From: Tepidiforma thermophila
GTDB taxonomy: Bacteria > Chloroflexota > Dehalococcoidia > Tepidiformales > Tepidiformaceae
DNA: 64,000 bases
Assembly: GCF_002563855.1 (NCBI RefSeq)
Contig: NZ_PDJQ01000001.1
Span: 806,001-870,000 of the forward strand
Direction: 5' to 3'
Shown here: positions 1 through 64,000 of the stretch, one piece after another
How positions within the stretch are numbered: the stretch's first letter is position 1
Layout of the letters: the number at the start of each line of letters is the position of its first letter
Notes under the pieces: generated by a model
Told to the model about the DNA's origin: nothing
What the model saw: the letters and a program-made list of their open reading frames with translations, nothing else
The model's database searches: none
Translations under genes and position numbers: made by a program

Positions 1-1509
1 CAGCCCGAGGTGCGCGCCCGGCTCGAAACAGTCATCGAGAACGCCGTCGATGCCGACCACCTCCGCGAACTGCTCGAGGAGCGCGCCCTCGCCCACGACT
101 CCATGGACTCCAGCCGGGTCGCCCGCATCCGGGAGGAGATGGAGCGCGCCGAAGCCCGCCGCCTCCAGCCGCACTACATCGAATCCTTCTTCCTCGAAGC
201 CTTCCGCCGGCTCGGCGGCGTCATCCGCGAACGGGAGCCGCGCCGCTACGAAATCACCCACGTACCGGCCCAGGTCCGCAACCGCGATCGCCTCATCGGC
301 CGCGGCGAACCGGTCCTCCCGCGCTACGAACGGATCACCTTCGAAAAGGAGCTCATCGCCCAGCCCGGCAAACCGCTCGCTGCGTTCGTCTGCCCCGGCC
401 ATCCCCTCCTCGATGCCACCCTCGACCTCGTGCTCGAACGCTACCGCGACCTCCTCAGGCGCGGCACCGTCCTTGTCGACGAGCGCGACCACGGCACCAG
501 CCCCCGCGTGCTCACCGTCCTCGAGCACGCCATCCAGGACGCGAGTCTCCTGCCCTCCGGCGAGCACCGCACCATCTCCCGGCGCCTCCTCTACGTCGAA
601 ATGGACGCCGGGGGCCAAACGCGCCACCTCCAGTACGCCCCATACCTCGACTACCGCCCGCTCGCCCCCGGCGAGCCTCCAGCCGACGAGATCCTTGCCC
701 GTCCCGAATGCGCCTGGATCGGCGCCCACATCGAGACCCTCGCCCGGGACCACGCCATCGCCACCGTCGTCCCTGAGCACGTCAAAGAGGTCCGCGACCG
801 CCGCCTCGAACTGATCGAAAAGACCCGTGCCGCCGTCTACGACCGGCTGACCAAGGAGATTGCGTACTGGGACTACCGCGCCGAGCAGCTCGCCCTCGAG
901 GAGCAGGCCGGTAAACCGGCCGCGCGGATGAACTCCATCGAGGCCCGCCGCCGGGCTGACGACCTTCGCGCCCGGCTCAAGCGCCGCCTCGAGGAGCTCG
1001 ACCGCGAGGCAAAGGTCTCGGCGCTGCCCCCGGTCGTCCTCGGCGGCCTCGTCGTGGTGCCCATCGGCCTCCTCGCCGCCATGACCGGCCGCTCCCTCCC
1101 CCAGCCCGCAGCCGCCGTCGATACCCAGGCCGCTGCCGCCCTTGGACGCCAGCTTGTCATGGAGATCGAACGGCAGCTCGGGTACGACCCCATCGACCGC
1201 GAGGCCGACAAACTCGGCTACGACATCGAGAGCCGGGTCGTCTCCGGGCCGCAGCGAGGCCGAATCCGATTCATCGAGGTCAAGGCCCGCGTCGCCGGCG
1301 CCGACACCGTCACCGTCACCCGCAACGAAATCCTCACCAGCCTCAACAAACCCGACGACTATATCCTCGCACTCGTCGAACTCCACACCGATGGCGGCCA
1401 TCGCGTACGCTACCTCCGCCGCCCCTTCCGACGCGAGCCCGACTTCGGCGTCACCAGCGTGAACTACGACTTTGCCGAACTCCTCGCCCGCGCCGGAGAA
1501 CCCGGATGA
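1..1509 (+). CDS. Helicase-type defence protein, C-terminal part with DUF3883 (5' end outside window)
   Basis: The frame is open to the first base, so this is the tail of a gene that starts upstream; the GTG at 10 is not taken as the start. About 500 residues are visible: a charged, helical region of the kind found C-terminal to SNF2/HepA-type helicase cores, a short hydrophobic stretch near residues 340-360, and a final ~100 residues that look like DUF3883, a nuclease-fold domain (conserved E and VKAR region around residues 415-430). The helicase motifs themselves are not in the window, so helicase function is inferred from this architecture and from the downstream methylase and DUF499 ATPase. 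It would act on foreign DNA in the cytoplasm. Confidence 0.75.
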   Translation, partial: QPEVRARLETVIENAVDADHLRELLEERALAHDSMDSSRVARIREEMERAEARRLQPHYIESFFLEAFRRLGGVIREREPRRYEITHVPAQVRNRDRLIGRGEPVLPRYERITFEKELIAQPGKPLAAFVCPGHPLLDATLDLVLERYRDLLRRGTVLVDERDHGTSPRVLTVLEHAIQDASLLPSGEHRTISRRLLYVEMDAGGQTRHLQYAPYLDYRPLAPGEPPADEILARPECAWIGAHIETLARDHAIATVVPEHVKEVRDRRLELIEKTRAAVYDRLTKEIAYWDYRAEQLALEEQAGKPAARMNSIEARRRADDLRARLKRRLEELDREAKVSALPPVVLGGLVVVPIGLLAAMTGRSLPQPAAAVDTQAAAALGRQLVMEIERQLGYDPIDREADKLGYDIESRVVSGPQRGRIRFIEVKARVAGADTVTVTRNEILTSLNKPDDYILALVELHTDGGHRVRYLRRPFRREPDFGVTSVNYDFAELLARAGEPG

Positions 1510-1600
1510 CATCGCATGGGGGTCAGCTCCCGCCATGTAACGAATCTGTCGCCACCGCTGCGGGTGCCATGGGGTTGCCGCGTCGGCAGGGAGGCCGGAA

Positions 1601-3319
1601 TTGCTGACCAGGCTTGCAATCCGTAACTTCAAGCTTTTTGAGAGCGTCGAGATTGAACTTGGCGAGCGCGTCGTTTTCGTCGGCCCAAACAATTCGGGCA
1701 AAACCTCTGCACTTCAGGCGCTTGCGCTCTGGCATGCAGGTGTCAGGCGCTGGGTCGAAAAACGTGGTGCCGGCAACGTCCCGAAAGAGCGAGCTGGCGT
1801 CACCATCAACCGCAAAGACTTGATTGCGCTCCCGGTCCCCGCAGCAAACCTCCTCTGGCGTGACCTCCACGTGCGCGAAGGCTACCGCGACGCAGGCCGG
1901 CAGAAGACGCGCAACGTCCTGATCGAAATTGACGTCGACGGCATGACCTCGGGCGCAATCTGGACGACCCGCCTCGAGTTCGATTACGCGAACGAAGAAT
2001 CGTTCTACTGCCGCTCCCGCATTGGGCCCGAAGGGACTCGCTACCAGGTTCCCGCTGCCGCCGCCGAATTACGCGTCGCCTACCTTCCGCCCATGTCAGG
2101 CCTTGCTGCCAATGAGACGCGGCTCGACCCCGGTGCCATCGATGTGCGCATCGGCGAGGGGCGCACCGCGGAGGTTCTCCGCAACCTCTGCTGGCGAGTC
2201 TTCGAAACGAACCCGGATGCCTGGCGCCAAATCGTCAACCGCATAGATGAACTCTTCGGCGTCACCCTCGGCGACCCAGCCTACATCAAGGAACGTGGCG
2301 AGGTTGTCATGTCCTTTCGAACAAAGGGCGGTGTCACCCTCGACCTCTCCGCCAGCGGCCGGGGTCAGCAGCAGACGCTCCTCCTTCTCGCCCACATGGC
2401 CGCGAACCCCGGCGCCGTTCTCCTCCTCGACGAACCCGATGCGCACCTCGAAATTCTCCGCCAGCGCCAAATCTACCGCGTGCTCGCACAGACGGCTGAG
2501 GAAACCGGCAGCCAGGTCATCGCAGCTAGCCACTCCGAAGTCATCCTCAATGAAGCCGCCGACCGGGACATCGTCGTTGCCTTTGTCGGCAGGCCGCATC
2601 GCATCGACGACCGCGGCAGCCAGATCCTCAAGGCGCTGAAGGAAATCGGCTTCGACCAGTACCTCCAGGCCGAGCTGACCGGCTGGGTCCTCTACCTCGA
2701 AGGCGCTACTGACCTCGCGATCCTGCGGGCATTTGCGGAGAAACTCGACCACCCGGCACGCGAGCTGCTCGAACGCCCGTTTGTCTACTACGTCGGCAAC
2801 CAGCCGCCCAGGGCCCAGGAGCACTTCCACGCCTTGCGCGAAGCCAAGCCAGACCTCGCTGGTGTCGCCATCTACGATCGCCTCGAAAAGGAATTGCCCG
2901 CCGATCCGTATCTCCGCCAGGAGATGTGGCGGAAGCGCGAGATTGAGAACTATCTCTGCCAGGAGGCCACCCTTCTGGCATGGGCCGAGGCGCGGGCCAA
3001 AACCGAGACCGGACCGCTCTGGGGCCTCCCCTGGCGTGAGGCCATGGAGAAGGCGATTGGAAAGGTCCGCGATGCGCTCGCCTCACTCGGAAAGCCTGGG
3101 CCTGACAGCCCGGACCTCAAAGCCAGCGACGAGTTCCTCGACCCGGTCTTTAAGAACTTCTTCGCTGCCCTTGACCGGCCCAACCTGATGCGCAAGACCG
3201 ACTACCATACCCTCGCGCCCTTCGTCCCCGCCGAAGCGCTCGACGACGAGGTCCGCGAAAAGCTTGACGCCATCGTCGCTGTCGCCCGCAGCGCGCGGCC
3301 GGAAGGATCACCCTCATGA
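1601..3319 (+). CDS. OLD-family AAA ATPase with TOPRIM-like C-terminus
   Basis: 572 residues starting at TTG; the SD AGGGAGG at 1588-1594 supports this start. The N-terminus has an ABC/RecF-type P-loop (GPNNSGKTS, residues 28-36), a Walker [12 protein letters not shown] near residue 272 and an SHS switch histidine near 310. After residue ~360 comes a TOPRIM-like region (YLEGATD and later KREIENYL), typical of OLD nucleases. OLD proteins are ATP-gated nucleases used in phage defence. It lies 91 bases after the helicase-type gene and overlaps the methylase start by 4 bases (ATGA), so it is cotranscribed and probably part of the system. Its codon use is less GC-extreme than the neighbours, which suggests a separate origin. 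Family assignment is firm; the nuclease activity is inferred. Confidence 0.88.
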
Positions 3320-6315
3320 CCGTCTCCCGCAAAAAGCTCATCGAAGTCGCCCTCCCCCTCGAGGCCATCAACCAGGCCGCGGCACGCGAAAAATCCATCC
3401 GCCATGGCCACCCCAGCACCCTCCACCTCTGGTGGGCACGCCGCCCCCTCGCCGCCGCGCGCGCCGTCATCTTCGCCCAAATGGTCGATGACCCTTCCGC
3501 CGTCCCCGAGGAGTTCCCCACCCCCGAGGCCCAGGAGGCCGAGCGCCAGCGCCTCTTCCGCCTCATCGAACAGCTCGTGCAGTGGGAGAACACCACCAAC
3601 GAGGCCCTCCTCGCACAGGCCCGCGCCGAGATCTGGAAGAGCTGGCGCCGCACCTGCCGCGACAACGCCGACCACCCGCGCGCCGCCGAGCTCTTCGACC
3701 CCAGCCGCCTCCCCGCCTTCCACGACCCCTTCGCCGGCGGCGGCAGCCTCCCCCTCGAAGCCCAGCGCCTCGGCCTCGAAGCCTATGCCAGCGACCTCAA
3801 CCCCGTCGCCGTCCTGATCAATAAGGCGATGATCGAAATCCCGCCCCGCTTCGCCGGCCGCCCGCCCGTCAACCCCGCAGCGCGTGCCGACCGCCGCCTC
3901 TTCGCGCGCGAATGGAAGGGCGCGCAGGGCCTCGCCGAGGACGTCCGCTACTACGGCCAGTGGATGCGCGACGAGGCCGAGAAGCGGATCGGCCACCTCT
4001 ACCCGAAGATCACCGTGACCGCGGAGATGGCCGCTGACCGCCCGGACCTCAAACCCTACGTCGGCCGCGAGCTCACCGTCATCGCCTGGCTCTGGGCCCG
4101 CACCGTGAAGAGCCCCAACCCCGCCTTCCGCGACGTCGACGTCCCCCTCGCCTCCACCTTCATGCTCTCCACCAAACCCGGCAAGGAGGCCTACGTCGAG
4201 CCGGTGGTCGAGGGCGGCGGCTACCGCTTCACCGTGAAGGTGGGCAGGCCGAAGGATGCGGAGGCCGCGAAGAACGGCACCAAGCTCTCACAAGGCGCCT
4301 TCAAATGCCTGTTGTCGGGCTCCCCGTTCAGGTATGACTACATCGACGCCGAAGCGAACGCCGGTCGCATGGGTTCTCGCTTGATGGCTATCGTCGCCGA
4401 GGGCAAGCGCGGGCGAGTGTATCTCGATCCGATGTCCGAGCACGAGGTCATCGCGAGACAAGCACAGCCGACATGGAAGCCCGATGCGCCCAGCCGTGGA
4501 ACCTGGGCCAGTAATGCACAGGGACGCCGATACGGCTTTCATACCTTTGGGGACTACTTCACCCCCCGCCAGCTCGTCGCGCTGACGACGTTCTCGGACC
4601 TGGTGGGCGAGGCGATCGAGCGCGTCAGGCGCGACGCCATCGCCGCCGGCCTGCCCGACGACGGCCAGCCGCTCCGCGACGGCGGCACCGGCGCGACGGC
4701 CTATGCGGAGGCGGTGGGGGTGTATTTGGGGTTTGTGATCAGCAAACTTATCGACATCAATAACTCACTCGCACCATGGGGGCACCTTCAGGAGTGCCCA
4801 CTCCACCTCTTTAGCCGCCAAGCAATCCCGATGGCCTGGGACTTTGCTGAAGCTAATCCCTTATCAACTAGTTCTGGGTCTTGGTCCGTTGTCGCAGTGG
4901 GGATTCAACGCGGGATGGAACCTACTGTGGTCGGCGCCGATGTGCGACGGCCAGGCATGGCGTTCCAATTGGATGCGGCAACTCAAGACCTATCCTTAGG
5001 TAAAGTCGTTTCCACGGATCCACCGTACTACGACAACATCGGCTACGCCGACCTGTCGGACTTCTTCTACGTCTGGCTGCGCCGCTCGCTGCGCCCGGTC
5101 TTCCCCGACCTCTTCGCCACCCTCGCCGTGCCCAAGGCCGAGGAACTGGTCGCCACGCCCTACCGCCACGGCAGCAAGGACGCCGCGGAAAAGTTCTTCC
5201 TCGACGGTATGACGCAGGCGATGCACCGCCTCGCCGAGCAGGCGCACCCGGCCTTCCCGGTCACCATCTACTACGCCTTCAAACAGTCCGAAACCAGCTC
5301 CCCTCCCCCGGCGAAGGAGGGACCATCACTCCTCCCCCCGGAGGGGGGAGGCAGGGAGGGGGGCCAACACCCGGCGGTGGGAGGCAGGGAGGGGGGCACC
5401 GCCAGCACCGGCTGGGAAACCTTCCTCGATGCAGTGATCCGCGCCGGCTTTGCCATCAGCGGCACTTGGCCGATGCGAACCGAGCGCAAGGAACGTGCCA
5501 TCGGACAGGGTTCCAACGCCCTCGCCTCCAGCATCGTCCTCGTCTGCCGCCCGCGGACTCCCTCCCCCGGCGGGGGAGGGGAAGGGTGGGGGACCGCCAC
5601 CCGCCGCGAGTTCGTCTCCGCCCTGAAGGCCGAGCTGCCGCAGGCGCTTGAGCACCTCCAGCGCGGCAACATCGCGCCGGTGGACCTCGCGCAGGCGGCC
5701 ATCGGCCCGGGCATGGCCGTCTACACCCGCTACGCCAGGGTGCTCGACGCCGAAGGGCGGCCGCTCTCGGTGCGCGAGGCGCTCGCGCTCATCAACCAGG
5801 TCCTCGACGAATGCCTCGCCGAGCAGGAGGGCGACTTCGACGCTGATACCCGCTGGGCGCTCGCCTGGTTCGAGCAGCACGGCTTCGCCGAGGGCGAGTT
5901 CGGCGTCGCCGAGACGCTCTCCAAGGCGAAGAACACCAGCGTCGGCGGCATGGTCGAGGCCGGCATCCTCGAATCGAAGCGCGGCAAAGTCCGCCTCTTC
6001 CGCCCCAGTGAGCTCCCTGCCGACTGGGACCCCGCCGCCGACCGGCGCCTCACCGTCTGGGAGACGGTCCATCACCTGGTCCGCGCCCTCGAAACCGGCG
6101 GCGAGGGGGCGGCAGCCGACCTCGTTGCCCGCCTCGGCAGCCGGGCCGAGACCGCCCGCGAACTCGCCTACCGCCTCTACACCGTCTCCGAGCGCAAGAA
6201 GCGCGCGTCCGAGGCGCTGTGGTACAACGCCCTCGTCCAGAGCTGGCCCGAAATCACCCGCCTCGCGCGCGAACACGGCCGTCCGCAGCCCGCGCAGGCT
6301 GCCCTCTTCCCCTAG
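3316..6315 (+). CDS. DUF1156 adenine-specific DNA methyltransferase
   Basis: 999 residues. The N-terminus (residues 5-50, with [14 protein letters not shown]) is the DUF1156 signature. The SAM-binding motif DPFAGGGS is at about residue 137 and the catalytic DPPY at 568, an N6-adenine amino-methyltransferase arrangement with a long insertion between motifs. In defence islands such enzymes mark self DNA. Two segments, near residues 661-695 and 747-757, are Pro/Gly-rich and encoded by C-run/G-run palindromes that look like repeat insertions kept in frame. The stretch 4735-5035, just before DPPY, is visibly AT-richer than the rest of the gene. Start ATG overlaps the OLD gene stop by 4 bases. Confidence 0.9.
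4735..5035 (+). other. AT-richer mosaic patch inside the methylase gene
   Basis: About 300 bases with codons such as TTA, ACT, AAT, CAA and GGG that are almost absent on both sides. The boundaries are fairly sharp. The encoded segment immediately precedes the catalytic DPPY motif, so it could be part of the target-recognition region. Seen directly by codon inspection; recombination is inference. Confidence 0.5.
5299..5380. repeat. GC-palindrome repeat inserted in frame (copy 1)
   Basis: A C-run/G-run segment containing a perfect hairpin CCTCCCCCC-GGA-GGGGGGAGG (5331-5351) and flanking C5/G6 runs. It encodes a low-complexity Pro/Gly stretch that breaks an otherwise well-structured methylase region. 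The look is that of a dispersed palindromic element like REP sequences, but tolerated inside a gene. Confidence 0.6.
5558..5592. repeat. GC-palindrome repeat inserted in frame (copy 2)
   Basis: Contains the perfect hairpin CCCTCCCCC-GGC-GGGGGAGGG (5560-5580) followed by G-runs. It adds about ten residues ([10 protein letters not shown]) to the methylase. It has the same style as copy 1, 180 bases upstream, which points to a shared repeat family. Confidence 0.6.
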
Positions 6316-6330
6316 CGCAGGAGGTCCACC

Positions 6331-9300
6331 ATGGCGATGACCAACCAGGAACGCGTCGGCAAAGCCCTCGAGCTGCTCCGCCAGGGGCTCGCTCCCTTCG
6401 TCGAGCGCGAATGCCGCAGCAAGTACGGCAAGTACTGGATCACTTCGGTCACCCAGCACTGGAAGAACGAGCTCAACTGGGTCAGCCCCGATACGCCGGC
6501 CCTTGATGCCGCGGTCCTCCTCCGCGTGCTGTGGGAGCAGTGGAACGAGGTCTTCCGCGACACCCTTGGCCATGCCGAGCGGAGCCTCGTCTCCGAAATC
6601 CGGACCTGGCGGAACAAATGGGCCCACCAGGAGCCGATCTCCAGCGACGACGCCGACCGCGCCCTCGATTCCATCGCCCGCCTGCTCACCGCCGTCTCGG
6701 CGCCCGAAGCCGAGGAGGTGAACGCGATGAAGCTCGAGCTGCGCCGCATCATGTTCGACCAGCAGCTCCGCACCGAGAAGCGGCGCGCCGGCGGCTCGCT
6801 CATCGAGCCCGCGGTCGCGAGCTCCCTCCGCCCCTGGCGCGAGGTCGTCGTGCCCCATCCCGATGTCGCGAGCGGCCGGTACCAGCAGGCCGAGTTCGCC
6901 GCCGACCTCTGGCAGGTCCACCTCGGCCAGGGCTCCGACGAGTACCGCGACCCCGCCGAGTTCTTCCGCCGGACCTACCTCACCGAAAGCCTGCGCCGGC
7001 TGCTCGTCGGTGCGGTCCAGCGCCTTTCGGGTGCCGGCGGCGACCCCGTCGTCCAGCTCCAGACCAATTTCGGCGGCGGCAAAACCCACTCTATGCTCGC
7101 CCTCTACCACCTCTTCTCCGGCGCCAACCCGGCTGAGCTGCCCGGTGTCGATGCCGTCATGGCTGAGGCGGGCGTCGCCAGGCTCCCCGCCGTCCGCCGC
7201 GTCGTCCTCGTCGGCAACAAAATCTCCCCCGGCAATCCCGTCACCAAACCGGATGGCACGCGGGTGCACACCCTCTGGGGCGAACTCGCCTGGCAGCTTG
7301 GCGGCCGCCAGGCGTACGAGCGCATCCGCGCCGACGATGAGCGGGCAACGAACCCCGGCGATACGCTGCGTGAGCTGTTCGTTGCGTACGGCCCCTGCCT
7401 CGTCCTCGTCGATGAGTGGGTCGCCTACGCGCGCCAGCTCCACGACGAGGGCGACCTCCCCGCCGGCAACTTCGAAACGCAGTTCACCTTCGCGCAGGCC
7501 CTCACCGAGGCGGCGAAGCTCGCCGGGAACTGCCTCCTGGTCGTCTCGCTCCCGGCCTCCGACGAGCAAGGCTCCCCGCACACCCAGGCCGACGACGTCG
7601 AGGTCGGCGGCAGGCGCGGCCGCGAGGCGCTCGAGCGGCTCCGCAACGTCATCGGCCGGCTCGAATCCTCCTGGCGTCCCGCCTCCGCCGAGGAAGGGTT
7701 CGAAATCGTACGGCGCCGGCTCTTCCAGCCGATCGACGGCTCCGACAAATTCACCCAGCGCGACCTGACTGCGCGCGCCTTCGCCGAGCTCTACCGCAGC
7801 AACTCGGCCGAGTTCCCCCCCGAGTGCCGCGAGGCCGACTACGAAAAACGCATCCGCGCCGCGTACCCCATCCACCCGGAGGTCTTCGACCGGCTCTATA
7901 CCGACTGGTCGACCCTGCTGAAGTTCCAGCGCACCCGCGGCGTCCTCCGCCTCATGGCGGCCGTTATCCACAGCCTCTGGGAATCGGGAGACCGGTCGCC
8001 CCTCATCCTGCCCTCGACCATCCCAATCGACGACCCCCGGGTCCAGTTCGAACTCACACGCTACCTCTCTGATAACTGGGTCCCAATCATCGAAAAGGAC
8101 GTCGACGGCCCGACCTCGACCCCCGCCAGGATCGACGCTGAGGTCACGAACCTCGGCAAGTATGCAGCGACCCGCCGGGTGGCGCGCACCATCTACCTCG
8201 GGTCGGCGCCAACCGCCGCGACCGCCCATCGCGGTATCGAAGACCGGCGCGTCAAGCTCGGCTGCGTGATGCCGGGCGAACCACCGGCCGTCTTCGGCGA
8301 TGCGCTCCGCCGGCTCGCCGCCGCCGCGACCCACCTCTACCAGGACGGCGCCCGCTTCTGGTACTCCACCCAGCCCACCGTAACCCGGCTCGCCGAAGAC
8401 CGCGCCGAGCAGCTGAAGCGCAACCCCGACCGGGTCGCTGAGGAGCTGGAGCGCCGGGTGCGCGACGACCTCCGCGACCGCGGGGAGTTCCCGCGTGTCC
8501 ATGCCTTCCCCCGCTCGTCCGCCGATGTCCCCGACGAACGGGAGGCGGGGCTGGTCGTCCTCCCTGCCGACTTCCCCCACACCAGGGACGGGGAGAGCCA
8601 GGCCGTGCTTGCGGCGCGCGGGATCCTGGAGACGCGCGGAAATGCGCCACGCCTCTTCCGCAATACCCTGGTGTTCCTTGCGGCCGACCGGGTCCGTCTC
8701 CAGGACCTGGACGAGGCCGTGCGCCGCTACCTTGCCTGGCGGTCCATCCTCGACGAAAAAGAGACCCTGAACCTCGAGCCGCTCCAGGTCCGCCAGGCCG
8801 AGGCCCAGCTCAAGGCAGCCGACGAGACGGTGAACGCGCAGCTCCCGGAAGCCTTCTGCTGGCTCCTCGTTCCCGAACAGAAGACGCCCCAGTCGTCGGT
8901 TGAATGGCGTGCCGTGCGGCTCTCGGGGAATGAGCCGCTGGCGACGCGCGCAGGCAAAAAAGCCCGAGCGGACGAAGTGCTGGTGTCAGCCCTCGGGGGC
9001 ACGGTCCTGCGTACCTGGCTTGACCGTGTTCCGCTGTGGCGGGGCGACCACGTACCGATTCGGCAACTGGTCGACGACTTCGCCAGCTACCTCTACCTGC
9101 CGCGCCTCAAGAGCCCCGCTGTGCTCGCGAACGCCGTCTCCGGCGGTATCGCGCTCCTGACCTGGGAAACCGAAACCTTCGCCTACGCCGAAAGCTTCGA
9201 TGAGGCCACTGGAAGGTACCGGGGCCTCCAGTACGGGCAGACCATCACCCTGCCGCACGATGCTGCCGGCCTCGTCGTTCGGCCGGAGGCCGCTCGCCGG

Positions 9301-9666
9301 CAAATTGACGCCGAACGGTCATCAGTAACTACCGCGAAAACCGGCATCGATGATGGCGGCAGGCCTGGCCCCATCGACCACGACGAACACGATGGAACCG
9401 GCCCGCCGCCGTCGCCGCCCCCGCTGCCCGTCCACCGCCGTTTCCACGGGACAATCGACCTGGACACCGAGAAGCTGTCGCTCCACGCCTCCCAGGTCAA
9501 TGCGGAGGTCATCGCCCACTTCCTGGGGAAGCTCGGCGCGAAGGTCCGGGTCACGCTTGAAATCGAAGCGATCCTGCCGGACGGCGCCGATGACCACCTC
9601 CGCCGCGTCGTCGAGGAGAACTGTCGGACCCTGAAGTTCTCATCCTTCGGCTTCGAACGGGAGTGA
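6331..9666 (+). CDS. DUF499 family AAA ATPase with Swt1-HEPN-like N-terminus
   Basis: 1111 residues, start ATG at 6331 preceded by CAGGAGG at 6318-6324. Residues ~5-120 resemble the HEPN-like domain found at the start of Swt1/DUF499 proteins. The P-loop NFGGGKTHS (residues ~246-254) is the hallmark DUF499 motif, with a Walker B-type LVLVDEW near 355. The C-terminal ~100 residues follow a Pro-rich linker. DUF499 ATPases accompany DUF1156 methylases in defence islands. Its mechanism is unknown; a role as the DNA-translocating or sensing motor is inference. It is the last gene of the cluster, 15 bases after the methylase. Confidence 0.9.
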   Translation: MAMTNQERVGKALELLRQGLAPFVERECRSKYGKYWITSVTQHWKNELNWVSPDTPALDAAVLLRVLWEQWNEVFRDTLGHAERSLVSEIRTWRNKWAHQEPISSDDADRALDSIARLLTAVSAPEAEEVNAMKLELRRIMFDQQLRTEKRRAGGSLIEPAVASSLRPWREVVVPHPDVASGRYQQAEFAADLWQVHLGQGSDEYRDPAEFFRRTYLTESLRRLLVGAVQRLSGAGGDPVVQLQTNFGGGKTHSMLALYHLFSGANPAELPGVDAVMAEAGVARLPAVRRVVLVGNKISPGNPVTKPDGTRVHTLWGELAWQLGGRQAYERIRADDERATNPGDTLRELFVAYGPCLVLVDEWVAYARQLHDEGDLPAGNFETQFTFAQALTEAAKLAGNCLLVVSLPASDEQGSPHTQADDVEVGGRRGREALERLRNVIGRLESSWRPASAEEGFEIVRRRLFQPIDGSDKFTQRDLTARAFAELYRSNSAEFPPECREADYEKRIRAAYPIHPEVFDRLYTDWSTLLKFQRTRGVLRLMAAVIHSLWESGDRSPLILPSTIPIDDPRVQFELTRYLSDNWVPIIEKDVDGPTSTPARIDAEVTNLGKYAATRRVARTIYLGSAPTAATAHRGIEDRRVKLGCVMPGEPPAVFGDALRRLAAAATHLYQDGARFWYSTQPTVTRLAEDRAEQLKRNPDRVAEELERRVRDDLRDRGEFPRVHAFPRSSADVPDEREAGLVVLPADFPHTRDGESQAVLAARGILETRGNAPRLFRNTLVFLAADRVRLQDLDEAVRRYLAWRSILDEKETLNLEPLQVRQAEAQLKAADETVNAQLPEAFCWLLVPEQKTPQSSVEWRAVRLSGNEPLATRAGKKARADEVLVSALGGTVLRTWLDRVPLWRGDHVPIRQLVDDFASYLYLPRLKSPAVLANAVSGGIALLTWETETFAYAESFDEATGRYRGLQYGQTITLPHDAAGLVVRPEAARRQIDAERSSVTTAKTGIDDGGRPGPIDHDEHDGTGPPPSPPPLPVHRRFHGTIDLDTEKLSLHASQVNAEVIAHFLGKLGAKVRVTLEIEAILPDGADDHLRRVVEENCRTLKFSSFGFERE

Positions 9667-10977
9667 CGGCGGCCGGCGTCACTGCATTTCGGAAGTCCCG
9701 CGACCGCGCACCTCGCGGGCGTCATCCGCTGAGCCCCGGTCCCCATTACCGTGGAGCCATGCAGTGCGAAGGAGATACGAGCGGGGGCGACTGCCTTTGC
9801 GGGGCATCGCTGTGTCGCGCGGTCGTCTTTGGCGCATGAGGTCGACTCGCTGGCCGCTGCGCATTCCCTGTCGACCGGGGGCTACGCAGCGTCCGCGACG
9901 AACGACATCAGCAGGAACGTCAGCAAGGACCTGGCGCCGAAGCATCTGGTCGAATTTATCCAATGGTTTGATCGGGAACGACAAACGTTGACTGAGCTCA
10001 ACCTGCGGCCTTTGCTCCTCCTCGGTCTCTCCGCTCCATCCTTAACAGGCCGCCAGTCCTCGCCTTCTCCCGGTTCTCCAGGCCGCAGGCTCGTCCCTCG
10101 GACGAATGACCAGGGGCCGATTAGACCAGGGACAAATAGCCAGCGCTCAGCTCCAGGTCCCGAATTCTCCCCCTCTTGTCGGGGCCTTCATCCGGGCTGC
10201 TCCAGCGGACGAGGCCGCCCGCACCTGCGCCCTGCGCGGCGGGGCCGTGTTGTCGCTCCACGTGCGCGGCAGGGAGCCGCTGACCGGGCACGGCGTCAAG
10301 GACGCGACGACTGACCCTGCCACAATCGAGGCCTGGTGGTCCTGCCGGCCGAGCCCGTGCGCGGCTACCACCTGGGACTCGGGCGCTTGCGGCTATGCGC
10401 CGACACTGCGGAAGGCCGCTGGCAGCCGGCGCCCAACCGAGCCCTCGGCCACTCAGCCGGCCCTGCCAATCGGCACAGGTGATGCACCAGGCCGTCGCCG
10501 ACGGCTGTTGCGCGCGGCGCATGAGCGACGACGAACCTTGGCGGGCACGGCGGCGGAAGTGCCCGTCGTTGGCCGACATCGGGCGCGTTCAACATCAGCA
10601 GGACTGCCGGGAAAAAGCGGGCGGCACCCTGTAGCGGGCGGCAGCGGCCCATGACAGACTCACAGCGGAGGGCGCGATGGCGCGACGACCCTGCGGCAGC
10701 GGTTCGGGCCACAAAGTGAGCGACCCCGCGCGGCGCAGCAGTCCGTGGTGGGCGGCGGTACACCCGGGCGGCGGCGGGTACCGGGTGCGCCGGGCGCGAA
10801 CCCGCCGCGAGGCGGAGCATCCGGTGCAGCAGCTCCTGTCGAGCGGGAGCGCGGTGCGCCCGGGCCGCCCGGCCGGCTCACCGTGCAGCAGTTCCTCGAC
10901 GGGTGGCTCGCTAGAGCGGCGCATCGGCTCAAGCCACTCCGCAGATTCGAGAACGCGTCATCGCCGGAGGTCTCCAG
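9667..10977. other. Gene-free stretch: mobile-element graveyard
   Basis: 1.3 kb with no convincing intact gene, lower GC than its surroundings and no continuous codon-like GC3 pattern. Two protein fragments are recognisable (separate entries at 10240-10340 and 10868-10983). The first part (9670-10100) shows nothing I recognise. A TACCGT box at 9747-9752 sits 6 bases before an ATG at 9759 that opens only a 26-codon frame with four cysteines, which may be the start of a decayed gene. The stretch separates the defence island from chromosomal genes. Confidence 0.6.
10240..10340 (+). pseudogene. Fragment of a bifunctional primase-polymerase
   Basis: The frame reads REPLTGHGVKDATTDPATIE followed by AWW, which matches the very characteristic GFKDATTDP..I..WW segment of the prim-pol domain used by phage and plasmid primases. 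The catalytic core up- and downstream is missing or out of frame. Only this ~30-residue island is readable, so it is a decayed remnant. Confidence 0.65.
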
Positions 10978-10983
10978 ATAATC
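10868..10983 (+). pseudogene. Fragment of a tyrosine integrase, core-binding domain
   Basis: The frame reads LTVQQFLDGWL followed by basic residues, as in the N-terminal SAM-like (core-binding) domain of phage integrases (T-V-x-x-F-L-x-x-W-L). No catalytic R-H-R-Y part is present. Its frame runs into the next gene's 5' end, so the fragment abuts or overlaps the first codons of the beta-propeller gene. Confidence 0.5.
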
Positions 10984-12342
10984 CGTACATTTATCCGTGA
11001 CGAACGCCCCGCCCTCGTCGCCCTCGGCGCCGTCACCGCGGTCGCCGTCGGCATCCTCCTCGCCACCCTCCTCCTCGGCGACCAGCGCCGCATCCGCGTC
11101 GTCCTCGCCTCCCCCGACGCTGCCGCGCCCGCTCCTGTTACCCTCCGCGAAATCACCCTCGCCTTCGACCGCGAACCCGACCGCTCCGCCGTCGAAGCCG
11201 CCCTTGCCTTCGAACCCCCGCTCGAAGGCACCGTCCGCTGGCGCGGCCGCACCCTCGTCTTCGTGCCCGCCGGCCCGCTCGAACCCGGCGAGTACCGCGT
11301 CCGCCTCGCCCCCGGCACCCTGGGCCGCCGCGCCGAACCCCTGCGCGAACCGTTCGAACACCGCTTCACTATCCGCGAACCCGGCGTCGCCGTCGTCCAG
11401 GTTGCACCAGGCCGCACCGAAGAGCGCCTCCTCGAACTCCGCGCCGGCCAGGAGCCCCGCGTCCTCGCCCGCGCCCCGCGCATCATCGACTACGCCGTCT
11501 CGCCTGATGGCGCCCAGGTCGCCGTCGTCACCGCCGGCGCCGACGGCCGCGGCAGCCTCGCCCTCGTCCGGGTGAGCGACGGCGCGGCCACCTCGCTCAT
11601 CTTCGACCCCGCCATCAACGTCGGCGGCGTCGCCTGGTCGCCAGATGGCGCCACCCTCGCCGTCGTCCGCCGCGACGCCCTCCCCGGCGGCGGCGAAGGC
11701 GTCCCCCGCGCCTGGCTCGTCCGCCTCTCCGGTGAATTCGTCGCCACCCTCGACCCCGAGGGCCTCCCCTCCCTCTATCCATCGTGGTCGCCCGATGGCC
11801 AGCACCTCGCCTACATCTCGCCGAGCGATGCCCGCCTCGTCGTCGTCAACCTCGCCACCCGGGAGCGCCGCGACCTCGGCCAGCCGCGCGGGGGCGCCGC
11901 CGCATGGTCGCCCGACTCCCGCATCGTCGCCTTCGAAAGCGTGCCCCGTGCCGTGTCGCCGGGCGCCGCCCCGCCCCAGCCCGTGCGCGTCGTCAGCCTC
12001 GACGCCGCCGTCGACCTCCTCCTCGGAAAAGAAGGCGAAATCCGCTCAGCTCCCCGCTTCCTCGATAGCGAAACCGTCGCCACCCTCCGCCGCGTCATCG
12101 GCCCCCAGCGCACCGGCACCGACCTCGTCTTCGAATCCGTCCGCGACGGCCGCCAGCTCCGCGCGATCAACCTCGCCGCCGGCACCGACCTCGTCCTCCA
12201 CTGGGACCTCGCCCCCGGCGGCCGCGCCATCGTCTACACGGTCCAGACCGCGCAGCAGTTCACCACCATCACCCTCGACCTCGAATCCGGCGACCGCACC
12301 CCGCTCGCCCTCGGCGGCGACCTCCCCCGCTGGCTCCCCTGA
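10978..12342 (+). CDS. Membrane-anchored beta-propeller (PD40/TolB-like) protein
   Basis: The coding frame clearly extends upstream of the first GTG-type start at 11263. From 10978 it encodes a short basic head, a hydrophobic anchor (ALVALGAVTAVAVGILLATL), then an Ig-like/Big domain and four PD40 propeller blades with WSPDG/VSPDG motifs. No ATG/GTG/TTG exists between the stop at 10912 and the anchor. The SD GGAGG at 10966-10970 is 7 bases before an ATA codon at 10978, chosen here as the putative non-canonical start; ATC at 10981 is the alternative, and loss of the true start by the adjacent integrase relic is equally possible. The body is probably extracytoplasmic. Function unknown. Confidence 0.6.
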   Translation: MIRTFIRDERPALVALGAVTAVAVGILLATLLLGDQRRIRVVLASPDAAAPAPVTLREITLAFDREPDRSAVEAALAFEPPLEGTVRWRGRTLVFVPAGPLEPGEYRVRLAPGTLGRRAEPLREPFEHRFTIREPGVAVVQVAPGRTEERLLELRAGQEPRVLARAPRIIDYAVSPDGAQVAVVTAGADGRGSLALVRVSDGAATSLIFDPAINVGGVAWSPDGATLAVVRRDALPGGGEGVPRAWLVRLSGEFVATLDPEGLPSLYPSWSPDGQHLAYISPSDARLVVVNLATRERRDLGQPRGGAAAWSPDSRIVAFESVPRAVSPGAAPPQPVRVVSLDAAVDLLLGKEGEIRSAPRFLDSETVATLRRVIGPQRTGTDLVFESVRDGRQLRAINLAAGTDLVLHWDLAPGGRAIVYTVQTAQQFTTITLDLESGDRTPLALGGDLPRWLP

Positions 12343-12349
12343 CCGTCCG

Positions 12350-13075
12350 CTACGCCGCTTGCTCCTCCAGCAGCCGCGCCAGCTCGAGGAAGTCCCGCGC
12401 CGTGATGTCGAACGACGGGTCCGGCTCGAGGTCCGGCTGCACATTCGGCCCGGCTTCCTTCGGCCGGGGAATGAATGCCGCCCGCAGGCCCGCCGCCTGC
12501 GCGGCCCTCAGGTCGGCCTTGTGGGCGGCCACCAGCATTACCTGCCCGGGCGCGAACCCGAGCAGCCGCGCACCGGCCAGGTACGCCTCCGGCTTCGGCT
12601 TGAACGCCCCCAGCACATCGGCGCCCAGCACGCAGTCCCACGGCAGGCCGGCCCGCTTCGCCATTTGCACCAGCAGCGCCACGTTCCCGTTCGAGAGCGT
12701 TGAAATCACGTACCGCTGCTTCAGCCGCCAGAGCCCCGGCACGCTGTCCGGCCACGGGTCGAGCCGGTGCCACGCCCGGTTCAGGTCCTCCCGCTCCGCC
12801 TCCGGCATGCCGCCGAGCCCGTACTGCGGCAGCAGCTCCTCCAGTTTCCGCCGGTGCAGCTCATCCGTCGTCATGAACGGCCATTCGCCCCGGTTCACCT
12901 TCGCGATGCCGCCGAGGTACCCCTCGTACCGCCACGCGTCCGCGAACGCGCCCCAGTCGGCCGAAACGCCGTACCGTGCACCGGCCGCCTCCAGCTCCCG
13001 GATGACCGATGACCGCCAGTCGACCACCGTGCCGAAGACGTCGAAGACCAGCGCGCGCACGTCCCGGAGTGCCAT
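12350..13075 (-). CDS. HAD hydrolase, haloacid dehalogenase type II-like
   Basis: 241 residues, the usual length for L-2-haloacid dehalogenases. Motif I is FDVFGTVVDW near residue 11, with the nucleophile Asp, followed by the cap and the later STLSNGN (motif II Ser/Thr-Asn) and FKPKPE (motif III Lys) segments. It hydrolyses a C-halogen or phosphate bond in the cytoplasm; the substrate cannot be read. A TAGACT box at 13084-13089 (minus strand) lies 8 bases before the ATG, so a leaderless transcript is likely. Convergent with the propeller gene. Confidence 0.85.
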   Translation of the reverse strand: MALRDVRALVFDVFGTVVDWRSSVIRELEAAGARYGVSADWGAFADAWRYEGYLGGIAKVNRGEWPFMTTDELHRRKLEELLPQYGLGGMPEAEREDLNRAWHRLDPWPDSVPGLWRLKQRYVISTLSNGNVALLVQMAKRAGLPWDCVLGADVLGAFKPKPEAYLAGARLLGFAPGQVMLVAAHKADLRAAQAAGLRAAFIPRPKEAGPNVQPDLEPDPSFDITARDFLELARLLEEQAA

Positions 13076-13120
13076 GGCCCGGAAGTCTACCCGAAACCCC
13101 GTGTTCCCGGCGAAGCCGTT

Positions 13121-13555
13121 CTACTCGCCCTCGCCGGCCGCCACGTTGATGACGCGCACCGGCGGCGTGGTCGGCGTCGCCCCGGCCGCCGAAACGCCGT
13201 CATCGGCCGCCACCCCGTGGATGCGGATCGGCGGGAGGGGTGTCGGCGTCGAGGACGGTTGGCCCGCCGCGCCAGCGTCGCCCCCCGCCGGCAGCTCCGG
13301 CGCCGGTTCAGCCGCGAGGGCCTCCGAAGCACCGCCCGGCTGCCCCGTGAGCAGCCCTTCGAGCGCCGGCGGCGTGGCCGGCGCGCCGACGTCGATGACG
13401 ATGACCCGCTGGGGCGGCGACAGCTGAACGGCGGGCCGAAACGGGCCCCACGCCGCCCGGTCGGCGAACGACAGGATGAAGAGGCCGCTCGCCCCGATGC
13501 CGAACAGGAACGCGGCCAGCAGGAGCGGGGCCTTCCCTGCCATGCCTCGCATCAT
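13121..13555 (-). CDS. Small membrane-anchored protein, unknown function
   Basis: 144 residues beginning MMRGMAGK; a GGAG lies 8 bases before the first ATG. Residues ~8-28 form a single membrane segment, followed by a Pro/Ala/Gly-rich extracytoplasmic tail with two similar Val/Ile-rich motifs (RVIVIDVG and VRVINVAAG), suggesting a short internal duplication. It has no recognised domain. Confidence 0.6.
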   Translation of the reverse strand: MMRGMAGKAPLLLAAFLFGIGASGLFILSFADRAAWGPFRPAVQLSPPQRVIVIDVGAPATPPALEGLLTGQPGGASEALAAEPAPELPAGGDAGAAGQPSSTPTPLPPIRIHGVAADDGVSAAGATPTTPPVRVINVAAGEGE

Positions 13556-13680
13556 GCCCGCTCCCTGTGAAAATTGCTACCCGGTGACTGCACGGTAACC
13601 GCGCGCATTCCACCCGCGCCGGGCAGCGCACACCGCCGAACCTGTTACCATCAGGTATCGGGTCCACCGTCCGCCCCCGC

Positions 13681-13768
<88 letters not shown>

Positions 13769-13867
13769 CGTCATCTCTTCCCGCCTCGCGACCGTTTCCC
13801 CGCTTCCGCTTGTGCCCCCCGCCCGGCTCCCGTAGATTCCTTCGCCAAACCCGAAGGAGATTCGCCC

Positions 13868-14722
13868 ATGCAGGACCTGGCGGGCAAAGTCGCCGTCGTC
13901 ACCGGGGCCGCAAGCGGCATCGGCCTCGCCCTCGCCACCCGCTTCGCTGAGGAGGGCGCCGCCGTCGTCCTCGCCGACATCGAAGCCGAGCCCCTCGCCA
14001 TCGCCGAGGCCGGCCTCCGCCAGAAGGGCGCCCGGGCCCTCGCCGTGCGCACCAACGTCCTCGCCGACGCCGACGTCGAGGCCCTCGCCGATGCCGCCTA
14101 CCGGGCATTCGGCGCCGTCCACATCCTCTGCAACAACGCCGGCGTCTCCGGCGGGGCAGGCGTTCCCATCTGGGAAGCTCCCCAGGCCGACTTCGACTGG
14201 GTGTTCGGCGTCAACTTCCACGGCGTCCTCCGCGGCATCCGCGCCTTCGTCCCCCGCATGATCGCCGGCGGCGAAGAGGGCCACATCGTGAACACCGCCT
14301 CGGCCGCCGGCCTGCTCACCGGCGCCGATGCCTACTCCATCTCCAAGCATGCCGTCGTCTGCCTCACTGAGGGGCTCTACAAACAGTTCCGCCTCATGAA
14401 CCTGAAGCTCTCCGCCTCCGTCCTCTGCCCGGGCTGGGTCAATACCCAGATCCTCGATGCCGAGCGGAACCGCCCCGCCGAGTTCGGCCCCGCCCGGGCC
14501 GCCGACCTCCCCGCAGAAGCCCGCCAGCGCCGCGCCGTCGTCGAATCCCTCCTTCGCCAGGGCTTCCCGCCCGAAGAGGTCGCCGCGCAGGTCGTCGACG
14601 CCATCAAGAACGACACCTTCTACATCTTCCCGATGCAGGACTACATCTGGCAGGCGGTCAGGCAGCGCTTCGAGGGCGTCATCAACCGTACGAACCCCGT
14701 CGCGACCGGCCCCCTCCGGTAG
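13868..14722 (+). CDS. Short-chain dehydrogenase/reductase
   Basis: 284 residues. Start ATG at 13868 with the SD GAAGGAGA at 13853-13860; a TAGATT box at 13833-13838 could be its -10. It shows the SDR cofactor motif TGAASGIG near residue 13, NNAG near 90, and catalytic S and YSISK. Extra C-terminal residues relative to a minimal SDR. It oxidises or reduces an alcohol/ketone with NAD(P); the substrate is unknown. Confidence 0.85.
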   Translation: MQDLAGKVAVVTGAASGIGLALATRFAEEGAAVVLADIEAEPLAIAEAGLRQKGARALAVRTNVLADADVEALADAAYRAFGAVHILCNNAGVSGGAGVPIWEAPQADFDWVFGVNFHGVLRGIRAFVPRMIAGGEEGHIVNTASAAGLLTGADAYSISKHAVVCLTEGLYKQFRLMNLKLSASVLCPGWVNTQILDAERNRPAEFGPARAADLPAEARQRRAVVESLLRQGFPPEEVAAQVVDAIKNDTFYIFPMQDYIWQAVRQRFEGVINRTNPVATGPLR

Positions 14723-14791
14723 CCGCCCTGCCGCTCCCGGGCCGTCGCCCCCTTGCATTCGCCATAACAGTTGCGGCAGTATCAACGCCCC

Positions 14792-15667
14792 ATGCTGCCG
14801 CACACCCCGCACGCGGTGGCGAACCGGGCGCCGTTCCTCTGCCGCGTCCTCCTCGCGATGCTGGCGGCGTCCGTCGCCGTGCCCGCTGCATTCGCCCACG
14901 CCCTCACCCACGAAGTCCAGCCCGGCGAAACCCTCTCCGCCATTGCCCTGCGCTACGGCGTCGATGTCGACGCCCTCGCCGCCGCCAACGGCATCGCCAA
15001 CCCCGACCTCGTCTTCGCCGGCCAGCTGCTCACCATCGCCGAGTCGTCGCCTGCCGTCCCGCCGCCCGGCGGCGCCGTCGCTCCCCCGGCCGCCCGCAGC
15101 TACGTCGTCGAACCGGGCGATACCCTCTCCGCCATCGCCCTCGCCCACGGCACCACGGTCCACGCCCTCGCCGAGGCCAACGGCATCGACGACCACGACC
15201 GCATCTTCGCCGGACAGCGGCTTATCCTCCCCGCGCCCACCCGCGCCCCTGCGGCCGCCGGCGTCTCCCGCCCCGCCGTCGAGGCGCTCCTGCGCGCGGC
15301 CGCCGCCGAGTACGGCATCCCGCCGTCCGTCCTGCTCGGGCTCGCCTGGCTCGAGAGCGGCTGGAACCAGGCGATGGTCAGCCCCGCCGGCGCCGTCGGC
15401 ATCATGCAGCTGATGCCCGCCACCGCCGAATGGGGCCTTGAGTACCTCGCCCCTGGGGCCGTCAACTGGCGCACCGACCCCGCCGACAATATCCGCCTCG
15501 GCGCCGCCGTCTTCGCCCACATGCTCTGGCAGGCCGGCGGCGACCTCGAAATCGCCCTCGCCTTCTACTACCAGGGCTGGTGGAGCATCGAGCAGTTCGG
15601 CATTTTCGACGAAACGCTCCAGTACGTCGCGAACGTCCTCGCGATTGCGGCCGGCTTCGACGACTGA
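14792..15667 (+). CDS. Secreted LysM lytic transglycosylase (SLT)
   Basis: ATG at 14792 preferred over a TTG 21 bases upstream. After a signal peptide (hydrophobic residues ~14-33, cleavage near AFA-HA) come two LysM domains (VQPGETLSAIA and VEPGDTLSAIA), each binding peptidoglycan. They are followed by a C-terminal SLT lysozyme-fold domain with catalytic Glu in LAWLESGWN and the AVGIMQLMPAT motif. It cleaves the glycan backbone in cell-wall turnover or spore/division processes. 291 residues. Confidence 0.9.
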   Translation: MLPHTPHAVANRAPFLCRVLLAMLAASVAVPAAFAHALTHEVQPGETLSAIALRYGVDVDALAAANGIANPDLVFAGQLLTIAESSPAVPPPGGAVAPPAARSYVVEPGDTLSAIALAHGTTVHALAEANGIDDHDRIFAGQRLILPAPTRAPAAAGVSRPAVEALLRAAAAEYGIPPSVLLGLAWLESGWNQAMVSPAGAVGIMQLMPATAEWGLEYLAPGAVNWRTDPADNIRLGAAVFAHMLWQAGGDLEIALAFYYQGWWSIEQFGIFDETLQYVANVLAIAAGFDD

Positions 15668-15676
15668 GCGCCTGCC

Positions 15677-17227
15677 CTACGCCGTCAGCACCCCGTACGC
15701 CTCAGGGATCCGGTCGGTCAGTGCATTCGTGCCCGGCGCCATGTCCTTCCAGCGCGTCATCGCCGGGTTCACCTGGGCAGCCATCGCCAGCCCGCTCCCC
15801 CGCGGCGCGATCGTCATCGGCGCCCCGTGCGGCGCCACGATGATGCCCGTCTCCGGCCCCGCGACCGCGGTGTAGACCCGGTTCTCGTCGCTCCGCGCCC
15901 GGGCCACCTTCTCCGCCATCGGCGCATCCTCGAAGTGCGTCCAGGCCAGCACCTCCGCCCCTTCCAGCATCAGGATGCGTGCCACCTCCGGCACGTACCC
16001 CTCGTCCCCGCAGAGGATGCCGACCCGCCCCGCCGGCGTTGCCACCACCGGCGGCAGCGTCTCGCCTGTCGCGATCCCCCGCCCGTGCGACGCCTCATGC
16101 ACTACTGTCCCGCCCGGGTGGAGCAGCACCGCCGTCTGCCGCGGCCGCGCGCCGTTCCCCGCCGCGCCGAAGAGCAGGCTCCCGCCGCGCTCCCGGACGG
16201 CCGCCTCCAGCCAGGGCAGCGCCGCCTCCCAGCCCTCCGCCGCCGGCGCCCCGCCGATAACCACCAGGTCCGCATCCTGCTCCCGCTGGTCCAGGTAGGC
16301 CGCCAGCACCGCCTCCGCGTCGAAGGCCGGCCGCGAGGGGACCACCGCGATCCGCCGGCTCTCCGCCGCCGGCACGACCGGCTGCCCGAGCAGCTCGGTC
16401 ACCGGCAGCGAGGCCGTCGGCTCGGTCAGCCGCCGGTACAGCCCGGGACGGCGTGCCGGCCGCTCCACCTGCATCGGCTCGATGTCGAACACCACCACCG
16501 TCCCCACATCGGCCGGCGCGCAGAGCCGCGTCACCCCCTCCGGGTCGTACACCGAGGACCGCCCTGCGTACACCAGCGAGGTACCCTCCGGGCCGAACCG
16601 GTCGGCCGCCGCAATCCACACGCCGTTCTCGAACGCCCGCACCGGCACCAGGTACTCGCACTGCGTGGTCGAGAGCTCCGCCATCGTCCGCCCCCACGAG
16701 ACCCACGCCGTGAGATCGAGGATCACCTCCGCCCCGTTGACGGCCAGCGCCCGCGCCACTTCCGGCTGGCGCGCGTCAGCGCAGATGAGAATGCCGAACC
16801 GGGCGAAGCCCGCATCCCACACCGGGAACTCCCGGCCCCGCCGGAACCAGCGCGCATCGAAATGCCAGAGGAAGCTCTTGTCGTACCGCCCGCGGATCTC
16901 GCCGGCCGGGTCGAACACCAGCCCGCTGTTGGTCAGGCTGCCGTCCGGGTGCGGCACTGCGAGCCCCGCGGCCAGCCAGTACCCCCACTGCCGGCACTTC
17001 GCCGCCAGCGCAGCGGTGATCTCCGCGAACGGGCGCACCCCCGGCCGGTCGTACGGCCGCTCGTCCCGCACATAGTAGGCCGGGTACGAGCACTCCGGCA
17101 GCCCCACGAGCTGCGCGCCCTGGTGGCCGGCCTCGTCGAGCGCCGCGAGGATCGCCGTCCAGTTCTCCTCCGCCCGCTCCAGCGGATACGCCGGCACCTG
17201 GCACAACCCAACCCGGAACGCTTCCAC
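15677..17227 (-). CDS. Tandem two-domain nitrilase-superfamily hydrolase
   Basis: 516 residues from a GTG start with AAGGAGGG upstream. The first domain carries the full catalytic triad of the C-N hydrolase fold: Glu45 in LPECSY, Lys in RYDKSF (~116) and Cys in ILICADAR (~150). The second domain keeps the Cys (GILCGDEG) but the Glu position is replaced by a GGAPAAEGW segment, so it is probably catalytically dead and structural. It hydrolyses an amide or nitrile; the substrate is unknown. Convergent with the LysM gene, upstream of dcd on the same strand. Confidence 0.85.
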   Translation of the reverse strand: MEAFRVGLCQVPAYPLERAEENWTAILAALDEAGHQGAQLVGLPECSYPAYYVRDERPYDRPGVRPFAEITAALAAKCRQWGYWLAAGLAVPHPDGSLTNSGLVFDPAGEIRGRYDKSFLWHFDARWFRRGREFPVWDAGFARFGILICADARQPEVARALAVNGAEVILDLTAWVSWGRTMAELSTTQCEYLVPVRAFENGVWIAAADRFGPEGTSLVYAGRSSVYDPEGVTRLCAPADVGTVVVFDIEPMQVERPARRPGLYRRLTEPTASLPVTELLGQPVVPAAESRRIAVVPSRPAFDAEAVLAAYLDQREQDADLVVIGGAPAAEGWEAALPWLEAAVRERGGSLLFGAAGNGARPRQTAVLLHPGGTVVHEASHGRGIATGETLPPVVATPAGRVGILCGDEGYVPEVARILMLEGAEVLAWTHFEDAPMAEKVARARSDENRVYTAVAGPETGIIVAPHGAPMTIAPRGSGLAMAAQVNPAMTRWKDMAPGTNALTDRIPEAYGVLTA

Positions 17228-17251
17228 AGGCTCCCTCCTTGTGGCGCGATC

Positions 17252-17851
17252 TTACCCCCGCCCCGCGGGGTCCGCCTGGCCGAGGAACTGGCCGCCGGCG
17301 CTCAGCGGCGTGCCGACCACCGGCTCGAGGATCAGCTGGCAGATCGGCATCCCCGCGCGGAGGCGGATTCCTGCCGGGCCGAGGTTCATCATCTCCAGGG
17401 CGATGGTCCCTTCAAACCCTGCATGGATGGTCGGCGCAGTGAAGTGGATCAGCAGCCCCATCCGGGCGAGCGAGCTCTTCCCTTCAACTCGGCCGGCGAG
17501 GCAGCCCCGCTCCGCAACCCCAGCCGGCAGCTCCGGGGGCAGCGGCAGCCCAATCCGCTCCATCGTCATCCCGAGGATGAAACGCCCCGGGTCGAGGACG
17601 AAGCCCTCCGGCGGAATCTCGTACGGGTCGTACAGCCGTTCGAGAGTCGGCCCAACCCTTCCGGCCGTGGGGTCGAAGGTGATGCTGACGCCCGTTGCGG
17701 GGATGCGCAGCAGCCGCCCAAGCCGGAGGTTCACCGAGGTCGGGTCGAAAGCGCCCGGGTTCCCGCCCGGAGCCGGCACCGCCGGCGGCGGGTCGATCCG
17801 CAGCCGCCCGTCCCGGAGCGCATCGAGGATCGCTGTATCGCTGAGGATCAC
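17252..17851 (-). CDS. dcd: dCTP deaminase family protein
   Basis: 199 residues from GTG at 17851 (VILSDTAIL), 8 bases after the preceding gene's stop. The family signature VEGKSSLARMGLLIHFTAP followed by GFEGTIALEMMN contains the catalytic Glu and substrate-binding Ser/Arg. Converts dCTP to dUTP, or directly to dUMP in bifunctional members. An N-terminal insertion (PPPAVPAPGGNPGAFDP) is longer than in E. coli Dcd. Cytoplasmic, homotrimeric in the family. Confidence 0.88.
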   Translation of the reverse strand: MILSDTAILDALRDGRLRIDPPPAVPAPGGNPGAFDPTSVNLRLGRLLRIPATGVSITFDPTAGRVGPTLERLYDPYEIPPEGFVLDPGRFILGMTMERIGLPLPPELPAGVAERGCLAGRVEGKSSLARMGLLIHFTAPTIHAGFEGTIALEMMNLGPAGIRLRAGMPICQLILEPVVGTPLSAGGQFLGQADPAGRG

Positions 17852-17859
17852 CGCGGAAC

Positions 17860-18120
17860 TCAGGCCGAAACGGCCGAAAGGGGCACCTCGATGTACCGGA
17901 CCGCCCCGTAGACATCCCCGGGCAGCTCGACAACCAGCCCGCGGCTCCCCTGCTGCACAACGCGCACCAGCACCTGTCCCCGGCCGTTCGTCCGCCGGAC
18001 GACTCGCGTGCTCGGTGCGATAAAGGTCACGGTTCTGCCGTCGACGTCCGAAACCTCGGCAACGACCTCCGTCGGGAACATGCCTTCCGCCAGTTCGGCA
18101 GCAAGCTCGGCCATCTGCAT
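17860..18120 (-). CDS. Small hypothetical protein upstream of dcd
   Basis: 86 residues, beta-rich after an N-terminal helix, with no motif I recognise. It ends 8 bases before the dcd start, so the two are cotranscribed. GC3 pattern and spacing support a real gene. Divergent from the glycosyltransferase gene. Confidence 0.6.
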   Translation of the reverse strand: MQMAELAAELAEGMFPTEVVAEVSDVDGRTVTFIAPSTRVVRRTNGRGQVLVRVVQQGSRGLVVELPGDVYGAVRYIEVPLSAVSA

Positions 18121-18205
18121 CGCTTACCCCCAGAGACCACCGATTCTTGCGCACAGGTGGTTGGGCTGCAAACGGCCGCCCCAGATCCGGCACAATAGAA
18201 CCCGC

Positions 18206-19474
18206 ATGCGCATCGCCATGGTCTCCGCCCATACCAGCCCCCTCGCGCCCCTCGGCGGCCGCGAGACCGGCGGCATGAACGTCTACGTCCTCGAACTCTC
18301 CCGCGAGCTCGCCCGCCTGGGCTACGAAGTCGATATCTTCACCCGCCTCGATGGCGACCTCCCGCCCGTCGAACCCGTCGCTCCCGGTCTCCGCCTCGTC
18401 CGTCTCCCCGCCGGGCCCCCCGCGCCGCTCGAAAAGGAAGAGATCGCCCGCCACCTCCCCGAGTTCGTCCGCGGCCTCCGAGCATTCGCCTGCAGCGGCC
18501 CCGGCTACGACCTGATCCACTCCCACTACTGGCAGTCCGGCTGGGCCGGAACCATCCTCGCCCGCCAGCTCCGCCTCCCCCACGTCGTCATGTTCCACAC
18601 CCTCGGCGAGGTCAAAAATCGCGCCCGCTTCGGCGAGGCCGAGCCCACCCTCCGCATCCGCCACGAGCGCACCATCGCCCGCCGCGCCACCGCCATCGTC
18701 ACCGCCAGCGACCACGAACGCCAGCTCCTCGAACGCTACTACGGCGCCGACCCGGCCCGCATGCACACTGTCCCCTGCGGCATCGACCTCGACCTCTTCC
18801 GTCCCCTCCCGCGCGCCGAAGCACGCGCCAGCCTCGGTCTGCCGCTCGACCGGCCCGTCCTCCTCTGGGTTGGCCGCCTCGAAAAGCTCAAAGGCCTCGA
18901 AATCCTCCTCGATGCCGTCGCCGGCCTCGAACGCGACGACGCCCTCCTCCTCATCGTCGGGGGCGACGACCGCGCCGCCCCGCTCCGCGCCGAGCTCGAA
19001 GCACAGGCCCGCGCCCTCGGCATCGCCGGCCGCGTCCGGTTCACCGGCGCCGTCGACCACGCCGCCCTCCCCCGCTACTACAGCGCCGCCGACGTCTGCG
19101 TCGTCCCCAGCTTCTACGAGAGCTTCGGCCTCGTCGCCGTTGAAGCCATGGCCTGCGGCACCCCCGTCGTCGCCTCCCGGGTCGGCGGCCTCGTCTCCAC
19201 CGTCATCGATGGCGTCACCGGCTACCTCATCCCCTGGCGCTGCCCAGAGCCGTTCGCCGAAAAACTCGATGTCCTCCTCGCCAATCCCGAGCTCCGCGCC
19301 AACTTCGGCCGCGCTGCCCGCGCCAGCGTCGAACGGTTCCGCTGGAGCACCGTCGGCCTCCGCATCGCCGACGTCTACGATGCCGCCCGCGCCCGCTGCG
19401 CCGCACCCGGCAGCAGCGCCCCGCCCGCCATCGCCCCCGAAGCCTGGGAAGCCGCCGTTATCGCCAGCAGCTGA
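18206..19474 (+). CDS. GT4 glycosyltransferase (MshA / sucrose-phosphate synthase-like)
   Basis: 422 residues. The N-terminal Rossmann half begins MRIAMVSAHTSPLAPLGG with the GGMNVYV loop typical of MshA-like enzymes. The C-terminal half has the E-x7-E motif ESFGLVAVEAMACGTP that binds the sugar-nucleotide. In actinobacteria MshA joins GlcNAc to inositol-phosphate; the presence of an inositol-phosphate synthase 3 kb downstream makes an inositol-linked product plausible, but sucrose-type chemistry cannot be excluded. CACAAT at 18191-18196 lies 9 bases before the ATG (leaderless type). Confidence 0.82.
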   Translation: MRIAMVSAHTSPLAPLGGRETGGMNVYVLELSRELARLGYEVDIFTRLDGDLPPVEPVAPGLRLVRLPAGPPAPLEKEEIARHLPEFVRGLRAFACSGPGYDLIHSHYWQSGWAGTILARQLRLPHVVMFHTLGEVKNRARFGEAEPTLRIRHERTIARRATAIVTASDHERQLLERYYGADPARMHTVPCGIDLDLFRPLPRAEARASLGLPLDRPVLLWVGRLEKLKGLEILLDAVAGLERDDALLLIVGGDDRAAPLRAELEAQARALGIAGRVRFTGAVDHAALPRYYSAADVCVVPSFYESFGLVAVEAMACGTPVVASRVGGLVSTVIDGVTGYLIPWRCPEPFAEKLDVLLANPELRANFGRAARASVERFRWSTVGLRIADVYDAARARCAAPGSSAPPAIAPEAWEAAVIASS

Positions 19475-19521
19475 CGCCGCGCGCATCGACACCCCTCGCC
19501 CGGGCCGCCTACGATGGGATC

Positions 19522-20259
19522 GTGACCCCGCGCGCCATCTTCTTCGACCTCGACGATACGCTGCTCGATACCTCCGGCGGCGTGCAGGAGGCCTGGCGCA
19601 GCACCTGCGCCGCCTTCGCACCCGAACTCGGCATCGAGCCGGCCCGCCTCGAATCCGCCATCCGCGAACAGCTCATCAACTTCTGGAAGGACGAAGCCGC
19701 CGTCGAACACTGGCGCACCCGCCTCCACGATGCCCGCCGCCACAATGTCGCCCTCGCGCTCCAGCGCCTCCAGCTCGACCCCGCCGCGGCGCCGCGCATC
19801 GCCGATCGCTACTGGGACGAGCAGGCCGCCCGCATGCGCCTCTTCGACGACAGCCTCGAAACCCTCGCCCGCCTCCGGGAAGCCGGCTTCCGCCTCGGCC
19901 TCCTCACCAACGGCCCCGCCGAGATGCAGCGCTGGAAGCTCAGTCGCTTCCCCATCGCCGAGCACTTCGACGTCATCGTCATCGAGGGCGAATTCGGTCA
20001 CGGCAAGCCGCACCCGCGCGTCTTCGAACACGCCCTCGAACGGGTCGGCGCCCGCCCCGCTGAAGCCTGGCACATCGGCGATAACCTCTACGCCGATGTC
20101 GGCGGGGCCCGCCGCGCCGGCCTCCACGCCACCTGGATCCATCGCGACCGCCTCGAGCTGACCGACGCTGCCCCGGCCATCCCCGACCGCGTCATCGCCC
20201 ACCTCGCCGAGCTTCGGGCAGCCCTCGACCTCGAACCTGCCGCCCCCGCAAACCCGTGA
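19522..20259 (+). CDS. HAD-IA family phosphatase
   Basis: 245 residues from a GTG start; TACGAT at 19510-19515 ends 6 bases before it and there is no SD, so it is probably leaderless. HAD motif I FFDLDDTLLDT, motif II LLTNGPAE, motif III GKPHPR and motif IV HIGDNLYADVGG are all intact. It resembles YjjG/pyrimidine-nucleotidase-like phosphatases; the substrate is unknown. Overlaps the next gene by 4 bases (GTGA). Confidence 0.85.
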   Translation: MTPRAIFFDLDDTLLDTSGGVQEAWRSTCAAFAPELGIEPARLESAIREQLINFWKDEAAVEHWRTRLHDARRHNVALALQRLQLDPAAAPRIADRYWDEQAARMRLFDDSLETLARLREAGFRLGLLTNGPAEMQRWKLSRFPIAEHFDVIVIEGEFGHGKPHPRVFEHALERVGARPAEAWHIGDNLYADVGGARRAGLHATWIHRDRLELTDAAPAIPDRVIAHLAELRAALDLEPAAPANP

Positions 20260-21716
20260 ACGTCCTCGTCCTCGGCGCCACCGGCTACATCGGCAGCCAC
20301 CTCGTCCCGCTCCTCGCTGAACGCGGCCACCGTGTGCGCGCCGCCGCCCGCCGCCTCGAGGTCCTCCAGGCGCGGGCCTGGCCCGGCGTCGAAACCGTCG
20401 CCGCCGATGCCCTCCGCCCTGAGACCCTCCCCGCCGCCCTCGCCGGCATCGACGTCGCCTGCTACCTCGTCCACTCCATGGGCGCCGGGCGCGACTTCGC
20501 CCGCCTCGACCACGAAGCCGCCCGCAACTTCCGCGATGCTGCCGCAGCCGCCGGCGTCCAACGGATCATCTACCTCGGCGGTCCCCGCCCGCAGGGGCCA
20601 ATCTCTGAGCACCTCGCCTCCCGCCTCGCCACCGGCGAAACCCTCCGCGCCGGCCCCGTCCCGGTCACCGAGCTCCGCGCCGGGCTGATCGTCGGCCCCG
20701 GCTCCGCCGGCTTCGAAGTCATTCGCGACCTCGTCAACCACCTCCCGGTCATGATCACCCCGCGCTGGGTCCGCAACCGAACCCGGCCGATCGCCCTCGA
20801 TGACCTCCTCGCCTACCTCGTCGGGGTGATCGAGCACCCCGAAACCGCCGGGCAGGTCTACGACGTCGCCGGCCCCGAAACCCTCAGCTTCCGCGACCTC
20901 CTCGCCGGCTACGCCCGCGTCACCGGCCGGCCCTTCCGCGCCATCGACGTACCTTTCCTCACCCCGCGCCTCTCCTCCCTCTGGCTCGCGCTGGTCACGA
21001 GCGTCCCGATCAACGTCGCCCGCCCCCTGGTCGAAGGCCTCCAGACCGACCTCCTCCCCGACGACTCCGCCATCCGCGCCGTCCTCCCCATCCCGCTCCA
21101 CACCTACGAAGAGGCGGTGCGCGCTGCGCTCGAACGGGAGCGGCAGGAGCCCCTGCCCGCCCGCTGGGCCGAGGGCGCCCTCGCCTACCGCGGCTACAAC
21201 CCCGATACCTCCTTCTACTCCAAAGGCGAAACCATCACCGTCCCCGTCGAGGCCCCCTCCGGGGCAACCTGGGAGGTCGTGCGCAGCATCGGCGGCCGCA
21301 CCGGCTACTACTACGCCGATACCCTCTGGTGGCTCCGCGGCCTGCTCGACCGCCTCGCCGGCGGCGTCGGCCTCCGCCGCGGCCGGCGCCATCCCACCGA
21401 CCTCCGCGTCGGCGATGCCGTCGACTTCTGGCGCGTCGTTGCCCTTGAGCCCGGCCGGCGCCTCACCCTCCTCGCCGAAATGCGGCTGCCCGGCGCCGCC
21501 GTCCTCGAATTCGAAGTGCGGGAGCGCGGCCCCGGCCGCTCAGAGCTGGTCACCACCTCCCGCTTCCACCCCAACGGCGTCTGGGGGCTGCTCTACTGGT
21601 ACGCCCTCGCCCCCGCGCACTACTTCATCTTCCGCCGCATGCCCCGCAAGATGGCCCGCGCCGCCGAGCGCCGCGCCGCTGCGGCCGCCGCCGCTCCCGC
21701 CCGCGACACGACCTGA
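20256..21716 (+). CDS. NAD(P)-binding epimerase-like protein with DUF2867 domain
   Basis: 486 residues. The N-terminal atypical SDR domain starts VLVLGATGYIGSHL (nucleotide-binding GxxGxxG), as in YwnB/complex-I NDUFA9-like proteins. The second half, from about residue 325, is a DUF2867 module with W-x-V-V and YYYADTLWWL features, probably a hydrophobic-ligand (START-like) fold. The fusion is a known family architecture of unknown function. Starts at GTG inside the HAD gene stop, so it is translationally coupled. Confidence 0.8.
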   Translation: MNVLVLGATGYIGSHLVPLLAERGHRVRAAARRLEVLQARAWPGVETVAADALRPETLPAALAGIDVACYLVHSMGAGRDFARLDHEAARNFRDAAAAAGVQRIIYLGGPRPQGPISEHLASRLATGETLRAGPVPVTELRAGLIVGPGSAGFEVIRDLVNHLPVMITPRWVRNRTRPIALDDLLAYLVGVIEHPETAGQVYDVAGPETLSFRDLLAGYARVTGRPFRAIDVPFLTPRLSSLWLALVTSVPINVARPLVEGLQTDLLPDDSAIRAVLPIPLHTYEEAVRAALERERQEPLPARWAEGALAYRGYNPDTSFYSKGETITVPVEAPSGATWEVVRSIGGRTGYYYADTLWWLRGLLDRLAGGVGLRRGRRHPTDLRVGDAVDFWRVVALEPGRRLTLLAEMRLPGAAVLEFEVRERGPGRSELVTTSRFHPNGVWGLLYWYALAPAHYFIFRRMPRKMARAAERRAAAAAAAPARDTT

Positions 21717-21784
21717 CGCACCGGCCCGCTACCTTCCGCGCCAGGACCGCCGGGCCCCGCCCGGCGCGCAGCGGAGGTGCGCCC

Positions 21785-22066
21785 ATGCGCCAGGCACTCT
21801 TCGGGTCAGCCGTCATCATCGCCGGGCTCGCCGAACTCGCGAGCACCCTCATCTACCTCGCCGCCTGGGGCGGCATCCTCGTCTACCTCTTCCTCAGCGG
21901 CAACGTCGTGTTGACCGCGCTCTGGTTCATCTTCGGCCCGCTCCCGGTCGCGGTCGGCGTCTCCCTGCTCCGCCTGCCGTTCATCCTCCTCGGCTACATG
22001 CTCGCAGCACTCGCCGGCATGACCGGCGAGTACTCCGCCGCCCTCGAGCGGATGAACGACCGCTGA
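21785..22066 (+). CDS. Small integral membrane protein
   Basis: 93 residues with two to three hydrophobic segments (residues ~5-35, 40-60 and 62-82). SD GGAGGT at 21772-21777. No domain recognised. Ends 3 bases before the convergent small membrane gene. Confidence 0.65.
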   Translation: MRQALFGSAVIIAGLAELASTLIYLAAWGGILVYLFLSGNVVLTALWFIFGPLPVAVGVSLLRLPFILLGYMLAALAGMTGEYSAALERMNDR

Positions 22067-22069
22067 CGC

Positions 22070-22285
22070 CTACCGCCGCAGCTCGGAGCCCTTGAACGGC
22101 GCGCCGATCAGCGGCCCGATCAGGCAGACGTTCGCTGCCCCGGCCGCGATCGGCACCAGCCCGATGACCGCAATCACCCAGCCGGCCGGCCCGCCGATGA
22201 CCAGGCCGACCACCACCAGCACAATCCCGAGCACCACCCGCAGCAGCCGCCCCGCCGTCGATGCCATGAACGTCGCCAGTCCCAT
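22070..22285 (-). CDS. DUF2892-like small membrane protein
   Basis: 71 residues from the ATG at 22285, preceded by GGCAGGAGG. Two hydrophobic helices (residues ~18-35 and 38-58) separated by a GGPAGW turn and a Cys near the second helix end, as in DUF2892/YgaP membrane tails. Role unknown. Confidence 0.65.
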   Translation of the reverse strand: MGLATFMASTAGRLLRVVLGIVLVVVGLVIGGPAGWVIAVIGLVPIAAGAANVCLIGPLIGAPFKGSELRR

Positions 22286-22417
22286 CGCTGTACCTCCTGC
22301 CCGGCGCCTCCCGGTGCGCCGGCTGCTTACCATCCGTATGAAGCCTGCGCCTCTGCGGATCACCCTGTCGAGCGTCCGGCGGTCCCCCGATTTCGGTCCG
22401 TCCGGCCCCCTCGACGG

Positions 22418-22439
22418 CTAACGAAATTTTCGTTAGGCT
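22418..22439 (+). promoter_or_regulatory. Perfect palindrome overlapping the -10 of the inositol-phosphate synthase gene
   Basis: CTAACGAAATTTTCGTTAG (22418-22436) is a perfect 9-1-9 inverted repeat, strikingly AT-rich in this genome. Its right arm runs into TAGGCT (22434-22439), which ends 6 bases before the GTG start at 22446. A bound dimer would block the promoter. The downstream gene encodes an N-terminal helix-turn-helix (HTH), so autoregulation is the simplest reading. Confidence 0.75.
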
Positions 22440-22445
22440 TGCAGG

Positions 22446-23966
22446 GTGGACGACCGGCTCAATCCCGCCGAACGCATCATCCGGCGCTTCGGCGGCCAGA
22501 GCGCCCTCGCTGCCCTCCTCGGCAGGCGCCAGAGCACCGTCCAACACTGGGCGAAAACCGGGCGCATCCCTGCCCAATGGCACGGCGTCCTCATCTCCCT
22601 CGCCCGCCAACGAGGTGTCATCCTGGAACCCAAAGATTTCGTTCAGCCCCAGCCCCGCGCCATCGAGCCCCCAACCGGCCGCCTCGGCGTCCTCCTCGTC
22701 GGCCTCGGCGCCGTCGCCACCACCTTCATCGCCGGCGTCGAAAACATCCGGTCCCGCGGCGCCGTGCCCGTCGGCTCCCTCACCCAGATGGGCACCATCC
22801 GCCTCGGCAAGCGCACCGAAAAACGCTCCCCGCTCATCAAAGAGTTCGTCCCCCTCGCAAGCCTCGACGACCTCGTCTTCGGCGCCTGGGACCCCATCCC
22901 CGATAACGCCTACGAGGCCGCCCTCAAGGCCGGCGTCCTCGACCGCCACGAGCACCTCGACCCCATCGCCGACTTCCTCCGCGGCATCGAACCGATGCCC
23001 GCCGCCTTCGACCAGCGCTACGTCAAGCGCCTCCACGGCACCAACGTGAAGTCCGGCCGCTCCAAGATGGAGCTCGCCGAAGCGATCCGCCAAGACATCC
23101 GCGACTTCAAGGCCCGCAACGGCTGCGACCGCCTCGTCATGATCTGGTGCGCCTCCACCGAAGTCTTCATGGAGCAGTCGGCCGAGCACGAGAACCTCGA
23201 AAACTTCGAGGCGGCCCTCGAAGCCAACTCCGACGCCATCGCCCCTTCCATGATCTACGCCTATGCCGCCCTCATGGAGGGCGTCCCCTTCGCCAACGGC
23301 GCCCCCAACCTCACCGTCGATATCCCCGCCCTCGTCAAACTCGCCAACGACCGCGGCGTCCCCATCGGCGGCAAGGACTTCAAAACCGGCCAGACCCTCG
23401 TCAAGACCGTCATCGCGCCCATGCTCAAGGCGCGCATGCTCGGCGTCGCCGGCTGGTACTCCACCAACATCCTCGGCAACCGCGACGGCGAAGTCCTCGA
23501 TGACCCCGAGAGCTTCAAAACCAAGGAAGAATCCAAGCTCGGCGTCCTCGAGTACATCCTCCAGCCCGACCTCTACCCCCAGCTCTACGGCAACATCTAC
23601 CACAAGGTCCGCATCAACTACTACCCGCCCCGCGGCGATAACAAAGAGGGCTGGGACAACATCGATATCTTCGGGTGGCTCGGCTACCCGATGCAGATCA
23701 AGATCGACTTCCTCTGCCGCGACTCCATCCTCGCCGCTCCCCTCGTCCTCGACCTCGCCCTCTTCTTCGACCTCGCCCAGCGCGCCGGCATGAAGGGCAT
23801 CCAGGAGTGGCTCAGCTTCTACTTCAAGAGCCCCCAGCACGCGCCCACCGTCTACCCGGAGCACGACCTCTTCATCCAGCAGACCAAGCTGAAGAACACC
23901 CTCCGCTGGCTCATGGGCGAAGAGCAGATCACCCACCTCGGCCTCGAATACTACGAAGAGGAGTAG
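22446..23966 (+). CDS. ino1: Inositol-3-phosphate synthase with N-terminal HTH domain
   Basis: 506 residues from a leaderless-type GTG. Residues ~5-62 form a small HTH (AERIIRRFGGQSALAALLGR, then STVQHWAKTGRIP), like Cro/YdaS-type or carph-isopro domains. A Pro linker follows, then the MIPS core: NAD-binding LLVGLGAVATTF near residue 80 and conserved catalytic regions, including DFKTGQTLVKT and NILGNRDGEVLDDP. It converts glucose 6-phosphate to inositol 3-phosphate for inositol lipids or thiols. The HTH is extra to the ~360-440-residue bacterial enzymes. With the palindrome at its promoter it looks like an enzyme that represses its own gene. Confidence 0.9.
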   Translation: MDDRLNPAERIIRRFGGQSALAALLGRRQSTVQHWAKTGRIPAQWHGVLISLARQRGVILEPKDFVQPQPRAIEPPTGRLGVLLVGLGAVATTFIAGVENIRSRGAVPVGSLTQMGTIRLGKRTEKRSPLIKEFVPLASLDDLVFGAWDPIPDNAYEAALKAGVLDRHEHLDPIADFLRGIEPMPAAFDQRYVKRLHGTNVKSGRSKMELAEAIRQDIRDFKARNGCDRLVMIWCASTEVFMEQSAEHENLENFEAALEANSDAIAPSMIYAYAALMEGVPFANGAPNLTVDIPALVKLANDRGVPIGGKDFKTGQTLVKTVIAPMLKARMLGVAGWYSTNILGNRDGEVLDDPESFKTKEESKLGVLEYILQPDLYPQLYGNIYHKVRINYYPPRGDNKEGWDNIDIFGWLGYPMQIKIDFLCRDSILAAPLVLDLALFFDLAQRAGMKGIQEWLSFYFKSPQHAPTVYPEHDLFIQQTKLKNTLRWLMGEEQITHLGLEYYEEE

Positions 23967-23989
23967 CCCTCCCCCGCACGCCGCAGCGG

Positions 23990-24013
23990 CGGCCCCGGCA
24001 CACGCCGGGGCCG
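23990..24013 (+). terminator. Hairpin terminator after the inositol-phosphate synthase gene
   Basis: CGGCCCCGG / CCGGGGCCG, a 9-bp perfect stem extendable to 10 bp, with a short CACACG loop, 24 bases after the stop codon. The following T content is weak, so termination may be GC-hairpin driven. Confidence 0.6.
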
Positions 24014-24033
24014 TTCCCGTCATAATCGAAGCC

Positions 24034-24993
24034 ATGCCCCGCTACGCCTCCATCCGCGAGCTCGCCGGCAACACCCCCGTCGTCGAACTCCGTTCTCTCT
24101 CCCCCCGCCCCGGTGTCCGCCTCTTCGCCAAGCTCGAAGGCCAGAATCCCACCGGCTCGATCAAAGACCGCATCGTCATCCGCATCCTCGAAGCCGCCCG
24201 CGCCAGCGGCGCCCTCGCACCCGGCCAGCCGATCATCGAAGCCTCGACCGGCAACACCGGCGTCGCCCTCGCCCTCTGGGGCCGGATCCTCGGCCACCCC
24301 GTCGAAGTCTGTGTCCCCGAATCCGTCTACCCCGAAATCGAACAGCTCCTCGCCGTCTACGGCGCCCGCGTCCGCCGCGTCCCCCGCCAGGCCGGCATCA
24401 AATCCGCCCGCGAAGCCGCCCGCGCCATCGCCGCCGAAACCGGCGCCCACTACTTCGGCCAGTTCGATAGCGACGAGAACGTCCGCGCCCACGAAGAGTG
24501 GACCGCCGGCGAAATCCTCGCCGACATGGCCGCCGTGGGCGGCGTCGACGTCTTCGTCGCCGGCATCGGCACCGGCGGCACCATCACCGGCGTCGGCCGC
24601 CGCCTCAAAGAGGCCAACCCCGCCTGCCAGGTCCTTGGCGTCGAACCCCGCCTCGGCGTCCACGTCCAGGGCCTCAAATCGCTCGACGACGGCTTCATCC
24701 CGCCCATCCTCGATGAATCCGTCCTCGATGGCCGCATCCTCGTCGGCAACCGCCACGCCTTCTCTCACGCTCGCCGAGCCATGCTCGCCGAAGGCCTCTT
24801 CGGCGGCATCTCCAGCGGCGCCGTCCTCCATGCCGCCATGCGCGCCGCCTCCCGCCTCCCGCGCGGCAACATCCTCGTCATCTTCGCCGACGGCGGCTGG
24901 AAGTACCTCGGTACCGACCTCTGGGCCGCCGACGGCGAACCCGCGCCGAACACCTCCGACGACGACCCCCTCGACGATATCCTCTGGTGGTAG
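24034..24993 (+). CDS. cysM: PLP-dependent cysteine synthase (CysM-like)
   Basis: 319 residues of fold-type II PLP enzyme. Lys in NPTGSIKDRI binds PLP; the phosphate-binding loop is GIGTGGTITGVG and the substrate loop EASTGNTG. The flexible acidic C-terminus ending DDILWW resembles sulfhydrylases that use O-phosphoserine or a sulfur-carrier protein (mycobacterial CysM) rather than plain CysK. Makes cysteine from an activated serine and sulfide. CATAAT at 24021-24026 ends 7 bases before the ATG. Confidence 0.85.
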   Translation: MPRYASIRELAGNTPVVELRSLSPRPGVRLFAKLEGQNPTGSIKDRIVIRILEAARASGALAPGQPIIEASTGNTGVALALWGRILGHPVEVCVPESVYPEIEQLLAVYGARVRRVPRQAGIKSAREAARAIAAETGAHYFGQFDSDENVRAHEEWTAGEILADMAAVGGVDVFVAGIGTGGTITGVGRRLKEANPACQVLGVEPRLGVHVQGLKSLDDGFIPPILDESVLDGRILVGNRHAFSHARRAMLAEGLFGGISSGAVLHAAMRAASRLPRGNILVIFADGGWKYLGTDLWAADGEPAPNTSDDDPLDDILWW

Positions 24994-24996
24994 CGC

Positions 24997-25647
24997 TCAG
25001 CCCTCCGCCGGCGCTTTCCGCAGCAGAATCCCCACCCGCGGCACGGGCGGCAGCAGAAACGGCCCCGCGTTCACCAGGTCGATCGCGTCGTAGCCGGCCT
25101 CGCTGAACGTCGCCGCCAGCCTGCCCCACCCGCGCAGGTCCACCGCCGGGCACCCCCCGGAGACGACCTTCGCATGCAGCCGGTTCAGCAGCGGGTTCAC
25201 CACCGGCGCAATCTCCATGACCAGTGCCCGGCCGCCCGGCGCCAGCACCCGCGCCAGCTCCCGCGCCAAGGCGTGCACCACATCGTCGTCGAACCGCCGG
25301 ATGAAATAGAAGCTCGAAATGCAGTCGAACGCCCCGTCGCGGAACGGCAGCCGCTCCGGCCAGCCGATGACATCCACCGGCCCCGGCCCGTGCGCGATAT
25401 CGAGGCAGACCGGCGGCTCCGCGCAGCCCGCCCGGTCAGCCAGCAGGTGGGCATAGGCCGCCGTCCCGCAGCCGATATCGAGGTACCGCTTCCCCGGCCC
25501 GAGGTCGAGCAGCGCAATCACCCGCCCGGCCCGCGGCGTCAGCAGCGCCTGCCCCGCCTGCGACCCTGCCGCCCGCGCCAGCAGCCGCCAGCGCCCCGTC
25601 AGCCAGCGCTCCCGCGCCGCAATCACCGCCCGGCGCCGCCGCATCAT
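24997..25647 (-). CDS. Class I SAM-dependent methyltransferase
   Basis: 216 residues. The SAM-binding motif YLDIGCGTAAYAHLLA is near residue 56 and the acidic post-motif is DGAFDCISSFYFIRRFDDD. The family is the UbiE/Methyltransf_11 type; the acceptor is unknown. Starts with ATG-ATG overlapping the upstream gene stop by 3 bases. Cotranscribed with the next two genes under a MarR regulator. Confidence 0.82.
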   Translation of the reverse strand: MMRRRRAVIAARERWLTGRWRLLARAAGSQAGQALLTPRAGRVIALLDLGPGKRYLDIGCGTAAYAHLLADRAGCAEPPVCLDIAHGPGPVDVIGWPERLPFRDGAFDCISSFYFIRRFDDDVVHALARELARVLAPGGRALVMEIAPVVNPLLNRLHAKVVSGGCPAVDLRGWGRLAATFSEAGYDAIDLVNAGPFLLPPVPRVGILLRKAPAEG

Positions 25648-26063
25648 AGCCGGTACACCATCCGCGCCCGCCCCCCGGGCGCACCCCGCAGGAAGATGGC
25701 CGCCGCCCGCGCCTGCTCGGCGAGCCCCTCGGCGCCGCCCCGCCGCGCCAGCGCCGCCGCGCCGGGGTCCGCCTCCAGCGCGCCCGCCAGCGCCTCGAGC
25801 GCTTCGGCGAGGCCCTCCCGGTCCTGCCACGCCAGTTCGAGCTTCTCGCGGTCCTCCGCGTCTTCGGCCACTTCGTCGTAGAACGTCGTCAACGGGCCCA
25901 TCCGTACCCCGCGGTCCTGCAGCTGCTCGGCGAGCACAATCAGCGGGTGCACCGCACCGAACCCGCGCATCGCCGCGAACGAGATGAACGCGACGAGCGC
26001 GGCCCCCTCGCCCGGCGGCACGAACGGCGCCGGCGCACCCTCCGCCTCGATCGTCAGCCGCAT
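25644..26063 (-). CDS. Hypothetical protein between MarR and methyltransferase
   Basis: 139 residues from ATG at 26063 (an upstream TTG at 26093 is possible). The N-terminal half is beta-like and the rest is helical and acidic, with a dense Ala/Glu helix. I see no known domain. Its stop overlaps the methyltransferase start, arguing for coupled expression. Confidence 0.6.
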   Translation of the reverse strand: MRLTIEAEGAPAPFVPPGEGAALVAFISFAAMRGFGAVHPLIVLAEQLQDRGVRMGPLTTFYDEVAEDAEDREKLELAWQDREGLAEALEALAGALEADPGAAALARRGGAEGLAEQARAAAIFLRGAPGGRARMVYRL

Positions 26064-26105
26064 CCGCTCCGAGGGTACGGCCCGGCGGCCCAACGGGCGA
26101 CGCGC

Positions 26106-26576
26106 CTACCGCCCCCGCTGCCGCTCCCGCGCGGCAAGCTCCCGCTCCGCCTTCGCCGCAATTCGGCCCAGCGCCGCGGCCAGCACCCCCGACGCCTCCT
26201 CGTCCAGCTCGCTCGTGAAGTACTGCCGCACCCCCCGCAGGTGCCGCGGCGCCGCATCCCGCAGCCGCTCGAACCCGGCCGGCGTCAGCTCCACCCACCG
26301 GCCGCGCCGGTCCGCGTCGTCGAGACAGCGGTTCACCAGCCCGTCGGCAACCATCCGGTCCACCAGCCGCGTCAGCCCGCTTTTGCTGATCAGCACCCGC
26401 CGCGCCAGCTCCGTCATCCGCAGCCGGTGGCCCTCCGCCTCTTCGAGCTGAACCAGCACGTCGTACCACGCCAGCGGCAGCCCCCGCTCCCGCCGGAGGT
26501 CGTCTTCCAGCAGCGTCGTCACCCGGGCGTGCGCCTCGAGGAAGGCCCGCCACGCCCGCATCCGCAGATCAGCCAT
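26106..26576 (-). CDS. MarR family transcriptional regulator
   Basis: 156 residues with the winged-helix core: TELARRVLISKSGLTRLVD recognition region, then the DRRGRWVELTPAG wing, flanked by dimerisation helices. First gene of a three-gene run with the hypothetical protein and methyltransferase, and adjacent to the flavoprotein gene on the same strand, so these are its likely targets. Ligand unknown. Confidence 0.88.
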   Translation of the reverse strand: MADLRMRAWRAFLEAHARVTTLLEDDLRRERGLPLAWYDVLVQLEEAEGHRLRMTELARRVLISKSGLTRLVDRMVADGLVNRCLDDADRRGRWVELTPAGFERLRDAAPRHLRGVRQYFTSELDEEASGVLAAALGRIAAKAERELAARERQRGR

Positions 26577-26579
26577 CGG

Positions 26580-26616
26580 TCGCGCGCATCATCGGTTCTG
26601 CACTGAATTGCGGCAA
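26580..26616 (-). promoter_or_regulatory. Predicted promoter and MarR operator of the MarR gene
   Basis: On the minus strand TTGCCG, 17 bases, GATGAT, then 11 bases to the MarR ATG. The -35 lies inside the small palindrome TTGC-G-GCAA (26608-26616), a MarR-like half-site pair. Autorepression is inferred. Confidence 0.45.
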
Positions 26617-26625
26617 CAACCCCGC

Positions 26626-27864
26626 CTACACCGCCATCAGCTCCGCCCACGCCTCGTCGGTAAACGCCTCCGCCGGCACCAGCTCCGGCCCGACCATCAC
26701 CGCCGCCGCCGCAAGGCCCAGCAGCGGGTTCTTCGCCCGCGCCTCCCGGAACCGGAGCTTCCGCGCCGTCGCTTCCGGCCCGAACTCCGCGTGGATCACC
26801 GCATCGAGCCGCGCCGCGAACCGCAGCCGCCGCATCCGCTCGGCCCGCTCCTCCGCATACGGCGTGAACAGCTCCGGCCGCCAGTCGTCGCTCCCCGTGA
26901 GCAGCTCACCGACGATCCGCACGTCGCGCAGCGAAATGCTCAGCCCCTGCCCCACAATCGGGTCATTGAAGCCGGCCGCATCGCCGATCAGCACCGCGCC
27001 CTCGCGCACCGGCGAATCGACCCACGTGCTCTGGTTCGGCACCGAGTGGCACGGACCCGCAATCCGCCCGGCCGCAATCGCCTCGCTCCCCGGGACCGAT
27101 GGCAGCCGGAACGCCTCGAGAAACCGCTCCGCCGCCCCCTCGCCGCTGAATCGCCCCTTCTGCTCGTACCCGTAGCTCAGGTAGAGCCGGTGCCGCCCGC
27201 CGCCCTGCGGGAACACGAAATACTGCACGTTCCCCTCCGTCCCCATGCTCTCCACCTCCTCCGGCCAGTCCGGCACGTCCTCCACCAGCAGCCCTGCAAA
27301 GAGGTGGTGCGGCTCGTCTTCGTACAGCGGGATGCCCAGCTGTTTCCGCACCTGCGAATTCCGCCCATCGGCGCCGACCACCAGCCGCGCCGTCGCCGCG
27401 AACGTCCCCGCCGCCGTCTCCCACGCGACTGACGGCGCCGGTCCCGCCTGCACCTCGAACCGCGTCACCCCGCGCACCGCGCTCGCGCCCGCCGCCATCG
27501 CCGCATCGAAGAGCGCCTGGCACGCGTTCGGGTGCCCGATCGCCAGCGGCCCGGGGACGCCCGGCAGGAACACCCGGAGGTCCAGCTTCTGCGCTTCTGC
27601 CTCCGCCGGGTCGATCCCTTCGCCATACTCCACGTGGTACGGGAGGTGGTGCTGGCTCACCCCTGCGAGGATTTCGTACAGGCCGGTCCGCCGCGCCTCG
27701 ACCACGCCCCACGGCGCAATCCACTCGCCGCGCACCACATCCCGGAACTGCGTCGTCCGCTCGAGGAGGAGCACCGACTTGCCGCCCCGGGCCAGCACCG
27801 TCGCCAGCCCGCTGCCCGCAATCCCGCCGCCGATGATGATGACGTCATACCGTTCCTTCGACAC
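26626..27864 (-). CDS. FAD-dependent monooxygenase / geranylgeranyl-reductase-like flavoprotein
   Basis: 412 residues from GTG at 27864. Dinucleotide-binding motif YDVIIIGGGIAGSGLATVLA at the N-terminus, the GADGRNSQVR (DG) motif in the middle and the second FAD motif GDAAGFNDPIVGQGLS near residue 290. This is the group-A flavoprotein hydroxylase layout; geranylgeranyl reductases share it. The substrate is unknown. Ends 50 bases before the MarR start and is divergent from an M20 peptidase gene. Confidence 0.85.
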   Translation of the reverse strand: MSKERYDVIIIGGGIAGSGLATVLARGGKSVLLLERTTQFRDVVRGEWIAPWGVVEARRTGLYEILAGVSQHHLPYHVEYGEGIDPAEAEAQKLDLRVFLPGVPGPLAIGHPNACQALFDAAMAAGASAVRGVTRFEVQAGPAPSVAWETAAGTFAATARLVVGADGRNSQVRKQLGIPLYEDEPHHLFAGLLVEDVPDWPEEVESMGTEGNVQYFVFPQGGGRHRLYLSYGYEQKGRFSGEGAAERFLEAFRLPSVPGSEAIAAGRIAGPCHSVPNQSTWVDSPVREGAVLIGDAAGFNDPIVGQGLSISLRDVRIVGELLTGSDDWRPELFTPYAEERAERMRRLRFAARLDAVIHAEFGPEATARKLRFREARAKNPLLGLAAAAVMVGPELVPAEAFTDEAWAELMAV

Positions 27865-27935
27865 GGGGGCACGGTCCTCTGTTCGGTGCTGTCTCCGCGC
27901 TCCACGCGCGTGCCGGTATCCTCTACCATCCGCCC

Positions 27936-29258
27936 ATGCCGCCACAAGCCATCGACTGGTCCGCCTTCGCCGACGAAGCCGTCGACCTCCTCTGCCGCTT
28001 CATCCGGGTCGATACCTCCAACCCGCCCGGCAATGAGCGGCTCGCCTGCGAGTTCCTCGGCGACATCCTCCGCCGCGAAGGCATCCCCTTCGAGCTCTAC
28101 GACGCCGGCAACGACCGCGTCTCCCTCCGCGCCGTCCTCCCCGGCGACGGCTCCAAACGGCCGTTCATGCTCCTCAACCACACCGACGTCGTCCCCGTCG
28201 AGCGCGAATTCTGGGACGTCGACCCCTTCGGCGGCGCCATCCGCGACGGCTACATCTGGGGCCGCGGCGCCCTCGATATGAAGGGCCTCGGCATCGCCCA
28301 GCTCATGACCTTCCTCACCCTCCGCCGCCTCGGCATCCCCCTCGCCCGCGATGTCGTCTTCTTCGCGCAGGCCGACGAAGAAGCCGGCAGCGAATACGGC
28401 ATGCGCTTCATCCTGCGCGAGCACCCCGAGACCATGGACGCCGAATACATCATCAATGAAGGCGGCGCCGCCACCACCGAGCTGTTCGGCGTCGAACGGC
28501 CCGTCTACAGCATCGCCGTCGCCGAAAAAGGCCCCCTCTGGCTCCGCCTCGTCGCCGAAGGCATGCCCGGCCACGGCTCCGTCCCACACGATGACAACGC
28601 CCTCGACCGCCTCGTCCGCGCCCTCGCCCGCATCCAGCAGTGGGAGCGCCCGCTCACCGTCTCGCCCGTCCTCGAAGAGTACTTCGCCCGCCTCGCCCGC
28701 GCCGGCATCTACCGCGGCGACCCGACCCCGCAGGGCCTCGCCGCCCGCGCCGCCGAAGACCCCCGTATCCGCGCCATGCTCACCAACACCATCAGCACCA
28801 CCACCGCCCGCGCCGGCATCAAGCACAACGTCATCCCCGCCTGCGCCGAAGCCACCCTCGATATCCGTCTCCTCCCCGGTGTCGACCCCGCCGAGTTCCA
28901 GGCCGAACTCGAACGCGTCATCGATGACCCCCGTATCCGCATCGAACAGGTCCACGTCCGCTCCTCCGACACCAGCCCGTACGACACCGAACTCTTCCGC
29001 TGCATCGAACAGGTCATCCACGAGTTCACCGAAGACGCCGTCGTTGTCCCCGGCATGACCCTCGGCTTCACCGACAGCGCCGAAACCCGCAACCGCGGCA
29101 TCATCTCCTACGGCTTCTCCGCCGGCCTCACCACCCCCGAAGTCGCCCGCGGCGTCCACGGCCACAACGAGCGGGTCAGCATCGAGGCCTTTACCCTCAC
29201 CTGCCGCCTCCTCTGGGAGGTCACCCGCCGGATGTGCGTCCGCGAACCCGGCGCGTGA
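27936..29258 (+). CDS. M20 family metallopeptidase / deacylase
   Basis: 440 residues with the di-zinc ligands of the family: the NHTDVVPV segment, the following WGRGALDMKG, the catalytic pair in QADEEAGSEYG and the late HGHNERVS. Cleaves an N-acyl amino acid or dipeptide. TACCAT at 27924-27929 ends 6 bases before the ATG, so the message is probably leaderless. Confidence 0.88.
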   Translation: MPPQAIDWSAFADEAVDLLCRFIRVDTSNPPGNERLACEFLGDILRREGIPFELYDAGNDRVSLRAVLPGDGSKRPFMLLNHTDVVPVEREFWDVDPFGGAIRDGYIWGRGALDMKGLGIAQLMTFLTLRRLGIPLARDVVFFAQADEEAGSEYGMRFILREHPETMDAEYIINEGGAATTELFGVERPVYSIAVAEKGPLWLRLVAEGMPGHGSVPHDDNALDRLVRALARIQQWERPLTVSPVLEEYFARLARAGIYRGDPTPQGLAARAAEDPRIRAMLTNTISTTTARAGIKHNVIPACAEATLDIRLLPGVDPAEFQAELERVIDDPRIRIEQVHVRSSDTSPYDTELFRCIEQVIHEFTEDAVVVPGMTLGFTDSAETRNRGIISYGFSAGLTTPEVARGVHGHNERVSIEAFTLTCRLLWEVTRRMCVREPGA

Positions 29259-29302
29259 GCCGCCCGCTCCCGCCCCCGCCGGTAATCGCCTACCATGCGC
29301 GC

Positions 29303-29965
29303 ATGACCGCACCATCCGCAGCAACCTACCCCGGCGGCCTCTCCGAGCTCGATTTCGTCGAGGCCTACGCCCGCTCCGCCCTCAAAAAGCCCGAGGCCGC
29401 CGCCGATGCCGCCCTCTCCCGCCTCGTCTTTGCCGAAGCCGGCGACCGCGCCATCCTCGCCGGGCTCATCGCCCAGGAGCTCGCCGAGGCCTGCCGCCGC
29501 CTCGTCGCCGTCTACCGCGCCCTCGCCGACCGCACCCACCCCGTCGCCCGGCGTCTCCTCGAACCGCTGCCCGGCGTCCTCGAATGGCAGCAGTTCGTCC
29601 ATGATGTCGCCGTCCTCTCCCCCGAGCAGGTCGTCCGCCACCTCTACCTCGGCGACGATGCCCTCGAATGGGCCCGGCTCCTCCGCAGCCAGCCCGACCT
29701 CGCCGACCTCTCCGGCCTCGTCGCCGCCGCCGAGGAGGGCAACCCCATGCTCCTCATCCCCGACCTCGCCCGCCGCAAGGTCGCCGAGACCATCTGGCTC
29801 GCCGGCGTGAGCGCTTCCGGCGAACCGGTCGCCTCCTCCTTCGGCGCCGACGAGGCCAGCGCCACCACCCTCGCCGACCTTACCGCCGATATCGCCGGCA
29901 TCGCCCGCGGCTTCCTCCTCTCCTACGTCAACGCCCGCCGCACCGCAGGGAGGCCGCCCTCCTGA
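29303..29965 (+). CDS. Hypothetical helical protein
   Basis: 220 residues, almost entirely alpha-helical by composition, with no motif I recognise. TACCAT at 29291-29296 and ATG at 29303 fix the start; an earlier in-frame start would overlap the peptidase gene and that box. It is 2 bases upstream of the P1 peptidase and probably cotranscribed. Confidence 0.65.
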   Translation: MTAPSAATYPGGLSELDFVEAYARSALKKPEAAADAALSRLVFAEAGDRAILAGLIAQELAEACRRLVAVYRALADRTHPVARRLLEPLPGVLEWQQFVHDVAVLSPEQVVRHLYLGDDALEWARLLRSQPDLADLSGLVAAAEEGNPMLLIPDLARRKVAETIWLAGVSASGEPVASSFGADEASATTLADLTADIAGIARGFLLSYVNARRTAGRPPS

Positions 29966-29967
29966 CC

Positions 29968-31023
29968 ATGACCCCCTGGCGCCACGGCCCGCGCAACGCC
30001 ATCACCGATGTCCCCGGCATCCGCGTCGGTCACTACACCGACCGCCGCGCAGCCACCGGCTGCACCGTCATCCTCTGTCCCGGCGCCCACGCCGCCGCCG
30101 TCGATGCCCGCGGCGGCGCACCCGGCACCCGCGAAACCGACGTCCTCGGCCTCGCCAACCTCGTCCGCACCTGCCACGCCGTCGTCTTCGCCGGCGGCAG
30201 CGCCTTCGGCCTCGCCGCCGCCGACGGCGTCATGCGCTGGTGCGCCGAACACGACATCGGCGTCGCCACGACGAAGCGGAAGGTCCCCATCGTCTCCGCC
30301 GCCGTCCTCTACGACCTCGCCCTCGGCGACCCCCACGCCTTCCCCGGGCCGCAGGAGGGCTACCTCGCCGCCGTCCGCGCACGCCGCGGCGCCGTCGCCG
30401 AGGGCTCCGTCGGCGCCGGCACCGGCGCCACCGTCGCCAAGCTCCTCGGCCCCGAACGCGCCCTCAAGGGCGGGGTCGGCACCGCAAGCCTCATCGGCCC
30501 GCGCGGCTTCGTCGTCGGGGCGCTCGCTGTCACCAACGCCGTCGGCGCCGTCTTCGACCCCGCCACCGGCGAGTGCGTCGCCAGTCCCCGCGGCGACAGC
30601 CCGGGCGAGTTCCTCTCCGTCCCCGCCGCCCTCGAACGGCGCACCGCCGCCATGGACGCCCTCCTCCAGCAGCCGGGGGCCGCCCCGGCCGCCCCCGCTC
30701 CGCCGGCGCCCGGCGGCACGCTCGAGAACACCACCCTCCTCTGCGTCGCGACCAGCGCCCGCCTCGAACCGCACGAACTCCAGCGCCTCGCCGTCCACGC
30801 CCACGACGGCTTCGCCCGCTGCGTCGTCCCCGCCCACACCCGCGGCGACGGCGACATCGCCTTCGCCCTCTCCATGGGCGAAACCCCGGCCGCGCCCGAT
30901 GACCTCCTCCTCCTCGGCGCCCTCGCTGCCGCTGCCGTCGAGACGGCCGTCCTCCGCAGCGTCCAGCTCGCCCGCGGCCTCAAGGGCGTCCCCGCCGCCG
31001 CAGAGTGGCGCTCCGCCGGCTGA
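29968..31023 (+). CDS. P1 / DmpA (S58) family aminopeptidase
   Basis: 351 residues. N-terminal ITDVPGIRVGHYTD is the family signature, and GSVGAGTGATVAK and TLENTTLL flank the self-cleavage site that generates an N-terminal nucleophile. A Pro/Ala linker near residue 240 precedes the TLENTTL site. Enzymes of this family release N-terminal D- or L-residues or cleave beta-peptides. Follows the hypothetical gene with a 2-base gap. Confidence 0.87.
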   Translation: MTPWRHGPRNAITDVPGIRVGHYTDRRAATGCTVILCPGAHAAAVDARGGAPGTRETDVLGLANLVRTCHAVVFAGGSAFGLAAADGVMRWCAEHDIGVATTKRKVPIVSAAVLYDLALGDPHAFPGPQEGYLAAVRARRGAVAEGSVGAGTGATVAKLLGPERALKGGVGTASLIGPRGFVVGALAVTNAVGAVFDPATGECVASPRGDSPGEFLSVPAALERRTAAMDALLQQPGAAPAAPAPPAPGGTLENTTLLCVATSARLEPHELQRLAVHAHDGFARCVVPAHTRGDGDIAFALSMGETPAAPDDLLLLGALAAAAVETAVLRSVQLARGLKGVPAAAEWRSAG

Positions 31024-31070
31024 AGCCGCCCTCCACGCCCGGAAGCCCGCCGCGCCCTATCCTGTTAGCC

Positions 31071-31703
31071 GTGCCCACCGAAGTCCTCGTCATCCGCCAC
31101 GCCGAAACCTACGGCAACATCGAAGGCCGCTTCTGCGGCCACTCCGAGACCGACCTCACCCCGCGCGGCATCGCCCAGGCCCGCGCCCTCGGCCTCCGCC
31201 TCCGCGGCCAGCAGTTCGATGCCGCCGCCTCCTCCGACCTCTCCCGCGCCATCCTCACCGCCCGCCACGCCCTCGAACACCACCCGGCCCCGCTCGACCC
31301 CCTGGCCGACCCCCGCCTCCGCGAGATGCACTACGGCGAGTGGGAAGGCCTGCCCGCCAGCGATATCGCCAAGACCCAGGCCGATCTCCTCGGCGAGTTC
31401 TTCACCGGCCGCCGCCACGCCGCGCCCGGCGGCGAATCGATCCAGCAGCTCCGCGAGCGGACTGCAGCCGCCCTCCGCGACCTCGTCGACCGCTACCAGG
31501 GCGGGCGCCTCGTCGTCGTCTCCCATGGCAACGCCATCGCTGCGCTCCTCGCCGAGCTCCTCGGCATGCCGCTCGAACGCACCTGGGCCTTCGCCGTGGC
31601 CAATACCTCGGTCACGCGGCTCACCTTCGGCCGGAGCGGCCGCGTCACCCTGGCCGCGTTCAACGACACCGCCCACCTCGAGGGCGTCGAACTCCCCTGG
31701 TGA
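31071..31703 (+). CDS. Histidine phosphatase (phosphoglycerate mutase superfamily)
   Basis: 210 residues from GTG at 31071. The catalytic RHAET motif is at residues 9-13, the acid is in LREMHYGEWEG and the second His in VVSHGN. TATCCT at 31058-31063 ends 7 bases before the start. Homologues act on small phosphate esters (alpha-ribazole phosphate, phosphoglycerate or phospho-sugars); the true substrate is not readable. Confidence 0.85.
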   Translation: MPTEVLVIRHAETYGNIEGRFCGHSETDLTPRGIAQARALGLRLRGQQFDAAASSDLSRAILTARHALEHHPAPLDPLADPRLREMHYGEWEGLPASDIAKTQADLLGEFFTGRRHAAPGGESIQQLRERTAAALRDLVDRYQGGRLVVVSHGNAIAALLAELLGMPLERTWAFAVANTSVTRLTFGRSGRVTLAAFNDTAHLEGVELPW

Positions 31704-31727
31704 ACTGCCCTGGCCAGCGTCCCCTGC

Positions 31728-31985
31728 TCAAGCCCCTGCCAGCGCCGGCAGCTCCTGCCGCGGCACCATGCCCTCCAGGATCCGCTCCAGCGCCATCGTG
31801 TGGCTGCACACCGACCAGTGCGCGAAGAAGTCGCAATTGCAGTGCCACTTCCCATCCACCAGCTCCACCACGTGGTCGCTGTTCTCCCCGTGGAACGCGA
31901 CCTGCAGGTTCTCTACGTGCATCCGGTGCCGCTCCTGCGCGTAGACCTTCGCCTTCTCGATTTTGCCAATCAGGCTCGAATGCAT
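31728..31985 (-). CDS. Small SWIM zinc-finger protein
   Basis: 85 residues from ATG at 31985 with the SD AAGGAGGG. The SWIM motif CNCDFFAHWSVCSH (C-x-C-x8-C-x-H) is intact near residues 49-62, and the preceding HVVELVDGKWH strand pair is the usual SWIM context. SWIM fingers bind DNA or protein partners; here it stands alone. Has its own consensus promoter and a leader hairpin. Confidence 0.8.
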   Translation of the reverse strand: MHSSLIGKIEKAKVYAQERHRMHVENLQVAFHGENSDHVVELVDGKWHCNCDFFAHWSVCSHTMALERILEGMVPRQELPALAGA

Positions 31986-32008
31986 GTCACCCTCCTTCGA
32001 GAAGCACG

Positions 32009-32036
32009 AACGGCGGCACCTTTCGGCGCCGCCGTT
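32009..32036 (-). promoter_or_regulatory. Leader hairpin of the SWIM gene
   Basis: AACGGCGGC / GCCGCCGTT, a 9-bp perfect stem with a 10-base loop that can pair further to a TTTC tip. It lies in the ~84-base leader between the predicted start near 32069 and the SD at ~31990. It could stabilise the message, bind a protein or control translation. Confidence 0.5.
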
Positions 32037-32075
32037 ACGGTCGGTGGATGCCTTTCGGTACATCCATACGCCCGC

Positions 32076-32105
32076 ACCCTACGCGCTCTCCGATCCCCCT
32101 GTCAA
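32076..32105 (-). promoter_or_regulatory. Consensus promoter of the SWIM gene
   Basis: Minus strand TTGACA (32100-32105), 18 bases, TAGGGT (32076-32081). The -35 is a perfect consensus, unusual in this window. Transcription would start near 32069. Confidence 0.7.
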
Positions 32106-32127
32106 CGAATTTTCACACTTCCGCATG

Positions 32128-32700
32128 TCAGGCCCCCTTCGCCGGCAGGCCCTCCGCCAGCCAGTCCTCCGCCCGCATGAAATACGGCTCCCGCCCGTGA
32201 ATCTCCGGCGGCACAATCACCCCCGCGTCCCGCGTCAGGATGTTCGCCACCACCCGGAGCCCTTCCTGCTTCTTCGGATTCCACCGGTACGTGTCCACGC
32301 TCAGGACGATGGGCACCACCAGCCCCTCGGGCGCATCGAACCAGAGAAAGAACGGGTTCGTCTCCTCGTTCGTCGGCCGCGATGGATCGTACTCCGGGTT
32401 CTTCTCTGCGAACCGCGTCACCCCCGCGATGTACCCCTTCCCGAACGCCGTGTGGAACCACATCACCTGCGCCGCCCCGTACTTCGTCGTCACCTTCCGC
32501 TTCGCGACCTCGAACGCCTCCGCCTCACTCGCGCACGGCAGCTTCCCGTGCATCCGCCAGAGGTGGAATTCCCGCGCGAACGCCGTCTTGGAAAGCGGGA
32601 TGCGCACCGGGTTCCGCTCCGCATACGGCAGCGTCACCGGCATCAGCTTCCCCGGCGAGGTCGGGATCTCCTCCCCGTCGATCGCCAGCTGCGTGCACAT
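32128..32700 (-). CDS. Conserved-looking hypothetical protein
   Basis: 190 residues, beginning MCTQLAIDGEE, with many aromatic and charged residues (for example TAFAREFHLWRMHGK and GLVVPIVLSVDTYRWNP). No signal peptide or membrane segment. I recognise no family. It sits 12 bases after the tungstate ATPase stop on the same strand, so it may be the last gene of that operon. Confidence 0.6.
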   Translation of the reverse strand: MCTQLAIDGEEIPTSPGKLMPVTLPYAERNPVRIPLSKTAFAREFHLWRMHGKLPCASEAEAFEVAKRKVTTKYGAAQVMWFHTAFGKGYIAGVTRFAEKNPEYDPSRPTNEETNPFFLWFDAPEGLVVPIVLSVDTYRWNPKKQEGLRVVANILTRDAGVIVPPEIHGREPYFMRAEDWLAEGLPAKGA

Positions 32701-32712
32701 CGCCCCTCCAGC

Positions 32713-33663
32713 CTACTCCGCCAGCCGCCCGTCGTCGCCGTAGCGCAGCACCGCATCCGGCGGTGCCGAAGCCGCTGCCTCGTCCCCCGGCGCCGGCGGG
32801 TTCGCCCCCGGCGGCACCGCCACCCGGATGATGCGGCCCTCTGCGCGCCCCTCGGCCGCCAGCTGCGTTCCGAGGTCGACCACCCGTTCTACAACGAACC
32901 GGGCGGCCGGCTGTTCGCCGCCCAGCGCCAGCGCCCCCGGGCGGACTGCCAGACTGCCCAGCACCGTGTACCCGAAGAACGCTGCCGCAGCCAGCGTTGG
33001 CGGCCGCCGGAACACCTGCCCCGCCGGCCCCTGCGCCTCCACCCTCCCCGCCAGCAGGAGCACGAGCTCCTGCGCCAGTAGCAGCGCCTCATCACGGTCG
33101 TGCGTTACCAGCACCACCGTCGCCCGCGACGCTGCCAGCATCGCCGGCAAATCGGCCAGCAGGCTCTCCCGCGACGGCCCGTCGAGCCCGCTCAGCGGTT
33201 CATCGAGCAGCACGAGGTCCGCCTCCAGCGCCAGCGCCCGGGCAAGGTTCACCCGCTGCGCCTCGCCGCCCGAGAGCTGCAGCGCGTCACGCTCCAGCAG
33301 GTGCCCCACGCCGCACAGCTCGGCCACCCGCGCGATCCGCTGCCGCCGCCCGTCCGGGCCGACCCCCCGCAGCCGGAGCGCCAGGTCGAGGTTCTCCCGC
33401 ACCGTCCCCCGCAGGAACACCGCCCGCTGAAAGGCGAACGCCGCCCGGCGCGGCCCGGCCCGTTCCGCCGGTTCGCCGTCAAGCAGCACCTTCCCCCGCG
33501 CCGGCCGCTCGAGCCCCGCCGCCAGCCGCAGCAGCGTCGTCTTCCCCGCGCCATTCGGTCCGAGCACCGCGGTGGTCGCCTGCTGCCCGAGCGCCAGCTC
33601 CGGCACCGCCAGCACCGTGCGCCCCTGTTTCCGCGCCTCGACTCCCCAAAAGCAGACTTCCAT
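32713..33663 (-). CDS. tupC: ABC transporter ATP-binding protein, tungstate/molybdate type
   Basis: 316 residues. Walker A GPNGAGKTT near residue 36, signature LSGGEAQR, Walker B LVLLDEPLSGLDG and the H-loop VTHDRDEA. The ~100-residue C-terminal extension is an oxyanion-transporter regulatory domain. Its ATG shares one base with the permease stop (TGATG), so translation is coupled. It energises oxyanion import. Confidence 0.85.
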   Translation of the reverse strand: MEVCFWGVEARKQGRTVLAVPELALGQQATTAVLGPNGAGKTTLLRLAAGLERPARGKVLLDGEPAERAGPRRAAFAFQRAVFLRGTVRENLDLALRLRGVGPDGRRQRIARVAELCGVGHLLERDALQLSGGEAQRVNLARALALEADLVLLDEPLSGLDGPSRESLLADLPAMLAASRATVVLVTHDRDEALLLAQELVLLLAGRVEAQGPAGQVFRRPPTLAAAAFFGYTVLGSLAVRPGALALGGEQPAARFVVERVVDLGTQLAAEGRAEGRIIRVAVPPGANPPAPGDEAAASAPPDAVLRYGDDGRLAE

Positions 33664-34355
33664 CAGCGCGCCCGCTGCTGCACGCGCGTGAGCACGAGGT
33701 TCACCGCAAACGCCATCGCCAGCAGGATGATCCCCAGCGCCAGCGCCCGCTCGGTGTTCCCCCGGCTCGTTTCGGTCACGATCGCCGTCGTCAGCACCCG
33801 CGTCTGCCCCTGCAGATTCCCCCCGACCGCCATCGACGCGCCGACTTCCGAGACCACACCCCCGAAGCCGGCCATCACCGCCGCCAGCAGCCCGAGCCGC
33901 GCCTCCCGCGCCAGCAGCCACAGCCGCCGCAGCCGGCCTGCGCCCAGCATCTGCAGCAGCTCCGGCAGCTCCGGCGGCAGCGCCTGCACCGCCGCCGTCG
34001 TAAATCCGATGACCAGCGGCGTCGCGATCAGGAACTGGGCGATGACCATCGCCTCCTTCGTGTAGATCAGCTCCAGCCCGCCCAGCGGCCCCGACCGCAC
34101 CAGCAGCAGCCACACCACCAGCCCCACCACCACCGGCGGCATCCCCATGCCCGTATTCACCGCACCCAGCACCAGCATCCGCCCGGGGAAGCGGCTCCGC
34201 GCCAGCGCATACCCGGCCGGCACCCCGGCCAGCATCGCCAGCGCCGTCGCCGCCCCGGAGACGTACACCGTCCGCAGCGCAATCTCCCGCACCTCCCGGT
34301 CCCCCGAGACGATCAGCCGCACGGCTTCGGCCAGGCCGCCCCAGAGCTCCCCCAT
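33663..34355 (-). CDS. tupB: ABC transporter permease, tungstate type
   Basis: 230 residues with about five membrane helices and the BPD-type EAA loop region. It is the inner-membrane channel between the lipoprotein TupA and the ATPase TupC. Starts 3 bases after the tupA stop. Confidence 0.85.
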   Translation of the reverse strand: MGELWGGLAEAVRLIVSGDREVREIALRTVYVSGAATALAMLAGVPAGYALARSRFPGRMLVLGAVNTGMGMPPVVVGLVVWLLLVRSGPLGGLELIYTKEAMVIAQFLIATPLVIGFTTAAVQALPPELPELLQMLGAGRLRRLWLLAREARLGLLAAVMAGFGGVVSEVGASMAVGGNLQGQTRVLTTAIVTETSRGNTERALALGIILLAMAFAVNLVLTRVQQRAR

Positions 34356-34358
34356 CCG

Positions 34359-35276
34359 CTACCGCCCCGCAGCCCCGGGCTGCCTCGACGCGTCGGGCAC
34401 GAAGAGCGGCTCCCCGTACCGGTCCTTCCCGAACTCGCCGATGGCCCGCTGCGTCTCCGGCGCGACCAGGAACTCGGCCCACGCCCGCGCCTGCGCCGCC
34501 TTCACCCCGCGGTGTTTCTCCGGGTTCACCACATACACGTGGTAGACGTTCCGCAGCCGCTCCCCGCCCTCGAACACCACCTCCAGCGACAGCCGGTCCC
34601 GCAACGCCAGGTAGGTCGCGCGGTCAGTCAGCGTGTAGGCCCGGCGCTGATCGGCGATGTTCAGGGTCGCCCCCATCCCCTGGCCCGTCTCCTCCCGGCG
34701 GGGCACCCTCCCGGGGTCGATGCCTGCCGCCGCCCAGAGCCCCAGCTCCTTCGCGTGCGTGCCCGAGTTGTCCCCGCGCGACACAAACCCGCCGGACGCC
34801 GCGATCCGCCGCATCGCCTCCTCGATGCTGCCAGCACCGCGGACCCGCGCCGGGTCGCCCTTCGGCCCCACCAGGACGAAGTCGTTGTGCATCACCAGCC
34901 GCCCTTCAACCAGGTCGCCCCGCGCAACCAGCGGCTGCTCGGCTTCCGGGGCGTGGCTCAGCACGGCGTCCGCGTCCCCCTTCCGCGCCATCTCCAGCGC
35001 CGCCCCCGAGCCGACCGCAATCACCTTCACCTGCACCCCGGTCTGCGCCTCGAACAGCGGCACGAGCAGGTCGAGCAGCCCGCTGTCCTGCGTGCTTGTC
35101 GTCGTCGCGAGGATCATGCTCCCGCCGATCGTCGCCGCGCTGCCCGGGGCTGCCCCGCCCCCGCAGCCGGCCGTCGCCGTCAGCGCCAGCGCAGTCGCCG
35201 CGCCGAGCACTGCCCGAACCGTCAGCTGCGCACGGCCGCGCAGTCGCACCATGCGCCGCACTGCTTCGAGCGACAT
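34359..35276 (-). CDS. tupA: Tungstate-binding lipoprotein
   Basis: 305 residues. The N-terminal signal ends in a lipobox (TATAGC), followed by the TupA hallmark ATTTSTQDSGLLD, which binds the oxyanion. The LSHAPEAEQP and DNSGTHAKE segments are also typical. It captures tungstate outside the membrane, probably for aldehyde or formate oxidoreductases encoded elsewhere. Confidence 0.9.
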   Translation of the reverse strand: MSLEAVRRMVRLRGRAQLTVRAVLGAATALALTATAGCGGGAAPGSAATIGGSMILATTTSTQDSGLLDLLVPLFEAQTGVQVKVIAVGSGAALEMARKGDADAVLSHAPEAEQPLVARGDLVEGRLVMHNDFVLVGPKGDPARVRGAGSIEEAMRRIAASGGFVSRGDNSGTHAKELGLWAAAGIDPGRVPRREETGQGMGATLNIADQRRAYTLTDRATYLALRDRLSLEVVFEGGERLRNVYHVYVVNPEKHRGVKAAQARAWAEFLVAPETQRAIGEFGKDRYGEPLFVPDASRQPGAAGR

Positions 35277-35321
35277 GTCCGATGGAGCATATCGACCCGC
35301 CCGCTGCCGCTCAACCGCCGC

Positions 35322-36188
35322 TCAGGCCGGGGCCAGCACCCGGTCCAGCCAGCCGATGATGTCCGCCATCACCTGGTCGCGGTTGATCTCGTTCAGCATC
35401 TCGTGGCGGCCGCCCGGGTAGAACAGCCGGTCGATCCGCTGCACGCCCGCCTCGCGCCACCGCGCTTCGAGCAGCCGCAGCCCTTCGAGCCCCCGGTTGA
35501 TTGGGTCCGCATCGCCCGCCACCAGCAGCACCGGCAAATCCGGGCGAATCCGCGCCAGCACCTCCGCCGGCGGCAGTTCGAACACGTTCACCCGTTCCCG
35601 CCGGACCGTCTGTTTCTCGAAGCCGCACCACGGGTCCGCGATGTACGCGTCGACCTCCGCCGGGTCACGGCTCAGCCAGTCGTAGGGCGTCCGCGCCGGT
35701 TCGAAGGCGGCGTTCGGGTTGAAGACCGGCGGGGCCTCCCCCGGCCGCGGCGGCTCCGTCGCCGAACTCCCCGAGAGCACCAGCGCCGCAATCTCCCGCG
35801 AGCCCTCCGGCGCCCACCGCTGCGCAATCCCGGCGCCCATGCTGTGCCCAAACAGCACCGCCGGCCGCCCCGGGTGGGCCGCCTTCGCTGCTTCGACGAC
35901 CTGCCCGATGTCTGCCACCATCGCCGCGAACGCGGCAGCCCCGTCGAGCCCGAAATCCCCCAGCCCGCCCGGGCCCGCCGACCGCCCGTGTCCGCGGTGG
36001 TCGATGCCCACCACCGCATACCCCGCCGATGTCAGCGCCTCCGCGAACCGGCGGTAGCGTCCGAGGTGCTCCGCAGCGCCGTGCGCGATCACCACCGTCG
36101 CCCGCGCTGGCCCGTCCGGTTCCCACCGTGTGCCGACCAGCCGGAAGCCGTCGACCCGCGACCGCAGCGCGAATTCCGTCTCGTTCAC
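35322..36188 (-). CDS. Alpha/beta hydrolase, monoacylglycerol-lipase-like
   Basis: 288 residues from a GTG start. Nucleophile elbow FGHSMGAG with Ser near residue 112, an oxyanion region [10 protein letters not shown] and late GDADPINRG and GGRHEML carrying Asp and His of the triad. Hydrolyses a lipid ester or similar. TATGGT (36198-36203, minus strand) ends 9 bases before the start. Confidence 0.85.
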
Positions 36189-36268
36189 GGAGCCCGCACC
36201 ATAGGCAGCCCGTCTCCTGCCGTCAACCCTCCCGCCAGCCGCCGAACCGCTGCTATGCTTTTCCTGAA

Positions 36269-37255
36269 ATGAAAGTCCTCGCCATCGAATCCTCCTGCGA
36301 CGAGACCGCGGCCGCCGTCGTCGAAGACGGCCGCGTGGCCCTGTCGTCCATCGTCTCCTCCCAGGTCGACCTCCACGCCAAATACGGCGGCGTCGTCCCT
36401 GAGGTCGCCAGCCGCCAGCACCTGCTGAAGATCGTGCCGGTCATCCAGGAGGCGCTCGCGGCGGCCAACTGCACCCTTGACGATATCGACGCCGTCGCCG
36501 GCACCCGCGGCCCCGGCCTCGCAGGGAGCCTCCTCGTCGGGTACAACGCCGCCCGCGCCATCGCGTTCGGCCGCGGCCTCCCCTTCATCGGCGTCAACCA
36601 CCTCGAAGGCCACATCTACGCCAACTGGCTCGTCGAAGGCCCGGAACCCGAGTTCCCCGCCCTCTGCCTCGTCGTCTCCGGCGGCCACACCGACCTGGTC
36701 TTCATGCGCGGCCACGGCCAGTACGAACGGATCGGCGGCACCCGCGACGACGCCGCCGGCGAGGCGTTCGATAAAGCCGGGCGTCTTCTCGGGCTCCCCT
36801 TCCCTGGCGGCCCCCACATCGCCCGCGCCGCCCTTGAAGGCGGTCCCTCCTCGCTCGAACTCCCCCGCGCCTGGCTCCACGGCACCTTCGACTTCAGCTT
36901 CAGCGGTCTCAAAACCGCCGTCCTCCACACCGTCCGCGAAGGCCGCTACCCCGTTCCCGAAATCGCCTGGGAATTCCAGGAGTCCGTCGTCGATGTCCTC
37001 GCCGGCAAGACGGCGCGGCTCGCCCGCGAGCTCGGCGCCCGCAACATCCTCGTCGCCGGCGGCGTCGCCGCGAATGCGCGCCTCCGCGAAGAGCTCCTCC
37101 GCCGCTCGCCGGTCCCCGTCCGTATCCCGCCGCCGAAGTTCTGCACCGATAACGCCGCCATGATCGGCGCCGTCGCCGGCTTCCGCCTCGAACTCGGCGA
37201 GCGCACCCCGCCCGACGTCGACATCTTCACCACGAACGACTGGGCCGCCGTCTAA
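36269..37255 (+). CDS. tsaD: tRNA N6-threonylcarbamoyladenosine transferase
   Basis: 328 residues, full length. The ASKHA-fold signature [20 protein letters not shown] opens the protein; metal-binding histidines lie in [10 protein letters not shown] and the ATP site in the [14 protein letters not shown] region. Transfers threonylcarbamoyl to A37 of ANN-decoding tRNAs with TsaB/TsaE, encoded elsewhere. TATGCT at 36254-36259 ends 9 bases before the ATG. Confidence 0.97.
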
Positions 37256-37271
37256 CCCGCGGCCAGCTGCC

Positions 37272-37970
37272 CTAGCGCGTGCAGGTCCCCCGCCCGGAGC
37301 AGGTCTCCGGCGGCTCGTCCGGCGGGATCCGGGCGCGGCACAGCTCCGACGGGATGCACGCCTGGTCGGTCACCAGCCCCCAGTACTTCGCCAGCGCTTC
37401 CTCCGGCGTCTCCGGCCCGTAGCTGAACAGGACACGGTCCAGGTCGCCGATGGTCACCGTGGCCAGCCCGTCGACCGGCACCCCGTTCGCAATGAACGAC
37501 CACCGCTCGGTCGCCGTATTGCACAGCTGCTCGCCGGAGGGGAGCACCAGGCACGTCCGCTCGGAGGTGACCCCCGGGAACGACGGGTCCGTCAGCCTGA
37601 ACCCGAGGCTGCGAAAAAATTCGTCCCATGTCGCCAGCGTCGAATGCACATGCACCACCGTGAAGCGCGGCGCGTGGATGTGGACGTGTTCGCTCAGCTC
37701 CCGGCCCTCGGTGTCCGAAAGGAACTGCGGCTGCCCGAAATCGAACCTTTGGCCCCGGATCACCAGCGCGAAGTCCGCGTGCTCGTGTGTTGCCGCCCGC
37801 GGGCCTGCCGCCGTCCAGCCGGGCCCCGGCTGCCCCGCCGCGCTCCCCTCGCCGCCGTCCCAGCGCCACGCCAGGAGCCCGCCCAGCACCACGACGGCCA
37901 GGGCCAGCACGGCCGCTGTCGCCGCCCAGCCCCCCGTGCTCCCCGGCACGCCCTTCTCGAACCATCGCAT
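37272..37970 (-). CDS. Membrane-anchored His-rich protein of unknown function
   Basis: 232 residues, SD GGGAGG upstream. One membrane segment (residues ~15-36), then a long outside domain with clustered histidines (HEHADF, HVHIH, VHVHS) and cysteines at the C-terminus. The His clusters suggest metal binding. It follows the DsbA-like gene on the same strand after 74 bases; its cysteines may be partners. Confidence 0.6.
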   Translation of the reverse strand: MRWFEKGVPGSTGGWAATAAVLALAVVVLGGLLAWRWDGGEGSAAGQPGPGWTAAGPRAATHEHADFALVIRGQRFDFGQPQFLSDTEGRELSEHVHIHAPRFTVVHVHSTLATWDEFFRSLGFRLTDPSFPGVTSERTCLVLPSGEQLCNTATERWSFIANGVPVDGLATVTIGDLDRVLFSYGPETPEEALAKYWGLVTDQACIPSELCRARIPPDEPPETCSGRGTCTR

Positions 37971-38044
37971 ACCGCCATTCCTCCCTGCGGTCGCCCGTCA
38001 CGCCCGTCGGCATGGCCGGAGCTGCGGCCGCGCCCCGCCGTCCC

Positions 38045-38956
38045 CTAGGGTGCGTTCGTCGGCGTTGGCGCGGGGCTCGCAGCGCCCGTCGGCGAGGCCT
38101 CCGGCGTCGCGGTCGACCCCGCCTGCGCCGTCGCCGTCGCCAGCTGGGCCTGTACCTGCTGGAAGAGGCTCCGCCAAGCGTCCATGTTCGCCGGCGTCCC
38201 GGCCCCGAGCGGCTGCCCGTTCACCAGGAAGCCCGGCGTCCCCCGGATGCCGAACGAACTCGCGGTCCGCTGCTGCTCCGTAACCTCGTCCAGGTGCTCC
38301 GAGCTCTCGAGACACTGGTTGAACTTCTCCGTGTCCAGCCCCAGCTCGACCGCGTACTTCTTCAGGTTCTCATCCGAGAACCGCCCCACGTTCAGCTTTT
38401 CATCATCAATCTGGCCCGCCTCGGCCTGCACCAGGAAGAGCTTGTTGTGGTACTCCCAGAACTTGTTCTGGTCGGCCGCGCACATCCCCGCCAGCGCCGC
38501 CCGCACCGACTCCGGCCCGAGGATCGGCAGGTTCTGGTACTCCAGCTGCACGATGCCGGGCTTCACAAACTCCTCGATGATGTCGATCTCCTGCTCACCG
38601 GTGAACTTCAGGCAGAACGGGCACTGGAAATCCGCGTACACCGTCAGCTTCACCGGCGCATCGTCCTTGCCCAGCTTCATCCCGTTCGCGAGGTCCGTGG
38701 GCAGGTCGTTCGCCTTCTCCCGCAGCCGGCTCGCGATGTCGTCGCTCGACCCCCCGCCCGAAGTAGCCACCACCGCCACCAGGATCGCACCCAGCACGAC
38801 GATCACGGCCGCCACGATCAGCACAAACGGCCTCGTGAAAATCTCGCTTCCCCCGCCTCCCGTCCTGCGCGGCGGCGGTGCAGAGGCGCGCGGGGTGCGC
38901 TGCGGCCGCGTCCCCTGCGTCCGGCTCAGTTCGCGGCGTGCCTGGCGATTCGACAT
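38045..38956 (-). CDS. DsbA-family thiol oxidoreductase, membrane anchored
   Basis: 303 residues. Basic, disordered N-terminus, a membrane helix (~residues 43-66), then a thioredoxin fold with the active site CPFC in DFQCPFCLKF and the cis-Pro loop IRGTPGFLVN. The C-terminal tail is Thr/Pro/Ala-rich. It introduces or isomerises disulfides outside the membrane. Confidence 0.88.
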   Translation of the reverse strand: MSNRQARRELSRTQGTRPQRTPRASAPPPRRTGGGGSEIFTRPFVLIVAAVIVVLGAILVAVVATSGGGSSDDIASRLREKANDLPTDLANGMKLGKDDAPVKLTVYADFQCPFCLKFTGEQEIDIIEEFVKPGIVQLEYQNLPILGPESVRAALAGMCAADQNKFWEYHNKLFLVQAEAGQIDDEKLNVGRFSDENLKKYAVELGLDTEKFNQCLESSEHLDEVTEQQRTASSFGIRGTPGFLVNGQPLGAGTPANMDAWRSLFQQVQAQLATATAQAGSTATPEASPTGAASPAPTPTNAP

Positions 38957-39115
38957 CGGGCTCTTCCTGTTCGAAAAGGTGGAATCACACGGCGGGCCGA
39001 CGGGCAGCGCCTGCCCGCCGGCTCAGCCCCGAGATTACCACCCGCCCCGCTACGGGATACGGAAGCCCCGTTTACACAGCTCCCCTCGCCGCCCCACCTG
39101 CCTCCCCGCCCCCAG

Positions 39116-39265
39116 CTGGAAGCTTGGAGCTTGGAGCTTGAAGCCTGACCAAACAGGCACGCCCATCACGCTCCCTCCCGGCTCCCGGCTCCCAGCTCCC
39201 AGCTCCCGGCCCGCCTGCTCTCGCCCAGCCCCTCCCCCAGATTGGAGCTTGGAGGTTGGAGCTTG
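39116..39265. repeat. Flanking heptamer arrays (TTGGAGC and GCTCCCR types)
   Basis: Three short arrays precede the main one: TTGGAGC-type repeats at 39116-39144 and 39242-39265, and GCTCCCR-type at 39170-39209. The two types are variants of one heptamer read on opposite strands. They occupy the region between dsbA-like and the ABC permease gene; no gene lies here. Confidence 0.85.
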
Positions 39266-39290
39266 ACAGGCCGAACCCGCCCGCAACACC

Positions 39291-39655
39291 CGCTCCCCGC
39301 TCCCCGCTCCCCGCTCCCAGCTCCCAGCTCCCCGCTCCCACCTCCCGGCTCCCCGCTCACCGCTCCCAGCTCCCAGCTCCCGGCTCCCAGCTCCCAGCTC
39401 CCAGCTCCCAGCTCCCCGCTCCCCGCTCCCGGCTCCCGGCTCCCAGCTCCCGGCTCCCGGCTCCCGGCTCCCAGCTCCCAGCTCCCCGCTCCCAGCTCCC
39501 AGCTCCCGGCTCCCGGCTCCCAGCTCCCAGCTCCCAGCTCCCGGCTCCCGGCTCCCCGCTCCCGGCTCCCAGCTCCCAGCTCCCAGCTCCCAGCTCCCGG
39601 CTCCCGGCTCCCAGCTCCCAGCTCCCAGCTCCCAGCTCCCCGCTCACCGCTCCCC
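39291..39655. repeat. Heptamer minisatellite (GCTCCCR)n with G-quadruplex potential
   Basis: About fifty tandem copies of the 7-base unit GCTCCC followed by A, G or C, without interruption. On the minus strand this is GGGAGCT/GGGAGCC repeated: G3 tracts separated by 4-base loops, a textbook G-quadruplex pattern many times over. It begins inside the last codons of the ABC permease gene, whose stop is at 39644-39646. All frames are open only because of the period. Confidence 0.93.
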
Positions 39656-40558
39656 GAGGCCGCTGCCCCGCAGGCGCGGGTCCAGCTCGTCTCGGAGCGC
39701 ATCGCCCAGCAGGTTGAAGGCCAGCACCGTCAGGCTCAGCGCCAGCCCGGGGAAGACCGCCAGCCACCACGCCGTGTTGAAGTACGCCCGCGCCTGCGGC
39801 CCCAGGTCGTTCCCCCACGATGGCTCGCCCAGTGGCAGCCCCACGCCAAGGAACGTCAGCGCCGACTCCGCAAGGATCGCCGCCGGCAGCGTCGTGCTCG
39901 CCACCACAATCACCAGCGGCCCAATATTCGGCAGGATGTGCCGGAACATCAGCCGCGCCTCCGAGCAGCCGATGACGCGCGCTGCCTCCACGTACATCCG
40001 CTGCCGCTCGACCAGCACGCCCCCGCGGATGATCCGCATGATCACCGGCGTGAAGATGATGCTGATCGCGATAATGACCGACCGCAGCCCCGGCCCCAGC
40101 CACGTCGCCACCACCAGCCCGAACAGGATCGCCGGGAACGAGAGCAGCACCTCCGCCAGCCGGCTGATCAGCGTGTCGACAAACCCGCCGAGGTAGCCCG
40201 CCAGCAGCCCCAGCACCGTCCCGCCCACCACGCTGATCAGCACCGTCGCAATCCCCACCATCAGCGACGGGCGCGCCCCGTACACCACCCGCGAGTACAG
40301 GTCCTGCCCGTTCCGGTTCGTCCCGAACCAGTGGTCCGCGCTCGGGCCCACCAGGATGTCCGAGCCGAACTCCTTCGGGTCCGTCGTCCGCATGAACGGC
40401 GCATCCGCGAAGACCGCCATCAGCACCAGCCCGGCGATCACCAGCGCCGAGGCCGTCCCCAGCGGCTGCCGCCGCGCGAACCGGCGCAGCCGCCCCAAAC
40501 CGAAATCGATGCGCCGTCCCGGGATTGCGAGCACGCCTGCCTGCGCTTCGGTGGCCAT
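39644..40558 (-). CDS. Dipeptide/oligopeptide ABC transporter permease (DppC type)
   Basis: 304 residues with an N-terminal cytoplasmic arm, one helix and the five-helix permease core; the EAA loop contains [11 protein letters not shown]. Its final residues GLGER and stop lie in the first repeat units of the heptamer array. Forms the channel with the upstream permease. No ABC ATPase gene follows. Confidence 0.88.
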
Positions 40559-40579
40559 CCTTGCTTTCCTCCCGCGTCC

Positions 40580-41527
40580 TTACACCCGCAGCCGCGGGTC
40601 GGCCCACGCGTACAGCACGTCGACGATCAGCGTGACCATCAGGAACGAGGCCGCAATCGTCACCGTCACCGCCTGGATCGTCTGGTGGTCCCGGTCGGCC
40701 ACCGCTTTCGCCGCCATCGACCCCATCCCCGGGATGCCGAACAGCTGCTCAATCACAATCGAACCGCCGAGGATCAGCCCGAACTGCAGCCCCAGCACCG
40801 TCAGCAGCGTCAGCACCGAGTTCCGGAACACGTGCACCCAGACGACGCTCTGCTCCTTCAATCCCTTCGCACGCGCCGTCCGCACATAATCCGCGTAGAG
40901 CGCCTCGATCATGCTCGAGCGCACGATCCGCGCCACGTAGGCCGAGGCCCCGATCGCCAGCACCAGCGCCGGCAGGACCAGCAGGGCGAAGTGCGTCACC
41001 GGGTCCTCCGTCAATCCCCGCCACTGCTTCACGGGTGTCCAGCCCCACCAGTAGGCCGGCAGGTAGATCACCAGCGTCCCCAGCCAGAAGTTCGGCACCG
41101 AAAGCCCAAGGATCGAGAAGAACCGCGCCGTATAGTCGCCCACGGAGTGCGCCCGCACCGCCGAGAGCGCCCCGATCGGCACGCCGATCGCCAGCGTGAA
41201 GAAGACCGTCACCAGCCCAAGCTGGAGCGTCGTGAAGAAGCGGTCGCGCAGCTCCGGCGTGATCTCCCGGCGCGTCGCCGTGGAAAGCCCGAAATCGCCG
41301 CGGAGCGCATTCCCCAGCCAGAGCAGGTACTGCTCCGGCTTCGACTTATCCAGCCCGAGCTCCTTCTTCACAACGGCGATGCACTCTTCGCACGCCGAAC
41401 CCGAAGCGCCCAGCCGGATCGTCGCCGCATCAGCCGGCAGCGCCCGGATGAGCGTAAACGAAAGGATCGAGACGCCCAGCAGCGTCACCGGAAAGAGCGC
41501 CAGCCGCCGCAGGATGTACGTCCGCAT
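40580..41527 (-). CDS. Dipeptide/oligopeptide ABC transporter permease (DppB type)
   Basis: 315 residues, opening MRTYILRRLALFPVTLLGVS, characteristic of DppB/GsiC. Six helices and the EAA motif YVRTARAKGLKE. It is the second half of the membrane channel, 21 bases ahead of the DppC-type gene. Confidence 0.9.
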   Translation of the reverse strand: MRTYILRRLALFPVTLLGVSILSFTLIRALPADAATIRLGASGSACEECIAVVKKELGLDKSKPEQYLLWLGNALRGDFGLSTATRREITPELRDRFFTTLQLGLVTVFFTLAIGVPIGALSAVRAHSVGDYTARFFSILGLSVPNFWLGTLVIYLPAYWWGWTPVKQWRGLTEDPVTHFALLVLPALVLAIGASAYVARIVRSSMIEALYADYVRTARAKGLKEQSVVWVHVFRNSVLTLLTVLGLQFGLILGGSIVIEQLFGIPGMGSMAAKAVADRDHQTIQAVTVTIAASFLMVTLIVDVLYAWADPRLRV

Positions 41528-41551
41528 CGCATGCTCCTCCCATCGCGAAAA

Positions 41552-41588
41552 GGGGGAAGGGCGGAACGGGGCGGTCCCGCCTTCCCCC
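41552..41588 (-). promoter_or_regulatory. Intercistronic hairpin between binding protein and permease genes
   Basis: A 12-bp GC-rich stem with one bulged base (9 pairs GGGGGAAGG/CCTTCCCCC, then CGG/CCG) in the 69-base gap after the binding-protein gene. Such hairpins commonly protect the message and keep binding-protein expression above that of the permeases. No T-run. Confidence 0.55.
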
Positions 41589-41596
41589 CAGCGGTG

Positions 41597-43393
41597 TCAG
41601 GCGTCCAGCCAGATGTCCTGGACGCGGAAGAACCCGGTGCCCGCGTTCGCGTACATGAAGTCCTTCTCCGGGTAGTTCTTCACCCGGTCGCGGAAGGCCG
41701 CGTAGGCGAACTCCGGCACCGGCAGCGGAATGGCCGGCCCGTACTCCTGGTGGATCACCCGCACGATCTCCTGCACCTTCTGCTTCCGCGCCTCGGGGTT
41801 CAGCTCCTGCGCCTGCGCGTTCCAGAGCTGCTGCATCCGCCCGGCGAACGCCGCCGTATCCGACTTCGGCGAATCCGGCCGCAGGTTCCCGAAGATCGCC
41901 CCGTAGCCCACCGGCACGTAGTGCGCCAGCGCGTTGTAGTCCGGGATCGTCTGGAGCGAAAGCTCCCACGCGATGAACAGGTCCCACGGCTTCGGCGCCT
42001 TCTCCGCGAAGCCGGCCACCGCCCGCGCCACGTAGGTCGCCGGGTCCACCACCTCCACCTCGACCTTCACGCCGAGGTTCTGCTCCAGCTGCTTCTTCAC
42101 GAACTCCGTCGCCGTCGCGAAGATCGGGATCGCCTGCATCGTCACCATCTTGATCGTCGGGAACGTCTGCGACCCGCCGGCCTCCTGCCACAGCTTCTTG
42201 GCATCGCCCGGGTTGAATGCCTGGAGCTTCTTCAGCTCCTCCTGCGAAAGCCCGTACCCCTCCTTCGCGAACTCCGAGGCCGTCGGCCCGCCGTACAGCC
42301 CCTCGCCCAGGTACAGGTTCTTGATGAAGGCATCCCGGTCGATCGCCATCCAGACCGCCTGCCGCAGCCGCTTGTCCGTCCACTTGAAGTTGTCGAACTG
42401 CATAACCAGGTGGCCATTGGCCGGGCCCTTCACCACCTTGATCCCCTTCTCCCGCCCCAGCTCGTCCGCCACCAGCCGGTCGATGTTCACGACCGTCAGC
42501 ACGTCCAGCTCGCCGGCAAGGAACTTCGCCTTGATCGTCGCCGGGTCCGGGATGATCGACTCCTCCCACGCGTCGATGTACGGCCCTTCCTTCACGTAGG
42601 TCGGCGAGGGCGGGTCATGCTGGAAATAGTTCGGGTTCCGCTCGTACCGCGTACCGGTCGGCTCCCGCTTCACCATCCGGTACGGCCCGCTCCCCGCGTT
42701 CATCACCTTCATCAGGTCGCCGCCGTTCGCCTCCACCACCTCCTTCGCCACCACCGCAAACGCGCTCGAACCGAGCGCAATCACGTTCGAGGCGAATGGG
42801 TTCTTCTGCTTGATGACGACGGTGTACTTGTCCGGCGTCTCAATCTTGTCGATCCAGCCCCACTGGATCTGGTTCACCTGCGAGCCCTTCGTCAGCGCCA
42901 CCGGGAAGCGGGTGTACGAGTAGGCCACATCCTCCGCCGTCAGCTCCCGCCCGTTCGCCACATCGGGCTGGAATGTCACCCCCTGGCGCAGCTTCACCCG
43001 CAGCGTCAGCGGGTCCACCTGCTCATGCTCGACCGCCAGGTCGTAGCACACCGTCTTCGTCGAGACCTGGTACGTCCACAGGTGCGAATACGCCTTCGCC
43101 GGGTGGATCGGGTTCGTGACCACGATGTGCGGGTCGAGCCCCGTGTCCGGCGAGGCCTTGGCGATCCGCATCGTCCCGCCGCGCTTGCCCGCCGGCGCCG
43201 GCGTCGGGCTCCCCGCCGGCTGCGTCGCCCCCCCGGAAGGCGCCGTAGCAGTTGCGCCGCCCTCGTCGTCATCGTCGTCGCCGCAGCCGACGCTCAGGCC
43301 GGCCGCCCCGAGGGCCGCCACCCCGGTCCCTGCCAGGAAGGCACGCCGCCGGATGCGGGCGCGCCAGTAGCGGCTCCAGTAGGTCGATTCCAT
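41597..43393 (-). CDS. Extracellular solute-binding lipoprotein, family 5 (peptide/nickel type)
   Basis: 598 residues from ATG at 43393 with SD GGGAGGG; an upstream in-frame start at 43438 would lie outside the SD. A Tat-type signal (RRRAFLAGTG) ends in a lipobox LSVGC, followed by an Asp-rich and Thr/Pro linker. The family-5 fold follows (TLRVKLRQGVTFQPD and AVWMAIDRDAFI motifs). Binds the imported solute; its promoter carries the island's shared 16-bp motif, so the solute may be the island's substrate. Confidence 0.9.
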   Translation of the reverse strand: MESTYWSRYWRARIRRRAFLAGTGVAALGAAGLSVGCGDDDDDEGGATATAPSGGATQPAGSPTPAPAGKRGGTMRIAKASPDTGLDPHIVVTNPIHPAKAYSHLWTYQVSTKTVCYDLAVEHEQVDPLTLRVKLRQGVTFQPDVANGRELTAEDVAYSYTRFPVALTKGSQVNQIQWGWIDKIETPDKYTVVIKQKNPFASNVIALGSSAFAVVAKEVVEANGGDLMKVMNAGSGPYRMVKREPTGTRYERNPNYFQHDPPSPTYVKEGPYIDAWEESIIPDPATIKAKFLAGELDVLTVVNIDRLVADELGREKGIKVVKGPANGHLVMQFDNFKWTDKRLRQAVWMAIDRDAFIKNLYLGEGLYGGPTASEFAKEGYGLSQEELKKLQAFNPGDAKKLWQEAGGSQTFPTIKMVTMQAIPIFATATEFVKKQLEQNLGVKVEVEVVDPATYVARAVAGFAEKAPKPWDLFIAWELSLQTIPDYNALAHYVPVGYGAIFGNLRPDSPKSDTAAFAGRMQQLWNAQAQELNPEARKQKVQEIVRVIHQEYGPAIPLPVPEFAYAAFRDRVKNYPEKDFMYANAGTGFFRVQDIWLDA

Positions 43394-43442
43394 CGCAGTC
43401 CCTCCCCTGTTGGTCGCCCGGAAAACGCTTCGGTCCAAAACT

Positions 43443-43502
43443 TTGGCTGTCTGGCCAATCTCCGGGTCACGGGTAGTATAGGCACGGCTCCGTCCATTGC
43501 AA
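43443..43502 (-). promoter_or_regulatory. Promoter and operator A of the ABC transporter operon
   Basis: Minus strand: TTGCAA (43497-43502), 16 bases, TATACT (43475-43480), then operator TTGGCCAGACAGCCAA (43443-43458), a near-palindrome located just downstream of the expected transcription start. Same motif as five other sites in the 43-60 kb island. Confidence 0.7.
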
Positions 43503-43527
43503 GCATCGACGCCGCCGATACCACCCC

Positions 43528-43580
43528 TTCACGAACCGCCCCGCTCGCGGTACACTGTCCGCCGCTGGACGACCGGCCAA
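43528..43580 (+). promoter_or_regulatory. Promoter and operator C of the P450 operon
   Basis: TTCACG (43528-43533), 17 bases, TACACT (43551-43556), then operator CTGGACGACCGGCCAA (43565-43580) beginning 8 bases after the -10. The ATG follows at 43601. Spacing and position fit a repressor that blocks the start site. Confidence 0.7.
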
Positions 43581-43600
43581 ATCCTTGCGGTGGTAGCCAA

Positions 43601-44842
43601 ATGCCGAGCCTCGCCGAAATCAACCCCCTCGCACCCGAAACCGCCGAGTGCCCCTTCCCCTTCTACGAGGCCATGCGCCGCGAATGCCCCGTCTACCAGG
43701 TCCCCGGCGCCGGCTTCTTCATCGTCTCCCGCTTCGAAGACGTCCTCCACGTCCTCCGCCACCCCGAAATCTTCTCCTCCAAGTCCGGCCCCGGCCTCCG
43801 GCCGGTCCCCGATGAGGAGATCCTCGCCATCATGCGCCAGGGCTGGATGCCCGTGAACACCCTCCTCACCCAGGACCCCCCGGCCCATTCCCGCTACCGC
43901 GCGCTCGTCAACAAGGCCTTCTCCGCACGGCGAGTCGCCAGCCTCGAACCCTCCATCACCGCCATCGCCAACGACCTCATCGACCGCTTCATCAACGACG
44001 GCGAGGTTGAGCTCGTCCGCCAGTTCGCCGTACCGCTTCCCCTCACCGTCATCGCCGATGCCCTCGGCGTCGACCGCGCCGATATGGACCGCTTCAAGCG
44101 CTGGTCCGATGACTCCGTCGCACCCCTCGGCGGCTTCCTCACCCGCGAGCGCGAGATCGAGTGCGCGAAGTCCATCGTCGAATTCCAGCACTACTTCGCC
44201 GAGCGCCTCGAAGAGCGCCGCACCAGCCCCCGCGACGATATCCTCACCGACCTCCTCAACGCCCATATCGGCCTCGAAGGCGAAGAATCGCGCCCGCTCG
44301 ATATGGCCGAGATGCTCAGCATCCTCCAGCAAATCCTCGTCGCCGGGAACGAAACCACCACAAACCTCATCGCCTCCGGCATGATGCTCCTCATCCATCA
44401 CCCGGAGGTCATGCAGCGGCTCCGCGCGCAGCCCGAACTCATCCCCAACTTCGTCGAAGAAGCCCTCCGGCTCGAATCGCCGGTCCAGGGCCTCTTCCGC
44501 CAGGCCGTCGTCGACACCGAAATCGGCGGCACGCCCATCCCTGCCGGGACCCGCATCCTCCTCTCCTACGCCTCGGCCAACCGCGATGAAGCCGAGTTCC
44601 CCCACGCCGACCAGATCGACCTCGAGCGCGAGGCCCCCGAAGGCCACCTCGCCTTCGGCCGCGGCATCCACTACTGCCTCGGCGCCGCCCTCGCCCGCCT
44701 CGAAGCGCGGATCGCCTTCACGCTCCTCCTCAGCCGGCTCAAGAACATCCGCGCCGCCGAGGGCAAGAACGACTACACGCACGTCCCCAGCGTGATCCTC
44801 CGCGGCCTCAAGGCCCTCTACCTCGAGTTCGAACCCTCCTGA
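43601..44842 (+). CDS. Cytochrome P450
   Basis: 413 residues, typical soluble bacterial P450. The I-helix carries AGNETTT, the K-helix ExxR is in EEALRLESP, and the heme loop FGRGIHYCLG places the ligand at Cys359. It hydroxylates an organic substrate with electrons from a ferredoxin, none of which is encoded next to it. Followed 16 bases later by an acyl-CoA dehydrogenase gene. Confidence 0.93.
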   Translation: MPSLAEINPLAPETAECPFPFYEAMRRECPVYQVPGAGFFIVSRFEDVLHVLRHPEIFSSKSGPGLRPVPDEEILAIMRQGWMPVNTLLTQDPPAHSRYRALVNKAFSARRVASLEPSITAIANDLIDRFINDGEVELVRQFAVPLPLTVIADALGVDRADMDRFKRWSDDSVAPLGGFLTREREIECAKSIVEFQHYFAERLEERRTSPRDDILTDLLNAHIGLEGEESRPLDMAEMLSILQQILVAGNETTTNLIASGMMLLIHHPEVMQRLRAQPELIPNFVEEALRLESPVQGLFRQAVVDTEIGGTPIPAGTRILLSYASANRDEAEFPHADQIDLEREAPEGHLAFGRGIHYCLGAALARLEARIAFTLLLSRLKNIRAAEGKNDYTHVPSVILRGLKALYLEFEPS

Positions 44843-44858
44843 GGAGACCCCGTCCCCG

Positions 44859-46028
44859 ATGCAGCTCCGCGATACCCCCGAACAGGCCGCCTGGCGCGAG
44901 GAAGTCCGCGCCTTCATCCGCGACAACCTCCCTGCCGAGATCCGCGGCGTCACCGGCTTCTTCTACGACCCGCGCACCAACCCTGCCTTCGGCCAGTGGC
45001 GCGACGCCCTCGTCCGCCGCGGCTGGATCGCCCCCGCCTGGCCGAAGGAGTACGGCGGCGCCGGCATGACCGTCGTCGAGCAATTCATCCTCAACCAGGA
45101 GTTCGCCGAAGCCGGCGCCCCGCAGCCAGGCGGCCTCGGCGTCATGATGCTCGGCCCGACCCTCATCACCCACGGCACCGAAGAGCAGAAGCGCGAACAC
45201 CTCCCCCGCATCCTCAGCGGCGAAGTCATCTGGTGCCAGGGCTACTCTGAACCCGGCGCCGGCTCCGACCTCGCCTCCCTCCAGACCCGCGCTGTCCGCG
45301 ACGGCGACGACTTCATCATCAACGGCCAGAAGATCTGGACCTCCTTCGCCCACTTCGCCGACTGGTGCTTCCTCCTCGCCCGCACCGACCCCGACGCCCC
45401 CAAGCACCGCGGCATCACCTACTTCCTCGTCGATATGAAGTCGCCCGGCATCACTGTCCGTCCCCTCGTCAACATGGCCGGCGGCCACGACTTCAACGAA
45501 GTGTTCTTCGAAGACGTCCGCGTCCCGGCCCGCAACGTCGTCGGCGAGGTCAACCGCGGCTGGTACGTCGGCGCCACCACCCTCGATTTCGAGCGCTCTT
45601 CCATCGGCACCGCCGTCGGCCAGCGGAAGAGCATCGAACGGTACACCGCCTGGCTCCGCGAACACCGTGCCGAACTGCCGCCCTCCACCGCCGCGGCCGC
45701 CCGCCTCGCCTGGGCCGACCGTGCCGTCGAGGTGCAGGTTCTCACCCTCCTCGCCTACCGCATCATCAGCATGCAGGCCGCCGGCAAGATCCCGAACGCC
45801 GAGGCGTCGATCGCCAAGCTCTTCACCTCGGAAACCGGCCAGCGCATCGCCCATACCGCCCTCCGCATGCTCGGCACCGCCGGCGTCCTCATGGACCGCT
45901 CCGCGCCGTTCAAAGGCGAAGCCGCCCGCGCCTACCTCAACGCCGTCTCGCTCACCATCGCCGGCGGCACCAGCGAAATCCAGCGCAACATCATCGCCCA
46001 GCGCGGTCTCGGTCTCCCGCGCGACTGA
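44859..46028 (+). CDS. Acyl-CoA dehydrogenase
   Basis: 389 residues. Family signatures GYSEPGAGSDLASLQT (FAD/substrate contact) and the late GGTSEIQRNIIAQRGLGLPRD (C-terminal FAD-binding segment). Oxidises an acyl-CoA to the enoyl-CoA. Cotranscribed with the P450, pointing to oxidation of a side chain or alicyclic acid. Confidence 0.92.
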   Translation: MQLRDTPEQAAWREEVRAFIRDNLPAEIRGVTGFFYDPRTNPAFGQWRDALVRRGWIAPAWPKEYGGAGMTVVEQFILNQEFAEAGAPQPGGLGVMMLGPTLITHGTEEQKREHLPRILSGEVIWCQGYSEPGAGSDLASLQTRAVRDGDDFIINGQKIWTSFAHFADWCFLLARTDPDAPKHRGITYFLVDMKSPGITVRPLVNMAGGHDFNEVFFEDVRVPARNVVGEVNRGWYVGATTLDFERSSIGTAVGQRKSIERYTAWLREHRAELPPSTAAAARLAWADRAVEVQVLTLLAYRIISMQAAGKIPNAEASIAKLFTSETGQRIAHTALRMLGTAGVLMDRSAPFKGEAARAYLNAVSLTIAGGTSEIQRNIIAQRGLGLPRD

Positions 46029-46040
46029 CGTCAGGCTTGC

Positions 46041-46074
46041 CGGGGTGGGGGCCGGGACCTCGGCCCCCACCCCG
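46041..46074. terminator. Bidirectional hairpin terminator
   Basis: A perfect 14-bp GC stem (CGGGGTGGGGGCCG and its complement) with a 6-base loop, placed exactly between the convergent acyl-CoA dehydrogenase and ThuA-like genes. Confidence 0.8.
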
Positions 46075-46076
46075 CC

Positions 46077-46868
46077 TCACAGCAGCGGGTACTCGCCCTT
46101 CGCCCAGCGGATCCCCCGCCGCAGCAGCTCCACGTACTCCGGCACCTCCCACGACCCCGGCTCGAACCGCGGGTACTCCGGGAACTGGAACCGCCCCGCC
46201 GCGCTCCCGAACGCCTGCCCGCCCGGGGCGACCAGCATGTCGTATCGGCGCCGCCGGTGCCCCGGCGTCAGGTAGAGCACCGCCCCCTCCCCGAACGGGT
46301 GCAGGTACAGCACCGGCCACTCCCGCTCCTCCGGCCACGACGATTCCGCGAAGCCCGGCGCCTCGCCCCCGAACCGCGTCGCCAGCAGCGGCCGGACCTC
46401 CCCGTGGTACTCGCACAGGTACAGCTCTTCTCCCTCGCCGGTCTCCCAGCGCCCCAGCCCCTCTACCAGCGGGTGCTCCGCCACCGGCCACACCGGGTAG
46501 CGCCCCACCGGCGGGTGCGCGATGAACTGGCTCCCCAGCGTCTCCATGTACCTGCGCAGAATCCGCGGGCTGTGCACCCCGTCCGGCTCCATCTCGAACA
46601 CCGCGTTCGTCCCGTGGAGCGCGAACCACCGCCCCCCGCGCTCCACGAACCGGGCCAGGTTCTCCACCTCGGCCTCGCTCGGGCGCAGGTCGCACGTGTA
46701 CGTCACCAGGAACCGGCAGCCCGCGATCCCGTCGATATCCCGGAAATCGCGCCCCACCAGCACCCGCACGTCCTCGTGCTCCGCCAGCAGCTCCAGCAGC
46801 CGCAGCCGCGGGTAGTCGAAATCGTGCCAGTTCCCCCCGCAGACGAGATAGCCGTCGATCCGGCCCAT
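46077..46868 (-). CDS. ThuA-like protein (class I glutamine amidotransferase fold)
   Basis: 263 residues. The ThuA features are YLVCGGNWHDFD near the start, LVTYTCDLRPSEAEVENL and the WFALHGTNAVF and YLTPGHRRRRYDM segments. Members are linked to carbohydrate or unknown catabolism and lack the amidotransferase triad. First-read as the last gene of a minus-strand run of four (SDR, PEP enzyme and SDR upstream). Confidence 0.8.
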   Translation of the reverse strand: MGRIDGYLVCGGNWHDFDYPRLRLLELLAEHEDVRVLVGRDFRDIDGIAGCRFLVTYTCDLRPSEAEVENLARFVERGGRWFALHGTNAVFEMEPDGVHSPRILRRYMETLGSQFIAHPPVGRYPVWPVAEHPLVEGLGRWETGEGEELYLCEYHGEVRPLLATRFGGEAPGFAESSWPEEREWPVLYLHPFGEGAVLYLTPGHRRRRYDMLVAPGGQAFGSAAGRFQFPEYPRFEPGSWEVPEYVELLRRGIRWAKGEYPLL

Positions 46869-46901
46869 CGCGCACCCTCCTTCGCGCGTCGGCGCCCCGG
46901 G

Positions 46902-47660
46902 CTAGAAGTCCACCCGCTTCGTGAACCCGCCATCGACCACCAGGTTCACCCCGGTAATCCACGAGGCTGCCGGGCTCGCCAGGAATGCCACCGCCCGCGC
47001 CACCTCCTCCGGCGTGCCCATCCGCCCCATCGGCTGCTGCTTCAGCGTCGCCTCATAGAACTGCGGCATCGCCTGCCTGATCATCGCCCACGGCCCGCCC
47101 TCGAAGTAAATCGGCCCCGGCGAGACCACGTTCACCCGGATCCCCTTCGGCGCGTACGCCTGCGAGAGCGCATTCGCGTAGTTGATCAGCGCCGCCTTCA
47201 TCGCCCCGTAGCCGTTCGGCTGCCCGAACGTCTCCACGGCCGCCGTCGTGCTGATGAACACCACCGCCGGGGCATCCGACTTCTCGAGGAACGGCCGGGC
47301 CGCCTCGAACCCGCGGACCGCCCCCAGCATGTCCACCTCGAAGTTCTGCACGAACCCCTGCTCGCCCGGCGCCGCGCCCCCGCTCGTGTTGCTGACGAAG
47401 ATGTCGATCCCGCCCAGCTGCTCCCCGGCCCGCGCAATCCAGGCGATGTACTCATCCCGCTTCCCCACGTCGACCGGCTCCGCGACGACCGTCACACCAT
47501 GGCGGCGCAACTCCTCCGCGGCCGCGTTCAGCCCATCCGGCGTCCGCGCGCAGATGCCCAGGTGCACGCCCTCCGCCGCCAGCGTCTCGGCGATCGCCCG
47601 CCCGATGCCGCGGCTTGCACCCGTAATCAGCGCACGCTTTCCCTTCAGACCAAGATCCAT
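46902..47660 (-). CDS. Short-chain dehydrogenase/reductase
   Basis: 252 residues. Cofactor motif [14 protein letters not shown] near residue 14 and catalytic YGAMKAAL in place of the classic YxxxK with the preceding Ser region [11 protein letters not shown]-terminal [13 protein letters not shown] is the usual tail. Oxidises or reduces an intermediate of the catabolic island. Confidence 0.87.
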
Positions 47661-47708
47661 CTCACACTGCTCCTTCCCGGGATTCGCTCCCGAACAATAC
47701 CGAGTGGT

Positions 47709-49424
47709 TCACGCCAGGGTGACCGTCCCCGTATCGCCGTCGACGGTCACCAGCTGGCCCTCGCGGATGACCCGCGTGGCGTCCTTCGCCCCGACGACCG
47801 CCGGGATGCCGTACTCCCGCGCCACAATCGCCGCGTGGCTCAGCATCCCCCCGGTCTCCACTACCAGCGCAGCGGCCGGTACGAACAGCGGCGCCATCGG
47901 CGCATCGAACACCGGCAGCACCAGCACCTCGCCGGGCTGCACCTCCGTTTCCAGCGCCGCATCCACGCTCGCGATCACGCGGGCTGGGCCCGTCGCCTTC
48001 CCGGGGCTGACGCCCTGCCCGTGCAGCGCCGCCGCGCCCGGCCCGGCCGCCTCGCCGACGGGCACCAGCTGCGTCGGCAGCTCGAACACTCCCTCCGGCA
48101 GCCGGTAGCCCTCCAGCCGGCGGTACTCCTCCTGCCGCTCCCTCACCGCTGCTTTTGCTGCGGCCGGGTCGAGCGTTTCGAACTGGCGCACCTCCGCCAG
48201 CCGCAGGAAGAACACGTCCTCCGTCTGCTCCAGCGCGCCCCGCTGCACCAGCCGCCGCCCGATCTCCAGGAGCGGCGGCCGGAACGCCCGGCAGGCCCGC
48301 GCCCAGTTCGCTTTCGTCCCTTCGCGCCCGCGGTTCAGCCGCTGCGCCATCACCAGCGTCTCCCGGAACTGGCGGCGCACCCGGTTCGGCAGCAGGCTCT
48401 CCACCCGCGCCTCCAGCCGCTCCCGCGCTGCCGCCGTCCGCGCTTCCTTCCGGTGCGGGTCCGCCGAAGCCGGCGCCGCCATATCGGCCCGCAGCGCCCC
48501 GAGCAGGAAGCCCGGCGCCTCGTCCCACGTCGGCGTGGAGGGGTCGGTCTCCCGCTGTCCGCGGTAGCCGTACTCCCGGATCAGCTCCCGGTAGCGCGTC
48601 GCGAACGCCTCCCACGCCGGCGAAACGGGCGCCGCCAGCCGCGCCAGCAGCGCCTCCGTCGGCAGCTCCGCGAACGCCGCCGCGATCGCCGCGCTGTGCC
48701 GCCCTGCCCGCGCGAGGTCCCACGTTGCCTTCCCGGGCTTCGCGCTCTCCACATCCCGCAGCGCGCTCGTCAGCGTCGTGACCCAGGTCGCCGGGTGCTT
48801 CGGCACGTGCTGGTCCAGCAGCCCCGACAGGATGCCGGTGTACTCCGCACCCCCGACCGACACGATCACGTGCGAAACGAACAGCCCGGCGACAACCTCG
48901 ATGTTCTCGTCGATCGCCCGCAGCAGCTCATCCGCCCGGAGCCGCGGGTATTCCCGCGCCCACGCCTGCCGGTACGCCTTCGTCGAAATCTCCGCCCCGC
49001 GCGCAATCTCCCGCTCGGCGTTCCGCCAGCGCGCCATGATCCGCCGGCGGGCAGCCTTCGCCCGCTCAATGTCCTGCGCCTGTCCCGCCGTCAGCTCCTC
49101 CCCCTCGACGAACTGCTGGAGCATGTCCGTCCCGCCGCCCACCTGGTAGGTTGACGTAATCGCCATCGACCACGCCACACCGAGCGTCCAGCGGCCGCCG
49201 ACCACCCCGAGCACGTTCATCGCCGGCGGCGGCGCCGTCGGCACCAGGTCGAGCACGCCCAGCTCCTCCGCCATCCGCGTCGTGAACCGGTAGTCCCACT
49301 GGTTGATCAGGTCCGCCGTCAGCGGTTTGATGACCCCCGGCAGCACCTCCTCCACGTTCCCGGTCGTCACCAGCCGGTAGCGCGGGTTCGGGTCCGCATC
49401 CCACGAGCACAGCTTCTCCGTCAT
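47709..49424 (-). CDS. PEP-utilising enzyme lacking the ATP-grasp domain (rifampin-phosphotransferase-like)
   Basis: 571 residues. The C-terminal swivelling domain carries the phospho-His motif GGMLSHAAIVARE near residue 525 and the preceding GKATGPARV strand. The middle domain contains EYGYRGQRETD..TPTWDE, like the substrate domain of rifampin phosphotransferases. No N-terminal ATP-grasp domain is present in the frame or nearby, so it needs a partner or phosphorylates by another route. Sits in the minus-strand catabolic run. Confidence 0.78.
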   Translation of the reverse strand: MTEKLCSWDADPNPRYRLVTTGNVEEVLPGVIKPLTADLINQWDYRFTTRMAEELGVLDLVPTAPPPAMNVLGVVGGRWTLGVAWSMAITSTYQVGGGTDMLQQFVEGEELTAGQAQDIERAKAARRRIMARWRNAEREIARGAEISTKAYRQAWAREYPRLRADELLRAIDENIEVVAGLFVSHVIVSVGGAEYTGILSGLLDQHVPKHPATWVTTLTSALRDVESAKPGKATWDLARAGRHSAAIAAAFAELPTEALLARLAAPVSPAWEAFATRYRELIREYGYRGQRETDPSTPTWDEAPGFLLGALRADMAAPASADPHRKEARTAAARERLEARVESLLPNRVRRQFRETLVMAQRLNRGREGTKANWARACRAFRPPLLEIGRRLVQRGALEQTEDVFFLRLAEVRQFETLDPAAAKAAVRERQEEYRRLEGYRLPEGVFELPTQLVPVGEAAGPGAAALHGQGVSPGKATGPARVIASVDAALETEVQPGEVLVLPVFDAPMAPLFVPAAALVVETGGMLSHAAIVAREYGIPAVVGAKDATRVIREGQLVTVDGDTGTVTLA

Positions 49425-49436
49425 TCGTCTGCCCCC

Positions 49437-50222
49437 TCAGTACTGTGCCGTGCCGCAATCGACCGAGATGCACGCGCCCGTGATCCCGGCCCCCGCCTCG
49501 CTCGCCAGCAGGAGCGCAACGGCGGCCACCTGCTCGACCGTATTGATCTCCCCGGTCGCCGTCTTCGCTTTGAAGATCTTTTCCACCATCTCGTCGAGCC
49601 CCGAGAGCCCCATCGCCTTCGCGGTCGCATCGCCGGAATCCCGCACCGCGTCGGTGATGATCAGCCCCGGGCAGATCGCGTTGCACGTGATCCCCAGCCG
49701 CCCCACCTCGAGCGCTGTCGTCTTCGTCAACCCGTTCACCCCGTGCTTCGCCGCCACGTACCCGGCCATCCCGGCCGCCCCCTGCTTCCCCTCCACCGAC
49801 GAGATGTTGATGATCCGGCCCCAGCCGCGCGGGATCATCTGCTGGAGCGCCCATTTCGTCCCGTAGAACACCCCGCCCAGGTTCCAGCGGATATCGTTCT
49901 CCCACGCATCGTCATCGAGGTGCGCGATGGGCGCCGGCCGGGTAATCCCGCCCGCGTTGTTCACCATGATGTCGAGCCTGCCCCACCGCTCGACGGCCGT
50001 GTCGACCAGCCGCTTCACATCCGCGCTGTTCCGGGCGTCGCCCTGCACGAAGACTGCCCGGTCGCCCGCGCACAGCTCGGCGAGCGCCTGCTCCCCCTTC
50101 TTCGCGTCTCGCCCGTTGAAGGCCACCATCGCGCCTTCCCGCAGGAAGGCTTCCACCAGCCCCCTGCCGATCCCGCGGCTGCCGCCGGTGACCGCGGCCA
50201 CCTTCCCTTCGAGCACCTGCAT
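49437..50222 (-). CDS. Short-chain dehydrogenase/reductase
   Basis: 261 residues starting at 50222. TGGSRGIGRGLVE cofactor motif, NNAGGITRPAPIA, catalytic Ser in INISSVEG and YVAAKHGV, and C-terminal ACISVDCGTAQY. Classical NAD(P)-dependent SDR. Preceded by the island's operator F; first gene of the SDR-PEP enzyme-SDR-ThuA run. Confidence 0.9.
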   Translation of the reverse strand: MQVLEGKVAAVTGGSRGIGRGLVEAFLREGAMVAFNGRDAKKGEQALAELCAGDRAVFVQGDARNSADVKRLVDTAVERWGRLDIMVNNAGGITRPAPIAHLDDDAWENDIRWNLGGVFYGTKWALQQMIPRGWGRIINISSVEGKQGAAGMAGYVAAKHGVNGLTKTTALEVGRLGITCNAICPGLIITDAVRDSGDATAKAMGLSGLDEMVEKIFKAKTATGEINTVEQVAAVALLLASEAGAGITGACISVDCGTAQY

Positions 50223-50305
50223 CTGCGTCCCTCCATCTGCCGCAGGGCGCGCTCAACCCACGCCCTGCGCTGCTGCCGGACGCTTTTACCACATTGCCCG
50301 AAAGT

Positions 50306-50321
50306 TTGGAAGAGCGGCCAA
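50306..50321 (-). promoter_or_regulatory. Operator F upstream of the SDR run
   Basis: TTGGAAGAGCGGCCAA, member of the shared 16-bp family. On the minus strand a TTCCAA, 17 bases, TAAAAG pair overlaps it, so it would cover the -35 region rather than the start site. Confidence 0.6.
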
Positions 50322-50327
50322 GGAACT

Positions 50328-50348
50328 GGCCGGGGCTGGCCCCCGGCC
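50328..50348 (-). terminator. Hairpin terminator after the TetR gene
   Basis: GGCCGGGG / CCCCGGCC, 8-bp perfect stem and 5-base loop, 9 bases after the TetR stop codon and just before operator F. No U-run. Confidence 0.55.
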
Positions 50349-50356
50349 CCGCAGGC

Positions 50357-51010
50357 TCAGCCGTCGAGGCTCGCCGTCACCGGCGTTGCCAGGCCCGTCA
50401 CCGGGTCCACCCCCTCCGCCACCAGGTACCGCATCAGCATGTCAACCGTCTGCCGCTCCGTCTCCTCCAGGTCGAACGCCCCCGGCTCGAGCAGCCACTG
50501 CAGCGCTACCCCGGTCACGGCGCCGATGTGCCGCGCCGCCGCTGCGTCCGCGTCCAGGTCGGCACGGAACACCCCGGCCCGCTGGCCCGCCCGGATCGCC
50601 GCCGCCGTCGTCCGCCGGAATCCCTCCCACAGCGCCCGGATCTCGTCGCCCAGCCGCGGGTCGCGTTTCGCGCTCGCCGTGAACTGGACGAACACTTCGT
50701 ACGGCACCGGGTTCACCTTCGCCAGCTCAATCGAGATCCGCGTCACCGCCCGCATCGTCGCGACCGGGTTCTGCCCCTCGAACTGCGCCTGCGCCACCGA
50801 CTCATTGAAAATCTCCTGGCAGCGCGCCAGCACCCCCGAAAGCAGGTCCGCCTTGTCCCTGAAGTGGTACGAGACCAGCCCCCGGCTCACCTCCGCCCGC
50901 CGGGTCGCTTCGTCGATCGAGGTCTCCGCCCAGCCCTTCTCGGCCATCACCGCCACGGCTGCATCGATGATCTGTCTCCGTCGAATTGCGTTGATGTCCA
51001 ATCGTGCCAT
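50357..51010 (-). CDS. TetR family transcriptional regulator
   Basis: 217 residues. The HTH is in residues ~12-60 (RRRQIIDAAVAVMAEKGW, and VSRGLVSYHFRDKADLL), with a large helical ligand domain (QWLLEPGAF). It is the only TetR-type regulator in the catabolic island and lies between two operator-bearing transcription units, so it is the best candidate to bind the 16-bp motif. The ligand is likely a substrate or CoA-ester of the pathway. Confidence 0.92.
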   Translation of the reverse strand: MARLDINAIRRRQIIDAAVAVMAEKGWAETSIDEATRRAEVSRGLVSYHFRDKADLLSGVLARCQEIFNESVAQAQFEGQNPVATMRAVTRISIELAKVNPVPYEVFVQFTASAKRDPRLGDEIRALWEGFRRTTAAAIRAGQRAGVFRADLDADAAAARHIGAVTGVALQWLLEPGAFDLEETERQTVDMLMRYLVAEGVDPVTGLATPVTASLDG

Positions 51011-51119
51011 CGTTCAATGCCCTCGCGGGGGGCAGTTCCCCCGTGGTGGTTGCCTGTCTAACTTTTAGGCTAGCAGGCCGAAGCCCTGTACGCCCCTTTT
51101 CCTCCCCTCCGCGTTTCGC

Positions 51120-51152
51120 TACAGTTACGCGCGCAGTTGGACGGCCAGCCAA
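51120..51152 (+). promoter_or_regulatory. Promoter -10 and operator B of the dehydrogenase-complex operon
   Basis: TACAGT (51120-51125) followed 11 bases later by TTGGACGGCCAGCCAA (51137-51152), the most symmetrical copy of the motif. The -35 is weak (TTTTCC), suggesting need for an activator or a different sigma factor. Confidence 0.65.
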
Positions 51153-51166
51153 ATTCCCTTCCGGTG

Positions 51167-52141
51167 ATGCCAATGACCCCCGCGCCCGAGACCCTCCTCG
51201 ACCTCCACCGCCGCATGCTCCGCATCCGCCTCTTCGAAGAGGAAGCTGGCCGCCTCTCCGAGGCCGGCCGCATCCCCGGCGCACTCCACCTCTACGTCGG
51301 CGAAGAGGCCGTCGCCGCCGGCGTCGCCGCCCACCTCGGCCCCGGCGACCAGGTCACCAGCACCCACCGCGGCCACGGCCACCTCGTCGCCGTCGGCGGC
51401 GACTTCCGCCGCATGTTCGCCGAGCTCTTCGGTCGCGCCACCGGCTACTGCCGCGGCAAGGGCGGCTCCATGCACATCGCCGATATGGACCTCGGCATGC
51501 TCGGCGCCAACGGCATCGTCGGCGGCGGCCCGCCCATCGCCGTCGGCGCAGCCTTCTCCAACAAATACCGCAAGACCCAGAACGTCACCGCCTGCTTCTT
51601 CGGCGACGGCGCCTCCAACGAGGGCAGCTTCCACGAAGCCGCGAACATGGCCGGCCTCTACCGCCTCCCCCTCATCTTCGTTTGCGAAAACAACGGCTTC
51701 GGCGAGTTCACCCGCCAGGACCGCCACCAGGCCATCCGCGATATCGCCGACCGCGCCGCCGGCTACGGGTTCCCCGGCGTCGTCGTCGACGGCATGGACG
51801 TCATCGCCGTCTACGAGGCCGCCGGCGAAGCCATCGCACGCGCCCGCCGCGGCGAAGGCCCCACCCTCCTCGAGTGCAAAACCTATCGCTTCTACGACCA
51901 CGTCGGCGTCCGCGGCATGGGCGTCGTCTACCGCTCCGACGACGAGGTCCGCGCCTGGCGCGAGCGCGACCCCATCACCCTCCTCGAACGCCGCCTCGCC
52001 GAGCTCGGCATCCTCGATGCCGCCGGCGCTGCCGCCGTCCGCGACCAGGTCCAGGCGGAAGTCCGCGAGGCTGTCGCCTTCGCCGAGTCGAGCCCCTTCC
52101 CCGACCCCTCCGCCCTCACCGAAGACGTCTACGCCAGCTAA
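51167..52141 (+). CDS. Thiamine-diphosphate E1 alpha subunit (pyruvate/acetoin dehydrogenase type)
   Basis: 324 residues from ATG at 51167 (ATG at 51173 is an alternative; neither has a strong SD). The ThDP/Mg motif GDGASNEGSFHEAAN begins near residue 146, with RGHGHL and GKGGSMH segments as in E1-alpha/AcoA. Decarboxylates or cleaves the substrate with ThDP and passes the acyl group to lipoyl-E2. First gene of a five-gene E1-AcoX-E2-E3 operon. Confidence 0.93.
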   Translation: MPMTPAPETLLDLHRRMLRIRLFEEEAGRLSEAGRIPGALHLYVGEEAVAAGVAAHLGPGDQVTSTHRGHGHLVAVGGDFRRMFAELFGRATGYCRGKGGSMHIADMDLGMLGANGIVGGGPPIAVGAAFSNKYRKTQNVTACFFGDGASNEGSFHEAANMAGLYRLPLIFVCENNGFGEFTRQDRHQAIRDIADRAAGYGFPGVVVDGMDVIAVYEAAGEAIARARRGEGPTLLECKTYRFYDHVGVRGMGVVYRSDDEVRAWRERDPITLLERRLAELGILDAAGAAAVRDQVQAEVREAVAFAESSPFPDPSALTEDVYAS

Positions 52142-52159
52142 CCCCCCGGAGCCCGTGCC

Positions 52160-53161
52160 ATGACTACCGCAACCGCCCAGCGCCAGCTCCCCGTCGTGAT
52201 GGCCATCAACGAGGCCCTCCGCCAGCTCATGCAGGAGGACCCGAACGTCTTCCTCGCCGGCGAAGATGTCGCCCTCTACGGCTCCGTCTTCGGCTTCAGC
52301 CGCGGCCTCCTCGATGAATTCGGCCCCGAACGCGTTGTCGATACCCCCATCTCCGAAGCCGCCCTCGTCGGCCTCGGCGTTGGCGCTGCCGCCACCGGCC
52401 TCCGCCCCATCATCGACATCATGTTCATGGACTTCATGGGCGTGGCCATGGACCAGATCGTCAACCAGGCCGCCAAGATGCGGTACATGTTCGGCGGCAA
52501 GGCCCGGCTCCCCCTCACCATCCACACCATGGCCGGCGCCGGCCTCAACCTCGCCGCCCAGCACTCCCAGTCCCTCGAAGCCTGGTTCTGCCACGTCCCG
52601 GGCCTCAAGGTCGTCATGGCCTCCGGCCCCTACGAAGCCAAAGGCCTCATCATCGCCGCCGTCCACGACGACAGCCCCGTGATCGTCGTCAACAACAAGG
52701 CGCTCCTCGGCCTCGCCGGTCACGTCCCCGAGGAGATGTACGAAATCCCCCTCGGCCAGGCCGCCGTCGTCCGCCCGGGCACGAACTTCACCATCATCGC
52801 GACCGGCCGCATGGTCCAGGAGAGCCTCGCCGCCGCCGAAAAACTGCTGGAGCACGGCATCGACGCCGAAGTCATCGACCCCCGCTCGCTCGTGCCCCTC
52901 GATACCGCGACCCTGGTCGAATCGGTCCGCAAGACCCACCGCGCCCTGGTCGTGCACGAGGCGGTCCGCTTCGGCGGGTTCGGCGCTGAGATCGCGGCCC
53001 AGCTCCAGGAGCTCGCCTTCGATTACCTCGATGCCCCGGTCGGCCGCGTCGGCGCACCCTTCTCCCCGGTCCCCTTCAGCCCTGCCCTCGAAGCCCACTA
53101 CGTCCCCAACGCCGACCGCATCGCCAGCGAAGTCCTCCGCCTTCTCGGCCGCGCCGGCTGA
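52160..53161 (+). CDS. Thiamine-diphosphate E1 beta subunit
   Basis: 333 residues. Conserved MAINEALRQLMQEDPNVFLAGEDV opening (here split: residues ~14-37) and AALVGLGVGAAATGLRPI, with the C-terminal transketolase-type EAVRFGGFGAEIAA and domain. Partner of the alpha subunit, 18 bases downstream. Confidence 0.92.
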   Translation: MTTATAQRQLPVVMAINEALRQLMQEDPNVFLAGEDVALYGSVFGFSRGLLDEFGPERVVDTPISEAALVGLGVGAAATGLRPIIDIMFMDFMGVAMDQIVNQAAKMRYMFGGKARLPLTIHTMAGAGLNLAAQHSQSLEAWFCHVPGLKVVMASGPYEAKGLIIAAVHDDSPVIVVNNKALLGLAGHVPEEMYEIPLGQAAVVRPGTNFTIIATGRMVQESLAAAEKLLEHGIDAEVIDPRSLVPLDTATLVESVRKTHRALVVHEAVRFGGFGAEIAAQLQELAFDYLDAPVGRVGAPFSPVPFSPALEAHYVPNADRIASEVLRLLGRAG

Positions 53162-53163
53162 CC

Positions 53164-54171
53164 ATGGAGCCCGGCATCCTCGGGGTCATCGCCAACCCGG
53201 CCTCCGGCAAGGACATCCGCCGCCTTATCGCCCACGCTGCCGTCGTCAGCGACGCCGCCAAGCGCGGCATCCTCCGCCGGCTGCTCATCGGCGCTGCCGC
53301 CGCCGGCGCCCGCCGCGTCCACTACCTCCCGGGGCCGCACCGCCTCGTTGAAGATGCCCTCGACGGCCTCGGCCTCCCCTTCGAGGCCGAGCCGCTGCCC
53401 GTCGACCTCACCGGGTCGGCGCTTGATACCCGCGCGGCGGCCCGCCTCCTCCGCGAGCGCGGGGCCGCCGCGGTGGTCGTGCTCGGCGGCGACGGCACCT
53501 GCCGGGCCGCGGCCGCCGGATGGCCGCATATCCCGCTGCTCCCCCTTTCCACCGGGACGAACAACGTCTTCCCCCTCACCTGCGAGCCGACGGTCGCCGG
53601 CCTCGCCGCCGGGCTCGTCGCCGCTGCCCGCGTCCCCCTCGACGACGCTGCCAACCCCTGCCCGCACATCCGCGTCGACGTCGAGGGCGAACCGCCCGAC
53701 ATCGCCCTCGTCGATGCCGCCCTCGTCACCGACCGCTTCACCGGCGCCCGCGCCGTCTGGAAACCGGCCGAGCTCGCCGCCGTCCTCCTCCTCCGCTCCG
53801 ACCCTGCCGTCACCGGCCTTGCGGCGATCGGCGGCATGCTCGGCCTGCCCGGCCCCGGAGCAGGCGCCCTCGCCATCGATATCGGTGAGCCCGGCCGGGA
53901 GGTCCGCGTCCCCCTCGCCCCCGGGCTCGTCGTCCCCGTCTCCGTCCGCAGCCACCGCGAGGTGCCCTTCGGCGAGGCCATCGAATGGCGCGGCCCGGGC
54001 ATCCTCGCCCTCGACGGCGAACGCGAGCGCCGTCTCCTTCCCGGCCAGCGCGCCAGCCTCGTCCCCTGCGCCGACGGCCCCCTCCTTCTCGATCCCGGCC
54101 GCATCCTCCGCCTGGCTGCCGCGGCCGGGCTTTTCATTGAAGTCCCCTGCGGAGCGTCCTATGCCGACTGA
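53164..54171 (+). CDS. acoX: AcoX-like NAD-kinase-fold protein
   Basis: 335 residues. N-terminal IANPASGKDIRR and the nucleotide-binding GGDGT (in LGGDGTCRA, near residue 105), as in ATP-NAD kinases and in AcoX of acetoin operons. AcoX is retained in acetoin dehydrogenase clusters but not essential to the reaction. Its presence favours an acetoin/2,3-dione-type substrate over pyruvate. Overlaps the E2 start by 11 bases. Confidence 0.85.
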   Translation: MEPGILGVIANPASGKDIRRLIAHAAVVSDAAKRGILRRLLIGAAAAGARRVHYLPGPHRLVEDALDGLGLPFEAEPLPVDLTGSALDTRAAARLLRERGAAAVVVLGGDGTCRAAAAGWPHIPLLPLSTGTNNVFPLTCEPTVAGLAAGLVAAARVPLDDAANPCPHIRVDVEGEPPDIALVDAALVTDRFTGARAVWKPAELAAVLLLRSDPAVTGLAAIGGMLGLPGPGAGALAIDIGEPGREVRVPLAPGLVVPVSVRSHREVPFGEAIEWRGPGILALDGERERRLLPGQRASLVPCADGPLLLDPGRILRLAAAAGLFIEVPCGASYAD

Positions 54172-55551
54172 AGTCCTGGTTCCCAAGCTGGGCATGACCA
54201 TGACCGAAGGCACCGTCGCCGAATGGCTGGTGCCCGACGGCGCCCCCGTCCGCGCCGGCGACATCGTCTACCGTCTCGAGACCGAGAAGATCGAATTCCA
54301 GGTCGAAGCCGAGGCCGACGGCATCCTCCGCCACGCCGTCCCGGCCGGCACGACCCTCCCGCCCGGTTCCGTCGTCGGCTACATCCTCGCCCCCGGCGAG
54401 GCCCCGCCCGCCGGCGCCCCGCTCCCGCCGCCCCTGCCGCCGCCGCAGCCGCGCCGGGCGTCCCCGCTCCGCCGCCCCCGCCGCCCGCGCCCGGGCACGT
54501 AGCTGCCTCCCCGGCCGCCCGCCGCCTCGCCGCCGAACTCGGCGTCCCGCTCGAAACCGTCCTCGGCACCGGCCCCGGCGGCCGCATCACCGAGGAGGAC
54601 GTGCACCGCGCCCACGCCGCCGCAGCCCGCCCGGCCGCTCCCGCGGCTGCCCCGTCCCCTGCCCCGGCCGAACCGTCGCCCGCGACGCCCGTCGCCCGCG
54701 CCCTCGCCCGCGAGCTCGGCATCGACCTCGCCGCCGTCCGCGGCACCGGCCCCGGCGGCCGTATCACCAAAGAGGACGTCGAAGCTGCCGCAGCTGCCCG
54801 CCCGGCCGCCCCGCCGCCTTCGGCGCCCCCGGTCCCGGCCCCTGCTGCTGCGGCGCCCGCCCCCGGCCAGCGCATCCCCCTCCGCGGCATGCGCAAAACC
54901 ATCGCCGAGCGCATGCACCGCAGCCTCCAGGAGACGGCCCAGCTCACCCTCGGCATGCGCGTCCGCATGGACGAGGCCCTCCGCCTCCGCGAGCAGCTCA
55001 TCGCCGAGTGGCAGCCCGAGGGCATCCGCCCCTCCATCACCGACCTGGTCATCCGCGCCGTCGCCCGCGCCCTCCGCCAGCACCCCGCCCTCAACGCCCG
55101 CGTCGAACCCGACGCCATCGTCCTCGAGCCGGAGGTCCACATCGGCATGGCCGTCGCCCTCGAGGCCGGCCTTGTCGTCCCGGTCATCCGCAACGCCGAC
55201 ACCCTCCACCTCCGCGATCTCGCCCGCGAAACCGCCCGTCTCGCCGAGGCCGCCCGCGCCGGGACCCTCGGCCTCGATGACTACGCCGGCCAGACCTTCT
55301 CCGTCACCTCCCTCGGCATGGCCGGCGTCGAATTCTTCACCCCAATCATCAACCCGCCCAACGTCGCCATCCTCGGCGTAGGACAACTCGTCGACGACAT
55401 TCGCTGGGACGGCGACCGCCCCGTCCGCGCCCGGACCCTCACCCTTTCGCTCACCATCGACCACCGCGCGGTCGATGGCGCCCCCGGGGCCGCCTTCCTC
55501 GGCACCGTCCGCGACCTCCTCGAAGCCCCCTACCGGCTCCTGCTGCCATGA
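54161..55551 (+). pseudogene. Dihydrolipoamide acyltransferase (E2), frame-shifted
   Basis: Two frames make one E2. ATG at 54161 opens a lipoyl domain with Lys43 in ETEKIEF; that frame ends at a TAG near 54502. The rest continues one base back (-1) from ~54395-54480, within a Pro/Ala linker, and contains two tandem E3/E1-binding domains ([18 protein letters not shown] and [19 protein letters not shown]) and the catalytic core with [13 protein letters not shown]. Family members have all these in one frame, so this is a one-base deletion, sequencing error or slippage; the C-rich linker would favour error. It carries the acyl group from E1 to CoA. Confidence 0.85.
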
Positions 55552-56921
55552 GCACGGCGCGCCGCTTCGATGTCGCCGTCATCGGCGGCGGTGCGGCCGG
55601 CGTCGCCGCCGCCCTCGAAGCCGCCCGCCTCGGCGCCTCCGTCGCCCTCGTCGAGGCCGAGCGCCCTGGCGGCTCCTGCGTCCACTTCACCTGCATCCCC
55701 ACCTCCATCCTCCTCGATGCCGCCGAAGGGTTCGTCCGCGCCCGCGAACTCGCCGTCGCCGGCGTCCTCACCGCCTCGGAGACGTTCCAGCTGGGCCGCG
55801 CCAACGACCGCGCCCGCGCCCTCGCCCGCTCCCTCGCGGCCGGGCTCGAAACCTCCCTCCGCCGCGCCCGCGTCGAGGTCGTCGCCGGCCACGCCAGCTT
55901 CCGCGAGCCCGGCCTGCTCACGGTCGCCGGTGCCGGGGAGCTCGCCGCCGACGCCGTCGTCATCGCCAGCGGCGCACGCTGGGAGCCGCCCGCGGTCCCC
56001 GGCCTCCCCGCCGACCGCCTGGCCACCCCCGATGTCGTCCAATCCTGGCGCGAACCGCCCCCCTCCTGTCTCATCCTCGGCGGCGGGCCCTCCGGCGGCG
56101 TCTTCGCCCTTGAATACGCAACGCTCCTCGCCCTGGCCGGCTCCGCCGTCACCCTCGCTGCACCCGGGCCGTCCGTCTTCGCCGGCTTCGACGACGACCT
56201 CCAGCCGCTCCTCGCCGACCTCCTCCAGCCGCTCGGCATCACGGTCCTCGTCGGCGCCGTCCCGCTCCGCGCCGAAGGCGAGACGGTCGTCCTCGCAACC
56301 GCCGCCGGCGAACGCCCGGTCGCAGCGGCCTGCGTGCTCGCCGCCGACCCTCGTGTCCCGTCGGTCCGCGGCCTCGGCATCGAATGCGCCGGCCTCACCC
56401 CCGGTGCCGACGGCGCCATCCCGGTCGATGCCGCCTGCGCGACCGGCGTGCCCGGCATCTTCGCCGCCGGCGATATCACCGGCCAGGGCATGCGCTCATC
56501 AACCGCAGCCGTCCAGGGCCGCACCGCCGGCGCGAACGCCGCCGGCGAATCGCGCGTCGCCCGCCTGTCTGCCGTCCCGTGGCTGGCCCACACCGTCCCG
56601 CCCGTCGCCGCCGTCGGCAGCACCGCCGCAGCCGCGCAGCAGGCCGGCATCCCGCTCGCGTCGGTCACCCTCGGCTTCGAAGGCACCGCTCCGTCCGTCG
56701 CCCGCGGCGGCCACCCCGGCCTCCTCCGCCTCCACGCCGACCGGCGCACCGGCGAAATTGTCTCCGCCCAGGCCGCCGGTCCCGGCGCGCACGAACTCGT
56801 CAGCGCCGCCGCCGCGCTCATGCAGACAGAGGCAACCGTCGACCAGGCCGCAGCCCTCGTCGCCTGGCACCCCTCGCCCCTCGAGCTCCTCGCCGAGGCG
56901 GCCCGCCGCCTGGCCGGCTGA
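55548..56921 (+). CDS. Dihydrolipoamide dehydrogenase-like flavoprotein (E3)
   Basis: 457 residues. FAD motif [21 protein letters not shown], redox pair CVHFTC (Cys44/Cys49) and a second nucleotide motif [14 protein letters not shown]. The usual IPSK following the second Cys is IPTS, and CVHFT replaces the usual CLNxG. The C-terminal HP of the dimer catalytic pair is kept (WHPSPLELL). It probably reoxidises lipoyl-E2 with NAD, but the altered active site leaves room for another electron acceptor. Overlaps the E2 stop by 4 bases. Confidence 0.88.
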
Positions 56922-56923
56922 CG

Positions 56924-57355
56924 CTACGCCCGGAGCGCGTACACCTCGTAGGTCACGCCGTTCGGCCCCGTGCTCCCGATCCCGACTGCCTGCACGGTGT
57001 TCAGCCAGGCGTATTTCTCCGCCCCCGTTTCGAACAGCGGCGTCGAGTACACTTTCGTGCTCCCGTCAGCGGCTCGCGCGCCGATGCCCGTATACGTCAC
57101 CAGGATGTGCGCCCCGTCGTCCGTCTGCAGCGTCAGCCGCACGTCCAGCTTCATGCTTCCGTCCGGCCGCAGCGTCACCCAGTCGCCTCCTGAGTGCGGC
57201 ACAACCGTGCCCCTCAGCTTCGGGCCTTCGAACGTCCCCGCCGGAACGCTGACGATCAACCGCGATCCCTGCGGCCCCCCCTGGATCATCGTCGGCGCCG
57301 AAACGTTCGCCGTCATCGTGAACAGGAATTCAACCGGCAGACTCTCCAGCGGCAT
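56924..57355 (-). CDS. DUF3237 family protein
   Basis: 143 residues with the DUF3237 features: N-terminal LPVEFLFTM, GxGG/R beta-barrel strands (GIGARAADG) and GVTYEVYALR near the end. The family is linked to catabolic gene clusters with no known reaction. SD GGGAGG upstream. Convergent with E3. Confidence 0.82.
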   Translation of the reverse strand: MPLESLPVEFLFTMTANVSAPTMIQGGPQGSRLIVSVPAGTFEGPKLRGTVVPHSGGDWVTLRPDGSMKLDVRLTLQTDDGAHILVTYTGIGARAADGSTKVYSTPLFETGAEKYAWLNTVQAVGIGSTGPNGVTYEVYALRA

Positions 57356-57457
57356 TTTCGAAACCTCCCTTTGGTGTTGTGCTCACGGGCGCACCGCCCG
57401 GCCGGCGCTGCCCGCGGAGCGTCCCGTCCCGGCGCCCGGGCCCGCGGCGGCCCGATC

Positions 57458-58222
57458 CTACCCGCCTGCCGCGGGCTGTGCGCTCTCGTGCATCACCACG
57501 CTCACCTCCCCGGCAAGCGTGTCATCACGGATCAGCCGCACCACCTCCTCCGCGATCCGCTCCGGCGGCAGCAGCACCGCCCCCTCCAGCGACGGTTCCA
57601 GCCACTTCGCCGGCCGCGTCCCGTCGCCCGTCTTCGCGATGATCGGCGTGTCCACCATCCCCGGCGCCACCGCGTTCACCCGCACGTTCTCCAGCTCCTT
57701 CAGCATCGCGCACGACTTCGTGAAGTGAATCACGGCCGCCTTCGACGCCGCGTAGACCGGGTCGAACGGCAGCGGCCCCAGCCCGGCGATGCTCGCCGTG
57801 TTCACCACCACGCCCCCGTCCCCATGCTCCCGGAACGCCTCCACCGCCGCCCGCGTTCCCATGATCACGCCCGACGTATTCACCGAAATCACCCGGTGCA
57901 CCTTCTCCAGCGGCGCATCCGGCCAGCCCGGCGTGTCGCCCGTCATGATCCCCGCGTTGTTGTGCACGATGTCGAGCCGCCCGAAGACCCGCTTCGCCGC
58001 CCGGAACGTCTCCGCAATGCCCTCCGGCGTGCCCACGTCGCCCTGCACAAACGCCGCCTCCCCGCCGGCCGCCGCGATCCGCCGAACCGTTTCCTCCCCG
58101 CCCGCCGCGTCGATGTCGACCACGACAACCTTCGCGCCTTCCCGCGCCAGCCGCTCCGCGCACGCCCGGCCGATGCCCGACCCCGCGCCGGTGACCAGCG
58201 CAACCTTGCCAGCGATCTCCAT
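57458..58222 (-). CDS. Short-chain dehydrogenase/reductase
   Basis: 254 residues from ATG at 58222. VTGAGSGIGRACAE cofactor motif, NNAGIM, Ser in TASIAGLG and YAASKAAVI (YxxxK). Another SDR of the island; its upstream region is shared with a divergent gene and carries operator E. Confidence 0.9.
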   Translation of the reverse strand: MEIAGKVALVTGAGSGIGRACAERLAREGAKVVVVDIDAAGGEETVRRIAAAGGEAAFVQGDVGTPEGIAETFRAAKRVFGRLDIVHNNAGIMTGDTPGWPDAPLEKVHRVISVNTSGVIMGTRAAVEAFREHGDGGVVVNTASIAGLGPLPFDPVYAASKAAVIHFTKSCAMLKELENVRVNAVAPGMVDTPIIAKTGDGTRPAKWLEPSLEGAVLLPPERIAEEVVRLIRDDTLAGEVSVVMHESAQPAAGG

Positions 58223-58273
58223 GCAGCCCTCCCGAAATCGAGTCCCCGGGAGTTTATCCTGCTGGACAAAGCT

Positions 58274-58289
58274 TTGGCCAATAGTCCAG
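58274..58289. promoter_or_regulatory. Operator E in the divergent promoter region
   Basis: On the minus strand CTGGACTATTGGCCAA, within the 76 bases between the SDR (58222) and the + strand gene at 58299. A TATCCT box (58255-58260, + strand) lies 13 bases before it, and a minus-strand TTGGCC, 17 bases, GATAAA pair overlaps it. Confidence 0.6.
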
Positions 58290-58298
58290 TATTCCCGC

Positions 58299-58745
58299 AT
58301 GCCGCAGTCCGTCATCCCTGGGCCCCTCGCCGGCCGCCTTGCGCCCATCCCCTCCCTCCGCGACGGCTTCGAACGGTTCCTCGCCGCCTGCTTCGATACC
58401 GACGCCGTACCCGCCGCCACGCTCGAACGCTGCCGGCGCCTCGTCGCCGCGCTCCACCGCGCCGACCCCGCGGATTGCGGTCCCGCCCTGGCCGAGCTCC
58501 CGTCCACCGAGACCGACGCCCTCGCCCGCGGCGAGGCTCCCTTTGGCCTCCCCCGCGCCGATGCCCTCGCGCTCGATATCGCCCGCTACATCCCCTGGAG
58601 CCACCACGACCTCCCCGATGCACCCGTCCTCGCGTTCCGCGACGAGTGCGGCGACCGCGCGGCCGTCACCCTCCTCGCCGCCCTCGCCATGTTCGATGCC
58701 GTCTGCCGGATGACCCTCGTCGCACCCCGCCTCGAAGGAGCCTGA
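58299..58745 (+). CDS. Hypothetical protein upstream of the AhpD-like gene
   Basis: 148 residues from ATG at 58299. Rich in Ala/Leu/Arg helices, containing ARYIPWSHHDLPD and CRMTLVAPRLEGA, which resembles the helical N-terminal part of carboxymuconolactone-decarboxylase-like proteins but lacks CxxC. Three bases separate it from the next gene. Confidence 0.65.
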   Translation: MPQSVIPGPLAGRLAPIPSLRDGFERFLAACFDTDAVPAATLERCRRLVAALHRADPADCGPALAELPSTETDALARGEAPFGLPRADALALDIARYIPWSHHDLPDAPVLAFRDECGDRAAVTLLAALAMFDAVCRMTLVAPRLEGA

Positions 58746-58748
58746 CCC

Positions 58749-59300
58749 ATGTCCACCGTCCCCCGCGTCCCCTCCGCCGTGCCCGGCCAGCCGCCGGCCT
58801 TCCACACCGTCCTCGCCCACGCGCCTGCCATCCAGCAGCGGTTCGCAGCCCTCTACGCCGACTTCTGGATGGACTCCGCCCTCTCCCAGCGCGAGAAGGA
58901 GATCGCCCGGATCCGCAACGCCCGCGTCACCGCCTGCGGTTTCTGCCGCCAGGTCCGCTTCTCCCTCGCCCGCGAAGAGGGCCTCGATGAAGCCACGCTC
59001 GACCTCGTCACCGACGGCTACCTCGATGCCCCGCTCAGCCCGCGCGAAAAGCGCATCCTCCAGTACACCGACGCCATCATCGGCGACCCCGCCCGCGCCG
59101 ACCCTGCTCTCGGCGCCGCCCTCCGCGACGAGCTCGGCGATGCCGGCCTCGCCGAACTGACCCTCGGCGTCGGCCTTTTCCTCGGCCTCGCAAAGGTGCT
59201 CATCACCCTCGGCCTCGAGCCCGAGGAGATGCCCGTCACCGTCCTCCCGACGCCCGGCTCCGCCGTCAGCCGTCCCTCGGCCGCCCCCGCCGGCGGCTAA
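58749..59300 (+). CDS. AhpD / carboxymuconolactone decarboxylase-like protein
   Basis: 183 residues. CGFC at residues 63-66 is the family's redox pair, with the following RQVRF helix. The canonical CxxCxxxH relay His is Arg70 here, so peroxidase-type chemistry is doubtful. A long helical tail ends in Pro-rich residues. Overlaps the convergent small gene by 4 bases. Confidence 0.8.
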   Translation: MSTVPRVPSAVPGQPPAFHTVLAHAPAIQQRFAALYADFWMDSALSQREKEIARIRNARVTACGFCRQVRFSLAREEGLDEATLDLVTDGYLDAPLSPREKRILQYTDAIIGDPARADPALGAALRDELGDAGLAELTLGVGLFLGLAKVLITLGLEPEEMPVTVLPTPGSAVSRPSAAPAGG

Positions 59301-59578
59301 TCCCGCAGGACCTTCGGCGGCGCCCCCAGCCCGAAGAGCGTCCCCTTCCCCGTCACGGCGTCAAAGCTCTCCACCATTACCTCCAGCTCGTCGCCGCTGT
59401 CGAGCGTCACCACACCCCGCCCGATCGCCGGCACCACCAGCGGCTCCGCCCGGAACGCCCCGCCCCAGCCCTGCACCTTCCCCGGCGGCGTCGGCTTCGT
59501 GAACAGCTCCAGCTGCACCCGCCGCCGGTAGCCTGCCCGCAGCACCTCCAGCTCGGCCTCGCCCTCCCAGCGTCGCAT
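59297..59578 (-). CDS. Small hypothetical protein
   Basis: 93 residues from ATG at 59578 with SD GGAGGGAAC. A compact beta-rich domain (VQLELFTKP, RGVVTLDSGDELEVMVESFD), possibly a small barrel. No family recognised. Divergent from the Rieske operon. Confidence 0.6.
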   Translation of the reverse strand: MRRWEGEAELEVLRAGYRRRVQLELFTKPTPPGKVQGWGGAFRAEPLVVPAIGRGVVTLDSGDELEVMVESFDAVTGKGTLFGLGAPPKVLRD

Positions 59579-59622
59579 CGTTCCCTCCTGCGATTTCCCC
59601 CGTCGATAGCCGGGAGAAACCG

Positions 59623-59674
59623 TTGCAATCGATCTCCGCGCACAGTATAGTCGCGGCACTGGCCGAGCAGCCAA
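59623..59674 (+). promoter_or_regulatory. Promoter and operator D of the Rieske operon
   Basis: TTGCAA (59623-59628), 17 bases, TATAGT (59646-59651), then CTGGCCGAGCAGCCAA (59659-59674) starting 7 bases after the -10. Cleanest of the promoter/operator pairs. Confidence 0.75.
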
Positions 59675-59696
59675 AAATCTGGCAGGAACGATAGCC

Positions 59697-59978
59697 ATGG
59701 CCGACGCACCAGCCGAAACCGCGCCCGCTCTCAACCGCCCGCCCCGCAAAAAGCGGCACCCGCTCTCCGGCGCCATCTACGAAGAGCTCCCCGGCAACCG
59801 CGTCCGCGTCACCAAGGGCGAAAGCTGGGGCATCTTCGATGGCTTCACCACCCGCCACATCGAAGGCCCCCTCACCTACGCCGACCCCCACATGATCATC
59901 TGGGTCGGCGGCAAACCCGTCGAAGGCCTCGGCCACCGCGCTGAGCGCGCACGCGGCATCGAAATCGTCCACGACTGA
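59697..59978 (+). CDS. Small hypothetical protein leading the Rieske operon
   Basis: 93 residues from ATG at 59697, SD GCAGGAA. Basic N-terminal tail then a compact module with the WGIFDGF and MIIWVGGKPVEG segments. No family recognised. The 23-base gap to the oxygenase gene and shared promoter suggest it assists that enzyme. Confidence 0.65.
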   Translation: MADAPAETAPALNRPPRKKRHPLSGAIYEELPGNRVRVTKGESWGIFDGFTTRHIEGPLTYADPHMIIWVGGKPVEGLGHRAERARGIEIVHD

Positions 59979-60001
59979 CCTTTCCCACGGAGGCTCCCAC
60001 C

Positions 60002-61387
60002 ATGGCACTCAAAACCGTCGGCGACCAGGGCCGCAAGACCGAAGCCGGCTACCGCTCCGCCGGCACCCTCTACCAGGAGCTCCTCGACCAGGACTCCCGC
60101 CCCGTCCCGCCAGTCCTCCGCCTCGAATCCCCCATCGAGCCCGGCGTCACCCGCGTCCCCGCCGAACAGTACTACAGCAAAGCCATCCACGACCGCGAAG
60201 TCGAAAAAATCTGGAAGCGCGTCTGGCAGATGGCCTGCCGCGAGGAAGACATCCCCGAAGTCGGCGACTACATCGTCTACGACATCGCCCACCTCTCCTT
60301 CCTCGTCGTCCGCAGCGCCCCCGACCGCATCCAGGCCTTCCATAACGCCTGCCTCCACCGCGGCCGCCAGCTCCGCGAATTCGACGGCCGCGGCGCCCAG
60401 GAGTTCCGCTGCCCCTTCCACGGCTGGTGCTGGGAGATCGACGGCTCCCTCAAAGAGGTCGTCTGCCGGTGGGACTTCCCCGAGGTCAACGAGCGCGACT
60501 ACCACCTCCCCGAGGTCAAAGTCGGCACCTGGGGCGGCTTCGTCTTCATCAACCCCGACCCCAACGCCGAGCCCCTCGAGCAGTTCCTCGGCGACCTCCC
60601 CCGCCACTTCGAACGGTGGGACCTCGCCAACCGCTTCAAGCAGGCCCACGTCGCCAAGATCCTCCGCTGCAACTGGAAGGTCGCCCAGGAAGCCTTCATG
60701 GAGGCTTACCACGTCGTCGCCACCCACCCCCAGCTCCTCAACGGCATCGGCGACTCCAACTCCCAGTACGACGTCTTCGGCAACTTCTCCCGCGCCATCA
60801 CGCCGAACGGCACGCCGAGCCCCCACCTGCGCGAAACCCCCAGCCAGCAGGACATGCTCGACGCCATGTTCGACCGCAACCTCGATACCCCGCCGCTCGC
60901 CGAGGTCCCGCCGGGCATGAGCGCCCGCCAGTTCGCCGCCATGCTCAGCCGCGAAGGCATGCGCGCCGTCATCGGCGATGAAGCCGATACCTACTGCGAC
61001 GCCGAATACCTCGACTCCATCTACTACACCGTCTTCCCCAACTTCCACCCCTGGGGCGCCTTCAACCGCATCACCTACCGCTTCCGCCCCCACGGCGACA
61101 ACCCCGACGAATGCATCATGGAGTGCATGTTCCTTGCCCCGTGGCCGAAGGGCGAACCGAAGCCGCCGGCCGCCCCGATCCACTGGCTCGGCCCCGATGA
61201 CGACTGGGCCGATGCCCCCGAACTCGGCATGCTCGCCCGCGTCTTCAACCAGGACACCTTCAACATCCCGAAGGTCCAGCTCGGCCTCAAGACCATGAAG
61301 CGGCCCGAAGTCGTCTTCGCCAGCTACAACGAAACGAAAATCCGCCACTTCCATCAGCTCTACGACCGCTGGATGGAGCTCGAATAG
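60002..61387 (+). CDS. Rieske non-heme iron oxygenase, alpha subunit
   Basis: 461 residues. Rieske [2Fe-2S] ligands CLHRGRQL (near residue 115) and CPFHGW (C-x-H-...-C-x-x-H), and the mononuclear iron site in EAFMEAYHVVATHPQ. C-terminal ring-hydroxylating domain. It oxidises the substrate using O2 and two electrons from a reductase not encoded here, and no beta subunit is present. Size and layout suit an alpha-only hydroxylase or demethylase. Confidence 0.93.
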   Translation: MALKTVGDQGRKTEAGYRSAGTLYQELLDQDSRPVPPVLRLESPIEPGVTRVPAEQYYSKAIHDREVEKIWKRVWQMACREEDIPEVGDYIVYDIAHLSFLVVRSAPDRIQAFHNACLHRGRQLREFDGRGAQEFRCPFHGWCWEIDGSLKEVVCRWDFPEVNERDYHLPEVKVGTWGGFVFINPDPNAEPLEQFLGDLPRHFERWDLANRFKQAHVAKILRCNWKVAQEAFMEAYHVVATHPQLLNGIGDSNSQYDVFGNFSRAITPNGTPSPHLRETPSQQDMLDAMFDRNLDTPPLAEVPPGMSARQFAAMLSREGMRAVIGDEADTYCDAEYLDSIYYTVFPNFHPWGAFNRITYRFRPHGDNPDECIMECMFLAPWPKGEPKPPAAPIHWLGPDDDWADAPELGMLARVFNQDTFNIPKVQLGLKTMKRPEVVFASYNETKIRHFHQLYDRWMELE

Positions 61388-61392
61388 CCGCC

Positions 61393-61902
61393 ATGCCCGC
61401 GCCCGGCGCGCTCGCCTGGCTCGATGAACCGCCCGCCCCGGCCGACCTCGCCGGGGCGCTCGCCGCTGCCGGCTCGGCAACCCCCGCCGACGTCGATGCC
61501 CTGCTCGACGCGCTGGACGCCGCCCGCGCCGCCCTCGAGGCGCTCGCCAGGGAGGCCTTCACCCGCGCACCCGTCAGCCGCTCCACCGCCGCCTTCCACA
61601 GCGCCCTGCCCGACCTCCGCCCCTTCGTCCTCTACCGCCTGCCCGGCCTCCTCCGCGAGGCCGGCGTCTACACCGCCGCCGAGCTCCGCGCCCTCGCCGT
61701 CGACGCCCCGCCCGCCTGGATCGCCCGCGAGGCCACCCGCCAGCTTGCCATCCTCGCTGCCGTCCGGGCGGCCGTCCGCCGCCTCGAAGCCGGCGACCTC
61801 GCACCCGCCGAATTCCCCGCCGCCATCCGAACCGCGGCCCGCCAGGCCGCAGCTGTGCAGCCGTTGCCCGTATCTCCAATCCACCCGGAGGACCAGCGAT
61901 GA
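61393..61902 (+). CDS. Hypothetical helical protein between oxygenase and CoA-transferase
   Basis: 169 residues, Ala/Leu/Arg-rich helices with one aromatic patch (FVLYRLPGLL). No family recognised. Overlaps the CoA-transferase start by 4 bases (ATGA), so translation is coupled. Confidence 0.65.
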   Translation: MPAPGALAWLDEPPAPADLAGALAAAGSATPADVDALLDALDAARAALEALAREAFTRAPVSRSTAAFHSALPDLRPFVLYRLPGLLREAGVYTAAELRALAVDAPPAWIAREATRQLAILAAVRAAVRRLEAGDLAPAEFPAAIRTAARQAAAVQPLPVSPIHPEDQR

Positions 61903-63389
61903 CCGCACCCGCAACCCGCCGCTACGCCAGCTGGCGCGACGAATTTGAGTCGCGCAAGAAGAGCCCCGCCGAAGCCCTCGAGGTCGTGCAGAACGGCCAC
62001 CTCGTCGGGCTCGGCATCCTCTGCCCCGGTGTCCTCACCCAGGCACTGCTCGAGCGCGCCCGGCAGCTCGAACGCGTCGATATCCGTTGCCTCGCACCCC
62101 GCGAGGTCCCGCTCTTCTCCCCCGACGGCCCCAAAGGCGAAAAGGAGATCGAACTCTTCATCGGCGATGCCCTCCGCCCCGCCCACGACCAGCGCATCGC
62201 CACCTACCTGCCCAATACCTTCATGCTCGGCTTCAAGGCCTTTGACGCCGGCCGCCCCGAAGCCCGCATCCCCGACGTCTTCCTCGTCGCCGTCTCCCCG
62301 CCCAACGAAAAGGGCTACGTGAACTTCGGCCCCCACATGTGGCACAAGAAGGCCTACGTCCGCCGCTGCCGCCACACCGTCGCCGCCATCGACCCCAACA
62401 TCGAGCCCGTCTACGGCGATACCTGGATCCATGTCTCCGAAATCGAGACCTTCGTCGACGGCTACATCAAACCCGTCGATATCCCCGCCGTCCGCCAGCG
62501 CATCGAAACCCAGGCCCCGCCCGAAAACCGCGACGCCCTCCTGAGAATCCTCAACGAAGCCTCCCCCGACCAGGTCGCCCTCGTCGAGGACATGTTCCAC
62601 CTCATGCCGCCGGGCATCCTCGAGCAGGCCTTCGGCCTCTCCGAGGTCGACCCGGCCGCCCAGGCCATCGCCGAGCACCTCAAGACCCTCATCCGCGACG
62701 GCGACACCATCCAGGTCGGCGTCGGCCAGCCCAGCTCCCTCATGTTCAAGGCCGGCGCCTTCGACCACGCCCACGACCTCGGCCTCCACACCGAACTCGG
62801 CTCCCCCGGCCTCGCCCGCCTCTGGGAAAAGGGCGTCCTCACCGGCGCCCGCAAGTCCATCCACAAAGGCCGCGCCGTCGCCACCGCCTGGACCGGCTGC
62901 GACGGCACCGACCTCCGCATCATCGCCGATAACCCCGCCTTCGAACTCCACGACTCCAACTACCTCCTCAACCCCCTCCTCATGGCCCAGAACCGCCAGA
63001 TGACCTCCATCAACAGCGCCATCGCCGTCGACCTCCTCGGGCAGGTCGCCAGCGAGGACCGCTTCGGCGGCCACATGGTCAACGGCACCGGCGGCCAGCC
63101 CGATGCCCACCTCTCCGCCGCCCTCTGCCCCGATGGCCGCGCCATCACCGTCCTCCGCTCCACCGCCCTCGAGGGGACCGTCTCCAAGATCGTCGCCCAG
63201 CACCCCGAGGGCACCCTCGTCACCGTCCCCCGCTACCTCGCCGATACCGTCATCACCGAGTACGGCATCGCCCGCCTGCTCGATAAGAACCACCGCCAGC
63301 GCGCCGAGGAGCTCATCGCCATCGCCCACCCCGATTTCCGCGCCGAGCTCCGCGCCCAGGCGAAGCAGCTCTGGGGCACGCTCGAATGA
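61899..63389 (+). CDS. CoA-transferase family protein (acetyl-CoA hydrolase / 4-hydroxybutyrate type)
   Basis: 496 residues. The catalytic Glu299 is in GLHTELGSPG, with VGQPSSLMFKAG and GTGGQPDAHLS, as in family I CoA-transferases. Activates a pathway acid by swapping CoA, or hydrolyses CoA esters. Overlaps the next SDR by 4 bases. Confidence 0.9.
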   Translation: MTAPATRRYASWRDEFESRKKSPAEALEVVQNGHLVGLGILCPGVLTQALLERARQLERVDIRCLAPREVPLFSPDGPKGEKEIELFIGDALRPAHDQRIATYLPNTFMLGFKAFDAGRPEARIPDVFLVAVSPPNEKGYVNFGPHMWHKKAYVRRCRHTVAAIDPNIEPVYGDTWIHVSEIETFVDGYIKPVDIPAVRQRIETQAPPENRDALLRILNEASPDQVALVEDMFHLMPPGILEQAFGLSEVDPAAQAIAEHLKTLIRDGDTIQVGVGQPSSLMFKAGAFDHAHDLGLHTELGSPGLARLWEKGVLTGARKSIHKGRAVATAWTGCDGTDLRIIADNPAFELHDSNYLLNPLLMAQNRQMTSINSAIAVDLLGQVASEDRFGGHMVNGTGGQPDAHLSAALCPDGRAITVLRSTALEGTVSKIVAQHPEGTLVTVPRYLADTVITEYGIARLLDKNHRQRAEELIAIAHPDFRAELRAQAKQLWGTLE

Positions 63390-64000
63390 GCACCGGGCCC
63401 GGCCCCCAGCCGGCATCGCCGGGAGAGCCCGCCGGGCGGCTGGCCGGCAAGGTCGCCGTCGTCCTCGGCGCCTCCTCCGGCATCGGCCGCGCTGCCGCCC
63501 TCCGCTTCGCCTGCGAAGGCGCCACCGTCATCGCCGCTGCCCGCCGCTTCCCCGAACTCGAAGCCCTCGGCCGCGAATGCGGCGCCATCCCCGTCCCCTG
63601 CGACATCACCCGCGACGACCAGGTCGAAGCCCTCGCCCGCGTCGCACTCGACCGCTTCGGCACCCTTGATGTCGCCCTGAACTGCGCCGGCTTCGAACAG
63701 AGTACCCCCATCCGCGACCTCACCCCCGAGCGGCTCTACAACATGGCCAGCGTCCAGTTCCTCGGCGCCGTCTCCTTCATCCGCCACATGGCCAACGCCA
63801 TGGCCGCCACCGGCGGCGGCTCACTCATCACCATCTCCTCCATCACCGCCCTCCTCGTCGGCGAAGGGCTCGCCGCCTACGGCGGCTCCAAAGCCGCCAT
63901 CAACCACATCACCCGGATCGCCGCCCTCGAATACGGCCCCCAGGGTGTCCGCGTCAACGTCGTCTCCCCCGGGCTCATCGAAACTCCAATGACCGCCCAC
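63386..64000 (+). CDS. Short-chain dehydrogenase/reductase (3' end outside window)
   Basis: 205 residues visible from ATG at 63386, whose start overlaps the CoA-transferase stop (ATGA). GASSGIGRAAALRFA cofactor motif, NCAGFE (NNAG variant), Ser in ISSITALL and YGGSKAAI (YxxxK). The frame is open to the end of the window. Likely the next oxidation step of the pathway. Confidence 0.88.
   Translation, partial: MSTGPGPQPASPGEPAGRLAGKVAVVLGASSGIGRAAALRFACEGATVIAAARRFPELEALGRECGAIPVPCDITRDDQVEALARVALDRFGTLDVALNCAGFEQSTPIRDLTPERLYNMASVQFLGAVSFIRHMANAMAATGGGSLITISSITALLVGEGLAAYGGSKAAINHITRIAALEYGPQGVRVNVVSPGLIETPMTAH

Follow-up and report, generated by a model that had tools for sequence, protein, structure and literature searches.

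Quadruplex-forming heptamer repeats were described by Rehm et al. (2015) as GGGNATC units in Xanthomonas and GGGGA(C/T)T units in Nostoc, spread genome-wide with no preference for the origin, the terminus, or the leading or lagging strand (PMC4692102). Among eukaryotic repeats, the yeast minisatellites CEB1 and CEB25 are G-rich and their behaviour is set by the template strand that carries the G tracts (PMC7063842, PMC3486850); with Pif1 deleted, a G-quadruplex minisatellite is unstable when its G-rich strand is the leading template, at 53% versus 4% (PMC7063842). The human PLEKHG3 repeats, d(GGGAGCGAGGGAGCG), form by NMR a tetrahelix without G-quartets (PMC4275592), the core of which requires AGCGA (PMC5442326). 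Finally, the TAACTGA heptamer direct repeats of Beggiatoaceae are intergenic repeats of a bacterial group, with a unit that is not G-rich (PMC4679880).

The array analysed here resembles the Rehm-type repeats as a tandem heptamer with G3 tracts (52 GGGAGCN units), and the family to which it belongs is likewise intergenic, variable in copy number, often located beside stop or start codons and occasionally accompanied by inverted neighbours. The Tepidiforma arrays differ from those repeats in that they are centred on the replication origin, are almost fully polar, use another unit and sit inside a compound element. Origin clustering and strand polarity set them apart from known bacterial G-quadruplex-type heptamer repeats.

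The window, a stretch of 64,000 nucleotides, covers positions 806001–870000 of the single 2,743,337-bp contig of Tepidiforma thermophila (genome G000); the features of the locus are collected in Table 1. TRF reports a period of 7 at 39292–39654, with 51.9 copies and 91% matches, and again, with 5.1 copies, at 39175–39210. Parsed in register from 39292, the 52 units comprise 25 GCTCCCA, 13 GCTCCCG, 11 GCTCCCC, 2 GCTCACC and 1 CCTCCCG. Dinucleotide shuffles predict 0.01 matches to a three-unit pattern, of which 52 were observed. The preliminary description, made from the letters of this stretch, had recognised about fifty GCTCCCR units; the heptamer array is real, whereas the last letter of the unit is N (A, G or C) and not R, because GCTCCCC units occur beside GCTCCCA and GCTCCCG. 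It had also taken 39116–39655 as one array, an interval that in fact contains the five-unit block and two module copies as well. Its remaining observations on the locus agree with the coordinates: the array begins inside the 3'-terminal codons of the DppC-type gene, it lies between the transporter operon and the dsbA-like gene, and the minus strand, which is the sense strand of the operon, carries G3 tracts with 4-base loops and matches the G4 consensus. On this strand, 60 of the 115 consensus starts in the window fall in the array.

Table 1. Repeat elements and neighbouring genes at the array locus (window coordinates)
Feature	Position	Strand	Description	Basis
Main heptamer array	39292..39655	-	52 units, GGGAGC(T/C/G) on minus strand	TRF, unit parsing, chance test
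Second short array	39175..39210	-	about 5 units, orientation as main array	TRF, unit parsing, chance test
Downstream module 'D', copy 1 (GGTGTTGCGGGCGGGTTCGGCCTGTCAAGCTCCAACCTCCAAGCTCC...)	39234..39290	-		flank comparison, nhmmer census
Downstream module, copy 2, second subtype (GCGTGATGGGCGTGCCTGTTTGGTCAGGCTTCAAGCTCCAAGCTCC...)	39110..39173	-		flank comparison, nhmmer census
DppC-type ABC permease (PF00528)	39644..40558	-	last codons inside array	
DsbA/thioredoxin-like protein (PF13462, PF01323)	38045..38956	-	next gene downstream of array	
DppB-type permease	40580..41527	-	same operon as DppC-type gene	
Family 5 substrate-binding protein (PF00496)	41597..43438	-	same operon as DppC-type gene	

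Together the array and its modules take up most of the gap between the DppC-type and DsbA-like genes and overlap the permease stop codon. Both downstream modules, copies of one shared element of 55–60 bp, carry inverted TTGGAGC-type heptamers, which in copy 2 read as GGAGCTT on the plus strand, and relatives of copy 1 stand beside arrays elsewhere in the genome in unchanged orientation. TTGGAGC arrays taken by themselves look unpolarised, but some of them are inverted heptamers that belong to the downstream module. Elsewhere in the window, TRF detects C-rich tandem repetition with a period of 15/30 at 54401–54492, unrelated to the heptamer.

The array belongs to a family of compound minisatellites that is specific to the genus and occupies intergenic sites. 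A search for further arrays, which the preliminary description had proposed, was productive: whole-chromosome pattern searches find GGGAGC arrays at 18 loci of the same chromosome, with 3 to 65 units. Flank comparison gives the order of the compound element as upstream units, heptamer array and downstream module. The upstream unit, often present, contains GGGAGGAGGGAG-CCCCGCC and is tandem at 47–56 bp; the downstream module begins GAGTGTG...TTCGGCCTGTCAAGCTCCAAGCTCC and holds the inverted heptamers. The window locus consists of the array and two downstream modules, without the upstream unit. At three loci (L034, L035 and L046) the upstream unit, GGGAGGAGGGAGCCCCGCC..., forms a minisatellite of its own, with a period of 47–56 bp and up to seven consecutive copies.

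Among 40 relatives searched, dense arrays are confined to the genus, with one genome of the same family showing two overlapping matches; two of the five related genomes, G002 and G005, have almost none. A search of the complete prokaryote collection for similar stretches of 28 bp gave, among the matches listed, scattered occurrences in many phyla. Our census of 73 arrays comes from the three single-contig genomes of the genus, G000, G001 and G004, and is incomplete for G001 and G004. All but two of the 73 lie outside called ORFs, as judged with a simple home-made finder. The variable unit letter is a property of the genome: T, G or C here, G or A in G004, and T or C in G001, with T in 132 of 344 units here versus 5 of 299 in G004, and A in 7 versus 108. 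This genome specificity argues for homogenisation within each genome. Some orthologous sites are shared between species and others are empty, with copy numbers from 0 to 65. The concern that the array might be an assembly artefact is unlikely to be justified, because independently assembled genomes of related species also contain arrays, in part at orthologous sites.

The dppC–dsbA neighbourhood is kept in four other genomes. In G004, the nearest species, the permease is 97% identical and 15 units follow directly behind the stop codon (this array escaped the anchored pattern and stands outside the 73), whereas no array lies between dppC and dsbA in G001, G002 or G003, where a common GTAAA...CTTCCGTATCCCGTA sequence starts within about 10 bases of the dppC stop. 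Copy number across the five species is thus 52+5, 15, 0, 0 and 0, bearing out the suspected variation in length. Because three species keep the gene pair without it, the array is dispensable at this site, and its length differs between species.

The same comparison bears on the role first proposed for the array, an RNA quadruplex element that would terminate, insulate or stabilise transcripts of the transporter operon. The window locus itself is compatible with such a role: its G-rich strand is RNA-like, the array begins at a stop codon, and an energy model predicts a stable RNA quadruplex or hairpin. An Rfam search of the window found no RNA family at the array, only a tRNA at 13681–13765, and a search for intrinsic terminators returned one weak site, a 5-pair hairpin at 39171–39157 in the second module. 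A role as insulator, terminator or stability element of this operon is not supported, given that the two genes are neighbours with only 15 units between them in the nearest species and with no array in three others. Across the family, array orientation is independent of gene direction: of the 73 arrays, 28 lie between divergent genes, 17 between convergent genes, 26 between genes of the same direction and 2 inside called ORFs. Same-direction pairs comprise 14 arrays in which the C-rich strand is RNA-like versus 12 in which the G-rich strand is, so that the arrangement seen in the window is the smallest intergenic class. With no trend in gene direction and with empty orthologous sites, an operon-specific RNA quadruplex loses its main support, and we regard it as very unlikely. 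An RNA-level function is not needed to account for the pattern of the arrays, which seem to be shaped by replication and not by the transporter operon next to this one.

What the G-rich strand folds into would depend on the unit. As RNA, the GGGAGCU repeat gives a near tie between AGCU hairpins (−20.2 kcal/mol) and a quadruplex (−21.1 kcal/mol), whereas quadruplexes are clearly favoured for GGGAGCG in the RNA energy model; as DNA, the GGGAGCT unit contains the palindrome AGCT. The PLEKHG3 units contain GGGAGCG, which is also frequent among the units of the present genome and is the most abundant variant in G004. Those repeats are octamers with AGCGA cores (PMC4275592, PMC5442326), whereas the Tepidiforma heptamers read AGCGG, AGCTG or AGCCG and lack AGCGA. 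Because quartet-free relatives exist and yet the arrays lack their AGCGA core, neither a G-quadruplex nor the AGCGA fold is to be assumed; G-quadruplex formation by the arrays is plausible but uncertain.

Relating the arrays to replication requires the position of the origin, and several lines of evidence agree on it. First, three parS-like sites lie at 568.7–569.3 kb of the G000 chromosome. Second, beside them stand yidC (PF02096), then jag, parA and parB, the last three recognised from their translated sequences. Third, each of the three complete genomes has one 16S gene, which runs with the replication forks only if they start at the parS point. Fourth, with the origin set at parS, the leading strand holds 58–61% of coding bases. 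Given this agreement, we conclude that the parS/yidC–jag–parAB region is the replication origin. The surroundings of parS showed no cluster of DnaA boxes, and a search for a dif-like site gave nothing convincing in the DNA stretches searched. The best DnaA match, at L191 (G000:C1:940545-941015), lies about 370 kb from the parS/yidC–jag–parAB cluster. Under the usual rule of a G-rich leading strand the skew switch at about 0.53 Mb would be the terminus, which would suggest a KOPS-like reading; this assignment is ruled out by parS, the 16S strand, yidC–jag–parAB and the strand bias of genes.

With the origin so placed, GC skew turns from plus to minus at the origin and the leading strand is C-rich, the inverse of the usual rule. 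In G000, G001 and G004 its magnitude is 0.20–0.26 at mid-replichore and declines gradually to zero at origin and terminus. It is −0.206 in the window, and leading-strand genes have a GC3 skew of about −0.45 to −0.50. A typical GC skew in SkewDB is about 2.5% (PMC8941118), and our literature search found no report joining inverted GC skew with Chloroflexi.

Both the location and the strand of the arrays follow this origin. On the G000 chromosome GGGAGC is on the plus strand in every array at 71–467 kb and on the minus strand in every array at 576–1086 kb, and the same pattern surrounds the parS clusters of G004 and G001. Over the three genomes, the G-rich strand is the leading-strand template in 71 of 73 arrays, and the same number are found no further than about 510 kb from the origin, unlike the Rehm-type repeats with their indifference to origin and strand. 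When orthologous sites are collapsed, 34 of 34 groups are polar. The word of the upstream unit occurs 58 times genome-wide, always at 118–1086 kb and in the expected orientation in 57 cases (the sole exception is at 685.7 kb), switching strand between 561.0 and 576.8 kb; in G004 this unit is less polar (21 of 28). Polarity is kept even where a locus has changed replichore: sites at −497, −409, −394 and +364 kb from the origin here lie at +433, +342, +324 and −371 kb in G004. That several orthologous loci changed arm and strand together, at similar distances from the origin, suggests repeated origin-symmetric inversions.

Only two of the 73 arrays are reversed. In L228 (G001:C1:773117-773603), 8 GGGAGCA units face 18 GGGAGCT units 300 bp away, and the two blocks thus differ in their unit letter. 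L214 (G004:C1:1450163-1450189) has 4 units and lies within a cluster of five correctly oriented arrays.

How much of this polarity could composition alone produce? A strong inverted skew would make G-rich heptamers one-stranded, and their duplicates would then be polar with neither orientation-dependent stability nor function. The magnitude of the skew, including that at third codon positions, favours this account, as do single GGGAGC words outside arrays near the origin, 80–82% of which are on the same strand; for composition-matched hexamers the figure is 73–80%. Since single words already reach 82%, the excess in the arrays is only moderate, and polarity is mostly as expected from strand bias. 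The arrays are nevertheless 97% polar, and 34 polar groups out of 34 have a P of 0.0014 to 2e-5 against the composition backgrounds, according to the null used. Skew also fails to explain why the arrays cluster near the origin (P about 3e-28 under a uniform model with arrays taken as independent), because it is equally strong at distances of 600–800 kb, at which hardly any arrays occur. We therefore consider composition as the sole cause unlikely, though a serious candidate.

A second alternative is that the arrays are a selected polar signal around the origin, KOPS- or parS-like, serving domain organisation, fork pacing or arm alignment. The sharp strand switch at parS, the symmetry between the two arms seen in three species, the retention of polarity through moves between arms and a 65-unit array that starts about 1.4 kb past the end of parB would all fit a signal of this kind. 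Its sites, however, vary among species, the number of units ranges from 0 to 65 with some orthologous sites empty, G002 and G005 manage almost without arrays, and no recognition protein is known, so that we hold such a signal to be improbable. A specific version, in which the arrays would mark the origin-proximal third, with structures on the leading template pacing or marking early forks or aligning the arms from parS through a putative helicase, SMC or translocase, strikes us as quite improbable. KOPS occur singly, as octamers dispersed along the leading strand that point to the terminus and are enriched near dif. The arrays share with KOPS and AIMS a short G-rich word that is strand-polar relative to replication; unlike KOPS, they form tandem runs that cluster at the origin and, on the lagging-sense strand, point to it, and membership in that class is rejected by reading direction and location.

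Strict polarity and shared modules at dispersed sites could also point to a mobile family of REP/IS200 type that prefers one strand when it inserts into the single-stranded DNA of a replication fork. The corresponding Y1 transposase (PF01797) is absent from all six genus genomes and was detected in control genomes, and the empty dppC–dsbA site shows neither constant ends nor a target duplication; this origin of the family is extremely unlikely. In the absence of a dedicated Y1 (HUH) transposase, membership in REP/BIME or IS200-type elements was rejected.

On balance we lean towards a minisatellite shaped by replication, which would expand locally, be homogenised within the genome and survive in one fork orientation. 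Arrays would lengthen and shorten through slippage or unequal recombination during replication, and recombination would homogenise them inside a genome. In the surviving orientation, the G-rich, structure-prone strand would be copied by the leading-strand polymerase and kept off the lagging-strand template, and the extreme strand composition bias of the genus may seed that same orientation. The bacterial DnaB helicase travels on the lagging-strand template, and structures on the leading-strand template would therefore lie outside its path. Yeast CEB1 shows that G-rich minisatellites are sensitive to fork orientation (PMC7063842). That precedent concerns instability in one orientation, not preferential survival, in an engineered eukaryotic system with a replisome that differs from the bacterial one; polarity of natural origin belongs to the Tepidiforma arrays. 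Against the replication-shaped reading stands a polarity only modestly above the single-word background (P about 1e-3, 34 groups), and the mechanism alone leaves the avoidance of the outer 60% of the chromosome unexplained.

For the reading of such repeats, this family carries a warning, as the view from a single locus can mislead toward an operon-specific RNA element. Set against earlier reports of repeats indifferent to replication, three related species here present dozens of natural arrays ordered by the direction of the fork and by how far they lie from the origin. They offer a natural setting in which to study the influence of fork polarity on how structure-forming repeats arise, persist and disappear.
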